From: SAR116 cluster bacterium MED-G04
GTDB taxonomy: Bacteria; Pseudomonadota; Alphaproteobacteria; Puniceispirillales; UBA1172
NCBI GenBank assembly: GCA_002457135.1
Contig: NTKX01000007.1
Location: forward strand, 1-40,777
Reading direction: 5' to 3'
Length of the DNA: 40,777 nt
The position numbers were made by a program, and so were the translations under genes. Under the pieces are notes generated by a model, which was not told the DNA's origin, made no database searches, and worked only from the letters and a program-made list of their open reading frames with translations. Positions 1 through 40,777 of the stretch are shown in pieces. Within the stretch, counting starts at the first letter, position 1, and the number at the start of each line of letters is the position of its first letter.

Positions 1-451
1 CTGAATTACTGGCAGGTTCAATCGCTTTAAGTCGTGTTTTGACCCTGGTGATCAGGCCGGTTTTATCCCCTGCCTTGGCCAGCAGTGTGACCAGATCCTT
101 GCGCTTCAGGCTGGTATAGGGGCGGCGTTGCGGGCTTGAGTTCACCGCGATGGAAACCAGCGTGATCCCGCTTTCCAGCCCTACCATGCGGAGGCTGGAC
201 AGGGGAGTGGCCTTGCGTGTCGCCGCCGCTTTCACACCAAGGTGATCAAGCGCGGCCCAGCCGTTGGGGGCCAGCTGCACACCCCCCGGCATACCCGCCC
301 GATTATCACCGATCAGCTGAACCTCCCGGCCGTTTCGTGCAAGGGCAAGCGCCATCGCCTCAGCGGCGATACCGTTCCCGGCAATAGCAACGGAATGCGC
401 CTTCGGGGACCGTTTTTTTGAAGAATTTTCAGGGGCGGCTTTTCTTGCCAT
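1..451 (-). CDS. FAD-dependent monooxygenase, UbiH/salicylate-hydroxylase type (C-terminal part outside window)
   Basis: The gene starts at the ATG at 451 on the minus strand and runs off the left edge, so only about 150 N-terminal residues are visible. After a basic tail of about 20 residues comes a Rossmann dinucleotide-binding stretch (VAIAGNGIAA, residues 21-30). Around residues 56-73 lies GGVQLAPNGWAALDHLGV, which matches the GxQLxPNGxxxLxxLG signature of class A flavoprotein monooxygenases such as UbiH and salicylate hydroxylase. These enzymes hydroxylate aromatic or quinone-type substrates using FAD, NAD(P)H and O2. The substrate cannot be told because the catalytic part is missing. 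The gene is divergent from the EamA transporter at 582. The family call is firm; the exact enzyme is open. Confidence 0.75.
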   Translation of the reverse strand, partial: MARKAAPENSSKKRSPKAHSVAIAGNGIAAEAMALALARNGREVQLIGDNRAGMPGGVQLAPNGWAALDHLGVKAAATRKATPLSSLRMVGLESGITLVSIAVNSSPQRRPYTSLKRKDLVTLLAKAGDKTGLITRVKTRLKAIEPASNS

Positions 452-581
452 TGTAAACAGGCCTCAGCAATCGGGTTGGCCTTCCCTTGCCCTCGGCTGG
501 AAGCCCCGTGGCCTTGGGGAAAGGCCGTTGGACAAGGTCGGCGACTATGCCATACTGTCGCATAAACCAATGGAATTCTCC

Positions 582-1439
582 ATGCCCGAGCGCTTCTTTC
601 CTGCTGTTTTTGTCCTCCTCTGGGCCAGCGCCTTCATCGCTGCGAAGTTTGGCCTGACCGGTGCCGGTCCGTTCAGCTTCCTTTTCACCCGCTTCGTGAT
701 TGTCGCCGGTCTGTTCGGGGTGATGGCGTGGTGGATGGGTTCGGCCATGCCCAGTCCGGGGCAATGGCCGGCACTGGTGATAGCCGGTGTGCTGATGCAT
801 GGCTTTTACCTGGGCGGGGTTTTCTTTTCCATCAGCCACGGCACTCCGGCGGGGATAGCTTCCCTCATCGTTTCGGTTCAGCCGGTGATCACCTGCCTGA
901 TCGCGCTCGTCTTTCTGAAAGAAAGGATAAGCCCCCTGCAATGGCTCGGCATCGCGCTTGGCATGGCGGGGGTGGTGGCGGTGATCTGGCCACGTCTCGG
1001 CGGGGCGGTGCCGCTGATCGGGTTGTTCAGCTGTTCGATCTCGGTGATCGCGATTTCTTTTGGAACAATCATCCAGAAACGCTTTTCCGGCACGGTTGAT
1101 CTGGTCAGCGGGAATTGCATTCAGGCGATCGCGGCGGCGGGGTTCTATCTGCTGCTGCTGGCCACGATTGAAACCTACCGCCTTGAATGGACCCTGGCCG
1201 TCAGCCTGGCGATGGTCTGGATCGTGCTGGCAATATCGCTGGGGGCGATATCAATCCTGATGCTGCTGATCCGCAAGGGACAGATGGCGGCAACATCCAG
1301 CCTGTTTTTCATGGTCCCCCCGGTCTCAGCCTTGCTGGGCTATTTCGCCTTCGGGGAGGCATTGGGGCTGCTCGGGATTGCCGGATTTCTGCTCGCCAGT
1401 GCCGGGGTCTGGCTGGTCAATCGCCCTGAAAAAAGCTAG
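582..1439 (+). CDS. EamA/DMT-superfamily transporter
   Basis: This is a hydrophobic protein of about 285 residues with roughly ten predicted membrane helices arranged as two EamA repeats. It starts MPERFFPAVFVLLWASAFIA, the usual opening of the family, and its first helix keeps the W-A-S-A-F motif. Such proteins are inner-membrane exporters or importers of amino acids, nucleobases or other metabolites, and substrate cannot be predicted from sequence. An in-frame ATG at 570 is also possible; 582 is preferred because a GGAA lies 6 bases upstream and the family normally begins close to the first helix. Only ten bases separate its stop from the next small gene, so the two are probably co-transcribed. 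Confidence 0.85.
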   Translation: MPERFFPAVFVLLWASAFIAAKFGLTGAGPFSFLFTRFVIVAGLFGVMAWWMGSAMPSPGQWPALVIAGVLMHGFYLGGVFFSISHGTPAGIASLIVSVQPVITCLIALVFLKERISPLQWLGIALGMAGVVAVIWPRLGGAVPLIGLFSCSISVIAISFGTIIQKRFSGTVDLVSGNCIQAIAAAGFYLLLLATIETYRLEWTLAVSLAMVWIVLAISLGAISILMLLIRKGQMAATSSLFFMVPPVSALLGYFAFGEALGLLGIAGFLLASAGVWLVNRPEKS

Positions 1440-1449
1440 ACTGATCACG

Positions 1450-1635
1450 ATGGATAAGGCCCCTGACACCACGATGAAACCGGCACCAGCGCAACAGGCA
1501 TCCGCTGATATTGAGCGGTGCCTTTTCTGCGGGATGCCTGAACAACTGGTCTGGGTTCACGGCCACGGCCAATGCGCGCATTGCGGGGTCAACGCCATGC
1601 CATGCTGTGATGGGGCTGCCTGCGAAATTGACTAG
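1450..1635 (+). CDS. small cysteine-rich protein with two CxxC knuckles
   Basis: This is a 61-residue protein with a CxxC pair at C24/C27 and another at C42/C45, followed by a CC at 52-53 and C58. Between the knuckles lies the stretch LVWVHGHGQC. Spacing suggests a zinc-ribbon fold binding one zinc ion. From memory, comparable short proteins with a WVHGH core occur in other marine bacteria, but no function is known to me. It begins ten bases after the EamA transporter stop. An upstream in-frame start at 1378 would overlap that gene by about 60 bases and is less likely. The conserved pattern argues for a real gene, but no function should be assigned. Confidence 0.6.
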   Translation: MDKAPDTTMKPAPAQQASADIERCLFCGMPEQLVWVHGHGQCAHCGVNAMPCCDGAACEID

Positions 1636-1650
1636 ATCTTTCGAAACCGA

Positions 1651-2628
1651 TTAAATCTTTCCGATCGGGGCGGGTTTTGCACCTGCCTTCATCGCCATTA
1701 CCGCCAGCCAGTCATGGGCAACATTGGCGGCCGCCATCGCGGTGATATCAGCGTGATCATAGGCGGGTGAAACCTCCACCAGATCAAAGCCGATCATGTT
1801 GAGCGGTGTCAGCCCGCGGATCAGTTCCAGCGCCTGCCAGCTCATCAGCCCGCCCGGGATAGGCGTTCCGGTTCCGGGCGCAAAGGCCGGGTCAAGGCAG
1901 TCAATATCGAAACTGATGTAACACGGGGTATCACCGATGCGATCGTGTATCGCGTTCAGCGTGGCATCAATGCCGTTGCGATGGACCCATGGGCTGGTCA
2001 GAATTTCAAAGCCGTGATCATGGTCATTATAGGTACGCAGCCCGACCTGGGCCGATTTCTCTGCCCGGATCAGGCCTTCATTGGCGGCGTGCAGGAACAT
2101 CGAGCCATGGTTGAGGGTTGAGCCGCCATCATCCCAGGTGTCGCAATGGGCATCGAACTGCAACAGCGCAACGGGACCGTGTTTTTCGGCATGCGCCCTG
2201 ATCAGCGGCAGGGAGACAAAATGATCACCCCCGAAGGTCAGCATCATGGTATCGCTGGCCAGAATCCCCCGGGCGTGATCGGTGATCGTCCCGGGGATGG
2301 ATTGAGGATCATGGGGGTCAAGCGCGCAATCGCCATAATCCACCACCGCCAGCGTATCAAAGATGTCAAAGCCAAAGGGAAACGCCTTGAGGCTGGCCAG
2401 TTCAGTCGACGCACCGCGAACCGCCCTCGGCCCGAACCGGCATCCCGGCCTGTTGGTCACCGCGCCATCAAAGGGGATACCGCTCACCGCAATATCCACC
2501 CCGTCCAGATCACGGCTGTATTTGCGGCGCAGAAAGCTGAGCGCACCGGCATAGGTCATTTCGTATTCCGATCCCTTGACCTCTTTCTTCATGAAGGCGG
2601 CATCGGTGCTGTTATAATCGACGGTCAT
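1651..2628 (-). CDS. speB: agmatinase / ureohydrolase (arginase family)
   Basis: The enzyme hydrolyses agmatine to putrescine and urea with a binuclear manganese centre in the cytoplasm. At 325 residues it is of usual family length. The metal-binding motifs are all visible: GGDH at residues 133-136, DAHCD at 159-163 and SFDIDCLDP near 239-247. Its start codon overlaps the stop of the upstream aminotransferase gene (ATGA), indicating translational coupling. Genes for putrescine transamination and gamma-glutamylation next door favour agmatinase over guanidinobutyrase or other guanidino-acid hydrolases of the same family, but substrate specificity inside this family cannot be read with certainty from motifs. 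The ureohydrolase call is secure; the agmatine specificity is inferred from context. Confidence 0.82.
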   Translation of the reverse strand: MTVDYNSTDAAFMKKEVKGSEYEMTYAGALSFLRRKYSRDLDGVDIAVSGIPFDGAVTNRPGCRFGPRAVRGASTELASLKAFPFGFDIFDTLAVVDYGDCALDPHDPQSIPGTITDHARGILASDTMMLTFGGDHFVSLPLIRAHAEKHGPVALLQFDAHCDTWDDGGSTLNHGSMFLHAANEGLIRAEKSAQVGLRTYNDHDHGFEILTSPWVHRNGIDATLNAIHDRIGDTPCYISFDIDCLDPAFAPGTGTPIPGGLMSWQALELIRGLTPLNMIGFDLVEVSPAYDHADITAMAAANVAHDWLAVMAMKAGAKPAPIGKI

Positions 2629-3983
2629 TTCGTTCGGCCCAGTGTTTTGAGGGTGTCATCAAGCGCGGCGGCGGCAATATCAATCAGCATGTCAATATCA
2701 TCCCGGGTGAAGGTCAGGGCAGGCGACAGGATCATGCCATCACGCACCGCCCGCATCATCAGCCCGCGCTGAATGGCATGGTCACGGCAGATCATGCCAG
2801 TCTCGCCTTCGTTTTCAAACATCACCGGGCCGTTCTTGTCGGCCACCAGTTCGATTGAGGCAAGCAGCCCGAAACTGCGGGTCTGGCCCACGAGCGGGTG
2901 ATCATCCAGCCTTGTGATCGCTTCTTTCAGGTAGGGGCCGGTATCCTCGCGAACACGGTCAATCAGCCCTTCCTTTTCGATCACGCCAAGGTTGGCCAGC
3001 GCAACGGCGGCGGCAACAGGATGACCCGAATAGGTGAAGCCATGGTAAAATTCGCCGCCATCATCAATCAGTGTCCTGGCCACGCGATTGCCCACCAGCA
3101 CCGCCGACATCGGCTGATAGCCTGAGGTCAGGCCCTTGGCGGTGGCGATCAGGTCAGGTTTAAGCCCCATGGTCTGGCTGGCGAACCATTGCCCGGTGCG
3201 GCCATAGCCGGTGATGACCTCATCAGCGACAAAGAGGATGTCATGTTCCCGGCAGATTGCCTGAATATGGTCGAAATACCCGGCGGGCGGGATGATCACC
3301 CCGCCAGCACCCTGAACAGGCTCGGCAATAAAGGCAGCGATATTGTCTGCCCCTGTTTTACTGATCTCTTCCCTCAACCAGTTGGCGGAGGTTTCAGCAA
3401 AGGTCGCTTCATCCATGTTGCCCTGATAAAGAAACCCGTAAGGCGGGCGGATCTGGTGGAAATCAGGCAGGCTTGCCCCCTGATCATGCATCGCCCCCAT
3501 GCCGCCCATGCTGGCCGCAACAGTGGTGGAGCCGTGATAGCCATAGGTGCGGCTGATGATGACCTGCTTTTCAGGTCGGCCCTCAAGCGTCCAGAAATGC
3601 CGCACCATGCGAACGATGGTGTCATTCGCCTCGGACCCCGAATTGGCGAAGAACACATGCTCGATGCCGTCGGGTGCAATCTCCACCAGCTTTTCCGACA
3701 GCCGGGCAGCAGGCTCATTACTGGTCTTGAAAAAGGTGTTGTAATAGGGCAGCCGCCGCATCTGTTCGGTGGCGGCGTTAATCAGCTCTTCACGGCCATA
3801 GCCGACATTGACGCACCACAGCCCTGCCATGCCGTCAAGAATGCGATTGCCGTCACTGTCGATGATATAATGGCCGTCAGCATCGGTGATGATCCGGGTG
3901 CCTTCGCGTTTCATGGCACTGTAATCTGTAAAAGGATGCAGATGATGCCGGATATCCGTGTCAGATAGCGTATTGCTGTTCAT
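2625..3983 (-). CDS. spuC: class III aminotransferase, putrescine/polyamine:pyruvate type
   Basis: This is a PLP-dependent omega-aminotransferase of about 452 residues. Visible motifs, numbered from the ATG at 3983, are SGSEAND (115-121), DEVITGYGRTG (254-264) and the PLP lysine K283 in ATAKGLTSGYQPM. Close relatives transfer the amino group of putrescine, cadaverine or taurine/beta-alanine to pyruvate. Its position upstream of agmatinase and divergent from PuuA/PuuB-like genes supports putrescine as substrate, giving 4-aminobutanal. A TTG five codons upstream (3998) is an alternative start but has no better ribosome site. Related beta-alanine:pyruvate transaminases cannot be excluded. The 76 bases to the divergent puuA start must hold both promoters. 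Confidence 0.8.
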   Translation of the reverse strand: MNSNTLSDTDIRHHLHPFTDYSAMKREGTRIITDADGHYIIDSDGNRILDGMAGLWCVNVGYGREELINAATEQMRRLPYYNTFFKTSNEPAARLSEKLVEIAPDGIEHVFFANSGSEANDTIVRMVRHFWTLEGRPEKQVIISRTYGYHGSTTVAASMGGMGAMHDQGASLPDFHQIRPPYGFLYQGNMDEATFAETSANWLREEISKTGADNIAAFIAEPVQGAGGVIIPPAGYFDHIQAICREHDILFVADEVITGYGRTGQWFASQTMGLKPDLIATAKGLTSGYQPMSAVLVGNRVARTLIDDGGEFYHGFTYSGHPVAAAVALANLGVIEKEGLIDRVREDTGPYLKEAITRLDDHPLVGQTRSFGLLASIELVADKNGPVMFENEGETGMICRDHAIQRGLMMRAVRDGMILSPALTFTRDDIDMLIDIAAAALDDTLKTLGRTK

Positions 3984-4059
3984 GGTAGCACCCGTCAAAA
4001 CGTTGATATAGACTGAAGTATATTGAGTTTTATCGGCTTTGGAAACAGGACAGCATCAA

Positions 4060-5415
4060 ATGACCGCCCAGGAAATCCGCGCCCGCTTTCCCGACCTTGA
4101 AACCGTCACCGCCATGTTTGCGGACAGCAACGGCATCATGCGCGGCAAGGTACTGCCGGCATCAGGGCTGGACAAACTCATGAAAGATGGTGTGTTTCTG
4201 CCCGCCAGTGTATTCGGCACCGATGCCACCGGCGAAAGCGTGGCGGAAACAGGGCTGGTCTGGGAATGCGGGGATGTTGATTTTCCATGGCGGGTGATCC
4301 CTGAAACGCTGTTTGCCATCCCTGACCGGAACGGCCGTGAGCTGGCTGTCATGATCCAGATGCTGCAACCCGATGGCGTGACCCCGCATCACCTCGACCC
4401 GCGCGGTATTCTGGCCAGCGTGATCGACCGGCTCAAGGCGAAAGGCGTGTTCCCGGTGGTCGCGCCGGAACTGGAATTCTACCTCATTGCCCGTGAAAAC
4501 GATGCTCGCGGCATGGGCCAGGCCGCGCCGATTGACGGGTTTTTGAGGCCCCAGGAAACCAACCAGATTTACGGCATTGATGCCTATCAGGAATTTGCCC
4601 CGGTGGTGGAGGCGATCAAGGATGCCTGCCGGGCGGTATCGGTGGCGGCGGATGCCGCGATCGCCGAATACGGCCGTGGCCAGTTTGAGATCAATATCAA
4701 CCATAACGGCGATATCCTGCGCGCCTGTGATGAGGCTGTGTTGCTCAGGCATCTGGCGCGGCGGGTGGCGCGCGGCTTTGGCTATGATGTCACGTTCATG
4801 GGCAAACCGTTTGGTGAGGATACCGGTTCAGGCTTTCATCTGCATGCCAGCCTGTGGGACGGGGACGGGGCCAATTTGCTGAGCGAGGATGAGGGGCAGG
4901 AGCCATGGGAAAACCCGGCCATGGCCCATGCAGCGGGCGGCATGGCAGAGCATCTGGCGGATTCCATGGCGGTCTTCGCCCCCAATGCCAATGCCTGGCG
5001 GCGGCTTCAGCCCGGGCATTACGCCCCCACGGATCGCAGCTGGGGTTACAACAACAGGACCGTGAATTTCCGCATTCCCCCGGGGGGAGCATCGGCACGG
5101 CGGCTGGAACATCGCGCCTCAAGCGCTGATATCAATCCCTATCTGGCAACCGCGCTGATTCTGGCGGCGATGGTGGAGGGCATGGAGGGCAAAATCATGC
5201 CGCCCGCCATGATCACCGGCAACGCCTATGATACACCGGACCGTACCGGCCTGCCCGTGACCTGGGCGGCCGCGCTCCAGCGTTTCAGGGAGAGTGATTT
5301 CATCGGCCGCTGGCTGGGTGAGGAATACCGCCACGTTTATGTTGAGACCAAGGATTATGAGCGGCGCACCTTTGCCAGCCGCATCTCACCACTGGAATGG
5401 GAATGGTACCGATGA
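4060..5415 (+). CDS. puuA: glutamine-synthetase-like gamma-glutamylpolyamine synthetase
   Basis: This member of the glutamine synthetase superfamily (451 residues) most likely ligates glutamate to putrescine or another polyamine using ATP, the first step of the gamma-glutamylated putrescine pathway. Visible glutamine-synthetase signatures are the metal-binding APELEFYL near residue 140, GSGFHLHASLW near 265 and the ATP/glutamate site region RSWGYNNRTVNFRIPPGG near 330. It lacks the adenylylation-type C terminus of nitrogen-assimilating GlnA. The ATG at 4060 is preceded by AGGA at 4047-4050. It overlaps the next gene by ATGA, as expected for a PuuA-PuuB pair. Other glutamyl-amine ligases such as gamma-glutamylmethylamide synthetase share the fold; the polyamine context makes PuuA the best call. 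Confidence 0.8.
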   Translation: MTAQEIRARFPDLETVTAMFADSNGIMRGKVLPASGLDKLMKDGVFLPASVFGTDATGESVAETGLVWECGDVDFPWRVIPETLFAIPDRNGRELAVMIQMLQPDGVTPHHLDPRGILASVIDRLKAKGVFPVVAPELEFYLIARENDARGMGQAAPIDGFLRPQETNQIYGIDAYQEFAPVVEAIKDACRAVSVAADAAIAEYGRGQFEININHNGDILRACDEAVLLRHLARRVARGFGYDVTFMGKPFGEDTGSGFHLHASLWDGDGANLLSEDEGQEPWENPAMAHAAGGMAEHLADSMAVFAPNANAWRRLQPGHYAPTDRSWGYNNRTVNFRIPPGGASARRLEHRASSADINPYLATALILAAMVEGMEGKIMPPAMITGNAYDTPDRTGLPVTWAAALQRFRESDFIGRWLGEEYRHVYVETKDYERRTFASRISPLEWEWYR

Positions 5416-6704
5416 TTGCAGGCTCGCCCCCCTCGATTTACGCCGATGATGTGGACTGGCCCAGCTTCGGTGAGCCGCCAGAGGGTGATCAGCATGTTGA
5501 TGTTGCCGTTGTCGGGGGCGGGTTTACCGGGGTATCGGTTGCGCTCAACCTCGCCGAGAAAGGCTATTCCGTGCATCTCTATGAGGCGGAACGGATCGGC
5601 TATGGTGCCTCGGGGCGCAATGGCGGCCAGCTCTGTCAGGGCTGGACCACGGATTTTTCCAAGGTTGCGGGCCGCCTGCCTGCATCGGACCGGCGCATGG
5701 CGTGGGATGTCGGTGTCATGGGGCGGCAGATCATCATTGACCGCTGCGAACGCCACGGCATCGACCCTGATCTGCGTTTTGGCTATCTCTATGGCGGTTT
5801 GCATCAACGCCACATGAACGAATTGCAGGATATGAAGGATGAATGGGCAGGCGAGGGGTATAAAGACCTTGAGCTGTTGCCTGATGCGGCGGCGATGGCC
5901 CCGCATATCAACACTGATGAATATGTCGGCGGTATGCTGGACCATGGCTCGGGCCATCTCAACCCGCTCAAATACCTGCATGGGCTGGCGGGGGCGGCGA
6001 AATCCGCCGGGGCCGTGATCCATGAACACTGCCGGATCAATCGCATCGTGCCCGGTGAGGGGGAAGGGGCCAGCATGCTCCATCACGATCACGGTGTGGT
6101 CAGGGCGGATCGGCTGGTGTTGGCGGGCAACGCCTATCTTGACCGCACGGCCCCGCGCATGATGCAACAACGGCTCGCGCCCGTGACCTCCGCCATCATG
6201 GCAACCGCGCCGATTTCGGATAATCAGATCAGGGACCTCATCCCCGACCGGGTGGCGGTGGCGGATTGCAACACCGCGCTCAATTACTATCGCTTTGATG
6301 CCAGGGGGCGGATGCTGTTTGGTGGCCGTGCCTCCTACCTTGCGCAGGAGGGCAATGATATCCGGCGTGACCTGACCCAGCGGATGCTGCGGGTGTTCCC
6401 CTCGCTCAAGGGCGTTGAGGTGGAAAAAACATGGTGGGGCCGCATCGGGATTACCGTTGACCGGATACCCCATTTCGGCAAGATCGGCCAGAACACCTGG
6501 TTCGTGCAGGGTTTTTCAGGCCATGGTGTCGCGCTATCGGGAACCACAGGGATGATCCTGGCGGAGGCGGTGGCGGGTGATACCGGCCGTTTTGATGCCT
6601 TCGCCTCGATCCGGCATCTGCCCTTCCCCGGCGGTATCTTCCGCACGCCCGCGCTGGCCATCGGCATGGCATGGTACAAACTGCGTGATCAGCTAAAGCT
6701 CTAA
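5412..6704 (+). CDS. puuB: FAD-dependent gamma-glutamylpolyamine oxidase (PuuB-like, DAO family)
   Basis: This is a flavoprotein of about 430 residues with an N-terminal Rossmann motif (VAVVGGGFTGVSVALNLAEKG) and the following GASGRNGGQ signature shared by PuuB and related amine oxidases. A C-terminal GFSGHGVALSGTTG region closes the FAD site. In the Puu pathway this enzyme oxidises gamma-glutamylputrescine to gamma-glutamyl-aminobutyraldehyde with release of ammonia and peroxide. Three in-frame ATGs exist (5397, 5403, 5412). The last overlaps the puuA stop as ATGA and has a purine-rich GGAATGGGAATGG before it, so it is preferred. It ends tail-to-tail with the sco gene, overlapping by 4 bases. 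The aldehyde dehydrogenase and the glutamyl hydrolase that should follow are not nearby. Confidence 0.8.
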   Translation: MIAGSPPSIYADDVDWPSFGEPPEGDQHVDVAVVGGGFTGVSVALNLAEKGYSVHLYEAERIGYGASGRNGGQLCQGWTTDFSKVAGRLPASDRRMAWDVGVMGRQIIIDRCERHGIDPDLRFGYLYGGLHQRHMNELQDMKDEWAGEGYKDLELLPDAAAMAPHINTDEYVGGMLDHGSGHLNPLKYLHGLAGAAKSAGAVIHEHCRINRIVPGEGEGASMLHHDHGVVRADRLVLAGNAYLDRTAPRMMQQRLAPVTSAIMATAPISDNQIRDLIPDRVAVADCNTALNYYRFDARGRMLFGGRASYLAQEGNDIRRDLTQRMLRVFPSLKGVEVEKTWWGRIGITVDRIPHFGKIGQNTWFVQGFSGHGVALSGTTGMILAEAVAGDTGRFDAFASIRHLPFPGGIFRTPALAIGMAWYKLRDQLKL

Positions 6705-7375
6705 CCGCTGATGAGGCGTTTCAGTTTTTCGCGGGCGAAATCGGCGGGTTCTCCCCAGGCTATGGTGCCGCTTAGTGCGCCGGTTTGGTCGTAGAGGAAT
6801 ACCGTGGCGGTGTGGTCCATGGTGTAGTCGCCGTCATCACCATCGAGCGGGACCTTGACGGCGTAGACCCCGAACCCCTTGATGGCCTCATCGATCGCGG
6901 CGCGACTGCCGCTTAACCCGATGGCCTGATCGCTCATGGAACGGATGTAATCGGCCAGGATCGCGGGGGTATCGCGTTCGGGGTCAACGGTGATGAAGAC
7001 CACTTGAGTATTGGCGGCTTGAGTATCCCCGGCTTCATTGTCCCCAACTTGAGTATCCCCAGCCTCAGAACCATCAGCCCCGATTTCATCGATCAGGCTG
7101 GTGAGGGTGTAGAGCGTGGTGGGGCAAACCTCGGGGCAATGCGTGAAGCCGAAAAAGACCGCCACCGGCCGGCCCAGCAGATCATCATTGCTGACCGGTC
7201 CATCGGATGATTGCAGGGTGAAACTGATGCTGTCCAGCCCGGGCAGGATTGATGGCACGGTTTGCTCGGCGACGCGATTGGCGACCAGCCCGACCATAGC
7301 GGCGACCAGCACAAACACCGTCACGCCGATGCTGATCAACAGCTGTTTATGAATGGATTTCGGATCTCTGCCCAT
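6701..7375 (-). CDS. SCO1/SenC-family copper chaperone for cytochrome oxidase, with an internal pentapeptide repeat insert
   Basis: This is a membrane-anchored thioredoxin-fold protein of 224 residues. An N-terminal hydrophobic helix (about residues 11-32) anchors it facing the periplasm. The copper ligands are C80 and C84 in HCPEVCPTT and H188 in YTMDHTA, all present. Sco proteins deliver copper to the CuA site of cytochrome c oxidase. Residues 103-124 form a degenerate five-residue repeat (SEAGD, TQVGD, NEAGD, TQAAN, TQ) that lies between the CxxxC helix and the next strand, where other Sco proteins have a short loop; it is encoded by a 15-bp tandem repeat. No cytochrome oxidase gene is adjacent. 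No clear Shine-Dalgarno precedes the ATG at 7375. Confidence 0.88.
   Translation of the reverse strand: MGRDPKSIHKQLLISIGVTVFVLVAAMVGLVANRVAEQTVPSILPGLDSISFTLQSSDGPVSNDDLLGRPVAVFFGFTHCPEVCPTTLYTLTSLIDEIGADGSEAGDTQVGDNEAGDTQAANTQVVFITVDPERDTPAILADYIRSMSDQAIGLSGSRAAIDEAIKGFGVYAVKVPLDGDDGDYTMDHTATVFLYDQTGALSGTIAWGEPADFAREKLKRLISG
7003..7077. repeat. 15-bp tandem repeat inside sco (about five copies)
   Basis: Five consecutive 15-base units are visible on the plus strand: cttgagtattggcgg, cttgagtatccccgg, cttcattgtccccaa, cttgagtatccccag and a diverged cctcagaaccatcag. Read on the minus strand they encode acidic pentapeptides of the form [STN]-[EQ]-[AV]-[GA]-[DN]. The period is a multiple of three, so the reading frame is kept. 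Replication slippage is the likely origin. Confidence 0.85.
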
Positions 7376-7454
7376 CAGCGATAGTTACGCCGAATTGACG
7401 CATCATGCAATGCCCCCTCTTGCCACGGCGCAGCAATCGTCTAGTCTCAATCCC

Positions 7455-8366
7455 ATGACTGAACAGCATCATGGAACAGCGTTTATTTTCGGCCTCGGGT
7501 TTTCCGGCAGGGTGCTGGCGCGGCTGTTGCTTGAGCGCGGCTGGCGGGTTCGCGGCACAAGGCGTGAAGGCATCCCGTTTGATGATCCAAGCTTGCGCGA
7601 TGTTGAGGTTTTTGCCTTTTCTGCCGGGGAAGCGATCACCGATGCTGACGCTGCCTTTGATGGCGTTACCCATGTGATTTCAACGATTGCGGTTATTGAC
7701 GGTTCTGACCCTGTGCTGGCGGCCCATGGTGATGATCTGAAATCCCTGTCACCCTGGGCAGGCTATGTTTCCGCCACCAGCGTCTATAGTGAGGCTGATG
7801 GCGGCTGGGTCACCGAGGAAAGCCCGGCTGAACCCAGCGTGCGGCGCGGCCAGTGGCGGCGCGATGCTGAAATCGCCTGGCAGGAAAGCCTGAATGCCGA
7901 GGTGTTCAGGGCGGCCGGGATTTATGGCCCCGGGCGTTCGCCCTTCCGTGATCTGCTTGCTGGCCGGGGCCGGATCATCCTGAAACCCGGCCATGCCTTT
8001 AACCGCATTCATGTTGATGATATTGCCCGGGTGCTGGTGGCGGCGATGGAACAGCCTGAGCCGCGCCGCATCATCAATCTGGCCGATGGCTCCCCTTGTG
8101 AGGCCGGGGACGTGATCCGTTATGCGGCTGATCTGCTCGGCGTTGCGGCGCCAACCCCGGTGCCGTTCGAAGACGCGGAGCTGAGCGCCATGGCGCGGAG
8201 TTTCTATGCCACCTCCCGAAAGGTTGACAGCAGCCGCATTGGCCGTGCCTTCGGGCTTGATTTGCTTTACCCTGATTACCGTGCCGGGATGCGTGCTGTG
8301 CTTGCCGCCGAACGCGCGGCCGGTATCATCCCCCACCATGATGAGGAAAATCCTGATGCCCCTTGA
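7455..8366 (+). CDS. NAD(P)-binding epimerase/dehydratase-like protein (atypical SDR)
   Basis: This is a 303-residue Rossmann protein starting MTEQHHGTAFIFGLGFSGRV, with the nucleotide-binding GLGFSG motif near residue 13. It resembles the YeeZ-like branch of the extended short-chain dehydrogenase superfamily, which keeps the fold and a sugar-epimerase-like C-terminal half (GIYGPGRSPFRDL, FNRIHVDDIARV) but lacks the standard YxxxK catalytic pair; here the equivalent region reads YVSATSVYSEADGG. Substrate is unknown. A longer reading from 7353 would run into the divergent sco promoter region and adds no conserved sequence, so the ATG at 7455 is chosen. Its end overlaps the start of the DUF1289 gene by 11 bases, suggesting co-expression. 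Confidence 0.75.
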   Translation: MTEQHHGTAFIFGLGFSGRVLARLLLERGWRVRGTRREGIPFDDPSLRDVEVFAFSAGEAITDADAAFDGVTHVISTIAVIDGSDPVLAAHGDDLKSLSPWAGYVSATSVYSEADGGWVTEESPAEPSVRRGQWRRDAEIAWQESLNAEVFRAAGIYGPGRSPFRDLLAGRGRIILKPGHAFNRIHVDDIARVLVAAMEQPEPRRIINLADGSPCEAGDVIRYAADLLGVAAPTPVPFEDAELSAMARSFYATSRKVDSSRIGRAFGLDLLYPDYRAGMRAVLAAERAAGIIPHHDEENPDAP

Positions 8367-9084
8367 CCGTATGTTACGCGCCCATGCCCCTGATCATAGC
8401 CCCTGCGTGGGCCATTGCACGGCTGATGAGAACATGTTCTGCCTGTCCTGCCGCCGTTCAAAGGCTGAGGTTGATGCCTGGAAAACCCTCAGTGAAGGGG
8501 ACAGGCTGGCAACATGGGATCGCCTGCCCGGGGCGATTGACAGCGTCGGCCGCAACCTGATGCGCCTGCCGCTGACCACCGAGGATATCGGCCAGATTGC
8601 CGGTGAGATTCTGGATGAGGGCGGCTCATGGCTTGCCGGGTTCGGCCAGCACTGGTTCCGTGCCGATACCCGCGTTGATGACACGGCCGCAACCTCAACT
8701 TCCGGGGATGATATTACCATCAGGCTTGATCTGGCCGGCAAGGTGCGGGCGCTGGCCTGGGCGCGAGATGGTCAAAAACTGGCGGATGGCGTTCAGTCGC
8801 TGCCGCTGGTGCTGGTGATCCCCGCGGCAAGGCTGACCTTCCCCGTTCATGATGCCCCGGCGATGCTGGATGATGGCCAGCGTGATCTCGGCCTCGGGCT
8901 GGCGTCGGTCAGGCTGCTGGAGGAAGGCGGGCATTGCGCCATTGAAACACCGCTGGCACGGATCGAAGGGGCCGGGGTCACGGCTGATCTGGCACAATCC
9001 GGGGCGGCGGCCACACCCGATGGGCTGGAGCTGAACAAGAACTATGCCCTCGGCGTTATCCTGATGCCTGCCTCTTATTCCTGA
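8356..9084 (+). CDS. DUF1289-domain protein with a long uncharacterised C-terminal region
   Basis: The N-terminal part (about residues 14-60) is a DUF1289 cysteine motif: SPCVGHC..., then FCLSCRRS, then a segment rich in W and charged residues ending in DRLP. DUF1289 proteins are usually 55-90 residues; this one is 242, with an extra region of about 170 residues that I do not recognise and that has no membrane helices. Four cysteines in a CxxxC...CxxC arrangement suggest metal binding. The start at 8356 is supported by GAGGAAAA at 8343-8350; longer readings would begin inside the preceding gene. The gene overlaps the epimerase-like gene by 11 bases. Function is unknown. Confidence 0.7.
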   Translation: MPLDRMLRAHAPDHSPCVGHCTADENMFCLSCRRSKAEVDAWKTLSEGDRLATWDRLPGAIDSVGRNLMRLPLTTEDIGQIAGEILDEGGSWLAGFGQHWFRADTRVDDTAATSTSGDDITIRLDLAGKVRALAWARDGQKLADGVQSLPLVLVIPAARLTFPVHDAPAMLDDGQRDLGLGLASVRLLEEGGHCAIETPLARIEGAGVTADLAQSGAAATPDGLELNKNYALGVILMPASYS

Positions 9085-9096
9085 GGGGGCCAGAAT

Positions 9097-9128
9097 TTAA
9101 ACTTCGCCAGTCTTAAACTTCACCGGCC
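9097..9128. repeat. 16-bp tandem duplication at the acyl-CoA synthetase stop codon
   Basis: Two adjacent 16-base units, ttaaacttcgccagtc (9097-9112) and ttaaacttcaccggcc (9113-9128), agree at 13 of 16 positions. The second unit begins exactly at the minus-strand stop codon of the synthetase gene (TTA, 9113-9115), so the first unit is a copy of the gene's last codons placed after the stop. Confidence 0.8.
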
Positions 9129-10744
9129 TTGATGCGTTCACGCAGGGTGAATTTCTGCAACTTGCCCGTGGCTGTCTTGGGGATTTCGCCAAAGACGACT
9201 TTCTTGGGGATTTTGAACCCGGCCAGATGCTGACGCGAAAAGGTGATCAGTTCTTCCTCGGTGACATCCTGGCCTGATTTCAGCTCCACGAAGGCGCATG
9301 GTGTCTCCCCCCATCGCGGGTCAGGGCGGGCCACCACCGCGGCGATTGCCACCGCCGGATGCCGGTGCAGGGCGTTTTCGATTTCCACCGAAGAGATGTT
9401 TTCCCCGCCGGAAATAATAATGTCCTTGAGCCGGTCGCGGACCTCGATATAGCCATCGGGATGCATCACCGCCAGATCGCCCGAACGGAAATAGCCATCC
9501 TTGAAGGCGGCCTCTGTCGCCTCGGGATTCTTCAGGTAGCCTTTCATGACGGTGTTGCCGCGCAGGGCAATTTCGCCAATGGTCTCACCATCGCGGGGAA
9601 CAGGCTTGCCGGTTTCGGTATCAAGCACGGCGGCATCTTCGGTGATGGTGAGCGGCACACCCTGACGCGCTTTCAGTTTGGCGCGGGTGGCGAAATCCTC
9701 ATCATCCCATTTGCCCTGCCAGATCGACATGACGGTATGACCATAGGTTTCGGTCAGCCCGTAAACCTGGGTGACGTTGAACCCGAGGCTTTCAATCCCC
9801 TCCAGGATGGCGGCGGGCGGCGGTGCGCCTGCGGTCATGACCTCAACGGTGTGGTCGAACGGGCGGCGATCAGCATCATCAGCGTTGATGATCATGCCCA
9901 GCACGATGGGTGCGCCGCCAAAATGCGTTACGCCATGATCAGCGATGGCATCATAGATCGCTTTCGGGGTCACGGCCCGGTTGCAGATCAGGGTTCCCGC
10001 CAGCGCGGTAACGGCAAAGACATGCCCCCAGCCGTTGCAGTGAAACAGTGGCACAGTATAGAGATAGGAAAGATGGCGCGGCATCTGCCAGTCAGCGATG
10101 GTCCCCATGGTCATGAGCATGGAGCCGCGATGATGATAGACAACGCCCTTGGGCCTGCCGCTGGTCCCGGAGGTGTAGTTGAGGGCGAGTGCATCCCATT
10201 CATCACCGGGCAGGGACCATTCAGCCTCGGGGTCACCGCTTTCAAGCAGGGCCTCATAATCCATTTTACCCAGCCTGGTACCGCCACTGGCGTTTTCACT
10301 GTCGGCAATATCGATCACCGTGATGCCGTGGCTGTCACCGATACTCTTGAGCGCGGCCTCAACGCTGGTTGAAAAGGCGGTATCGCAGATCAGCACCCTG
10401 GCCTCACCATGCTGGAGGATATAGGCAATGGTATCAGGGTCGAGCCGGGTGTTGATGGTGTTCAGAACCCCGCCTGATGCCGCAACACCATAATGGCATT
10501 CGATCATCTCGGGCGTGTTGGCGGCCATGACGGCAACGGTGTCACCGCGGCCAATCCCCAACCCCTTGAGCCCGGAGCTGAGCTGGCGGCACCGGCTGAA
10601 GACATCAGCCCAGGTGTAGCGGCGGTCACCATGGACAACCGCCTGACGGTCAGGGTAGAGCGCGGCGGTGCGACTGATCAGCGATAAAGGCGACAGCGGA
10701 ACAAAATTGGCCCTGTTCTTTTCCAAGTCATCATAATCGTTCAT
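9113..10744 (-). CDS. acyl-CoA synthetase (AMP-forming), candidate methylmercaptopropionyl-CoA ligase
   Basis: This 543-residue ANL-superfamily enzyme activates a carboxylic acid to its CoA thioester through an acyl-AMP. Visible motifs are the P-loop YTSGTSGRPKG (190-200), YGLTET (328-333), the hinge/GD motif YFRSGDLA (418-425) and the catalytic lysine K528 in TATGKLQK. It is the last gene of the acuI-dmdA operon, starting 20 bases after the FadN-like gene. In known DMSP demethylation the step after DmdA is CoA activation of methylmercaptopropionate by DmdB, an enzyme of this family, so this is a reasonable DmdB candidate. Sequence alone cannot separate DmdB from general medium-chain fatty acid ligases, and the dmdB symbol is therefore withheld. 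Confidence 0.85.
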   Translation of the reverse strand: MNDYDDLEKNRANFVPLSPLSLISRTAALYPDRQAVVHGDRRYTWADVFSRCRQLSSGLKGLGIGRGDTVAVMAANTPEMIECHYGVAASGGVLNTINTRLDPDTIAYILQHGEARVLICDTAFSTSVEAALKSIGDSHGITVIDIADSENASGGTRLGKMDYEALLESGDPEAEWSLPGDEWDALALNYTSGTSGRPKGVVYHHRGSMLMTMGTIADWQMPRHLSYLYTVPLFHCNGWGHVFAVTALAGTLICNRAVTPKAIYDAIADHGVTHFGGAPIVLGMIINADDADRRPFDHTVEVMTAGAPPPAAILEGIESLGFNVTQVYGLTETYGHTVMSIWQGKWDDEDFATRAKLKARQGVPLTITEDAAVLDTETGKPVPRDGETIGEIALRGNTVMKGYLKNPEATEAAFKDGYFRSGDLAVMHPDGYIEVRDRLKDIIISGGENISSVEIENALHRHPAVAIAAVVARPDPRWGETPCAFVELKSGQDVTEEELITFSRQHLAGFKIPKKVVFGEIPKTATGKLQKFTLRERIKAGEV

Positions 10745-10764
10745 GCGATACTATCTTCCGTGGA

Positions 10765-13113
10765 TCAGTTTCTCAGCGTAACGCCATCGGTCAGCATGGA
10801 AACAATTCTGGCTTCGGTTTCGTTGGTATGGGCAAGCCGGATAAAGGCATCGCGTTCCCGCGCGAAAAGATCCTGCTCGCTTGCCCCGGAAATGCCGCTG
10901 CCTGCATCAGCAACGATGCTGGCCACGGCCATGGCGGTGGTCTTGTCATGGGGGAAAAACATCCCGTCACTGATCCCCTTGTCCATGAAGGCATCCATCT
11001 CATCAATCAACTCACCCCCCGGCAGATCAAAGACAGGGGTTGTGGGGGCAGTGTATCCGGCACTGATCATTGCTTCAACTTCCGTCATGGCGCGCTCGAC
11101 CAGCTTGTCCCTGTTCATGACGCTGTCATCACGATTGCTGAGGAAATACTGCATCCGGGCGCAGGTTTCAGGGCTGGTGCCGGTGCGGGCATAGCCGATC
11201 TGCATCCAGGTGTTCCAGGCCGCCTTGCGCCAGTCGCCTGTGGCATCATGCCAGCGCCGGAAGGTTTCCTTGACCCCGCCACCACCAGGCACAACACCGA
11301 CAGCGCATTCAACCAGCCCCATGACAACATTGCCATGGGCGATGACCTTATCAGCGTGGACAACCACCTCAAACCCGCCGCCCAGCGTCAACCCGGATGG
11401 GGCAGCCACCACCGGTACCGGCGCTGCACGGAGCGCACTGACGGCTTTCTGGAAGCGGATCAGGAACGCATCAATGCCTTGCCAGTCCTTCGCCCTGATG
11501 AGGGCCAGCACACCGTTGAGATCAACCCCGGCAGAGAAATGCTGGGCATCATTATGGATGATAATCCCCCGGCCATGATCCCCGGCAGCGGCGGCAACGA
11601 TTTCCATGGACGCATCGGTGAGGGCATTGGCCTTGCTGTGAAACTCGACAAGGCGCAGATCATCACCAATGGCGTAGAGGCTGGCGGCGGCATTGCGGCG
11701 GATCGGCTCAAGGCACTGCTTCATTAGATGGAAACGGATGGTGCCTTCGGGCAGGGCAACGGGCGCATAGGCGGCGGCGCTGTCCTCAAACACCTGAACC
11801 GAGAGGGTTTCGCCTTCGGCTTTGTAGAATGGCTCATCATCGGCCAGCACGGGCGGCACCATCATGTCGGCCTCTTCCAGCAACTCGCGCATCCTGCCCT
11901 TGCCGATTGCGTCCATCATTTCAAACGGGCCGCGCACCCAGTTGAACCCCAGCTTCATGGCATCATCGATATCCTGGGGTGAGGGCGTGACTTCAGGGAT
12001 CAGGCTGGCAGCGTAACCCAGCACCCGGGCCAGCACACGGCGGGCAAAACGGTGGTGGGCATCATCACCGTTATCGATCGGGGCATCGATCAGGGCATTG
12101 ATCGGCTCATCACCACTGGCCTGGAGCATGGCGGCTGCCTCAGCCAGGGCAGGCAGGGTCTTGGTGCGGGGACGGGTTGATCCATCGCCAAGGTTGATGG
12201 CATTCTCGCTGCCATCCCCGGCGAGGCGATAAAACCCGCCCTTGCCCTTGTCGCCGGTATAACCTTCGGCAATCATGCTGGCGATCAGCGGGGCCACAGG
12301 GCCATCCTTGCCAACCGCGAAAAAGGCATCGCCTTGCGGCAGGATATTTTCCAGCGTGTCCACCACATCGGCCATCAGGTCAATCCCGATCAGATCATAC
12401 AGCCCGAACACCCCGGTTTTAGGGATACCCATGGGCCGCCCCATGATGGCATCGGCCTCTTCAACGGTCAGGTTCTGGCGATGCGCCTCATCAAGGCCGA
12501 CCTGGAGTGCATAGACACCAACACGGTTGCCAAGAAACCCCGGGGTATCACCGCAGGGAACAACGCCCTTGCCCAGAAAACGGTCATTGTAATCAGCCAG
12601 TTTTTCCATGATGGCGGGGCTTGTTTCCTCACCGCGCACCAGCTCAAGCAGGCGCATGTAGCGCACCGGGTTGAAATAGTGGGTGATGGCAAAACGCTCA
12701 CGGAACGAGCCTGGCATATCCTCCACCAGCAGGCTGATGGGGATGGTCGAGGTGTTGGAGGTAACAACGCAATCAGGGCGGATCACGCTGTCGAGGCGTT
12801 TATACAGCTCTTTCTTGATATCCAGCCGTTCCACCACCGCCTCAATGATCCAGTCGCATTGGGCGAGGCGGTCAAAATCATCACGGGTATTGCCGCATTC
12901 GATCAGCTCGGCCCGCTTTTTATCCATCAGCGAGGGCGGGTCGGATTTGAGCAGGCGTTCAATGGCGCGGCTGCTGGCGGCGTTCGGGTCATCGCCCTCG
13001 GCAGGCAGGTCAAGCAACAGCACGGAATGACCGGCATTGGCGATCTGACCGGCAATACCGCTGCCCATGGTGCCTGCGCCAATCACGGCAATCGAAGAAA
13101 ACGGGATGGTCAT
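10765..13113 (-). CDS. bifunctional 3-hydroxyacyl-CoA dehydrogenase / enoyl-CoA hydratase, FadN-like domain order
   Basis: This protein of about 782 residues begins with an NAD-binding hydroxyacyl-CoA dehydrogenase domain (GAGTMGSG, residues 12-19; HYFNPVRYMRLLELV near 160) and ends with a crotonase domain. That is the reverse of FadB/FadJ and like Bacillus FadN. Both crotonase glutamates appear kept, in GLTLGGGFE and in LVECAVGVVPGGGG. The usual role is beta-oxidation of acyl-CoAs. In this DMSP operon the crotonase half could hydrate acryloyl-CoA or methylthioacryloyl-CoA, an inference only. The ATG at 13113 is preceded by AAGGA at good spacing; the ATG at 13128 overlaps the upstream stop (ATGA) but lacks a ribosome site. 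Both remain possible. Confidence 0.85.
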   Translation of the reverse strand: MTIPFSSIAVIGAGTMGSGIAGQIANAGHSVLLLDLPAEGDDPNAASSRAIERLLKSDPPSLMDKKRAELIECGNTRDDFDRLAQCDWIIEAVVERLDIKKELYKRLDSVIRPDCVVTSNTSTIPISLLVEDMPGSFRERFAITHYFNPVRYMRLLELVRGEETSPAIMEKLADYNDRFLGKGVVPCGDTPGFLGNRVGVYALQVGLDEAHRQNLTVEEADAIMGRPMGIPKTGVFGLYDLIGIDLMADVVDTLENILPQGDAFFAVGKDGPVAPLIASMIAEGYTGDKGKGGFYRLAGDGSENAINLGDGSTRPRTKTLPALAEAAAMLQASGDEPINALIDAPIDNGDDAHHRFARRVLARVLGYAASLIPEVTPSPQDIDDAMKLGFNWVRGPFEMMDAIGKGRMRELLEEADMMVPPVLADDEPFYKAEGETLSVQVFEDSAAAYAPVALPEGTIRFHLMKQCLEPIRRNAAASLYAIGDDLRLVEFHSKANALTDASMEIVAAAAGDHGRGIIIHNDAQHFSAGVDLNGVLALIRAKDWQGIDAFLIRFQKAVSALRAAPVPVVAAPSGLTLGGGFEVVVHADKVIAHGNVVMGLVECAVGVVPGGGGVKETFRRWHDATGDWRKAAWNTWMQIGYARTGTSPETCARMQYFLSNRDDSVMNRDKLVERAMTEVEAMISAGYTAPTTPVFDLPGGELIDEMDAFMDKGISDGMFFPHDKTTAMAVASIVADAGSGISGASEQDLFARERDAFIRLAHTNETEARIVSMLTDGVTLRN

Positions 13114-13124
13114 GGTAGTATCCT

Positions 13125-13925
13125 TCATGACGTGGAAAGGAAAAATGGCCTCAGCGCAGTGTTGGTTTCCACGGAATACTCACTTTGCACGAAATGGCCG
13201 GAATCGGGAATCACCACATGCTGGCAATCCTTGATGGTCTCCGTCATCGCCAGCCCGGACCGGGTGGGGACCATGCGGTCACGCCCGGCCAGAATGCACA
13301 AGGTGGGGCAATCGATAGCCGCCGCCGCATCAGGGCCTCGGGTGTAATTGTTGCAGGCGTTGAGGTCGTTCAGCAGCACGCCGGGCCGGTTCCGCCCCAT
13401 GACCTGCTCACCATAGAGCATGTGGCTCTGCCCCGGCATGGTGTGATCATGGCGATGCCCGGTGCCGCCATGGCTGTTCGACACCATGGCGCTGATCGCC
13501 TGTTGTTCATCGTTTTCAGCCAGGGCCAACAGCCCCTCGGTAACAGGGATCGCAAGGGCTGAGGCAATAATCGCCAACCGTTCGACACGGCCGGAATGAC
13601 GGCTTGTCAAATCGAGGCCAACCAGCCCGCCCTGCGAATGGCCGATGACAATCGCTGTTTCCACCCCGGCGGTATCCAGCAGATCAATGCACCAGTCGGC
13701 CACGCCCTCAACACTGGTGATCGCTTCCCCGCCCGACAGGCCATGGCCAGGCAGATCAGGGGCCAGCACCGACCAGCCGCGATTGGCGAAAAACCGGGCC
13801 TGCAATACCCAGGACAGATGGCTCTGCCCACTGCCGTGAATAAATAGCAGCACAGTCCCGCTCGCATCAAAGGGCTTGCCGCCTGTTGAAACAAAGGTTT
13901 CCTCATTATTGACGGTCAGCCGCAT
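13125..13925 (-). CDS. alpha/beta hydrolase of unknown substrate in the DMSP operon
   Basis: This is a 266-residue alpha/beta-hydrolase-fold enzyme with an oxyanion-hole segment FIHGSGQSHLSW (28-39), nucleophile elbow GHSQGG (S97), acidic residue D216 in AGRDRMVP and H244 in PDSGHFVQ, giving a complete catalytic triad. It has no signal peptide and is cytoplasmic. The cap region (about 125-195) contains a His-rich stretch, GHRHDHTMPGQSHM. Its start overlaps the metY stop by one base (TAATG) and its end overlaps the next gene's possible start, so it is tightly embedded in the operon. A thioesterase or ester hydrolase acting on a DMSP-derived intermediate is possible, but nothing in the sequence fixes the substrate. 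It is too short for MetX. Confidence 0.8.
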   Translation of the reverse strand: MRLTVNNEETFVSTGGKPFDASGTVLLFIHGSGQSHLSWVLQARFFANRGWSVLAPDLPGHGLSGGEAITSVEGVADWCIDLLDTAGVETAIVIGHSQGGLVGLDLTSRHSGRVERLAIIASALAIPVTEGLLALAENDEQQAISAMVSNSHGGTGHRHDHTMPGQSHMLYGEQVMGRNRPGVLLNDLNACNNYTRGPDAAAAIDCPTLCILAGRDRMVPTRSGLAMTETIKDCQHVVIPDSGHFVQSEYSVETNTALRPFFLSTS

Positions 13926-15223
13926 TACTTGCTCCCTGCTGCCCTGGCCGCGGCCCTGAGGCCCTTTTTCAGATCGGCAATGATATCACTGCTGTCTTCC
14001 AGCCCGACTGAAATCCGGATCATGTCATCGGTCAGCCCGGCCCCTTCCATCGCCTTTTCATCAAGATGCGAATGGGTGGTGCTGCCGGGATGGATCACCA
14101 ACGTCTTGGCATCACCGACATTGGCGAGGTGGGAGGCCAGCTCAACCCCCTCAATAAAGGCACGCCCGGCATCACGGCCACCCTTGACACCCATGGTGAT
14201 GATCGACCCCGCGCCTTTCGGCATCAGCCGCATGGCGGTTTCATGGTCAGGATGATCAGGCAGCATCGGGTGCTTGACCCAGGCCACAGCCTCATGATTT
14301 TGCAGGAAGTCGAGCAATTTGGCGGTGTTTTCCATGTGACGCTGCATTCTCAGCGGCAGGGTTTCAAGCCCTTGCAGAATATGGAAGGCGTTCATCGGGG
14401 CCAGGCACGGGCCGACATTGTACATGCCCTCGGTCCTGACCCGGGCTGAGAAAGCGGCGGGGCCGAACTCTTCCCACAGATTGACTTTCTGGAACGCGAA
14501 ATGGGGTTCGGTGATGGTCGGGAACCGGCCGGATTTGCCCCAGTCGAAATTGCCGCCGTCAACAATCCCGCCCGCCAGCGCAATGCCATGCCCGCCCATC
14601 CATTTGGTCAGCGAGTGCAGCACGATATTGGCACCATGTTCAATCGGGCGGAACAGCCACGGGGTGTTAAAGGTCCCGTCAATGACCAGCGGAACACCGG
14701 CTGCCTCGGTGATTTCTGCAACCGCGGGAACATCCATGACATCCATGCCCGGATTGCCGATCACCTCACCCATCACCATTTTGGTGTTGGGCTGGATCGC
14801 GGCCTTGATGGCGGCCGGGTCATTCGGTGCAACAAAGGTGGCGGTAACGCCATACCGCCCCATCGTATGCTGGAAGAGATTGATATTGGCCCCGTACATC
14901 TGGGATGAGGCAACGATATGATCACCCTGGGAGGTGAGGGCCAGCACGGTCAGGAAAAGCGCTGCCATGCCTGATGATACCGCCACCGCCGCAACCCCGC
15001 CATCGAGCGCGGCCATGCGCTGTTCCAGCACCGCCACGGTCGGGTTGGTCAGGCGTGAGTAGATATGACCACCCTGTTCCATGTTGAAGAGCGCCGAGGC
15101 ATGCTCGGTATTCTGGAACATGTAGGATGTGGTCTGGTAGATGGGGACAGCCCGTGAGCCATAGGTCGCGTCAGGTGATTGCCCGGCATGAAGGCTTAGG
15201 GTGTCAAATTTATAATCGCTCAT
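13925..15223 (-). CDS. metY: O-acetylhomoserine sulfhydrylase (Cys/Met metabolism PLP enzyme)
   Basis: This 432-residue enzyme belongs to the Cys/Met-metabolism PLP family. Its length and N terminus (DTLSLHAGQSPDATYGSRAVPIYQTTSY) are typical of MetY rather than the shorter MetB/MetC/MetZ enzymes. The PLP lysine is K207 in HSLTKWMGGHG, and SSGMAAL near residue 83 binds the phosphate. MetY replaces the acetyl group of O-acetylhomoserine with sulfide to make homocysteine, and many members accept methanethiol to make methionine directly. The gene starts 23 bases after dmdA, whose pathway ends in methanethiol, which makes methanethiol capture a likely role. Reaction class is firm; the preferred thiol is inferred from context. 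Confidence 0.87.
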   Translation of the reverse strand: MSDYKFDTLSLHAGQSPDATYGSRAVPIYQTTSYMFQNTEHASALFNMEQGGHIYSRLTNPTVAVLEQRMAALDGGVAAVAVSSGMAALFLTVLALTSQGDHIVASSQMYGANINLFQHTMGRYGVTATFVAPNDPAAIKAAIQPNTKMVMGEVIGNPGMDVMDVPAVAEITEAAGVPLVIDGTFNTPWLFRPIEHGANIVLHSLTKWMGGHGIALAGGIVDGGNFDWGKSGRFPTITEPHFAFQKVNLWEEFGPAAFSARVRTEGMYNVGPCLAPMNAFHILQGLETLPLRMQRHMENTAKLLDFLQNHEAVAWVKHPMLPDHPDHETAMRLMPKGAGSIITMGVKGGRDAGRAFIEGVELASHLANVGDAKTLVIHPGSTTHSHLDEKAMEGAGLTDDMIRISVGLEDSSDIIADLKKGLRAAARAAGSK

Positions 15224-15246
15224 AGGCTGTTCCCTGAATGAGTTGG

Positions 15247-16368
15247 CTATGCGTTCTCCCGACGGAAGGGCAAGCTGGTTACCACGGCCTGGCGCATACC
15301 GTATTCTGTATCCACCAGCAGGTCCTTGCCATGATCAGCGGCCTCGGTGGAAATAAGCGCCGTGGAGATATTCCACTCCAGACGTGGAGAATACGCCAGA
15401 GCGGAGGCAAAGCCAACATAGTCGCCGTTCATCGTCACCGGGCATTGATGCGAATTGGTGGATTTGAACGGCTCACCATCCATGATCAGCCCGCAGAAAC
15501 GCCGACGAATACCCTCAGCCTTGATTGTCTTGAGGGCAGCCTTGCCAATGAAATCAACATCCTGATCAAGGTCCATGAACTTGCCCATGCCCATTTCAAA
15601 GGGGTTGGCCCAGTCATCGGTATCGGCGTTGACCGAAATCAGCCCGCTTTCCACGCGCTCAATATAGTTTGGCCCACCTGGCCCGATCCCGTAAGGCTTG
15701 CCCGCTTCGGCCACCTTGTCCCAGAGCTCATCGCCCCGGCTGCTGTCGCAGAGGTAAAATTCAAAGCCGCCCTGCTTGCTCCAGCCCGAACGGGCAACAA
15801 CCAGCGGGATGCCATCGAGTTCTGTCTTGCTGAAACCGAAATACCGGACATCACGGATCCAGTCACCAAGCAGCGAGGCAACAACATCATCCGCCTTTGG
15901 ACCCTGAATGGCGAGGGGGGAAACATCAGGTTCGAATACCTGCACGTTCAATCCCTTGGCCACGGCCACGCCTTCGGCCCAGAATTTCATGTCGCTGTCG
16001 GCAATCGACAGCCAGATTTCATCATCCTCAACCTGCAAGAGGACAGGATCATTGATAAGCGTGCCGATCGAGTTGGTCATCGGCACATATTTGCCGACAC
16101 CCGGGGTCAGGTTATCGAGATTGCGCGGCGTCAGCAGCCGGGCGAGTTCGAGCGCATCAGGGCCTTTCAGGCTGACCTGACGCTGGCCCGCGACATCGCG
16201 CATATCCACCCCGTTCATGAGCCGGTCGTATTCGGCCTGCGGGTCACCATAGGAAACCGGCATATACATGTGATTATAGGTGGTAAAATGCGATACCCCA
16301 GCCTTGACGGTGCTGTTGTAGAACGGTGATTTTCTGATGCGAGGCCCAATGGCGATTTGAAACGACAT
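15247..16368 (-). CDS. dmdA: DMSP demethylase (GcvT-fold, tetrahydrofolate-dependent)
   Basis: DmdA moves one methyl group from dimethylsulfoniopropionate to tetrahydrofolate, giving methylmercaptopropionate. The 373-residue protein has the three-domain GcvT fold but follows DmdA rather than glycine-cleavage T protein: SPFYNSTVKAGVSHFTTYNH near the N terminus, RDVAGQRQVSLKGPDA (57-72), INDPVLL (105-111), WLSIADSD (119-126) and ARSGWSKQGGFEFY (192-205). In the last motif W196, E203 and Y205 correspond to the substrate and folate residues W197, E204 and Y206 I recall for the Pelagibacter enzyme. The start is supported by AAGGA seven bases upstream. No gcvH or gcvP is adjacent, and acuI lies just upstream in the same operon, as expected for a DMSP locus. 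Confidence 0.9.
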   Translation of the reverse strand: MSFQIAIGPRIRKSPFYNSTVKAGVSHFTTYNHMYMPVSYGDPQAEYDRLMNGVDMRDVAGQRQVSLKGPDALELARLLTPRNLDNLTPGVGKYVPMTNSIGTLINDPVLLQVEDDEIWLSIADSDMKFWAEGVAVAKGLNVQVFEPDVSPLAIQGPKADDVVASLLGDWIRDVRYFGFSKTELDGIPLVVARSGWSKQGGFEFYLCDSSRGDELWDKVAEAGKPYGIGPGGPNYIERVESGLISVNADTDDWANPFEMGMGKFMDLDQDVDFIGKAALKTIKAEGIRRRFCGLIMDGEPFKSTNSHQCPVTMNGDYVGFASALAYSPRLEWNISTALISTEAADHGKDLLVDTEYGMRQAVVTSLPFRRENA

Positions 16369-16458
16369 GGCGGTTTTCCTTCGGGGTTATACCAATAGAG
16401 TGACTGACAAAATTTGCATACGGGGTTGGTCTGGTGGCTGGTCTAACGGGATTTACTG

Positions 16459-16490
16459 ATAGTGACGGGTTCCTATAGAGACGGGTTAAC
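16459..16490. repeat. 16-bp imperfect tandem duplication across the acuI stop codon
   Basis: Two adjacent 16-base units, atagtgacgggttcct (16459-16474) and atagagacgggttaac (16475-16490), agree at 12 of 16 positions. The minus-strand stop codon of acuI (16473-16475) lies at their junction, so one copy is coding and the other is directly downstream of the stop. Confidence 0.65.
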
Positions 16491-17468
16491 GACAACGCGG
16501 CCCTTGACCTTGCCTTCGAGGATGGAGGAACCCAGTTCCATCATCTCTTCAAGGCGGGTTTCACGGATCATGCTGTCAAGGGTGTCAAGCTGCATCCATT
16601 CACCGGCATTGTTCCAGCACCGCATCCGGTTTTCATAAGGCTGCATGACGCTGTCAATGCCAAGCAGGTTCACCCCGCGAAGCAGGAAGGGCAGGATATT
16701 GGTTTCCAGCCCGATACCACTGGCATTGCCGATGGCGGCAATCGTCCCGCCATAGGCCATCTGGGTGATGATCCGCGACAGCATGGTTGACCCGACACTG
16801 TCAATGCAGCCCGCCCAGCGTCCGCTTTCGAGCGGCTTGGGTGACGGTTCGGACAAGTCTTCACGCGCGATGACGGTTTCGGCACCAATGGATTTGAGGT
16901 AATCGGCAGCATCGGCCTGACCCGTGACGGCGGCGACACGGTAGCCGCGATTGGCCAGCATCGAAACCGAAAGCGAACCCACCCCGCCGGTTGCACCGGT
17001 GACGATGACCTCGCCCTTGTCGGGGGTGATGCCGTGGTCCTCAAGCGCAGCAACGCCCAGGATAGCCGCCAGCCCGGCGGTTCCAATGGCCATGGCCTGG
17101 CTTGAGGTCAGGTTTGCCGGCATCGGCACCAGCCAGTCAGCCTTGACCCGGGTTTTCTGGGCATAACCGCCCCACCAGATCTCACCATAGCGCCAGCCGG
17201 TCAGGATAACGCGATCACCGGGCTTGTAGCGATCATCACCGCTTTCAACAACGCATCCGGCCATATCGACCCCCGGGATATGGGGGTATTCACGGACCAG
17301 CCTGCCGCCACCGGTCATGCACAGGCCGTCCTTGAAATTCAGCCCTGAACACTCAACCTCGACCAGCACTTCACCATCCTGGGGGAGGGTATCTTCATTC
17401 AATTCCTCAACAGCGCCGGTTACCGGCCCGTCGCCATCTTTCCTTACAACCAGTGCACGGAATGCCAT
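16473..17468 (-). CDS. acuI: acrylyl-CoA reductase (NADPH), MDR family
   Basis: AcuI reduces acryloyl-CoA to propionyl-CoA, the detoxifying step in DMSP cleavage and 3-hydroxypropionate metabolism. The 331-residue protein is a zinc-free medium-chain dehydrogenase: SGLNFKDGLCMTGGGRLVREYPHIPGVD (41-68) is the typical AcuI/YhdH N-terminal segment, and GATGGVG (158-164) is the NADPH-binding turn, followed by AVTGQ. The start is strongly supported by a GGAGGGAGGGAG ribosome site. It is the first gene of the operon and lies 104 bases ahead of dmdA. In several roseobacters acuI also neighbours dmdA. Acrylate-specific AcuI and E. coli YhdH are close relatives; the dmdA linkage supports the AcuI role. 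Confidence 0.9.
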   Translation of the reverse strand: MAFRALVVRKDGDGPVTGAVEELNEDTLPQDGEVLVEVECSGLNFKDGLCMTGGGRLVREYPHIPGVDMAGCVVESGDDRYKPGDRVILTGWRYGEIWWGGYAQKTRVKADWLVPMPANLTSSQAMAIGTAGLAAILGVAALEDHGITPDKGEVIVTGATGGVGSLSVSMLANRGYRVAAVTGQADAADYLKSIGAETVIAREDLSEPSPKPLESGRWAGCIDSVGSTMLSRIITQMAYGGTIAAIGNASGIGLETNILPFLLRGVNLLGIDSVMQPYENRMRCWNNAGEWMQLDTLDSMIRETRLEEMMELGSSILEGKVKGRVVVNPSL

Positions 17469-17499
17469 CGCTCCCTCCCTCCAGAGACGTTTAATAAAT

Positions 17500-17518
17500 A
17501 TGGGTCACTCTTACCCAT
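17500..17518. promoter_or_regulatory. inverted repeat upstream of acuI, possible operator
   Basis: ATGGGT (17500-17505) and ACCCAT (17513-17518) form a perfect 6-bp inverted repeat around a 7-bp spacer. It lies 32-50 bases before the acuI start, inside the 155-bp region shared with the divergent dehalogenase gene. A possible minus-strand promoter (TTGATT, 17 bp, TAAGAG) would place its -10 on the repeat. Binding protein unknown. Confidence 0.35.
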
Positions 17519-17623
17519 GGTGAAGAGGGAAATCAAAGGCTTTTTGCGCCTGTCAGCATCGTCTTGCCCGTGGTTATCTGAGCGGCTAGTGTGGCAGGGG
17601 ATAATCAGGGGTGAGGATTGACG

Positions 17624-18502
17624 ATGTTTGAGGGGTTTGAAGAGCGCAAAGTGGCCACTGCCGAGGGCGAAATGTTCTGCCGGATCAAGGGTGACGGGCC
17701 ACCATTGCTGCTGATCCATGGTCACCCCCAGACTCACCTGATGTGGTACAAGACCGCCCCGGCTTTATCGGAGCGTTTCACCGTCATTGCCGCGGATATT
17801 CGCGGTTGCGGCGATAGCATGGCCCCTGAAAGCGATGCCACCCATTACGCCTATTCGAAACGCCGGATGGCGCTTGATATGGTGGAGATGATGGAAGCGC
17901 TCGGCTGGTCGCGGTTTTTTGTGGCGGGCCATGACCGGGGCGGGCGGGTTGCCCACCGCATGGCCAGGGACCACCGTGACAGGGTGGCCGCGATGAGCGT
18001 GCTGGATATCTGCCCGACGCTGGATATGTACGAAGACACCGACATGGATTTCGCCACCGCCTATTTCCACTGGTTCTTTCTGATCCAGCCCTACCCCCTG
18101 CCTGAGCGGATGATTCTCGCCAACCCGCGCAAATGGATGGACAGCTGTTTGCAGAAATGGTCAGGCGGGCATGAGTTCGGCCCGGTTGAGGAAGCCTACC
18201 TTGAGGCCTTCAGCCCGCCCCACAAGGTGCATGCCTGCTGTGAGGATTATCGTGCCTCCAACACCATCGACCTTGACCATGATCGTGAGGACCGTGACCA
18301 CAAGCTCACCATCCCGGTTCATGCCCTCTGGGGAGGGCGCGGTGTTGTCGGGCGAAAATGGCAACCGCTGGAGGTCTGGCAGCGTTATACCACGGGCAAT
18401 GTGACGGGCCGGGCCATGAACAGTGGCCATTTCATCCCCGAGGAAGACCCCGAGGCAACGATTGCCGAACTGCTCGAATTTTTCAGCCGCCAGTCGCTCT
18501 GA
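17624..18502 (+). CDS. fluoroacetate/haloacetate dehalogenase (alpha/beta hydrolase)
   Basis: This 292-residue enzyme is predicted to hydrolyse haloacetates to glycolate and halide. It keeps the residues known from Rhodopseudomonas fluoroacetate dehalogenase RPA1163: nucleophile D104 followed by R105 and R108 in GHDRGGR, D128, the halide-binding H149 and W150 in YFHWFFLIQPYPLPE, Y209 in CEDYRA, and catalytic H269 in SGHFIPEE. The HW pair plus the cap tyrosine separate it from haloalkane dehalogenases and epoxide hydrolases. The ATG at 17624 is preceded by GAGGA. It is divergent from acuI and 100 bases upstream of frmA in the same direction. The natural marine substrate is more likely chloro- or bromoacetate than fluoroacetate, which is inference. 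Confidence 0.82.
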   Translation: MFEGFEERKVATAEGEMFCRIKGDGPPLLLIHGHPQTHLMWYKTAPALSERFTVIAADIRGCGDSMAPESDATHYAYSKRRMALDMVEMMEALGWSRFFVAGHDRGGRVAHRMARDHRDRVAAMSVLDICPTLDMYEDTDMDFATAYFHWFFLIQPYPLPERMILANPRKWMDSCLQKWSGGHEFGPVEEAYLEAFSPPHKVHACCEDYRASNTIDLDHDREDRDHKLTIPVHALWGGRGVVGRKWQPLEVWQRYTTGNVTGRAMNSGHFIPEEDPEATIAELLEFFSRQSL

Positions 18503-18602
18503 TCACCCTTTGAGGCATTAAGCTGAAAGGTCATTTAGGGTCTTGGCATCACCGGCCATGTAGTGCAGTCTCTAACAGGTAATAATACATTGGAGGATTG
18601 CT

Positions 18603-19712
18603 ATGAAAACCCGCGCCGCTGTTGCTTTCGAAGCTGGCAAACCGCTTGAGATTGTGGAGGTTGACCTTGAAGGTCCAAAGGCCGGTGAAGTGCTGGTGGA
18701 AATCAAGGCCACCGGTATCTGCCATACTGATGAATTCACCCTTTCGGGTGCTGACCCTGAAGGGCTGTTCCCTGCGATCCTCGGCCATGAAGGCGCCGGT
18801 GTTGTGCTGGAGGTAGGCGCTGGCGTTACCTCGCTCAAGCCGGGTGATCATGTTATCCCGCTCTACACCCCTGAATGCCGGGAATGCGATTATTGCCTGC
18901 ACCCCAAGACAAACCTGTGTCAGGCGATCCGCACCACCCAGGGCCAGGGGCTGATGCCTGACGGAACCTCCCGTTTCTCCCTCGATGGCAAGCCGATCTT
19001 TCATTACATGGGAACATCCACGTTTTCGAACCACACCGTCGTGCCTGAAATCGCGCTCGCCAAGATCAACCCGGATGCGCCTTTTGACAAGGTCTGCTAC
19101 ATCGGTTGCGGCGTGACCACGGGTATTGGTGCCGTCATCAACACCGCCCAGGCGGAAGCAGGCTGTAACGCTGTGGTGTTCGGGCTTGGCGGCATCGGGC
19201 TCAACGTCATTCAGGGGTTGAGGCTGATCGGTGCCAACAAGATTGTCGGGGTTGACCTCAACAACGACAAGAAACAGTGGGGCGAGAAATTCGGCATGAC
19301 CCATTTCGTCAATCCATCGGAGGTTGATGGTGACCTGGTTCAGCATCTGGTTGAGGTGACGGATGGCGGTGCCGACTATTCCTTTGAATGCATCGGCAAC
19401 ACCAAGGTCATGCGGACAGCGCTGGAATGCTGCCACAAGGGCTGGGGCGAATCGATCATCATCGGCGTCGCCGGTGCCGGTCAGGAAATCTCAACCCGGC
19501 CGTTCCAGCTGGTGACGGGGCGGAGCTGGCGCGGGACTGCCTTTGGCGGGGCGCGGGGCCGCACCGATGTGCCGAAAATCGTTGACTGGTACATGGATGG
19601 CAAGATCGATATCGATCCGATGATCACCCACACCATGCCGCTGGATGACATCAACAAGGGCTTTGATCTGATGCACGCTGGTGAAAGCATCCGGTCAGTG
19701 GTGCTTTACTAA
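18603..19712 (+). CDS. frmA: S-(hydroxymethyl)glutathione dehydrogenase / class III alcohol dehydrogenase
   Basis: This 369-residue zinc enzyme oxidises S-hydroxymethylglutathione, the adduct of formaldehyde and glutathione, to S-formylglutathione with NAD. Catalytic zinc ligands are C40, H62 (with E63) and C169; structural zinc ligands are C92, C95, C98 and C106. GLGGIG (194-199) binds NAD. The class III pattern [17 protein letters not shown] is clear. A strong ribosome site (TGGAGG) precedes the ATG. The formylglutathione hydrolase gene follows after 21 bases, completing the pathway to formate. Methyl groups released from DMSP, choline or betaine are plausible formaldehyde sources here. The same protein class also reduces S-nitrosoglutathione. 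Confidence 0.95.
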
Positions 19713-19733
19713 GACAATTATTCTCAGGTGACG

Positions 19734-20561
19734 ATGATGGAAATTCTGGTTGATACCGCGCTCCATGGCGGGCGCCATCAGGTTGTGCGGCATGACAGCG
19801 GCATCACGCAATGCCCCATGGAATTTGCTGTCTTCACGCCCCCGGGTGAAGGGCCGTTCCCGTGCCTCTATTACCTGTCGGGGCTGACCTGCACCTGGGA
19901 AAACGCGGCCACCAAGGCAGGCGCGCAGGCCTGGGCGGCTGAACGCGGCATGGCGCTGGTTTTCCCGGATACTTCACCAAGGGGCAAGGGCGTTGCCGAT
20001 GATGAGGCGTTTTCGCTTGGTCAGGGGGCGGGGTATTATATGTCCGCAACCAAGGCACCATGGGCGCCGCATTTCGCCATGGACCGCTACATCACCGAGG
20101 AATTGCCGGGGCTGGTGGCTGAGCTGGCACATGTGGATACAACCCGGGTCGGGATCACCGGGCATTCGATGGGCGGCCACGGGGCCTTGACCCTGGCCAT
20201 GAAAAACCCGGGCCAGTTCCGGTCGGTTTCGGCCTTTGCCCCGATTTCGGCCTTGTCGCAACTGCCATGGGGCAAGATCGCGCTGGATGCCTATCGCGGT
20301 GACGACCCTGACAGTTTCGCGCTCTTTGATGCCGCCGCCTGCATGCGGAGCCATGGCTGGAATGGTGATATTCTGGTGGATCAGGGGCAGGATGACCCGT
20401 TTCTTGATGAACATCTCCGCCCTGAACTGTTGGCCGATGCTGCCAGTGAGGCGGGGATTGAGCTGATGCTGCGGATGCAGCCGGGCTATGATCATTCCTA
20501 CTGGTTCGTGGCCAGTTTCATGGCGGATCATATCAACTGGCACGCGAGCCGTCTGCAATAA
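19734..20561 (+). CDS. frmB: S-formylglutathione hydrolase
   Basis: The enzyme hydrolyses S-formylglutathione to formate and glutathione, finishing the glutathione-dependent formaldehyde route begun by the frmA product. The 275-residue esterase-D-fold protein has [21 protein letters not shown] (43-63), the nucleophile S145 in [11 protein letters not shown]221 in DQGQDDPF and H254 in GYDHSYWF, so the triad is complete. Several starts are possible (GTG 19728, ATG 19734, ATG 19737); AGGTG just upstream favours 19734. Only 8 bases separate its stop from betA, suggesting that frmA, frmB and betA share a transcript. Confidence 0.93.
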
Positions 20562-20569
20562 CGGTCACA

Positions 20570-22240
20570 ATGGCAGACTGGGATTACATCATCATCGGCT
20601 CAGGTTCGGCCGGGTCTGCGCTGGCTTACCGGCTTGGTGAAGATGGCAGCAAACGGATTCTGGTGCTTGAATTCGGCGGCACCGATGCCGGCCCTTTCAT
20701 CCAGATGCCGGCGGCCCTTTCCTATCCCATGAACATGAAAACCTATGACTGGGGCTATCGGGCTGAACCCGAACCCGGGCTTGGCGGCAGGCGGCTGGTC
20801 TGCCCGCGCGGCAAGGTCATTGGCGGGTCATCATCAATCAACGGCATGATCTTTGTCCGTGGCCACGCGCTCGATTATCAACACTGGTCGGATCAGGGCG
20901 CATCCGGCTGGGATTATGCATCGGTGCTGCCCTATTTCAGGCGCATGGAAAATTCGGCCGCGCTCAGGGACGGGTCATCCGATGGGTCGTTCCGGGGCGG
21001 TGATGGCCCGCTCCACGTTACCCGGGGGAAGCGTGACAACCCCCTGCATCAGGCCTTTGTTGAGGCCGCGACCGAGGCAGGCTATCACGCCACCCCTGAT
21101 TACAACGGCCAGCGTCAGGAAGGGTTCGGTCCGGCTGATATGACAGTCTGGAAGGGCCAGCGCTGGTCAGCCGCCAATGCCTACCTGAAACCGGCGCTCA
21201 GGCGCGGCAATGTCAAGCTCATCACCCGGGCGCGGGTTGATCGCATCCTCTTTGATGGCAAGCGCGCAACCGGTGTGCGCTGGACCCGCCATGGCAAGGT
21301 CCATGAAGCCAGCGTTGCGGCTGAGGTGATCTGCGCTGCCGGGGCGATCAACTCACCGCAGATCCTGCAACGCTCCGGCATTGGCCCCGGGGCGTTGCTG
21401 CAATCCCATGGCATTACGCCGCTGGTGGCGCGTGACGGTGTGGGTGAGAATTTGCAGGATCACCTGGAGGTGTATTTTCAGGTTGCCTGCCTCCAGCCCA
21501 TCACGCTCTACAAATACCTCAACCTTTATTCCAAGGCGCGGATCGGGCTGCAATGGATGCTGACAGGCGGCGGCCCCGGCGCAACCAACCATTTTGAAAC
21601 CCTCGGTTTCATCCGGTCGGCGGCGGGGGTGGAATACCCTGATATCCAGTATCACTTCCTGCCCGTGGCGATCCGTTATGATGGTCAGGCCCCGGCCGAG
21701 GGGCATGGCTTTCAGCTCCATGTCGGGCCGATGCGTTCGCGCTCCCGTGGCTGGGTCCGGATCACCTCACCAAGGGCCGAGGATGCCCCGCAAATCCGGT
21801 TCAATTACATGAGCCATGATGAAGACTGGGTTGAATTCCGCCGCTGTGTTCGCCTCAGCCGGGAGATATTGTCCCAGGCCGCGATGGACCCTTTCCGGGG
21901 TCATGAAATCCAGCCCGGTGATGATGTCACCAGCGATGAGGCGATTGACGGTTTTATCCGTGATCATGCCGAAAGCGCCTATCACCCGTGCGGGACCATG
22001 CGGATGGGGGCAGCTGATGATCCGCTCGCCGTGGTTGATCCTGAATGCCGGGTGATCGGGGTGGACGGCCTGCGTGTCGCCGACAGCTCGATCTTCCCGC
22101 GCATCACCAACGGCAACCTCAACGCGCCGTCGATCATGACCGGGGAAAAGGCGGCTGATCATATCCTAGGCCGAGCCCCGCTCCCCCGCGCCAACGCCGA
22201 GCCATTCCACCACCCGGACTGGGCTTCCTCCCAGCGTTAG
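20570..22240 (+). CDS. betA: choline dehydrogenase (GMC oxidoreductase)
   Basis: This 556-residue FAD enzyme oxidises choline to betaine aldehyde, and often further to glycine betaine. Length equals that of E. coli BetA, and long identical-looking blocks are seen: FAD-binding GSGSAG (10-15), [13 protein letters not shown] (81-93), [14 protein letters not shown] (257-270), [11 protein letters not shown] (290-300), [10 protein letters not shown] (359-368) and [10 protein letters not shown] (411-420). The catalytic H472 is in AYHPCGT and N516 lies in NGNLN. No betaine aldehyde dehydrogenase, BetI regulator or choline transporter is next to it. Its place after the formaldehyde genes suggests a link between choline/betaine demethylation and formaldehyde disposal. 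Other GMC alcohol dehydrogenases are less similar. Confidence 0.88.
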
Positions 22241-22275
22241 GATCTCCCAGCCTTAGGGTCGCCCGGCGTTAGGGT
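22228..22275. repeat. three 16-bp tandem units across the betA stop codon
   Basis: Three consecutive 16-base units are visible: ctcccagcgttaggat (22228-22243), ctcccagccttagggt (22244-22259) and cgcccggcgttagggt (22260-22275). Units 1 and 2 agree at 14 of 16 bases, units 2 and 3 at 13. The betA stop TAG is bases 22238-22240 inside unit 1, and units 2 and 3 lie just after it, in the gap before the convergent dehydratase gene. Confidence 0.85.
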
Positions 22276-22312
22276 TTGGTGCAGAGTCATCAGATTTTAA
22301 ACCCTGAACACC

Positions 22313-23218
22313 CTACCCGAATTCGGCATTGGCCTTCATGGCTTGTTGGGCGTTGTGATTGCGGGCCTCGAGCTGGGTGAAATCTGCACTGGCATGGAGC
22401 TGGACCTTGCGGCCTGAAAAGAGCGGCTGGGTGCCTCGGAAACGGAACCGGGACAGCACGCGGCTTCCCCTCAGGTCAGGGGCGATCCCTTCCCCGGTGA
22501 CAGCGCCGGTTGCGGTCAGGGCCAGCATCATGGCGGTGAAAGGCCCGTGGGTAACCAGATCGGGATAGCCCTCATTCTGGCGGCAGTGATCAGCATCATA
22601 ATGGATGCGGTGACCATTCCAGGTGAGGGCGGAAAACCGGAACAGCTGGATGGCATCAGGGTGCCAGGTGAAATGATGCTGCATGCCATCCTGCCCCGGC
22701 ATATCCTGGCTTTCGGGGGCAATCGCGGTGGTGGCTGGCGGTTCCCTGTAAACGATGGTGCGTTTTTCGGTAACGCGGCCCGATGCTGCCTCAATGACGC
22801 GCTCAACATTGACGAAGATAAGCGGGCCGGTGCTGCCCTTTTTTTCCTCAATCGAGGTGATGGTGGAGGTGCGTCTGGCCATCTCACCGACACGGAGATG
22901 ACCGTCAAAGCTGATATCACCCGCCGCCCACATCCGCCTGACCACGGGCTTGCCCTCAAACGGGCCGGCGCTGGTCACGTCAGGCATGAAACCGCCCAGC
23001 TTTTCATGACCATCAGGGTTGAGCGCCCCGGCATCACTGGTGTTGTTGGTGAAAAACAGGTGGAACAGCGGCGGCAGGGCGGTGCCTTCCCCCGACAGGG
23101 TATCGGCGGCTTCCCTGCCAAGCCCCAGCATTGCCGCTGCCTGGGCCATGCGCATGGGGTGAATGGTTTCATTGAGGGTTTCAATCCTGCCGATATGTGA
23201 TGCAAATGCGCCTGTCAT
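22313..23218 (-). CDS. HTD2/MaoC-like hot-dog dehydratase (mesaconyl-CoA/3-methylfumaryl-CoA hydratase type)
   Basis: This 301-residue protein has two hot-dog halves. The N-terminal half carries ALPPLFHLFFTNN and LGGFMPDV, typical of FAS1-like dehydratases. The C-terminal half carries FSALTWNGHRIHYDADHC...YPDLVTHGP, matching the active-site H-R-I-H-Y-D motif of the HTD2 and mesaconyl-C4-CoA hydratase group. Such enzymes hydrate or dehydrate acyl-CoA or acyl-ACP thioesters, in dicarboxylic acid, branched-chain or fatty acid pathways. GGAG five bases before the ATG supports the start. It stands alone, divergent from typA and convergent with betA, so the pathway cannot be read from neighbours. 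The fold is secure; the substrate is unknown. Confidence 0.78.
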   Translation of the reverse strand: MTGAFASHIGRIETLNETIHPMRMAQAAAMLGLGREAADTLSGEGTALPPLFHLFFTNNTSDAGALNPDGHEKLGGFMPDVTSAGPFEGKPVVRRMWAAGDISFDGHLRVGEMARRTSTITSIEEKKGSTGPLIFVNVERVIEAASGRVTEKRTIVYREPPATTAIAPESQDMPGQDGMQHHFTWHPDAIQLFRFSALTWNGHRIHYDADHCRQNEGYPDLVTHGPFTAMMLALTATGAVTGEGIAPDLRGSRVLSRFRFRGTQPLFSGRKVQLHASADFTQLEARNHNAQQAMKANAEFG

Positions 23219-23328
23219 GCCACTCCGGACCTTTCCTTGACGTTGCCAAATGGATTAATTGCTGGCTTTTTCCATGCCACCGGGCTAGAGAGAGCCATTC
23301 TTTCAGCCTTACATTCGCAGGATACCGC

Positions 23329-25146
23329 ATGAAATCCAATCTCCGCAATGTTGCGATTATCGCCCATGTTGACCATGGCAAGACCACGCTGATTGACAGC
23401 ATCATGAAACAGTCAGGCATGTTTCGTGAAGGTCAGCAGGTGGCGGAACGCCTTATGGACAGCGGCGATCTGGAAAAGGAACGCGGCATCACGATCCTGG
23501 CCAAGCCGACCTCAATCCAGTGGGGGGATGTGCGGATCAACATTATCGACACCCCGGGCCACGCTGATTTCGGGGGTGAGGTTGAACGTGTCCTCAACAT
23601 GGCGGATGGCGTGATTCTCCTGACCGATGCCGCCGAAGGCCCGATGCCGCAGACCAAGTTCGTGCTGGGCAAGGCGCTGAAACAGGGCTTGCGGCCTATC
23701 GTCATCATCAACAAGATTGATCGCAGCGATGCCCGCCCCGATGAGGTGGTTGATGAGGTCTTTGATCTCTTCGTCGCGCTCGATGCTGATGAACACCAGC
23801 TTGATTTCCCCATCATGTATGCCTCTGGCCGTGATGGCTGGTGCGTTGATGACCTGGGCAAGGACCGGGAAAACCTGCACCCCCTGCTTGACCTGATTAT
23901 CCAGCATGTTCCCGCCCCGGGGCTGGATGCCGAAAAACCGTTTGCGATGCTGGCCACGCTGCTCGACAAGGATACTTTCCTTGGCCGTTGCCTGACGGGC
24001 CGGATCGTTCAGGGCCGCGCCCGCGTCAATGACAGCGTCACCGCCATCAATCTGGATGGCAAGGTGGTGGAACAGGGCAGGCTGACCAAACTGCTCCGCT
24101 TTGAAGGCACGGAACGCGTGCCGGTGAATGAGGCCAATGCCGGTGATATCGTCTGTATCGCTGGCCTGACCAGGGCTTCGGTTTCCGATACCATTGGCGC
24201 ATCCGGGCTTGATGCACCGATGCAGTCAACGCCGATTGACCCGCCCACCATGTCGGTGACGATCATGGTCAATGACAGCCCGCTGGCCGGGCGTGAGGGC
24301 AAAAAGGTTACCTCCACCATGATCCGTGAACGCCTCCTCGCCGAAGCGGAAACCAACGTTGCCATCACCTTCAGTGAGAGCGCGGGGCGTGATGCGTTTG
24401 AAATCGGCGGCCGGGGCGAATTGCAGCTGGGCGTGCTGATTGAAACCATGCGCCGTGAAGGCTTTGAGATGACGGTATCGCGCCCCCAGGTGCTGCTGCG
24501 CCATGAAGGCGGCCAGAAGCTGGAGCCGATCGAGGAAGTCATCATCGATGTTGATGAGGATTATTCCTCCACCGTGATTGACAGCATGAACCGCCGCAAG
24601 GCCGAAATGGTCGATATGCGCCAGGCCGGGGCAGGCAAGACACGGGTGACGTTCCATGCCCCGTCACGCGGGCTGATCGGCTATCAGTCGAAATTCCTGA
24701 CTGAAACCCGAGGCACCGGTGTGCTGAACCGGCTGTTCCACAGTTACGCGCCGTGGAAAGGCGAGATTGCAGGCCGCCGAAACGGTGCGCTGATTGCCAA
24801 TGATATGGGTGAGGCGGTGGCCTATGCGCTCTTCAACCTGCAGGATCGCGGGGTCATGTTCGTGCATCCCCAGGACATGGTCTATCAGGGCATGGTGGTG
24901 GGTGAAAACAGCCGCGACAATGACCTTGAGGTCAATGTCCTCAAGGGCAAGAAACTGACCAACGTTCGTGCCTCTGGTACTGATGAGGCGGTTACCCTGA
25001 CACCGCCCCGCAACATGTCGCTCGAGGACATGATGGCCTGGATCAATCCTGATGAATACCTTGAGGTTACCCCCAAGAGCCTGCGCCTGCGCAAGGTCTG
25101 GCTGCTGGCGCATGAGCGCAAGAAACACGCGAAATCAGCGTCCTGA
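23329..25146 (+). CDS. typA: translational GTPase TypA/BipA
   Basis: This is a 605-residue ribosome-binding GTPase of the EF-G family, involved in 50S assembly and stress or low-temperature growth. Visible are G1 AHVDHGKTTL (12-21), switch II/G3 DTPGHADFGGEVERV, G4 NKIDRSDARPDEV and the C-terminal TypA-specific segment LIGYQSKFLTETRGTGVLNRLFHSY. The ATG at 23329 gives the standard MKSNLRNVAIIAHVDHGK start and near-identical length to E. coli BipA (607); a longer reading from 23197 adds unconserved residues. The end overlaps the convergent aminotransferase gene by 12 bases. This is a housekeeping gene and says little about the surrounding accessory genes. Confidence 0.96.
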   Translation: MKSNLRNVAIIAHVDHGKTTLIDSIMKQSGMFREGQQVAERLMDSGDLEKERGITILAKPTSIQWGDVRINIIDTPGHADFGGEVERVLNMADGVILLTDAAEGPMPQTKFVLGKALKQGLRPIVIINKIDRSDARPDEVVDEVFDLFVALDADEHQLDFPIMYASGRDGWCVDDLGKDRENLHPLLDLIIQHVPAPGLDAEKPFAMLATLLDKDTFLGRCLTGRIVQGRARVNDSVTAINLDGKVVEQGRLTKLLRFEGTERVPVNEANAGDIVCIAGLTRASVSDTIGASGLDAPMQSTPIDPPTMSVTIMVNDSPLAGREGKKVTSTMIRERLLAEAETNVAITFSESAGRDAFEIGGRGELQLGVLIETMRREGFEMTVSRPQVLLRHEGGQKLEPIEEVIIDVDEDYSSTVIDSMNRRKAEMVDMRQAGAGKTRVTFHAPSRGLIGYQSKFLTETRGTGVLNRLFHSYAPWKGEIAGRRNGALIANDMGEAVAYALFNLQDRGVMFVHPQDMVYQGMVVGENSRDNDLEVNVLKGKKLTNVRASGTDEAVTLTPPRNMSLEDMMAWINPDEYLEVTPKSLRLRKVWLLAHERKKHAKSAS

Positions 25147-26295
25147 TCCGCCCAGCCTGCCCGCCAGCTGATTGATCTCATCAACGCTGGCATTGGCAAA
25201 GGCAATGCGCAGGAAACCTTCCTGCCCGTCCCCGAAAAACCCGCCCGGGATGGTCAACACCCCGGTCTCTCGCATCAGGTATTCGGCCGCCTCGGCACTG
25301 GTCATCTCAAACGGATGACGGGTAAACCCGAAATACGCCCCCATTGAGGCGATGTGCCAGCCGTTGAGCTGGGCGAAAGCCGCCTGAAAGGCCTTGCCGC
25401 GTTCCACCATCTCAACCCGGTTGGCTTCACGCCAGTCGGCCAGATGCGCGATCATCGGGGCGGTGGCGATCTGCGCGGCGCGGGGGGCGCAGACCTGAAT
25501 ATTATCCATCACCTTGGCCATTTCAGCGATGGTGGCCCGGCCCGCAATGGCCGCCCCCAGCCGATGCCCGGGAATGGCATAGGCCTTGGAAAAACTGTAC
25601 AGCAGGATCAGTCTGTCCTGCCACCCGTCCCGGTTGAGGAGGTGATGCGGCGGTTCATCCGATGGCATGCAATCGCGGTAGGTTTCATCAAGGATGAGCC
25701 AGATATCCCTCTCAACGCAGATATCCATGATCGCCTGCATCACATCATCAGGATAGATCGCCCCGGTGGGGTTGTTGGGGCTGACCAGCGCGATGGCCCT
25801 TGTCCCCGGCGTGATGGCGGCGCGGATAACCTCAGGATCAGGCATAAAGCTGTCTTCGGCGAGGGTATCGGCCCAGGTCACATTGATCCCGGCCATGCCG
25901 AGCGTGGAGGAATGGTTGAAATAGCAGGGCCGCAGCATCAACACGTCATCACCCGCGCCAGCCACGGTCAGCGCAGCAAGGATAAAGGCCTGATTGCAGC
26001 CCGCCGTGATCATGACTTCCCCTGGGTCAACCGACGTGGTGTAGAGGTTGCTGCAATGGCTGGCATAGGCCTGTCTCAGCGTATCCTCCCCCTCAATCGG
26101 GCCATAGGATAATGCCGACGGATCAGCCGCGGCGGAACCGAGCGCGGCCAGCATATCATCATGGGCAGGGTAGCCGGGAACAGCCTGGGACAGGTCGATC
26201 AGCGCCCCCTTGCTGCCGTCATACTGGCTGATCCACTGCTGGACAACGGCTACAGGTGGTGCCGTCAGCCGGGCAACAGCGGGGTTGAAACGCAT
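25135..26295 (-). CDS. class I/II PLP-dependent aminotransferase
   Basis: This is a 386-residue fold-type I aminotransferase. It shows SYGPIEGEDTLRQAY (63-77), NNPTG (174-178), DETYRD (203-208) and the PLP lysine K237 in YSFSKAYAIPGHRLG. The C-terminal R in FLRIAFAN is the usual carboxylate-binding arginine. It belongs to the broad aspartate/aromatic/LL-diaminopimelate-like group, where substrate cannot be assigned by eye. It lies 41 bases downstream of the PhyH dioxygenase gene on the same strand, so the two may form a small operon acting on an amino acid, or on a hydroxy acid derived from one. The tail overlaps typA by 12 bases in opposite orientation. Confidence 0.85.
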   Translation of the reverse strand: MRFNPAVARLTAPPVAVVQQWISQYDGSKGALIDLSQAVPGYPAHDDMLAALGSAAADPSALSYGPIEGEDTLRQAYASHCSNLYTTSVDPGEVMITAGCNQAFILAALTVAGAGDDVLMLRPCYFNHSSTLGMAGINVTWADTLAEDSFMPDPEVIRAAITPGTRAIALVSPNNPTGAIYPDDVMQAIMDICVERDIWLILDETYRDCMPSDEPPHHLLNRDGWQDRLILLYSFSKAYAIPGHRLGAAIAGRATIAEMAKVMDNIQVCAPRAAQIATAPMIAHLADWREANRVEMVERGKAFQAAFAQLNGWHIASMGAYFGFTRHPFEMTSAEAAEYLMRETGVLTIPGGFFGDGQEGFLRIAFANASVDEINQLAGRLGGSGR

Positions 26296-26336
26296 TAAAA
26301 TAAATCCCTTTTATGAGCCGCAGGTTTGGTCCAGCC

Positions 26337-27188
26337 TCAGCCTTTGTCGGTTACGCCATCATACATGGCTTCGTTCTGAGCGTCGAGAATACGCGCATGG
26401 GTGGCGAGTGCCGCTTCGGTCAGGTCATCTTCGGGCGGGTCCACCAGCTCAAAATTGCCGAACCTGTCCTCACCCCTCACCAGCATGGCGAAATCCTTTG
26501 TTGCCACTTTCTGTTCGACATGCGGGGCGATGAACTGGACCGCCAGGCCGATGCGCCGCCGATCAGACCGGTTGGGCGGGGAGGCGTGAAGCAACTTGCC
26601 ATGGTGGAAGGAAACCTGGCCCGGATCCAGCTCAACATGGACGATGGCATCTTCATTCAGATCGAAACTGGCTTCCTGGCCACGGGTCAGGATGTTGCCC
26701 TCATCAAAAGTGTCACGGTGGCTTAGCATTTCGCCCTTGTGGGTGCCGGGCAGAAACTGCATGCAGCCGTTATCCTGCTTGACATCATTAAGGGCGATCC
26801 AGGCGCTGACCTGACCGTTTTCATCGCTCAGCCCCCAGTATTTGAGGTCCTGATGCCAGCTGACAAAGGTATCGGTCCCCGGCTCCTTGATAAAGAAGGT
26901 TGATCCCCAGATCAGAATATCCGGGCCAAGGATAGCCTCAACCGCATCGAGCAGTTTTTCGTTGCGGACCATTTCATTGGCAAAACGAAACAGTAAATGA
27001 CCATAGTTAAGCTGGTTTTTATTACCGGTGGCAAGCCCCTTTAGGCGTTGTTCCAGGTCTTCCAGACTGTTGCGGTAACCTGTAATCTCATCATGGCTGA
27101 AAACGTCAACGGGAAAAAGGTAACCCTGGTCAAAGAAACGCTCACCGAGCGTGTTGGCCTTGCCTGTTGTGCTGCTGATTTCTGTCAT
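26337..27188 (-). CDS. phytanoyl-CoA dioxygenase (PhyH) family Fe(II)/2-oxoglutarate oxygenase
   Basis: This 283-residue non-heme iron oxygenase has the HxD pair H112/D114 in SWHQDLKYWG, the third iron ligand H201 in KLLHASPPNRS and a conserved basic stretch DRRRIGL that should hold the 2-oxoglutarate-binding arginine. FLPGTHKG (145-152) is also typical. Members hydroxylate small substrates such as ectoine, phosphonates, amino acids or acyl-CoAs. The neighbouring aminotransferase suggests an amine or amino acid substrate, but that is only suggestive. It is not near the phn genes, so a PhnY role is not supported by context. The 175 bases upstream, shared with the divergent EamA gene, hold two inverted repeats. 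Confidence 0.85.
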   Translation of the reverse strand: MTEISSTTGKANTLGERFFDQGYLFPVDVFSHDEITGYRNSLEDLEQRLKGLATGNKNQLNYGHLLFRFANEMVRNEKLLDAVEAILGPDILIWGSTFFIKEPGTDTFVSWHQDLKYWGLSDENGQVSAWIALNDVKQDNGCMQFLPGTHKGEMLSHRDTFDEGNILTRGQEASFDLNEDAIVHVELDPGQVSFHHGKLLHASPPNRSDRRRIGLAVQFIAPHVEQKVATKDFAMLVRGEDRFGNFELVDPPEDDLTEAALATHARILDAQNEAMYDGVTDKG

Positions 27189-27263
27189 GGCTTGATCTCC
27201 TGAAAAAGCGATGCATATTCCGGAACGCTAGATCAGTTTTTCGCTGCCCGCAATCGAAAAAAT

Positions 27264-27279
27264 CCCCTTTTTAAAGGGG
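27264..27279. promoter_or_regulatory. palindromic site CCCCTTT-TT-AAAGGGG in a divergent promoter region
   Basis: Perfect 7-bp arms CCCCTTT (27264-27270) and AAAGGGG (27273-27279) flank two bases. The site is in the region between the PhyH gene (minus) and the EamA gene (plus). Because no gene ends here, an operator is more likely than a terminator. Confidence 0.35.
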
Positions 27280-27287
27280 GATGCACC

Positions 27288-27302
27288 AGCGCAGATTGCG
27301 CT
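27288..27302. promoter_or_regulatory. perfect inverted repeat AGCGCA-GAT-TGCGCT
   Basis: Six-base arms (27288-27293 and 27297-27302) surround a 3-bp centre. It lies 62 bases before the EamA start and directly before a possible -35 (TTGGCA at 27302-27307). It could be an operator or a small hairpin. Confidence 0.35.
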
Positions 27303-27330
27303 TGGCACCCGGCGCTTATCTAGGCATGAT
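27302..27330 (+). promoter_or_regulatory. possible sigma-70 promoter of the EamA gene
   Basis: TTGGCA (27302-27307) and CATGAT (27325-27330) are separated by 17 bp, giving a start site about 25 bases before the ATG at 27364. The -35 matches the consensus at 5 of 6 bases and the -10 at 4 of 6. Prediction by eye only. Confidence 0.28.
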
Positions 27331-27363
27331 GCTGATGCGTTCAATCCGTGCAAAGGCAAACAG

Positions 27364-28371
27364 ATGGCAATAGGTTTTCTGGGTCGCATCCCGCTGGAAA
27401 TCCGTGGTGGCATGATGCTGGCCACCGGCATTTCCATCTTCGGGTTGACGGATAACCTGACCCTGTTTGTGTCCGATACCATCAGTGTCGGGCAATTTCA
27501 TTTGAGCCGTTCACTGATTGCGATTGTGCTGCTGATCATCGTCGGCTGGATGAGTTCCACCAGCGTCCTGCCCCGCAACTGGCTGGCGGTGGGGTTAAGG
27601 ACGCTCTTTATCGTCTCATCGATGATGCTCTATTTCAGCGTCCTGCCCATGATGCCGCTGGCTGAGGCGGGGGCAGGGCTTTTCACCTCACCGATCTTTG
27701 TGCTGCTGTTCTCAAAGCTGATTTTCAAGGAAAGCATCGGCTACCGGCGGGTCATGGCGGTGGCGGTTGGCAGTATCGGGGTTCTCCTGGTGCTGAAACC
27801 GGGGGGCGGCGGGTTCACGCCCTATCACCTCCTGCCCACGATTGCCGGCGCGCTCTACGCCATGTGTTCGATCACCACCTACCAGTATTGCCGCAATGAA
27901 AGCCCGCTTGCCCTGACCATGGGGTTCCTTGTGACCATCGCGGTGGTGGGGGCCGTCAGCACCAGTGCCATGACGGTGTTTCCGGCCTCAGACCAGCTGC
28001 TTGCCGAGGCGCCGTTCCTGTTTCGGGGCTGGGCTGAGGTGGATGGCATGTTCTGGCTGATCATGATGGCAATCGCAGGCGCGGGCATGATCGCCATGAT
28101 CCTCATCAACAATGCCTATCAGGTCACGCCCACCAGTTACGCCGTGGTGTATGAATACACCTACCTGATCGCGGCAGGGCTGGGCGGCTGGCTGATCTGG
28201 GGGTCGGTCCCCGATGGCTGGAGTTTGATCGGAATAGCCATGATCATTGCCGCCGGGGTGATCATCACACTGGCCCAGCAGGCAGCCCTTGAAGAGACGA
28301 CCCCGGAGAAGACATCTGCCAAGGATGCCGGGAACCGTGCCGGGGACGGGACCGGGGCTGGGGATGAGTGA
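27364..28371 (+). CDS. EamA/DMT-superfamily transporter
   Basis: This 335-residue integral membrane protein has about ten hydrophobic helices in two EamA repeats and a charged cytoplasmic tail of about 35 residues rich in E, T, K, G and D. It starts MAIGFLGRIPLEIRGGMML and shows the family's mid-protein P-L-A-E-A-G-A motif. Substrate is unknown. AAAGG at 27350-27354 is a weak ribosome site. Its stop codon overlaps the start of the GT25 gene (TGATG at 28369-28373), so the two are translated from one transcript. It is divergent from the PhyH gene, and both could be controlled by the two inverted repeats between them. Confidence 0.85.
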   Translation: MAIGFLGRIPLEIRGGMMLATGISIFGLTDNLTLFVSDTISVGQFHLSRSLIAIVLLIIVGWMSSTSVLPRNWLAVGLRTLFIVSSMMLYFSVLPMMPLAEAGAGLFTSPIFVLLFSKLIFKESIGYRRVMAVAVGSIGVLLVLKPGGGGFTPYHLLPTIAGALYAMCSITTYQYCRNESPLALTMGFLVTIAVVGAVSTSAMTVFPASDQLLAEAPFLFRGWAEVDGMFWLIMMAIAGAGMIAMILINNAYQVTPTSYAVVYEYTYLIAAGLGGWLIWGSVPDGWSLIGIAMIIAAGVIITLAQQAALEETTPEKTSAKDAGNRAGDGTGAGDE

Positions 28372-29243
28372 TGGCCAGCCGTCAGGACAGCACCCCCGAT
28401 CGTAATTCCCCCGATAGTAATTCCCCTGATCAGCCCGGGCTTTCCATCCCTGTTTACGTCATCTGTTTCCCTGATCCTGATCAGCGCGAGGCGATCACAG
28501 AACGCTACGCTGCCTTCGGGATTACCCCGCTTTTTATGGATGCTGTCAGCGGTGCCGCCATGTCGGATCAGGAACGGCAGGCGTTCACCCGATCGGGGCG
28601 TGAATACCGCTATGATGGCCCGATCCGTGACGGGGCGATGGGGTGTTCGCTGTCGCATCAGGCGATCTGGCGGGAGATGCTGGATGATGATATCCCGGCG
28701 GCGGTGGTGCTGGAAGATGATGCCCGCCCGATCAGTGGCACTGATCCCTCACCGGCTACAGGGTTGCACCGGGGCCTGATCCCCAGACTGAATGATCTTG
28801 CCGCCATGGCAGGCAAGCTGGACGTGGTTTTCCTGAGCGAGCGGTTCAACCGTCCCATGGTCAGGGTGGATGGCACCACCCCGCCAGCCCCGGGCCTGGC
28901 CCAGCCGCGTTTCAGTGACATGGGGGCTGAGAGTTATTTCATCACGCAGAAGGCGGCGGCCTATCTGTTGTCACGACCTGACCGTTTTGGTGTTGAAATC
29001 GATCTCTATCTGCATCACTGGTGGCGGCATGATCGCCACTATCATCCGCTGCATCACACACCGCCCCTGTTTGAGGAGGATGGCAGGCCAACCCAGATCG
29101 GCTATGACGATACCCCGCGTTATGCGGGGAGCGGGCTGCATCACCGGGCGGCAAGGCGTTTCCACCGCATCAGGGATTCGCTCATGAAGCGGGTCATGTT
29201 CAACGGGTATATCCGGAGGGCGAAACAGCGTCTTCAGGAATAG
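28371..29243 (+). CDS. glycosyltransferase family 25 (LPS biosynthesis type)
   Basis: This 290-residue cytoplasmic protein has GT25 signatures: IPVYVICFPDPDQREAITER (about 24-43), which equals the family's Y-V-I-N-L-xx-R start, then DGAMGCSLSHQAIW followed by AVVLEDDA containing the metal-binding acidic motif. C-terminally, a SYFITQKAAAYLL region is also family-typical. GT25 enzymes add galactose or similar sugars to lipooligosaccharide. Residues 10-22 hold an extra five-residue repeat (DRNSP, DSNSP, DQP) from a 15-bp tandem duplication. It starts inside the stop of the EamA gene, an unusual partner, and ends overlapping the convergent CBS gene by 10 bases. Confidence 0.82.
   Translation: MASRQDSTPDRNSPDSNSPDQPGLSIPVYVICFPDPDQREAITERYAAFGITPLFMDAVSGAAMSDQERQAFTRSGREYRYDGPIRDGAMGCSLSHQAIWREMLDDDIPAAVVLEDDARPISGTDPSPATGLHRGLIPRLNDLAAMAGKLDVVFLSERFNRPMVRVDGTTPPAPGLAQPRFSDMGAESYFITQKAAAYLLSRPDRFGVEIDLYLHHWWRHDRHYHPLHHTPPLFEEDGRPTQIGYDDTPRYAGSGLHHRAARRFHRIRDSLMKRVMFNGYIRRAKQRLQE
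28394..28438. repeat. 15-bp tandem repeat near the GT25 gene start
   Basis: Units ccccgatcgtaattc (28394-28408) and ccccgatagtaattc (28409-28423) differ at one base; a third, diverged unit follows (28424-28438). They encode DRNSP-DSNSP-DQP in the N-terminal tail before the catalytic domain. The reading frame is kept. Confidence 0.8.
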
Positions 29244-29668
29244 ATGAATTCCTTCAGGTGACGGGCCTCAATTTCGTATTTTTCCAGCAGTCTTTTGACG
29301 ACATCACCGATGGAAACGATCCCGATGATCCGCTCACCATCCAGGATGGGGATATGGCGGATGCGGTTTTCGGTCATGGCCTGCATCAACTCCGATGATG
29401 TTGCCTCAACGCCGGTGGTGATGACCTCACTTGTCATGATGCTGCTGGCGACATCATCCAGCAGGTCATCCCGGCCCGGCAAGGCCCGGACAATATCCCG
29501 TTCGGACAGAATCCCCGCCAGTCGGCCCTCACCATCGGTGATGACCACGGCCCCGATGCGGTGTTCTTTCAGCAAGTCGATGATCGAGCCGATCGTCGCT
29601 GTCGGGAGGGCGGAAACAAAGTTGCGCTGCAAAAGGGATTGAATGAACGGGGATGGTGCTGGTGTCAT
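29234..29668 (-). CDS. tandem CBS-domain protein
   Basis: This 144-residue protein consists almost only of two CBS motifs (about residues 15-65 and 75-130), a Bateman module. Visible CBS hallmarks are IGAVVITDGEGRLAGILSERDIVRAL and IRHIPILDGERIIGIVSIGDVVKRLLE. Bateman modules bind adenine nucleotides such as AMP, ATP or SAM and usually regulate partner proteins. The ATG at 29668 has AAAGG about eight bases upstream; a TTG or GTG further up would run into the leader structure. The gene ends overlapping GT25 by 10 bases. The leader upstream (29692-29833) contains competing stems described separately. The partner protein is not evident. Confidence 0.87.
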   Translation of the reverse strand: MTPAPSPFIQSLLQRNFVSALPTATIGSIIDLLKEHRIGAVVITDGEGRLAGILSERDIVRALPGRDDLLDDVASSIMTSEVITTGVEATSSELMQAMTENRIRHIPILDGERIIGIVSIGDVVKRLLEKYEIEARHLKEFIYS

Positions 29669-29691
29669 GGTCAGCCTTTCTTTTCCTGGAG

Positions 29692-29833
29692 GCACCCCTC
29701 TTTAGCGACCCCCTGCCTGAACCCGTCATGACGCGGCAGGGTGATCCCATAAAACCAGGGGTGCATCCGGATAGAACGCTGCTAGCCAGCCTCCTATCCG
29801 GAGCTGTTGCTTGGTGTCATCGCTGGCACCCCT
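29692..29833 (-). ncRNA. candidate structured leader with mutually exclusive stems before the CBS gene
   Basis: On the minus strand the 5' leader of the CBS gene holds AGGGGTGC (29833-29826), its complement GCACCCCT (29764-29757) and a second AGGGGTGC (29699-29692), so the middle element can pair with either outer one but not both. The first pairing encloses a perfect 9-bp stem (TCCGGATAG 29766-29774 with CTATCCGGA 29804-29812). The second encloses a 7-bp stem (CCCTGCC 29711-29717 with GGCAGGG 29735-29741). The last copy ends 24 bases before the ATG. After the middle element comes GGTTTTATG. On the plus strand the structure would end in TTTTT, so a plus-strand terminator or small RNA is an alternative reading. 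Confidence 0.4.
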
Positions 29834-29906
29834 TTTTGCTCAACATTGCTGGTATAGTGTGGTGCCGCATGGACCCCATTATCGTGCGACAACTTGCCGC
29901 GCCTGT

Positions 29907-29954
29907 CAATACATCCATGGTTCAATACATCCATGGTTCAATACGCCCTTGGTT
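29907..29954. repeat. three 16-bp tandem units just after the PQQ-type dehydrogenase gene
   Basis: Units at 29907-29922 and 29923-29938 are identical (caatacatccatggtt); the third (29939-29954, caatacgcccttggtt) differs at three bases, and a partial fourth follows. They lie 20 bases downstream of the minus-strand stop of the dehydrogenase gene. The CCATGG inside each unit is a small palindrome. Confidence 0.9.
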
Positions 29955-29974
29955 CAATACCCATCATGGCGGGA

Positions 29975-31042
29975 TCAGCGGGTGATCCGGTAAAGCCCGC
30001 CATCGTGTTCATCGCTGAGCAGCAGGACAGCACCATCAGGGGCAACCGCAACATCGCGTATCCGGCCAATCCGGCGTTTCAGCACGGCTTCCTCGGAAAC
30101 CGGTTTGCCATCCTCAAGCCGGACCACATAAAGCGACCTGAATTTGAGCGATGGCACGAGGATATGCCCCTGCCATTCAGGGAAGATATCGCCTTTATAA
30201 AAGGCCATGCCCGATGGCGCGATGGATGGCACCCAGACCCAGATCGGATCGGTAATCCCGGGCGCGGATTTGAGTCCATCCCCCACGGTTGCGCCTGAAT
30301 ATTCCTTGCCATGGCTGGTGATCGGCCAGCCGTAATTGGCCCCGGGCTCAAGGATATTGATCTCATCACCGCCCTTGGGGCCATGCTCATTGACCCAGAT
30401 CACGCCGCTTTCAGGGTGGATCGCCATTCCTTGTGGGTTGCGATGGCCGGTTGTGAGAACCTCGGCCGCCCAGCCATTGAGCCTCGGGTTTTCCGCCGGG
30501 GCCTCACCATCGGGGTGGAGCCGGACAACTACACCGGCATGGATTGACGGGTTCTGCGAATTGGTGCGATCACCGCGATCACCGATACTGGCGTGGATAA
30601 GCCCATCGCTCAAAACCAGCCGACAGCCGAAATGGTAGCCGCCGCCGCTACCGGCATTGGAGGTGAAAATGATCCGCTGATCAGTCAGGGTCGAACCGTC
30701 CAGCCGGGCGCGCATGATCGCCGTGGCGGCACCGTTTTCAACACGCCTGCTGAAACAGAAATAGACAGCTTCCTGATCACCTGATACCAGCACATCCAGC
30801 AACCCGCCCTGACCGCGTGCCACCACATCAGGCAGGCCGGATAGCGGCTGCCTGCCCCCGGTTTTCAGATCATAGATCCAGGCACTCCCCTTGCGTTCGG
30901 TGACAATCAGCCGGTCAGCCGACAGGAAATCCATCCCCCAGGGGTTGCGCAACCGCTCCCCGATACGCTCAACCTTATAGGGTTCTGCCAGCGCCGTGAA
31001 TGGCAACAGCAGGGCAAAAACAGCAATCGCAAATCGCACCAT
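29975..31042 (-). CDS. PQQ-dependent sugar dehydrogenase family protein (soluble aldose/sorbosone type)
   Basis: This is a 355-residue periplasmic six-bladed beta-propeller. A signal peptide is evident (MVRFAIAVFALLLPFTALA, cleavage near residue 19). Family motifs are NPWGMDFL (33-40), GQGGLLDV, a DRGDR-containing metal loop, LTTGHRNPQGMA, WVNEHGPKGGDEIN and NYGWP. Homologues oxidise aldose sugars, with PQQ bound in the central cleft and electrons passed to the respiratory chain; YliI-type relatives are the closest by length. Whether PQQ is really bound is inferred from the family. The upstream neighbour on the same strand is a FAD oxidoreductase 114 bases away. Three 16-bp tandem units follow the stop codon. 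Confidence 0.85.
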   Translation of the reverse strand: MVRFAIAVFALLLPFTALAEPYKVERIGERLRNPWGMDFLSADRLIVTERKGSAWIYDLKTGGRQPLSGLPDVVARGQGGLLDVLVSGDQEAVYFCFSRRVENGAATAIMRARLDGSTLTDQRIIFTSNAGSGGGYHFGCRLVLSDGLIHASIGDRGDRTNSQNPSIHAGVVVRLHPDGEAPAENPRLNGWAAEVLTTGHRNPQGMAIHPESGVIWVNEHGPKGGDEINILEPGANYGWPITSHGKEYSGATVGDGLKSAPGITDPIWVWVPSIAPSGMAFYKGDIFPEWQGHILVPSLKFRSLYVVRLEDGKPVSEEAVLKRRIGRIRDVAVAPDGAVLLLSDEHDGGLYRITR

Positions 31043-31085
31043 GATCAGGGTCCTCCCGTGCTATCCAGACTACAGGGAAAATCAG

Positions 31086-31104
31086 GCCGCTTTAAGGGGG
31101 CGGC
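31086..31104. terminator. weak hairpin between the FAD oxidoreductase and PQQ dehydrogenase genes
   Basis: GCCGC (31086-31090) and GCGGC (31100-31104) form a 5-bp stem with a 9-base loop. On the minus strand it is followed by CTGATTTT and could end transcription of the FAD oxidoreductase gene; on the plus strand it is followed by GTAATTTTT. The stem is short and the call is tentative. Confidence 0.25.
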
Positions 31105-31156
31105 GTAATTTTTCTATTATGTTTTTTTCCCTTATGGCCAGCACAGGTTGCCCCGG

Positions 31157-32416
31157 TTAAATCACCGCTGCCTCGGCAAAGGGGGTGTTGCCGGTGATCC
31201 GGTCATAGCTGAACGCGCTCAGGTCAAGTGAGCGGTATTCGCCATAGGTAATCAGCTCCATCACCCCGCGCCCCATGGCCGGGGCCTGCTGCAATCCATG
31301 GCCTGAAAACCCGTTCATGAAGATGAAATTATCCAGCCCTGATGGGGACCCCAGCACGGCGTTGCAGTCAAAGGCATTATAGGCGTAATGCCCGACCCAG
31401 GCGTTGACCACTTTGACCCGCTCAAAGGCAGGGATGCGATGGGCAATCGCGGGCCAGAGCTTTTCTTCCCAGATGCCATCCTCGAAAGAGAAATCATCAG
31501 GGTCCATGGCGCGATCATCCCCCAGGGGCGGGCAGCCCGCCAGATAATAGCCGCCATCACTGCGGACATGCACACCCGACGGGTCAACCGTCAGGGGCAG
31601 ATCACGGTCAAGCGGGGTGGCGGCATCAAAGATAAAGGTATAACGGCGGCGCGGTTCCACCGGCAGGCTGATCCCGGCCATATCGGCGATGATGGATGCC
31701 CGTGGCCCGGCGCAATTCACCACCCGCCCGCAGGTGATGCGCTCACCGGAACGGAGGGTCACTGATTGAACCCGCCCGCCGGATTGCCCGATGCCCGTGA
31801 CTTCATTTTCAATATACTCGGCCCCCAGCGCCCTTGCACGCCGCCCCAGCCAGTGAAACACGGTGCCGCCATCCCAGTAGCCTTCGTCCCTGGTGTTGTG
31901 GCTACCAGCCCGGATCCCATCGAGGTTCAGGAAGGGGAAACGCCCCGCCAGCGCATCCAGCCCCAGCATCTCGGTCCCTGCCCCGAGCCGGGTTTGCAGG
32001 GCATGGGCGGAACGCAATGCAGCCTCAGCCTCCGCATCCCCGGCCAGGTAGAGATAGCCGAAATGATGAGCGTGAATCGCGGGGGCGTTGTCATCACCGA
32101 TACGGGCCGGAAAATCACGGATAAATTCAGCGGCGAAACGCGATATCCGGATATTCACCTCATTGGAAAATTGCTGCCGCATGCAGGAATTGGTGTGCGC
32201 TGTTGATGATGCCTCATAAGACCCGTCGCGTTCCACCACCAGGATACGGCCATCATAATCCGGGTTATCAGCGAGGAAGAAGGCAAGGGCAGACCCCATC
32301 ATCGCCCCGCCGATAATGACCGTATCGTAGCGGCGGTGTTGAGGCGCGGTATCAAAGCGGGCAGGCATGGAGCGGGTTTCCGTCAGGTCAGTTTCGCCAT
32401 CCCTATTGAAAGCCAT
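31157..32416 (-). CDS. FAD-dependent oxidoreductase, DAO/FOXRED1-like family
   Basis: This protein of about 419 residues has a Rossmann FAD motif in YDTVIIGGAMMGSALAFFLA, a second conserved block ASSTAHTNSCMRQQFS and a C-terminal FMNGFSGHGLQQAPAMG typical of D-amino-acid-oxidase-fold enzymes. Related proteins oxidise amino acids, N-methylated amino acids such as sarcosine, or amines. The substrate cannot be read here. Start choice is uncertain: ATG 32416 and ATG 32368 are both in frame and neither has a strong ribosome site; the conserved domain begins shortly after the second. It is divergent from the fumarylacetoacetate-hydrolase gene across about 125 bases. The protein lacks membrane segments. 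Confidence 0.82.
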   Translation of the reverse strand: MAFNRDGETDLTETRSMPARFDTAPQHRRYDTVIIGGAMMGSALAFFLADNPDYDGRILVVERDGSYEASSTAHTNSCMRQQFSNEVNIRISRFAAEFIRDFPARIGDDNAPAIHAHHFGYLYLAGDAEAEAALRSAHALQTRLGAGTEMLGLDALAGRFPFLNLDGIRAGSHNTRDEGYWDGGTVFHWLGRRARALGAEYIENEVTGIGQSGGRVQSVTLRSGERITCGRVVNCAGPRASIIADMAGISLPVEPRRRYTFIFDAATPLDRDLPLTVDPSGVHVRSDGGYYLAGCPPLGDDRAMDPDDFSFEDGIWEEKLWPAIAHRIPAFERVKVVNAWVGHYAYNAFDCNAVLGSPSGLDNFIFMNGFSGHGLQQAPAMGRGVMELITYGEYRSLDLSAFSYDRITGNTPFAEAAVI

Positions 32417-32540
32417 TTCGGCTGAAAAAGCCAAGGCATTGATGGCGGGCCATGAATTTATTTGACGTGATGATTTATCTCCAAAACCGTGGCGGCTTTG
32501 CCTATGATAAAACCTCCCCTTTATTCCGATGGAGCGCCTG

Positions 32541-33227
32541 ATGACTGATTTCGTGATATCCCCCCCGGCAAGGGCGGTGCTGCCTGTGCGCGGCAGTGAT
32601 GCTGTTTTCCCGGTGCGGCGGATTTACTGCATCGGGCGCAATTACGCTGACCACGCGATTGAGATGGGGCATGACCCTGACCGGGAGCCGCCTTTTTTCT
32701 TTCAGAAGAACGCCGATAATATCGACTGTTCGGGTAAATTTCCCTACCCGCCGGAAACAGCCGATGTTCATTTCGAGATGGAAATGGTCGTGGCATTAGG
32801 TTCAGGCGGCCGTGATATTGCCGAGGCTGATGCACTGGCGCATGTCTGGGGCTATGGCATGGGGCTGGACATGACCCGCCGTGACCTCCAGGGCGTGGCC
32901 AAGAAAATGGGCAGGCCATGGGAAATCGGCAAGGCGTTTGAAAAATCCGCGCCAATGAGCGCGCTGATCCCGGCAACGGAAATCGGTCATCCTGATGAGG
33001 GGGCGATCACCCTCAGCGTCAACGGGGTTGAACGCCAGGCTGGTGACCTCAACCAGATGATCTGGAAAGTGCCGGAACAGATCGCCTATCTGTCGCGGTT
33101 TTATGATATTGCCGCTGGCGATATTATCATGTCCGGCACCCCCGCCGGTGTCGGCCCGGTTGAACGCGGTGATGTGCTGATCGGCAGGGTTGACGGGCTG
33201 GGTGATTTCACCACCCGCGTCACATGA
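32541..33227 (+). CDS. fumarylacetoacetate hydrolase family protein (fumarylpyruvate hydrolase-like)
   Basis: This 228-residue enzyme has the FAH catalytic fold. The metal-binding E-x-E and D are seen in VHFEMEMVVALG and in GYGMGLDMTRRD; FFFQKNADNI and IIMSGTPAGVGPV are also typical. The short length and the YCIGRNYADHAIEMG start resemble fumarylpyruvate hydrolases of gentisate pathways and acylpyruvases. These cleave C-C bonds of 2,4-diketo acids. No other aromatic-ring degradation gene is beside it, so the pathway is open. GGAG six bases before the ATG at 32541 supports this start over the ATG at 32529. It precedes the phn cluster by 93 bases on the same strand but is unlikely to belong to it. 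Confidence 0.83.
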   Translation: MTDFVISPPARAVLPVRGSDAVFPVRRIYCIGRNYADHAIEMGHDPDREPPFFFQKNADNIDCSGKFPYPPETADVHFEMEMVVALGSGGRDIAEADALAHVWGYGMGLDMTRRDLQGVAKKMGRPWEIGKAFEKSAPMSALIPATEIGHPDEGAITLSVNGVERQAGDLNQMIWKVPEQIAYLSRFYDIAAGDIIMSGTPAGVGPVERGDVLIGRVDGLGDFTTRVT

Positions 33228-33288
33228 CTGGCCCTGTCCGAAATAAAAATCATGACGGTTTAATATTTTTGCAATGTTGAGGCTTTTG

Positions 33289-33294
33289 TATGAT
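33289..33294 (+). promoter_or_regulatory. possible -10 element of the phn operon
   Basis: TATGAT matches the sigma-70 -10 consensus at 5 of 6 bases and lies 26 bases before the transferase ATG. No good -35 is present at 17 bp, which would fit an activator-dependent promoter, but a clear Pho box was not found here. Confidence 0.3.
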
Positions 33295-33320
33295 GTCGTT
33301 CTGATCCTGGAAGACCATCA

Positions 33321-33983
33321 ATGAAAAAAGAACTCAGCAGCAATGGCCCCCTGATCCATGCGGATTGCCAGATCAGGAACGCCACCTTTGGGGCCTATAC
33401 CGAAATCGGTCAGGGGTCGCGTGTTCTGAACAGCCATATAGATGATTACTCCTATTGCGATCGCTACGCTGATATCGCCAATGCAAGGATCGGCAAATTT
33501 GCCAATATCGCCAGTTTCAGCCGCATTGGCCCATCCGATCACCCGATGGACCGGGCCAGCCTGCATCATTTTCTCTATCGGTCGGCCAGCTATTTTGAAG
33601 GCCGTGAGGATGACCCCGATTTTTTTGATCATCGCGCCTCCCGGCTGGTCCGGATCGGGCATGATACCTGGATCGGGCATAACGCCATCATCCGGCCTGA
33701 AATCACTATCGGTGATGGCGCGGTGATCGCCGCCGGTGCCATCGTCACGAAAGACGTTGCGCCTTATATGATTGTCGCCGGTGTTCCGGCATCACCATTG
33801 AGGGAGCGTTTCCCGCCCGCAACAGCCGAACGCCTGATGGCACTGGCATGGTGGGACTGGCCGCATCATAGGCTGGATGCCGCGCTGGATGATTTCCGGC
33901 ATCTTGAAATTGAAGCTTTCCTTGAGAAACACGAATCCGGGAAAAATCCGAAGCCGGGAAAGATGAACGCGGTTGTTGAATGA
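33321..33983 (+). CDS. phn-cluster hexapeptide-repeat acyltransferase
   Basis: This 220-residue protein has a left-handed beta-helix made of hexapeptide repeats. They are seen at about residues 14-60 (IRNATFGAYTEIG..., IGKFANIASFSRIG) and again at 112-150 (IGHDTWIGHNAIIRPEITIGDGAVIAAGAIVTKD), ending with the usual AGVPA turn. It resembles chloramphenicol/streptogramin acetyltransferase relatives often found in phosphonate clusters (a DapH/DapD/GlmU-related group). A role in acetylating aminoalkylphosphonates, similar to PhnO though unrelated in fold, has been suggested for such proteins; that is not shown here. It is the first gene of the phn run, 43 bases before phnG. A GGAAG sits before the ATG. 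Confidence 0.82.
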   Translation: MKKELSSNGPLIHADCQIRNATFGAYTEIGQGSRVLNSHIDDYSYCDRYADIANARIGKFANIASFSRIGPSDHPMDRASLHHFLYRSASYFEGREDDPDFFDHRASRLVRIGHDTWIGHNAIIRPEITIGDGAVIAAGAIVTKDVAPYMIVAGVPASPLRERFPPATAERLMALAWWDWPHHRLDAALDDFRHLEIEAFLEKHESGKNPKPGKMNAVVE

Positions 33984-34026
33984 TGCAGGCAGGTATAAAA
34001 TCAGTTGAGTGTTTGGACGGATAGGA

Positions 34027-34503
34027 ATGGATTCTTTAAGCAACCAGAATGAAGAACGTCACCCCGGTCAATGGTCGCGCCAGCAATGGCTGGGGCTGCT
34101 GGCCCAGTCCGGATCGGATGAGCTGCTTTCCCATTGGCAGCAGCTTGATCTTGACCCCGGCCATCGTGTCCTGAGGGAAGCGGAAATTGGCAGTGTCATG
34201 GTCCGTGGCCGCATTGGCGGTGAGGGCGATGCCTTCAATCTTGGTGAGATGACGGTAACGCGATGTTCGGTTGCGCTTGATGATGGCACGGTCGGCCATG
34301 GTTATATTCAGGGCCGGTCCCGCAAGGCGGCGATGGTGGTCGCCCTTGCCGATGCGCTGCTCCAGACGGATCAGAAACCGAAACTGGCAGAGGGGCTGCT
34401 GCTGCCCCTGCATGAAATCAGGCAGGCCCGTGAGCTTGAACTTCAGGCCAAGGCCGCGGCCACCAAGGTGGATTTCTTCACGCTGGTGAGGGGGGAGGAC
34501 TGA
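34027..34503 (+). CDS. phnG: C-P lyase subunit PhnG
   Basis: PhnG is a small subunit of the PhnGHIJ carbon-phosphorus lyase core, which joins PhnI to catalyse transfer of alkylphosphonate onto ribose triphosphate. The 158-residue product is near the 150 of E. coli PhnG. Family stretches visible are RQQWLGLLAQ near residue 20, a GEMTVTRCSVALDDGTVGHGYIQGRS block in the middle and KAAMVVALADALLQ afterwards. The ATG at 34027 is taken because a GTG at 34009 would add six unconserved residues; the ribosome site is weak (GGACGG). phnH follows with a TGATG overlap, so expression is coupled along the operon. Confidence 0.9.
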   Translation: MDSLSNQNEERHPGQWSRQQWLGLLAQSGSDELLSHWQQLDLDPGHRVLREAEIGSVMVRGRIGGEGDAFNLGEMTVTRCSVALDDGTVGHGYIQGRSRKAAMVVALADALLQTDQKPKLAEGLLLPLHEIRQARELELQAKAAATKVDFFTLVRGED

Positions 34504-35072
34504 TGGCTGAAAACTCCCTCGCAGGCGGTTTTGCCGCCCCGGCTGTTAACTCGGCCGTTGCCTTTCGGGGCATCATGATGGCGATGGCTGAACCGGGCCG
34601 CATCATGCCGGTTTCTGGCGGCATCCCGCCCCGGCCGATGGATAGTGCCGCCGGTGTGCTGGCCCTCACACTATGCGATCCCACCACGCCTGTCGGGCTG
34701 ATGCCATCCATGGACCAGCCTGCTATCCGTGAATGGCTGACCTTTCATACCGGCGCGCCGATCATTGCCCCGGGGGAGGCCGAATTCGTCTTTGGCCGAT
34801 TTGATGAGATGGCTGATTTCACCGTCTTCAGGCAGGGCACGTCGGAATACCCTGACCGGTCGGCCACGCTTGTTGCCGCAGTCGCCAGCCTTGAAAATTC
34901 GGGTGCCGTGCTGCGCGGCCCCGGGATCAAGGAAAGTCGCGCCCTGAACCTGCCTGATGTGACCCCGTTTCAGGCCAACGCCGCGCTCTACCCGCTTGGG
35001 GTTGATGTGGTGATGGTTGCAGGCGGTGATCTCGTGGCTATCCCGCGCAGCACCAGAGTGGAGGTTGAATAA
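34503..35072 (+). CDS. phnH: C-P lyase subunit PhnH
   Basis: PhnH (189 residues, about the usual 190) is a PLP-transferase-fold protein without catalytic PLP that sits at the edge of the C-P lyase core complex. Visible family features are FRGIMMAMAEPGRIMPV near residues 22-38, LTLCDPTTPVGL near 60 and LRGPGIKESRAL around residue 140. Its start overlaps the phnG stop (TGATG) and has a very good ribosome site (GGGGGAGGA) inside the end of phnG. Its stop overlaps the phnI start (TAATG). All PhnGHIJ genes are intact and in the canonical order. Confidence 0.92.
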   Translation: MAENSLAGGFAAPAVNSAVAFRGIMMAMAEPGRIMPVSGGIPPRPMDSAAGVLALTLCDPTTPVGLMPSMDQPAIREWLTFHTGAPIIAPGEAEFVFGRFDEMADFTVFRQGTSEYPDRSATLVAAVASLENSGAVLRGPGIKESRALNLPDVTPFQANAALYPLGVDVVMVAGGDLVAIPRSTRVEVE

Positions 35073-36160
35073 TGTATGTTGCGGTAAAAGGTGGCGAAAA
35101 GGCCATTGATAATGCCCATCGCTGGCTTGGTGAAATGCGCCGGGGTGATCGCCGTGTCCCTCAACTTGAAACTGCCCAGATCAGTGAGCAGATGACCCTT
35201 GCGGTGTCGCGGGTCATGGCCGAAGGCTCGCTCTATGATGCCGAATTGGCGGCACTGGCGATCAAACAGGCCCGTGGTGACCTGATTGAGGCGATTTTCC
35301 TGATCCGTGCCTATCGCACCACCCTGCCCCGGTTTGGCTATACCAGCCCGATTGAAACCGCGCGTATGCGGTGCCGCCGCCGCGTTTCCGCAACCTTCAA
35401 GGATGTACCGGGTGGCCAGATTCTCGGCCCGACCTTTGACTACACCCACCGCCTGCTTGATTTCAAATTGCTTGCCGAATCCGAAGATGAGCAGGCTGAG
35501 GAGGCAATCCCACAGGACAGTGCTGATGTGCCGCATGTGCTGGGCCTGCTTGATCGTGACGGGCTGATCCAGAAAGAACACCGCACCGATGAAGAGCCGG
35601 TTGACATCACGCGGGAGCCGCTGGAAATGCCCGCCAGCCGCGCTGCCCGCCTGCAGGTTCTGGCGCGGGGTGATGAGGGTTTTATCCTCGGCCTCGGCTA
35701 TTCGACCCAGCGCGGTTATGCCCGCAACCACGCCTTTGTCGGGGAGTTGAGGATCGGTCTTGTCGATGTTGAAATGGAAATCCCGGAGCTGGGATTTGCC
35801 ATCTCGCTTGGCGTTATTGAGGTGACGGAATGCGAAACCGTCAACCAGTTCATAGGCTCGAAAACCGAACCGCCTCAATTCACCCGGGGCTATGGGCTGG
35901 TGCTGGGCCAGCAGGAACGCAAATCGATTGCGGTGGCGCTGGTTGACCGGGCGCTTCGCTGGAAGGAACTGGGGGAAGATTTTCTCGGTGCCGCTGCCCA
36001 GGATGAGGAATTCGTTCTCTACCACGCTGACAATATTCAGGCGACGGGGTTTGTCGAACACATCAAGCTGCCGCATTATGTGGATTTCCAGTCCGAGCTT
36101 GAGCTGGTGCGGATGATCCGCAAGGATGCCGAGGCCGCAAGGGAGAAGGCTGATGACTGA
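35072..36160 (+). CDS. phnI: C-P lyase subunit PhnI
   Basis: PhnI is the nucleosidase-like subunit that, with PhnG, H and L, replaces the adenine of ATP by the phosphonate to give 5-triphosphoribosyl-alkylphosphonate. The 362-residue protein matches E. coli PhnI in length and in motifs: YVAVKGGEKAIDNAH at the N terminus, EQMTLAVSRVMAEGSLYD (about 35-52), LIRAYRTTLPRFGY, FKDVPGGQILGPTFDYTHRLLDF and SYLDYVTF-like residues near HADNIQATGFVEHIKLPHYVDFQSEL at the C terminus. It starts at the TAATG overlap with phnH and ends 8 bases inside phnJ. Confidence 0.93.
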   Translation: MYVAVKGGEKAIDNAHRWLGEMRRGDRRVPQLETAQISEQMTLAVSRVMAEGSLYDAELAALAIKQARGDLIEAIFLIRAYRTTLPRFGYTSPIETARMRCRRRVSATFKDVPGGQILGPTFDYTHRLLDFKLLAESEDEQAEEAIPQDSADVPHVLGLLDRDGLIQKEHRTDEEPVDITREPLEMPASRAARLQVLARGDEGFILGLGYSTQRGYARNHAFVGELRIGLVDVEMEIPELGFAISLGVIEVTECETVNQFIGSKTEPPQFTRGYGLVLGQQERKSIAVALVDRALRWKELGEDFLGAAAQDEEFVLYHADNIQATGFVEHIKLPHYVDFQSELELVRMIRKDAEAAREKADD

Positions 36161-37043
36161 CCCATCTGATACTTCCCTTGGTGATACTCCTCCTGAAGGC
36201 ACGCACGATCAGGATTACAATTTCGCCTATCTCGATGAGCAGACCAAAAGGATGATCCGCCGCGCCCTGCTCAAGGGGCTGGCGATCCCGGGGTATCAGG
36301 TGCCTTTTGCCTCCCGCGAGATGCCGATGCCTTACGGCTGGGGGACAGGCGGGGTTCAGGTTACCTCAGCCTGTCTTGTGCCGGATGATTGCATCAAGGT
36401 CATTGATCAGGGGGCTGATGACACCACCAACGCTGTTTCAATCAGGAAGTTTTTTGAACGCACCGCCGGGGTCAGGACAACCGAAAAAACCGGTGAGGCC
36501 AGCCTGATCCAGACCCGTCACCGGATCCCTGAAACGCCGCTGGAGGAAGGCCAGATCCTGGTCTATCAGGTGCCGATCCCTGAACCGCTCCGCTTTCTTG
36601 AGCCGCGCGAAACCGAAACCCGCAAGATGCATGCGCTCGAGGAATACGGGCTGATGCATGTCAAACTCTATGAGGATATTTCAAGCCACGGCCATATTTC
36701 CACCGCCTACGCCTACCCGGTGAGTGTGGAGGAACGCTACGTCATGGACCCGTCGCCGATCCCGAAATTCGACAACCCGAAAATGCATCAATGCCCGGCG
36801 GTCCAGCTGTTTGGTGCCGGGCGTGAGCAACGCATCTATGCCCTGCCGCCCTACACCGATGTGGTCAGCCTCGATTTTGAGGATCACCCTTTTACGCGGT
36901 TGCGCAATGATGGTGTCTGCGGTCTCTGCGGGGCTGATGACACCTATCTGGATGAAGTTATCATGGATGATGAAGGCACCCGCATGTTCGTCTGTTCCGA
37001 CACCGATTACTGCGCCACCCGCATTGAGGAGGCAGCGGAATGA
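36153..37043 (+). CDS. phnJ: C-P lyase catalytic subunit PhnJ (radical SAM)
   Basis: PhnJ breaks the carbon-phosphorus bond of ribosyl alkylphosphonate using a radical S-adenosylmethionine mechanism, giving an alkane (methane from methylphosphonate) and a ribose cyclic phosphate. The 296-residue protein keeps C256, C259, C281 and C287 in the C-x2-C-x21-C-x5-C arrangement of E. coli PhnJ, and G47 in AIPGYQVPF corresponds to the proposed glycyl-radical G32. The block YNFAYLDEQTKRMIRRA is essentially E. coli-like, but about 15 extra residues precede it. GGGAGAAGG precedes the ATG at 36153, inside the end of phnI. It overlaps phnK by ATGA. Confidence 0.96.
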   Translation: MTDPSDTSLGDTPPEGTHDQDYNFAYLDEQTKRMIRRALLKGLAIPGYQVPFASREMPMPYGWGTGGVQVTSACLVPDDCIKVIDQGADDTTNAVSIRKFFERTAGVRTTEKTGEASLIQTRHRIPETPLEEGQILVYQVPIPEPLRFLEPRETETRKMHALEEYGLMHVKLYEDISSHGHISTAYAYPVSVEERYVMDPSPIPKFDNPKMHQCPAVQLFGAGREQRIYALPPYTDVVSLDFEDHPFTRLRNDGVCGLCGADDTYLDEVIMDDEGTRMFVCSDTDYCATRIEEAAE

Positions 37044-37810
37044 ACCCGATCTTTTCCGTCCGTGATATCACCAAATTCTATGGCAACCAGAAGGGATGCG
37101 AGGGGGTCAGTTTCGATCTCTACCCCGGTGAGGTGCTGGGTATCGTTGGTGAGAGCGGGTCCGGCAAATCAACCCTCCTCAACGTGATTTCGGGTCAGCT
37201 TGAACCCGACCAGGGTGATGTGCTGTTTGATACCAGGCATGCGGGTATGGTCAGCACGACGGCCATGGCCGAACCCGAACGCCGCATGCTGGCGCGCACC
37301 GACTGGGCCTATGTTCACCAGAACCCCCGTGACGGGCTGCGCATGGCGGTGAGTGCGGGCGGCAATATCGGCGAAAGGCTGATGAATATCGGCGCCCGGC
37401 ATTATGGTGATATCCGGGAGACGGCATCAGGCTGGATGGGGCGTGTCGAACTCGATACCGGCCGGATTGATGACCGGCCCTCAACCTTTTCGGGCGGCAT
37501 GCAGCAACGGCTTCAGATCGCCCGCAATCTTGTTACCGGCCCGAGGCTGATTTTCATGGATGAACCCACTGGCGGGCTTGATCTGTCGGTTCAGGCCCGC
37601 CTGCTTGACCTGCTCCGCAATCTGGTGCGTGAACTGGGTCTGGCGGTGATTATCGTGACCCACGATCTCGCCGTGGTCAGGATGCTGGCGCATCGCGTTA
37701 TGGTGATGCAGCGCGGTCAGGTGGTGGAAAGCGGGCTGGCTGATCAGGTGCTTGATGACCCTCAGCATCCTTATTCCCAGTTGCTTGTTTCCTCAATCCT
37801 GCAGGTGTGA
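37040..37810 (+). CDS. phnK: C-P lyase ABC-type ATPase PhnK
   Basis: PhnK is an ABC-type ATPase that binds PhnJ in the C-P lyase complex rather than acting in transport. The 256-residue protein has Walker A GESGSGKSTLL (about 38-48), ABC signature FSGGMQQRLQIARNL (about 152-166), Walker B LIFMDEPTGGLD (about 173-184) and switch histidine in VTHDLAVVR. It starts inside the phnJ stop (ATGA) and is followed by phnL with 2 bases between stop and ATG. No permease gene is near, consistent with a non-transport role. The length and the KxxCEGVSFDLYPGEV opening agree with PhnK rather than PhnC. Confidence 0.93.
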   Translation: MNPIFSVRDITKFYGNQKGCEGVSFDLYPGEVLGIVGESGSGKSTLLNVISGQLEPDQGDVLFDTRHAGMVSTTAMAEPERRMLARTDWAYVHQNPRDGLRMAVSAGGNIGERLMNIGARHYGDIRETASGWMGRVELDTGRIDDRPSTFSGGMQQRLQIARNLVTGPRLIFMDEPTGGLDLSVQARLLDLLRNLVRELGLAVIIVTHDLAVVRMLAHRVMVMQRGQVVESGLADQVLDDPQHPYSQLLVSSILQV

Positions 37811-37812
37811 CG

Positions 37813-38490
37813 ATGTTTGAAATCAGCGGTCTTTCCAAGGAATTTCATCTTCACCATCAGCAGGCGGCCCGGATCAAGGTGCTTGAAGGAGTCAATTTTT
37901 CGGTGCTTGCCGGGGAATGCGTTGCCCTCACGGGTGAAAGCGGTTCTGGCAAATCAACCGTGATCCGCCTGCTCTATGGCAACTATCTGGCCAATCAGGG
38001 GGCGATCCGGATTGGCGGGCTGAATGTGGCCGATGCCGAGCCGAGGGAAATCCTCGAGATGCGCCGCATCACCCTTGGTTACGTCAGCCAGTTTCTGCGG
38101 GTGCTGCCCCGGGTGCCGACCCTGTCGGTGGTGGCGGAACCGATGATGAATGCCGGTGCGGGGGAGGCTGAATCCCTCGATAAGGCCCGGACACTCCTGA
38201 CCCGGTTGCGTATTCCTGAACAGCTCTGGTCACTGTCGCCGCTGACCTTTTCGGGTGGTGAGCAGCAGCGGGTCAATATTGCCCGCGGGTTCATCCATGA
38301 CTACCCGGCCCTGTTGCTGGATGAACCGACAGCCAGCCTTGATGCTGTCAATCGCGCAACCGTGCTGGACCTGATTACCGAGGCCAAGGGGCGAGGGGCC
38401 GCGATTATCGGGATTTTCCATGATCAGGCGGCGCGTGATGAAGTCTGTGATCGCAGCATTGATATCAGCCAGTTTGCGGCAATGGCCTGA
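37813..38490 (+). CDS. phnL: C-P lyase ABC-type ATPase PhnL
   Basis: PhnL is the second ABC-type ATPase of the C-P lyase system and is required with PhnGHI for ribosyl-phosphonate formation. The 225-residue protein shows Walker A GESGSGKSTV (about 42-51), signature FSGGEQQRVNIARGF (about 148-162) and Walker B ALLLDEPTASLD (about 167-178). The ATG at 37813 with AGGTG upstream is preferred over a GTG at 37807 that overlaps the phnK stop. Its end overlaps the phnN start (TGATG). The rather short length and the FHLHHQQ...IKVLEGVNFSVLAGECVAL opening match PhnL. Confidence 0.92.
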   Translation: MFEISGLSKEFHLHHQQAARIKVLEGVNFSVLAGECVALTGESGSGKSTVIRLLYGNYLANQGAIRIGGLNVADAEPREILEMRRITLGYVSQFLRVLPRVPTLSVVAEPMMNAGAGEAESLDKARTLLTRLRIPEQLWSLSPLTFSGGEQQRVNIARGFIHDYPALLLDEPTASLDAVNRATVLDLITEAKGRGAAIIGIFHDQAARDEVCDRSIDISQFAAMA

Positions 38491-39014
38491 TGCCGCGCCT
38501 GATCGCCATGCTGGGGCCATCCGGTGCCGGTAAGGACAGCCTGCTCGATTACGCAAGGGCCAGAATGCCCGATCTCTATATCCAGAAGCGTGTCATCACC
38601 CGGCCACCCCATCCTGATAGTGAGGATTATATCTCGGTGGATGATGCCGGGTTTGCCGCCATGGATGCGGCGGGGGAATTCCTGTTCCGGTGGCAGGCGC
38701 ATGGTGTCGCTTACGGTATCCCCAGCGCTTGTCTTGATGCCATGGCGGATGGGCGGGTTGCGGTGTTCAACGGGTCACGCTCGGCCTTCCCCCGGATGCG
38801 TGAAGCCCGCCCTGATCTCGAAGGTGTCTGGATTGAGGTGAGCGTTGATATCCTCGCCAGCAGGCTTGCCGAACGTGGCCGTGAAAGCCTTGACGACATC
38901 ACCAAAAGGCTCCTCCGTCAGGCCCCGCTGCCGCCGGAGGGGGCCACCGTGATCAGCAATAACGGTGCGCTGGAAGACGCTGGCAACGCGCTGGTTGAAT
39001 TTCTCAGCCCGTGA
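38490..39014 (+). CDS. phnN: ribose 1,5-bisphosphokinase PhnN
   Basis: PhnN phosphorylates ribose 1,5-bisphosphate to PRPP, the last step that returns the ribose carrier of the C-P lyase pathway to central metabolism. The 174-residue protein has a guanylate-kinase-like P-loop GPSGAGKDSLLDYAR (8-22) and the RPPHPDSEDYISV segment that is typical of PhnN. Its C terminus reads VISNNGALEDAGNALVEFL. It begins at the TGATG overlap with phnL and is the last plus-strand gene of this run; it overlaps the convergent DUF1045 gene by 11 bases. Confidence 0.93.
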   Translation: MPRLIAMLGPSGAGKDSLLDYARARMPDLYIQKRVITRPPHPDSEDYISVDDAGFAAMDAAGEFLFRWQAHGVAYGIPSACLDAMADGRVAVFNGSRSAFPRMREARPDLEGVWIEVSVDILASRLAERGRESLDDITKRLLRQAPLPPEGATVISNNGALEDAGNALVEFLSP

Positions 39015-39693
39015 GGGCAAAGCGCCGGATCAAGTGAAAGCGGCCATCGCTGGCTTCACCGGCCAGCGCAACATCGGATACCCTCAGCGGCACCCCGATA
39101 ATGCCCTTCAGCGCATCATCAAGCGCTGGCATGAGGGTACTGATAGTGTCATCATCCAGCCTCCCCGACAGGGTCAGGTGAAACCGGAATTCGTCCATGA
39201 CATAGGGATAGCCCCATTTCTGCAACAGCACCTCCTGCGCCGGGCTTAGTCCGGCGGCGCGGCGGCGGGCCAGTTCAGCATCATCAGGCAGGGCGCGGAA
39301 ATCATCCATCCCTGCCACCAGGGTTGCGGCCAGATCAGCCATCGCGCCATCATTGCCATCGGTGGTGAGGGCGAGGAAGCCGCCCATCCGGGTCAGGTGC
39401 AGGGGGGCCAGATCAAACGGCGCGATCCGGGCGGTGAGGACCTCGGCGGCGCTCATCAGCGCATCGTCGGTTTTGCCCTGACGCAATCGCATCGGCGGTT
39501 TCAGGGTTCCGTGAAATCCGTATTTCCGGGGAGTGGCGGTGATGGCGGCGATATCCACAGGGCTGAACCCGGGCAGGGCAGGATGCGGCATCGGCAGGGA
39601 TTGCAGGGCGCTCCACCCCAGCCATGCCTCCCCGAATTCCGATAGCGGTGTTCCCCCCTGGGGCATATAGAAAAAAGCGTAACGTTGATGCAT
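39004..39693 (-). CDS. DUF1045 phn-associated protein, 2H phosphoesterase superfamily
   Basis: This 229-residue protein has two H-x-T motifs, H61-G-T63 in KYGFHGTLKPPMRL and H172-L-T174 in FRFHLTLSGRL, the signature of LigT/CPDase-type 2H phosphoesterases, which open cyclic nucleotide or sugar phosphates. The DUF1045 family is known mainly as a protein of C-P lyase operons. The C-P lyase product is a ribose 1,2-cyclic phosphate that needs such a phosphodiesterase. No PhnP-type metallo-beta-lactamase is seen in the window. It may therefore fill the PhnP role, an inference. It lies on the opposite strand between phnN and phnM and is divergent from phnM. Confidence 0.85.
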   Translation of the reverse strand: MHQRYAFFYMPQGGTPLSEFGEAWLGWSALQSLPMPHPALPGFSPVDIAAITATPRKYGFHGTLKPPMRLRQGKTDDALMSAAEVLTARIAPFDLAPLHLTRMGGFLALTTDGNDGAMADLAATLVAGMDDFRALPDDAELARRRAAGLSPAQEVLLQKWGYPYVMDEFRFHLTLSGRLDDDTISTLMPALDDALKGIIGVPLRVSDVALAGEASDGRFHLIRRFALTG

Positions 39694-39743
39694 GAATTCA
39701 GGCCCCTGCCATTCGTTCCCGTGCCATTCGGTCTAAATGAAAT

Positions 39744-39761
39744 GTGTCACTTAATTTTCAC
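39744..39761 (+). promoter_or_regulatory. Pho box candidate upstream of phnM
   Basis: GTGTCAC (39744-39750), TTAA (39751-39754) and TTTTCAC (39755-39761) reproduce the 7-4-7 layout of a PhoB box (consensus CTGTCAT, four A/T-rich bases, CTGTCAT). The TGTCA and TCA cores are kept. It lies 58-75 bases before the chosen phnM start, with a TTAAAA (39771-39776) at the distance expected for a -10. Confidence 0.6.
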
Positions 39762-39818
39762 ATTACTTGCTTAAAAGAATTTCCTGTAAATATTATGACC
39801 ATAATTCCCGGATATGAC

Positions 39819-40777
39819 ATGACCATGACTGAAACCATCCTCGCCAATGCCCGTATAATCACTGATGACGATGATTTCATCGGCCATATCCGTTTCAATG
39901 AAGACGGCATCATTGATCTGGGCAAGGGGGCTGATGTGCCGGCGGGGGCGGTGGATTGCCTCGGTGATTACGTCAGTGCCGGCCTGATTGAGCTGCACAC
40001 CGATAATCTGGAACGCCACATGCAGCCGCGCCCCGGTGTAACATGGCCCAAAAAGGCAGCGGCACTGGCGCATGACCGGGAGCTGGCAGGGGCAGGCATC
40101 ACCACGGTTTTTGATGCGCTGCGGGTTGGCTCAATGAGCGATGAGAAAGAACGCACCCACGGCTACAGCAAATACGCCCGTGAGGTAGGGTCGGTGATCC
40201 TCGATCTGGTGGATAACAAGGTGCTGAAGGTCAGCCATTTTCTGCATCTGCGGGCCGAGCTTTGCACGGAAACCCTCGCCGATGAGATGGAGGAATTCGG
40301 GCTGGAGGACAGGGTCGGCATCGTTTCCCTGATGGATCATACCCCGGGCCAGCGCCAGTTCCGCGATATCAAGAAACTGCGCGAATACCTCAAGGGCAAG
40401 CATGGATACAGCGACCAGGGCGTTGATGAACATTTTGCCACGCTGAAACATCAACAGGCGATCTATGGTGAAAAAAATCGCCGTTTTGCGATTGAAAAAG
40501 CAGGCCAGCTTGGCTCCATCCTCGCCAGTCATGATGATACGACCGAAAGCGATGTCGCCTCATCCGCGTCTGACCGGATCATCATTGCCGAATTTCCCAC
40601 CACCATGGAAGCCGCCCGAAAATGCCGTGATCATGACCAGATCATCATGATGGGCGCGCCCAATATCATTCGCGGCGGATCGCATTCAGGCAATATCGCG
40701 GCGGCCGAACTGGCGGATGCCGGGCTGCTTGATGTGTTGTCATCGGATTATATCCCGTCATCCCTGCTGATGGCCGC
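39819..40777 (+). CDS. phnM: alpha-D-ribose 1-methylphosphonate 5-triphosphate diphosphatase PhnM (3' end outside window)
   Basis: PhnM removes pyrophosphate from ribosyl-phosphonate triphosphate before C-P cleavage. About 320 of the usual 380 residues are visible. It is an amidohydrolase-fold enzyme: SAGLIELHTDNLERHMQPRPGV carries the HxD metal ligands, followed by ITTVFDALRVGS, the RAELC...VSLMDHTPGQRQF region and ILASHDDTTESDV, all typical of PhnM. In-frame ATGs at 39795, 39819 and 39825 are possible; none has a good ribosome site, and MTMTETIL from 39819 gives the usual start. It runs away from the DUF1045 gene under its own promoter region with a Pho-box candidate. It is cut by the window end, not broken. 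Confidence 0.92.
   Translation, partial: MTMTETILANARIITDDDDFIGHIRFNEDGIIDLGKGADVPAGAVDCLGDYVSAGLIELHTDNLERHMQPRPGVTWPKKAAALAHDRELAGAGITTVFDALRVGSMSDEKERTHGYSKYAREVGSVILDLVDNKVLKVSHFLHLRAELCTETLADEMEEFGLEDRVGIVSLMDHTPGQRQFRDIKKLREYLKGKHGYSDQGVDEHFATLKHQQAIYGEKNRRFAIEKAGQLGSILASHDDTTESDVASSASDRIIIAEFPTTMEAARKCRDHDQIIMMGAPNIIRGGSHSGNIAAAELADAGLLDVLSSDYIPSSLLMA

Follow-up and report, generated by a model that had tools for sequence, protein, structure and literature searches.

The window analysed here, a stretch of 40,777 nucleotides from SAR116 cluster bacterium MED-G04, sits in a 1.56-Mb genome bin; SAR116 is placed within the Puniceispirillales by NCBI. On its minus strand the window encodes a protein that is a stand-alone pair of CBS repeats, and such stand-alone pairs often bind adenine nucleotides. 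The ATG of the gene, at 29669, lies 22 nt downstream of the last of a series of repeated and pairing segments that occupy its leader (Table 1). The CBS gene has orthologues in 26 other Puniceispirillales genomes. The gene is absent from all 11 of the other genomes of the window's family that were examined; either a gain on the branch leading to the window or losses elsewhere in the family may account for this.

Table 1. Coordinates of the CBS gene and of observed or predicted leader features, in window positions. G035, G114 and G027 are related genomes described in the text.
Feature	Position	Strand	Basis or remark
CBS-domain gene, 144 aa, two CBS repeats	29234-29669	-	Pfam CBS, 91 bits, two stretches
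E4, AGGGGTGC, partner of E3; E3:E4 encloses the 7-bp stem	29692-29699	-	not conserved in relatives
E3, middle octamer, GCACCCCT; pairs with E2 or E4	29757-29764	-	duplex compared with shuffles
Stable hairpin with 9-bp stem, TCCGGATAG/CTATCCGGA	29766-29802	-	-26.9 kcal/mol; other hairpins at that position in relatives
Possible 8-codon upstream ORF (MTPSNSSG, then stop), start in P1, stop in 9-bp stem	29794-29820	-	short ORFs also in G035, G114 and G027
Conserved hairpin domain (P1 outer helix, bulged A, P2, internal loop, weak P3)	29812-29878	-	pattern, covariance model, fold, covariation
P1 inner 3' strand, GCG; pairs with UGC at 29867-29869	29821-29823	-	compensatory changes in relatives
E2, AAGGGGTGCC segment, P2 3' arm; contains third octamer (29826-29833)	29825-29834	-	GGUGCY pairs with E1
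Loop segment ACACUAUAC	29852-29860	-	identical in 5/5 full members
E1, GGCACC, P2 5' arm	29861-29866	-	RGCACC in 5/5 full members
Predicted promoter: TTGACA (29904-29909), 17-nt spacer, CACGAT (29881-29886)	29881-29909	-	inferred from sequence

An initial annotation had described, within 29669-29840, three copies of an octamer in alternating orientation, the middle one able to pair with either of the others and each pairing enclosing a perfect stem. The three copies lie where it had put them, at 29692 (+), 29757 (-) and 29826 (+), and are the only copies of the octamer in the whole window. Both stems are likewise present, one of 7 bp (29711-29717 with 29735-29741) and one of 9 bp (29766-29774 with 29794-29802), and E3 does have two possible partners, E2 and E4. 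The copy number of 3, against 2.2 expected in shuffles, is not significant by itself. Alternating triples (X, reverse complement of X, X) spanning at most 180 nt number 2 in the window against a mean of 0.5 per shuffled window, and at least one occurs in 13 of 30 shuffled windows; because shuffled windows commonly reach such a triple, the octamer layout by itself is weak evidence. In fold energy the leader stretch beats 200 of 200 dinucleotide shuffles on both strands (z -3.2). On single-sequence evidence the finding of octamers and stems is marginal.

Comparison of the leaders of CBS orthologues showed that the leader in G035 has a promoter-like sequence and a motif in common with the window. 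A search pattern drawn from that motif, CACCACACTATA-N(10-38)-GGGTG, matched 5 of the 136 Puniceispirillales genomes, one in each of five genera, and the reversed pattern, used as a control, matched none of the 136. The element directly precedes an intact CBS gene in the window (G000), G035 and G135, which are non-sisters in the tree. In G114 (L069/L076) the leader is intact, and the CBS gene behind it is truncated after the first CBS repeat. In G027 the element leads a DUF3291 gene, and the CBS orthologue of that genome, located elsewhere, has no element. A covariance model added four copies in genus g6 (G097-G100, L085-L088), where they occupy the locus that holds the element in G027. Next to these copies is a reverse-strand HAD-type gene; they look like decaying relics, since no convincing same-strand gene lies behind them and P1 is absent from the fold in two of the four, and for this reason they were excluded from the main covariation counts. 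The distribution within the order is patchy, the element being absent from about 24 of its 28 CBS genes, as judged from leaders read or from the model search.

With the exact pattern, no convincing copy was found outside Puniceispirillales in the whole GTDB 220 collection: the matches were L075 (G135), L076 (G114), L079 (G035) and two unrelated ones, in a Bacteroidia record and an unrelated alphaproteobacterium, both rejected for want of element-like context. The covariance model gave only weak hits (21-23 bits) in 385 genomes sampled across the class, and the two that were inspected did not contain the motif. IMG/VR yielded no element, and a search of the organism's own genome no second DNA-similar copy. 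At the gathering score Rfam 15 had no family for the window, and the related element loci gave only a tRNA; under permissive thresholds the only matches were those of the window region to a microRNA model (14 bits) and of L082 (the G135 leader) to bglG (29.9 bits). In the open-access literature we found no paper on riboswitches of SAR116 CBS genes or DUF3291 genes, and a paper on marine structured RNAs mentions neither SAR116 nor CBS (PMC2704228).

The conserved part of the leader is a single hairpin domain, most of which lies outside the interval of the initial annotation. Its P2 helix joins GGCACC (29866-29861) to GGUGCC (29830-29825) in the window, with the consensus RGCACC/GGUGCY, and E1 pairs with E2 with a probability of about 0.99 in the predicted fold. 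The third octamer is thus the 3' arm of a conserved hairpin, as the P2 pairing and its covariation indicate; its partner in the main helix is not the middle octamer, as had been proposed, but E1, a fourth segment that the initial annotation had not listed and that lies beyond its interval. A bulged A at 29824 separates P2 from P1. Inside P2 is an asymmetric and near-invariant internal loop, ACACUAUAC...AARRG, in which the invariant ACACUAUAC stands opposite an A/G-rich side, followed by the weak P3. The P2-to-P2 length varies among members from 37 to 42 nt. By eye, the loop sequence CACUAU could form a candidate pseudoknot with a downstream AUAG(UG), with 6 pairs in G114, 6 including a wobble in G035 and 4 elsewhere.

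Covariation was assessed on five full members only. P1 differs in sequence in every genome, yet is paired in the fold of all five. Across 120 permutations of the five 5' and five 3' P1 flanks, the native combination has the best total energy (mean -9.2 versus -5.2 kcal/mol), and against shuffled flanks the five pairs together give a combined z of -3.8. In the linker-free alignment 95.6% of cells pair and 4 of 9 pairs show two-sided changes; one shuffle in 500 attained the covariation score, and none of the slid versions did. The sole variation in P2 is compensated, the outermost pair changing from G-C to A-U on both sides. The loop ACACUAUAC is invariant even though the window's CBS protein shares just 46% identity with its counterparts in G035 and G135. 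An invariant loop beside covarying helices is what a site that binds a small molecule or a protein would be expected to show. When the g6 copies are added, 294 of 20000 permutations (~1.5%) reach the observed energy, and the pair count is no longer unusual (3856 of 20000). These comparisons bear out the general idea of a structured regulatory RNA in the minus-strand CBS leader, and they relocate it: the conserved hairpin covaries in related genomes, whereas they lack any equivalent of E4, the octamer at 29692. A conserved aptamer-like structure, of the kind that marks a riboswitch, is present in the 5' leader.

Fold energies favour neither strand clearly; the assignment to the minus strand comes from the promoter-like sequence and the gene, not from energy. 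A TTGACW-N17 promoter-like sequence precedes the element in five genera of Puniceispirillales; in G035, G135, G027 and the g6 copies TTGACA/T-N17-CAnnnT lies 40-46 nt upstream of the element, and the match in G114 is weaker. A consensus scan did not call the predicted TTGACA promoter. From its position, transcription would be expected to start near 29873-29876. At 29906-29960 a 16-nt unit (GTATTGAACCATGGAT on the minus strand) is repeated about three times in tandem, and the array ends at the TTGACA -35 box, which therefore looks derived from the repeat unit. The promoter spacer contains an imperfect palindrome at 29886-29900 (GCGGCAAGTTGTCGC, minus strand), with a perfect form, GCGACATTATGTCGC, in G035 and GCGACATTCTGGC in G135 and the CBS promoter of G027; it is possibly an operator.

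Downstream of the conserved domain each CBS leader contains a strong hairpin, and this hairpin differs from genome to genome. In G135 it is an 18-bp hairpin that runs into a T7 tract and has sequence in common with E3, in G035 an 11-bp hairpin followed by TTTCCTTT, and in G114 a hairpin with a 12-bp outer stem. The U-rich tract after the hairpin in two of these relatives suggests that it is probably an intrinsic terminator there. The window equivalent is the 9-bp-stem hairpin together with E3:E4, without a U-tract; E3:E4 lies just upstream of the ribosome-binding site, which E4 does not cover. Segments complementary to E2 are found in the window (GCACCCC), G035 (UAGCACUC) and G135 (UUAGCACUC), with a weaker GCACUC in G114. 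Compared with shuffles, the E2:E3 duplex reached p values of 0.022 in G000, 0.043 in G035 and 0.016 in G135 and fell short of significance in G114 (p 0.25) and in G027 (p 0.59); E3:E4 in the window gave p 0.011. In the complete leaders E1:E2 is the ground state in all four CBS leaders, favoured by 7 kcal/mol in the window and by 10-13 kcal/mol in the others, so that any switch would need to happen during transcription or be driven. E2:E3 is the lowest-energy fold only in some partial transcripts, those of 155 nt for the window and of 104 nt for G135. This energy pattern would suit an attenuator in which the stable domain permits the terminator, and is not proof of switching.

On balance, and with confidence somewhat better than even, we read the minus-strand CBS leader as carrying a conserved RNA domain that acts in cis, is restricted to Puniceispirillales and exerts attenuator-type control. 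The element probably controls the CBS gene, and might be an orphan riboswitch. In the mechanism that we propose, transcription would start from the promoter about 43 nt upstream of P2, and the first part of the leader would fold into P1, the bulged A, P2, the conserved asymmetric internal loop and P3. E2 (GGGUGCY), the 3' arm of P2, is also complementary to the downstream E3, which is part or partner of the next hairpin. As long as E2 is held in the conserved domain, the next hairpin would be free to form and expression would be low; were the domain disrupted or left unstabilised, E2 would take E3 and block that hairpin. The output would be hairpin plus U-rich tract, a probable intrinsic terminator, in two relatives; in the window E3:E4, which has no U-tract and lies just upstream of the ribosome-binding site, would be the equivalent. 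Most likely, then, formation or stabilisation of the conserved domain would make the leader lower CBS expression.

This layout resembles that of transcription-attenuating riboswitches, which also have a conserved 5' hairpin with invariant loop residues directly after the promoter, and a non-conserved terminator-like hairpin, a strand of which can compete with the conserved domain. The element differs from them in having very few members, no Rfam match and, in the window, an output hairpin without a U-tract. The bglG/LicT antiterminator leader (RF03530) is alike in its antiterminator/terminator layout, but the G135 leader, at 29.9 bits, is far below the gathering score of 80 and the window has no match; the G135 match probably reflects the terminator only.

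The conserved hairpin might instead be a site for a protein, perhaps the CBS protein or a broadly acting regulator that binds RNA, and the leader would then serve autoregulation rather than small-molecule sensing; we regard this as unlikely, though a serious contender. A bulged-A hairpin with an asymmetric internal loop is a common form of protein-binding leader RNA, and the element is a small hairpin with just these features, limited to one order and mostly to one gene. Ribosomal protein leaders, for example, are alike in the short hairpin, bulged A, conserved internal loop and narrow taxonomic range, but the gene here encodes a CBS-domain protein, not a ribosomal protein. Strict autoregulation sits poorly with G027, where the element precedes a DUF3291 gene and the CBS orthologue is without one, which favours a signal common to both genes.

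It is improbable that the conserved sequence acts as DNA, that is, as a long inverted repeat in a promoter or operator. Its placement 40-46 nt downstream of the -35 box and the similarity of CACTATAC to a -10 element would fit such a site, but the P2-to-P2 length is not constant, P1 changes in sequence while its pairing is kept, and a better-placed promoter lies upstream. Less probable again is a leader-peptide attenuator, in which translation of a small ORF just after E2 would select the hairpin. In its favour, G000, G035, G114 and G027 each have an AUG after E2 that opens a short ORF, and E2 itself contains a GAGG-type ribosome-binding site; however, the peptides (MTPSNSSG, MIALGSDKH, MALYGGGTR, MSKSKRKRPVE) have no common sequence or repeated codon, G135 has no AUG at that site, and it is the loop and helices that are conserved, not the ORF. 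No conserved short ORF with regulatory codons was found, the peptides being wholly different between genomes, and the possible upstream ORF is probably not the point.

The initial annotation had also suggested a terminator on the plus strand, where AGGGGTGC...GCACCCCTTTTT could form a stem followed by T5 within 29757-29837. The plus strand does carry GCACCCCTTTTT, and 29813-29830 (+) is one of two terminator-like consensus sites nearby, but the T-run is the conserved A-rich loop read on the opposite strand, the plus-strand fold prefers other pairings, and no plus-strand unit ends at the hairpin: the nearest plus-strand gene stops at 29243, and the entire CBS gene lies in between. We consider this reading highly improbable. 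Least probable of all is that the octamers arose by chance in a GC-rich leader: the triple alone is near chance, but comparative conservation and covariation contradict such an origin for E1/E2, while for E4 it is possible.

Within the preferred reading, that of attenuator-type control by a conserved RNA domain, a more specific version, which we consider doubtful, is that the element represents a new orphan riboswitch class confined to SAR116 that senses an adenine-nucleotide-type ligand bound also by its CBS protein; if so, an RNA sensor and a protein sensor would have one signal in common. For marine bacteria that are abundant and little studied, the leader is a specific candidate, open to testing, for a new family of cis-regulatory RNAs, and it is linked to an adenine-nucleotide-sensing fold. 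Should a ligand bind, it would constitute a new riboswitch class and a pointer to the role of small stand-alone CBS proteins.
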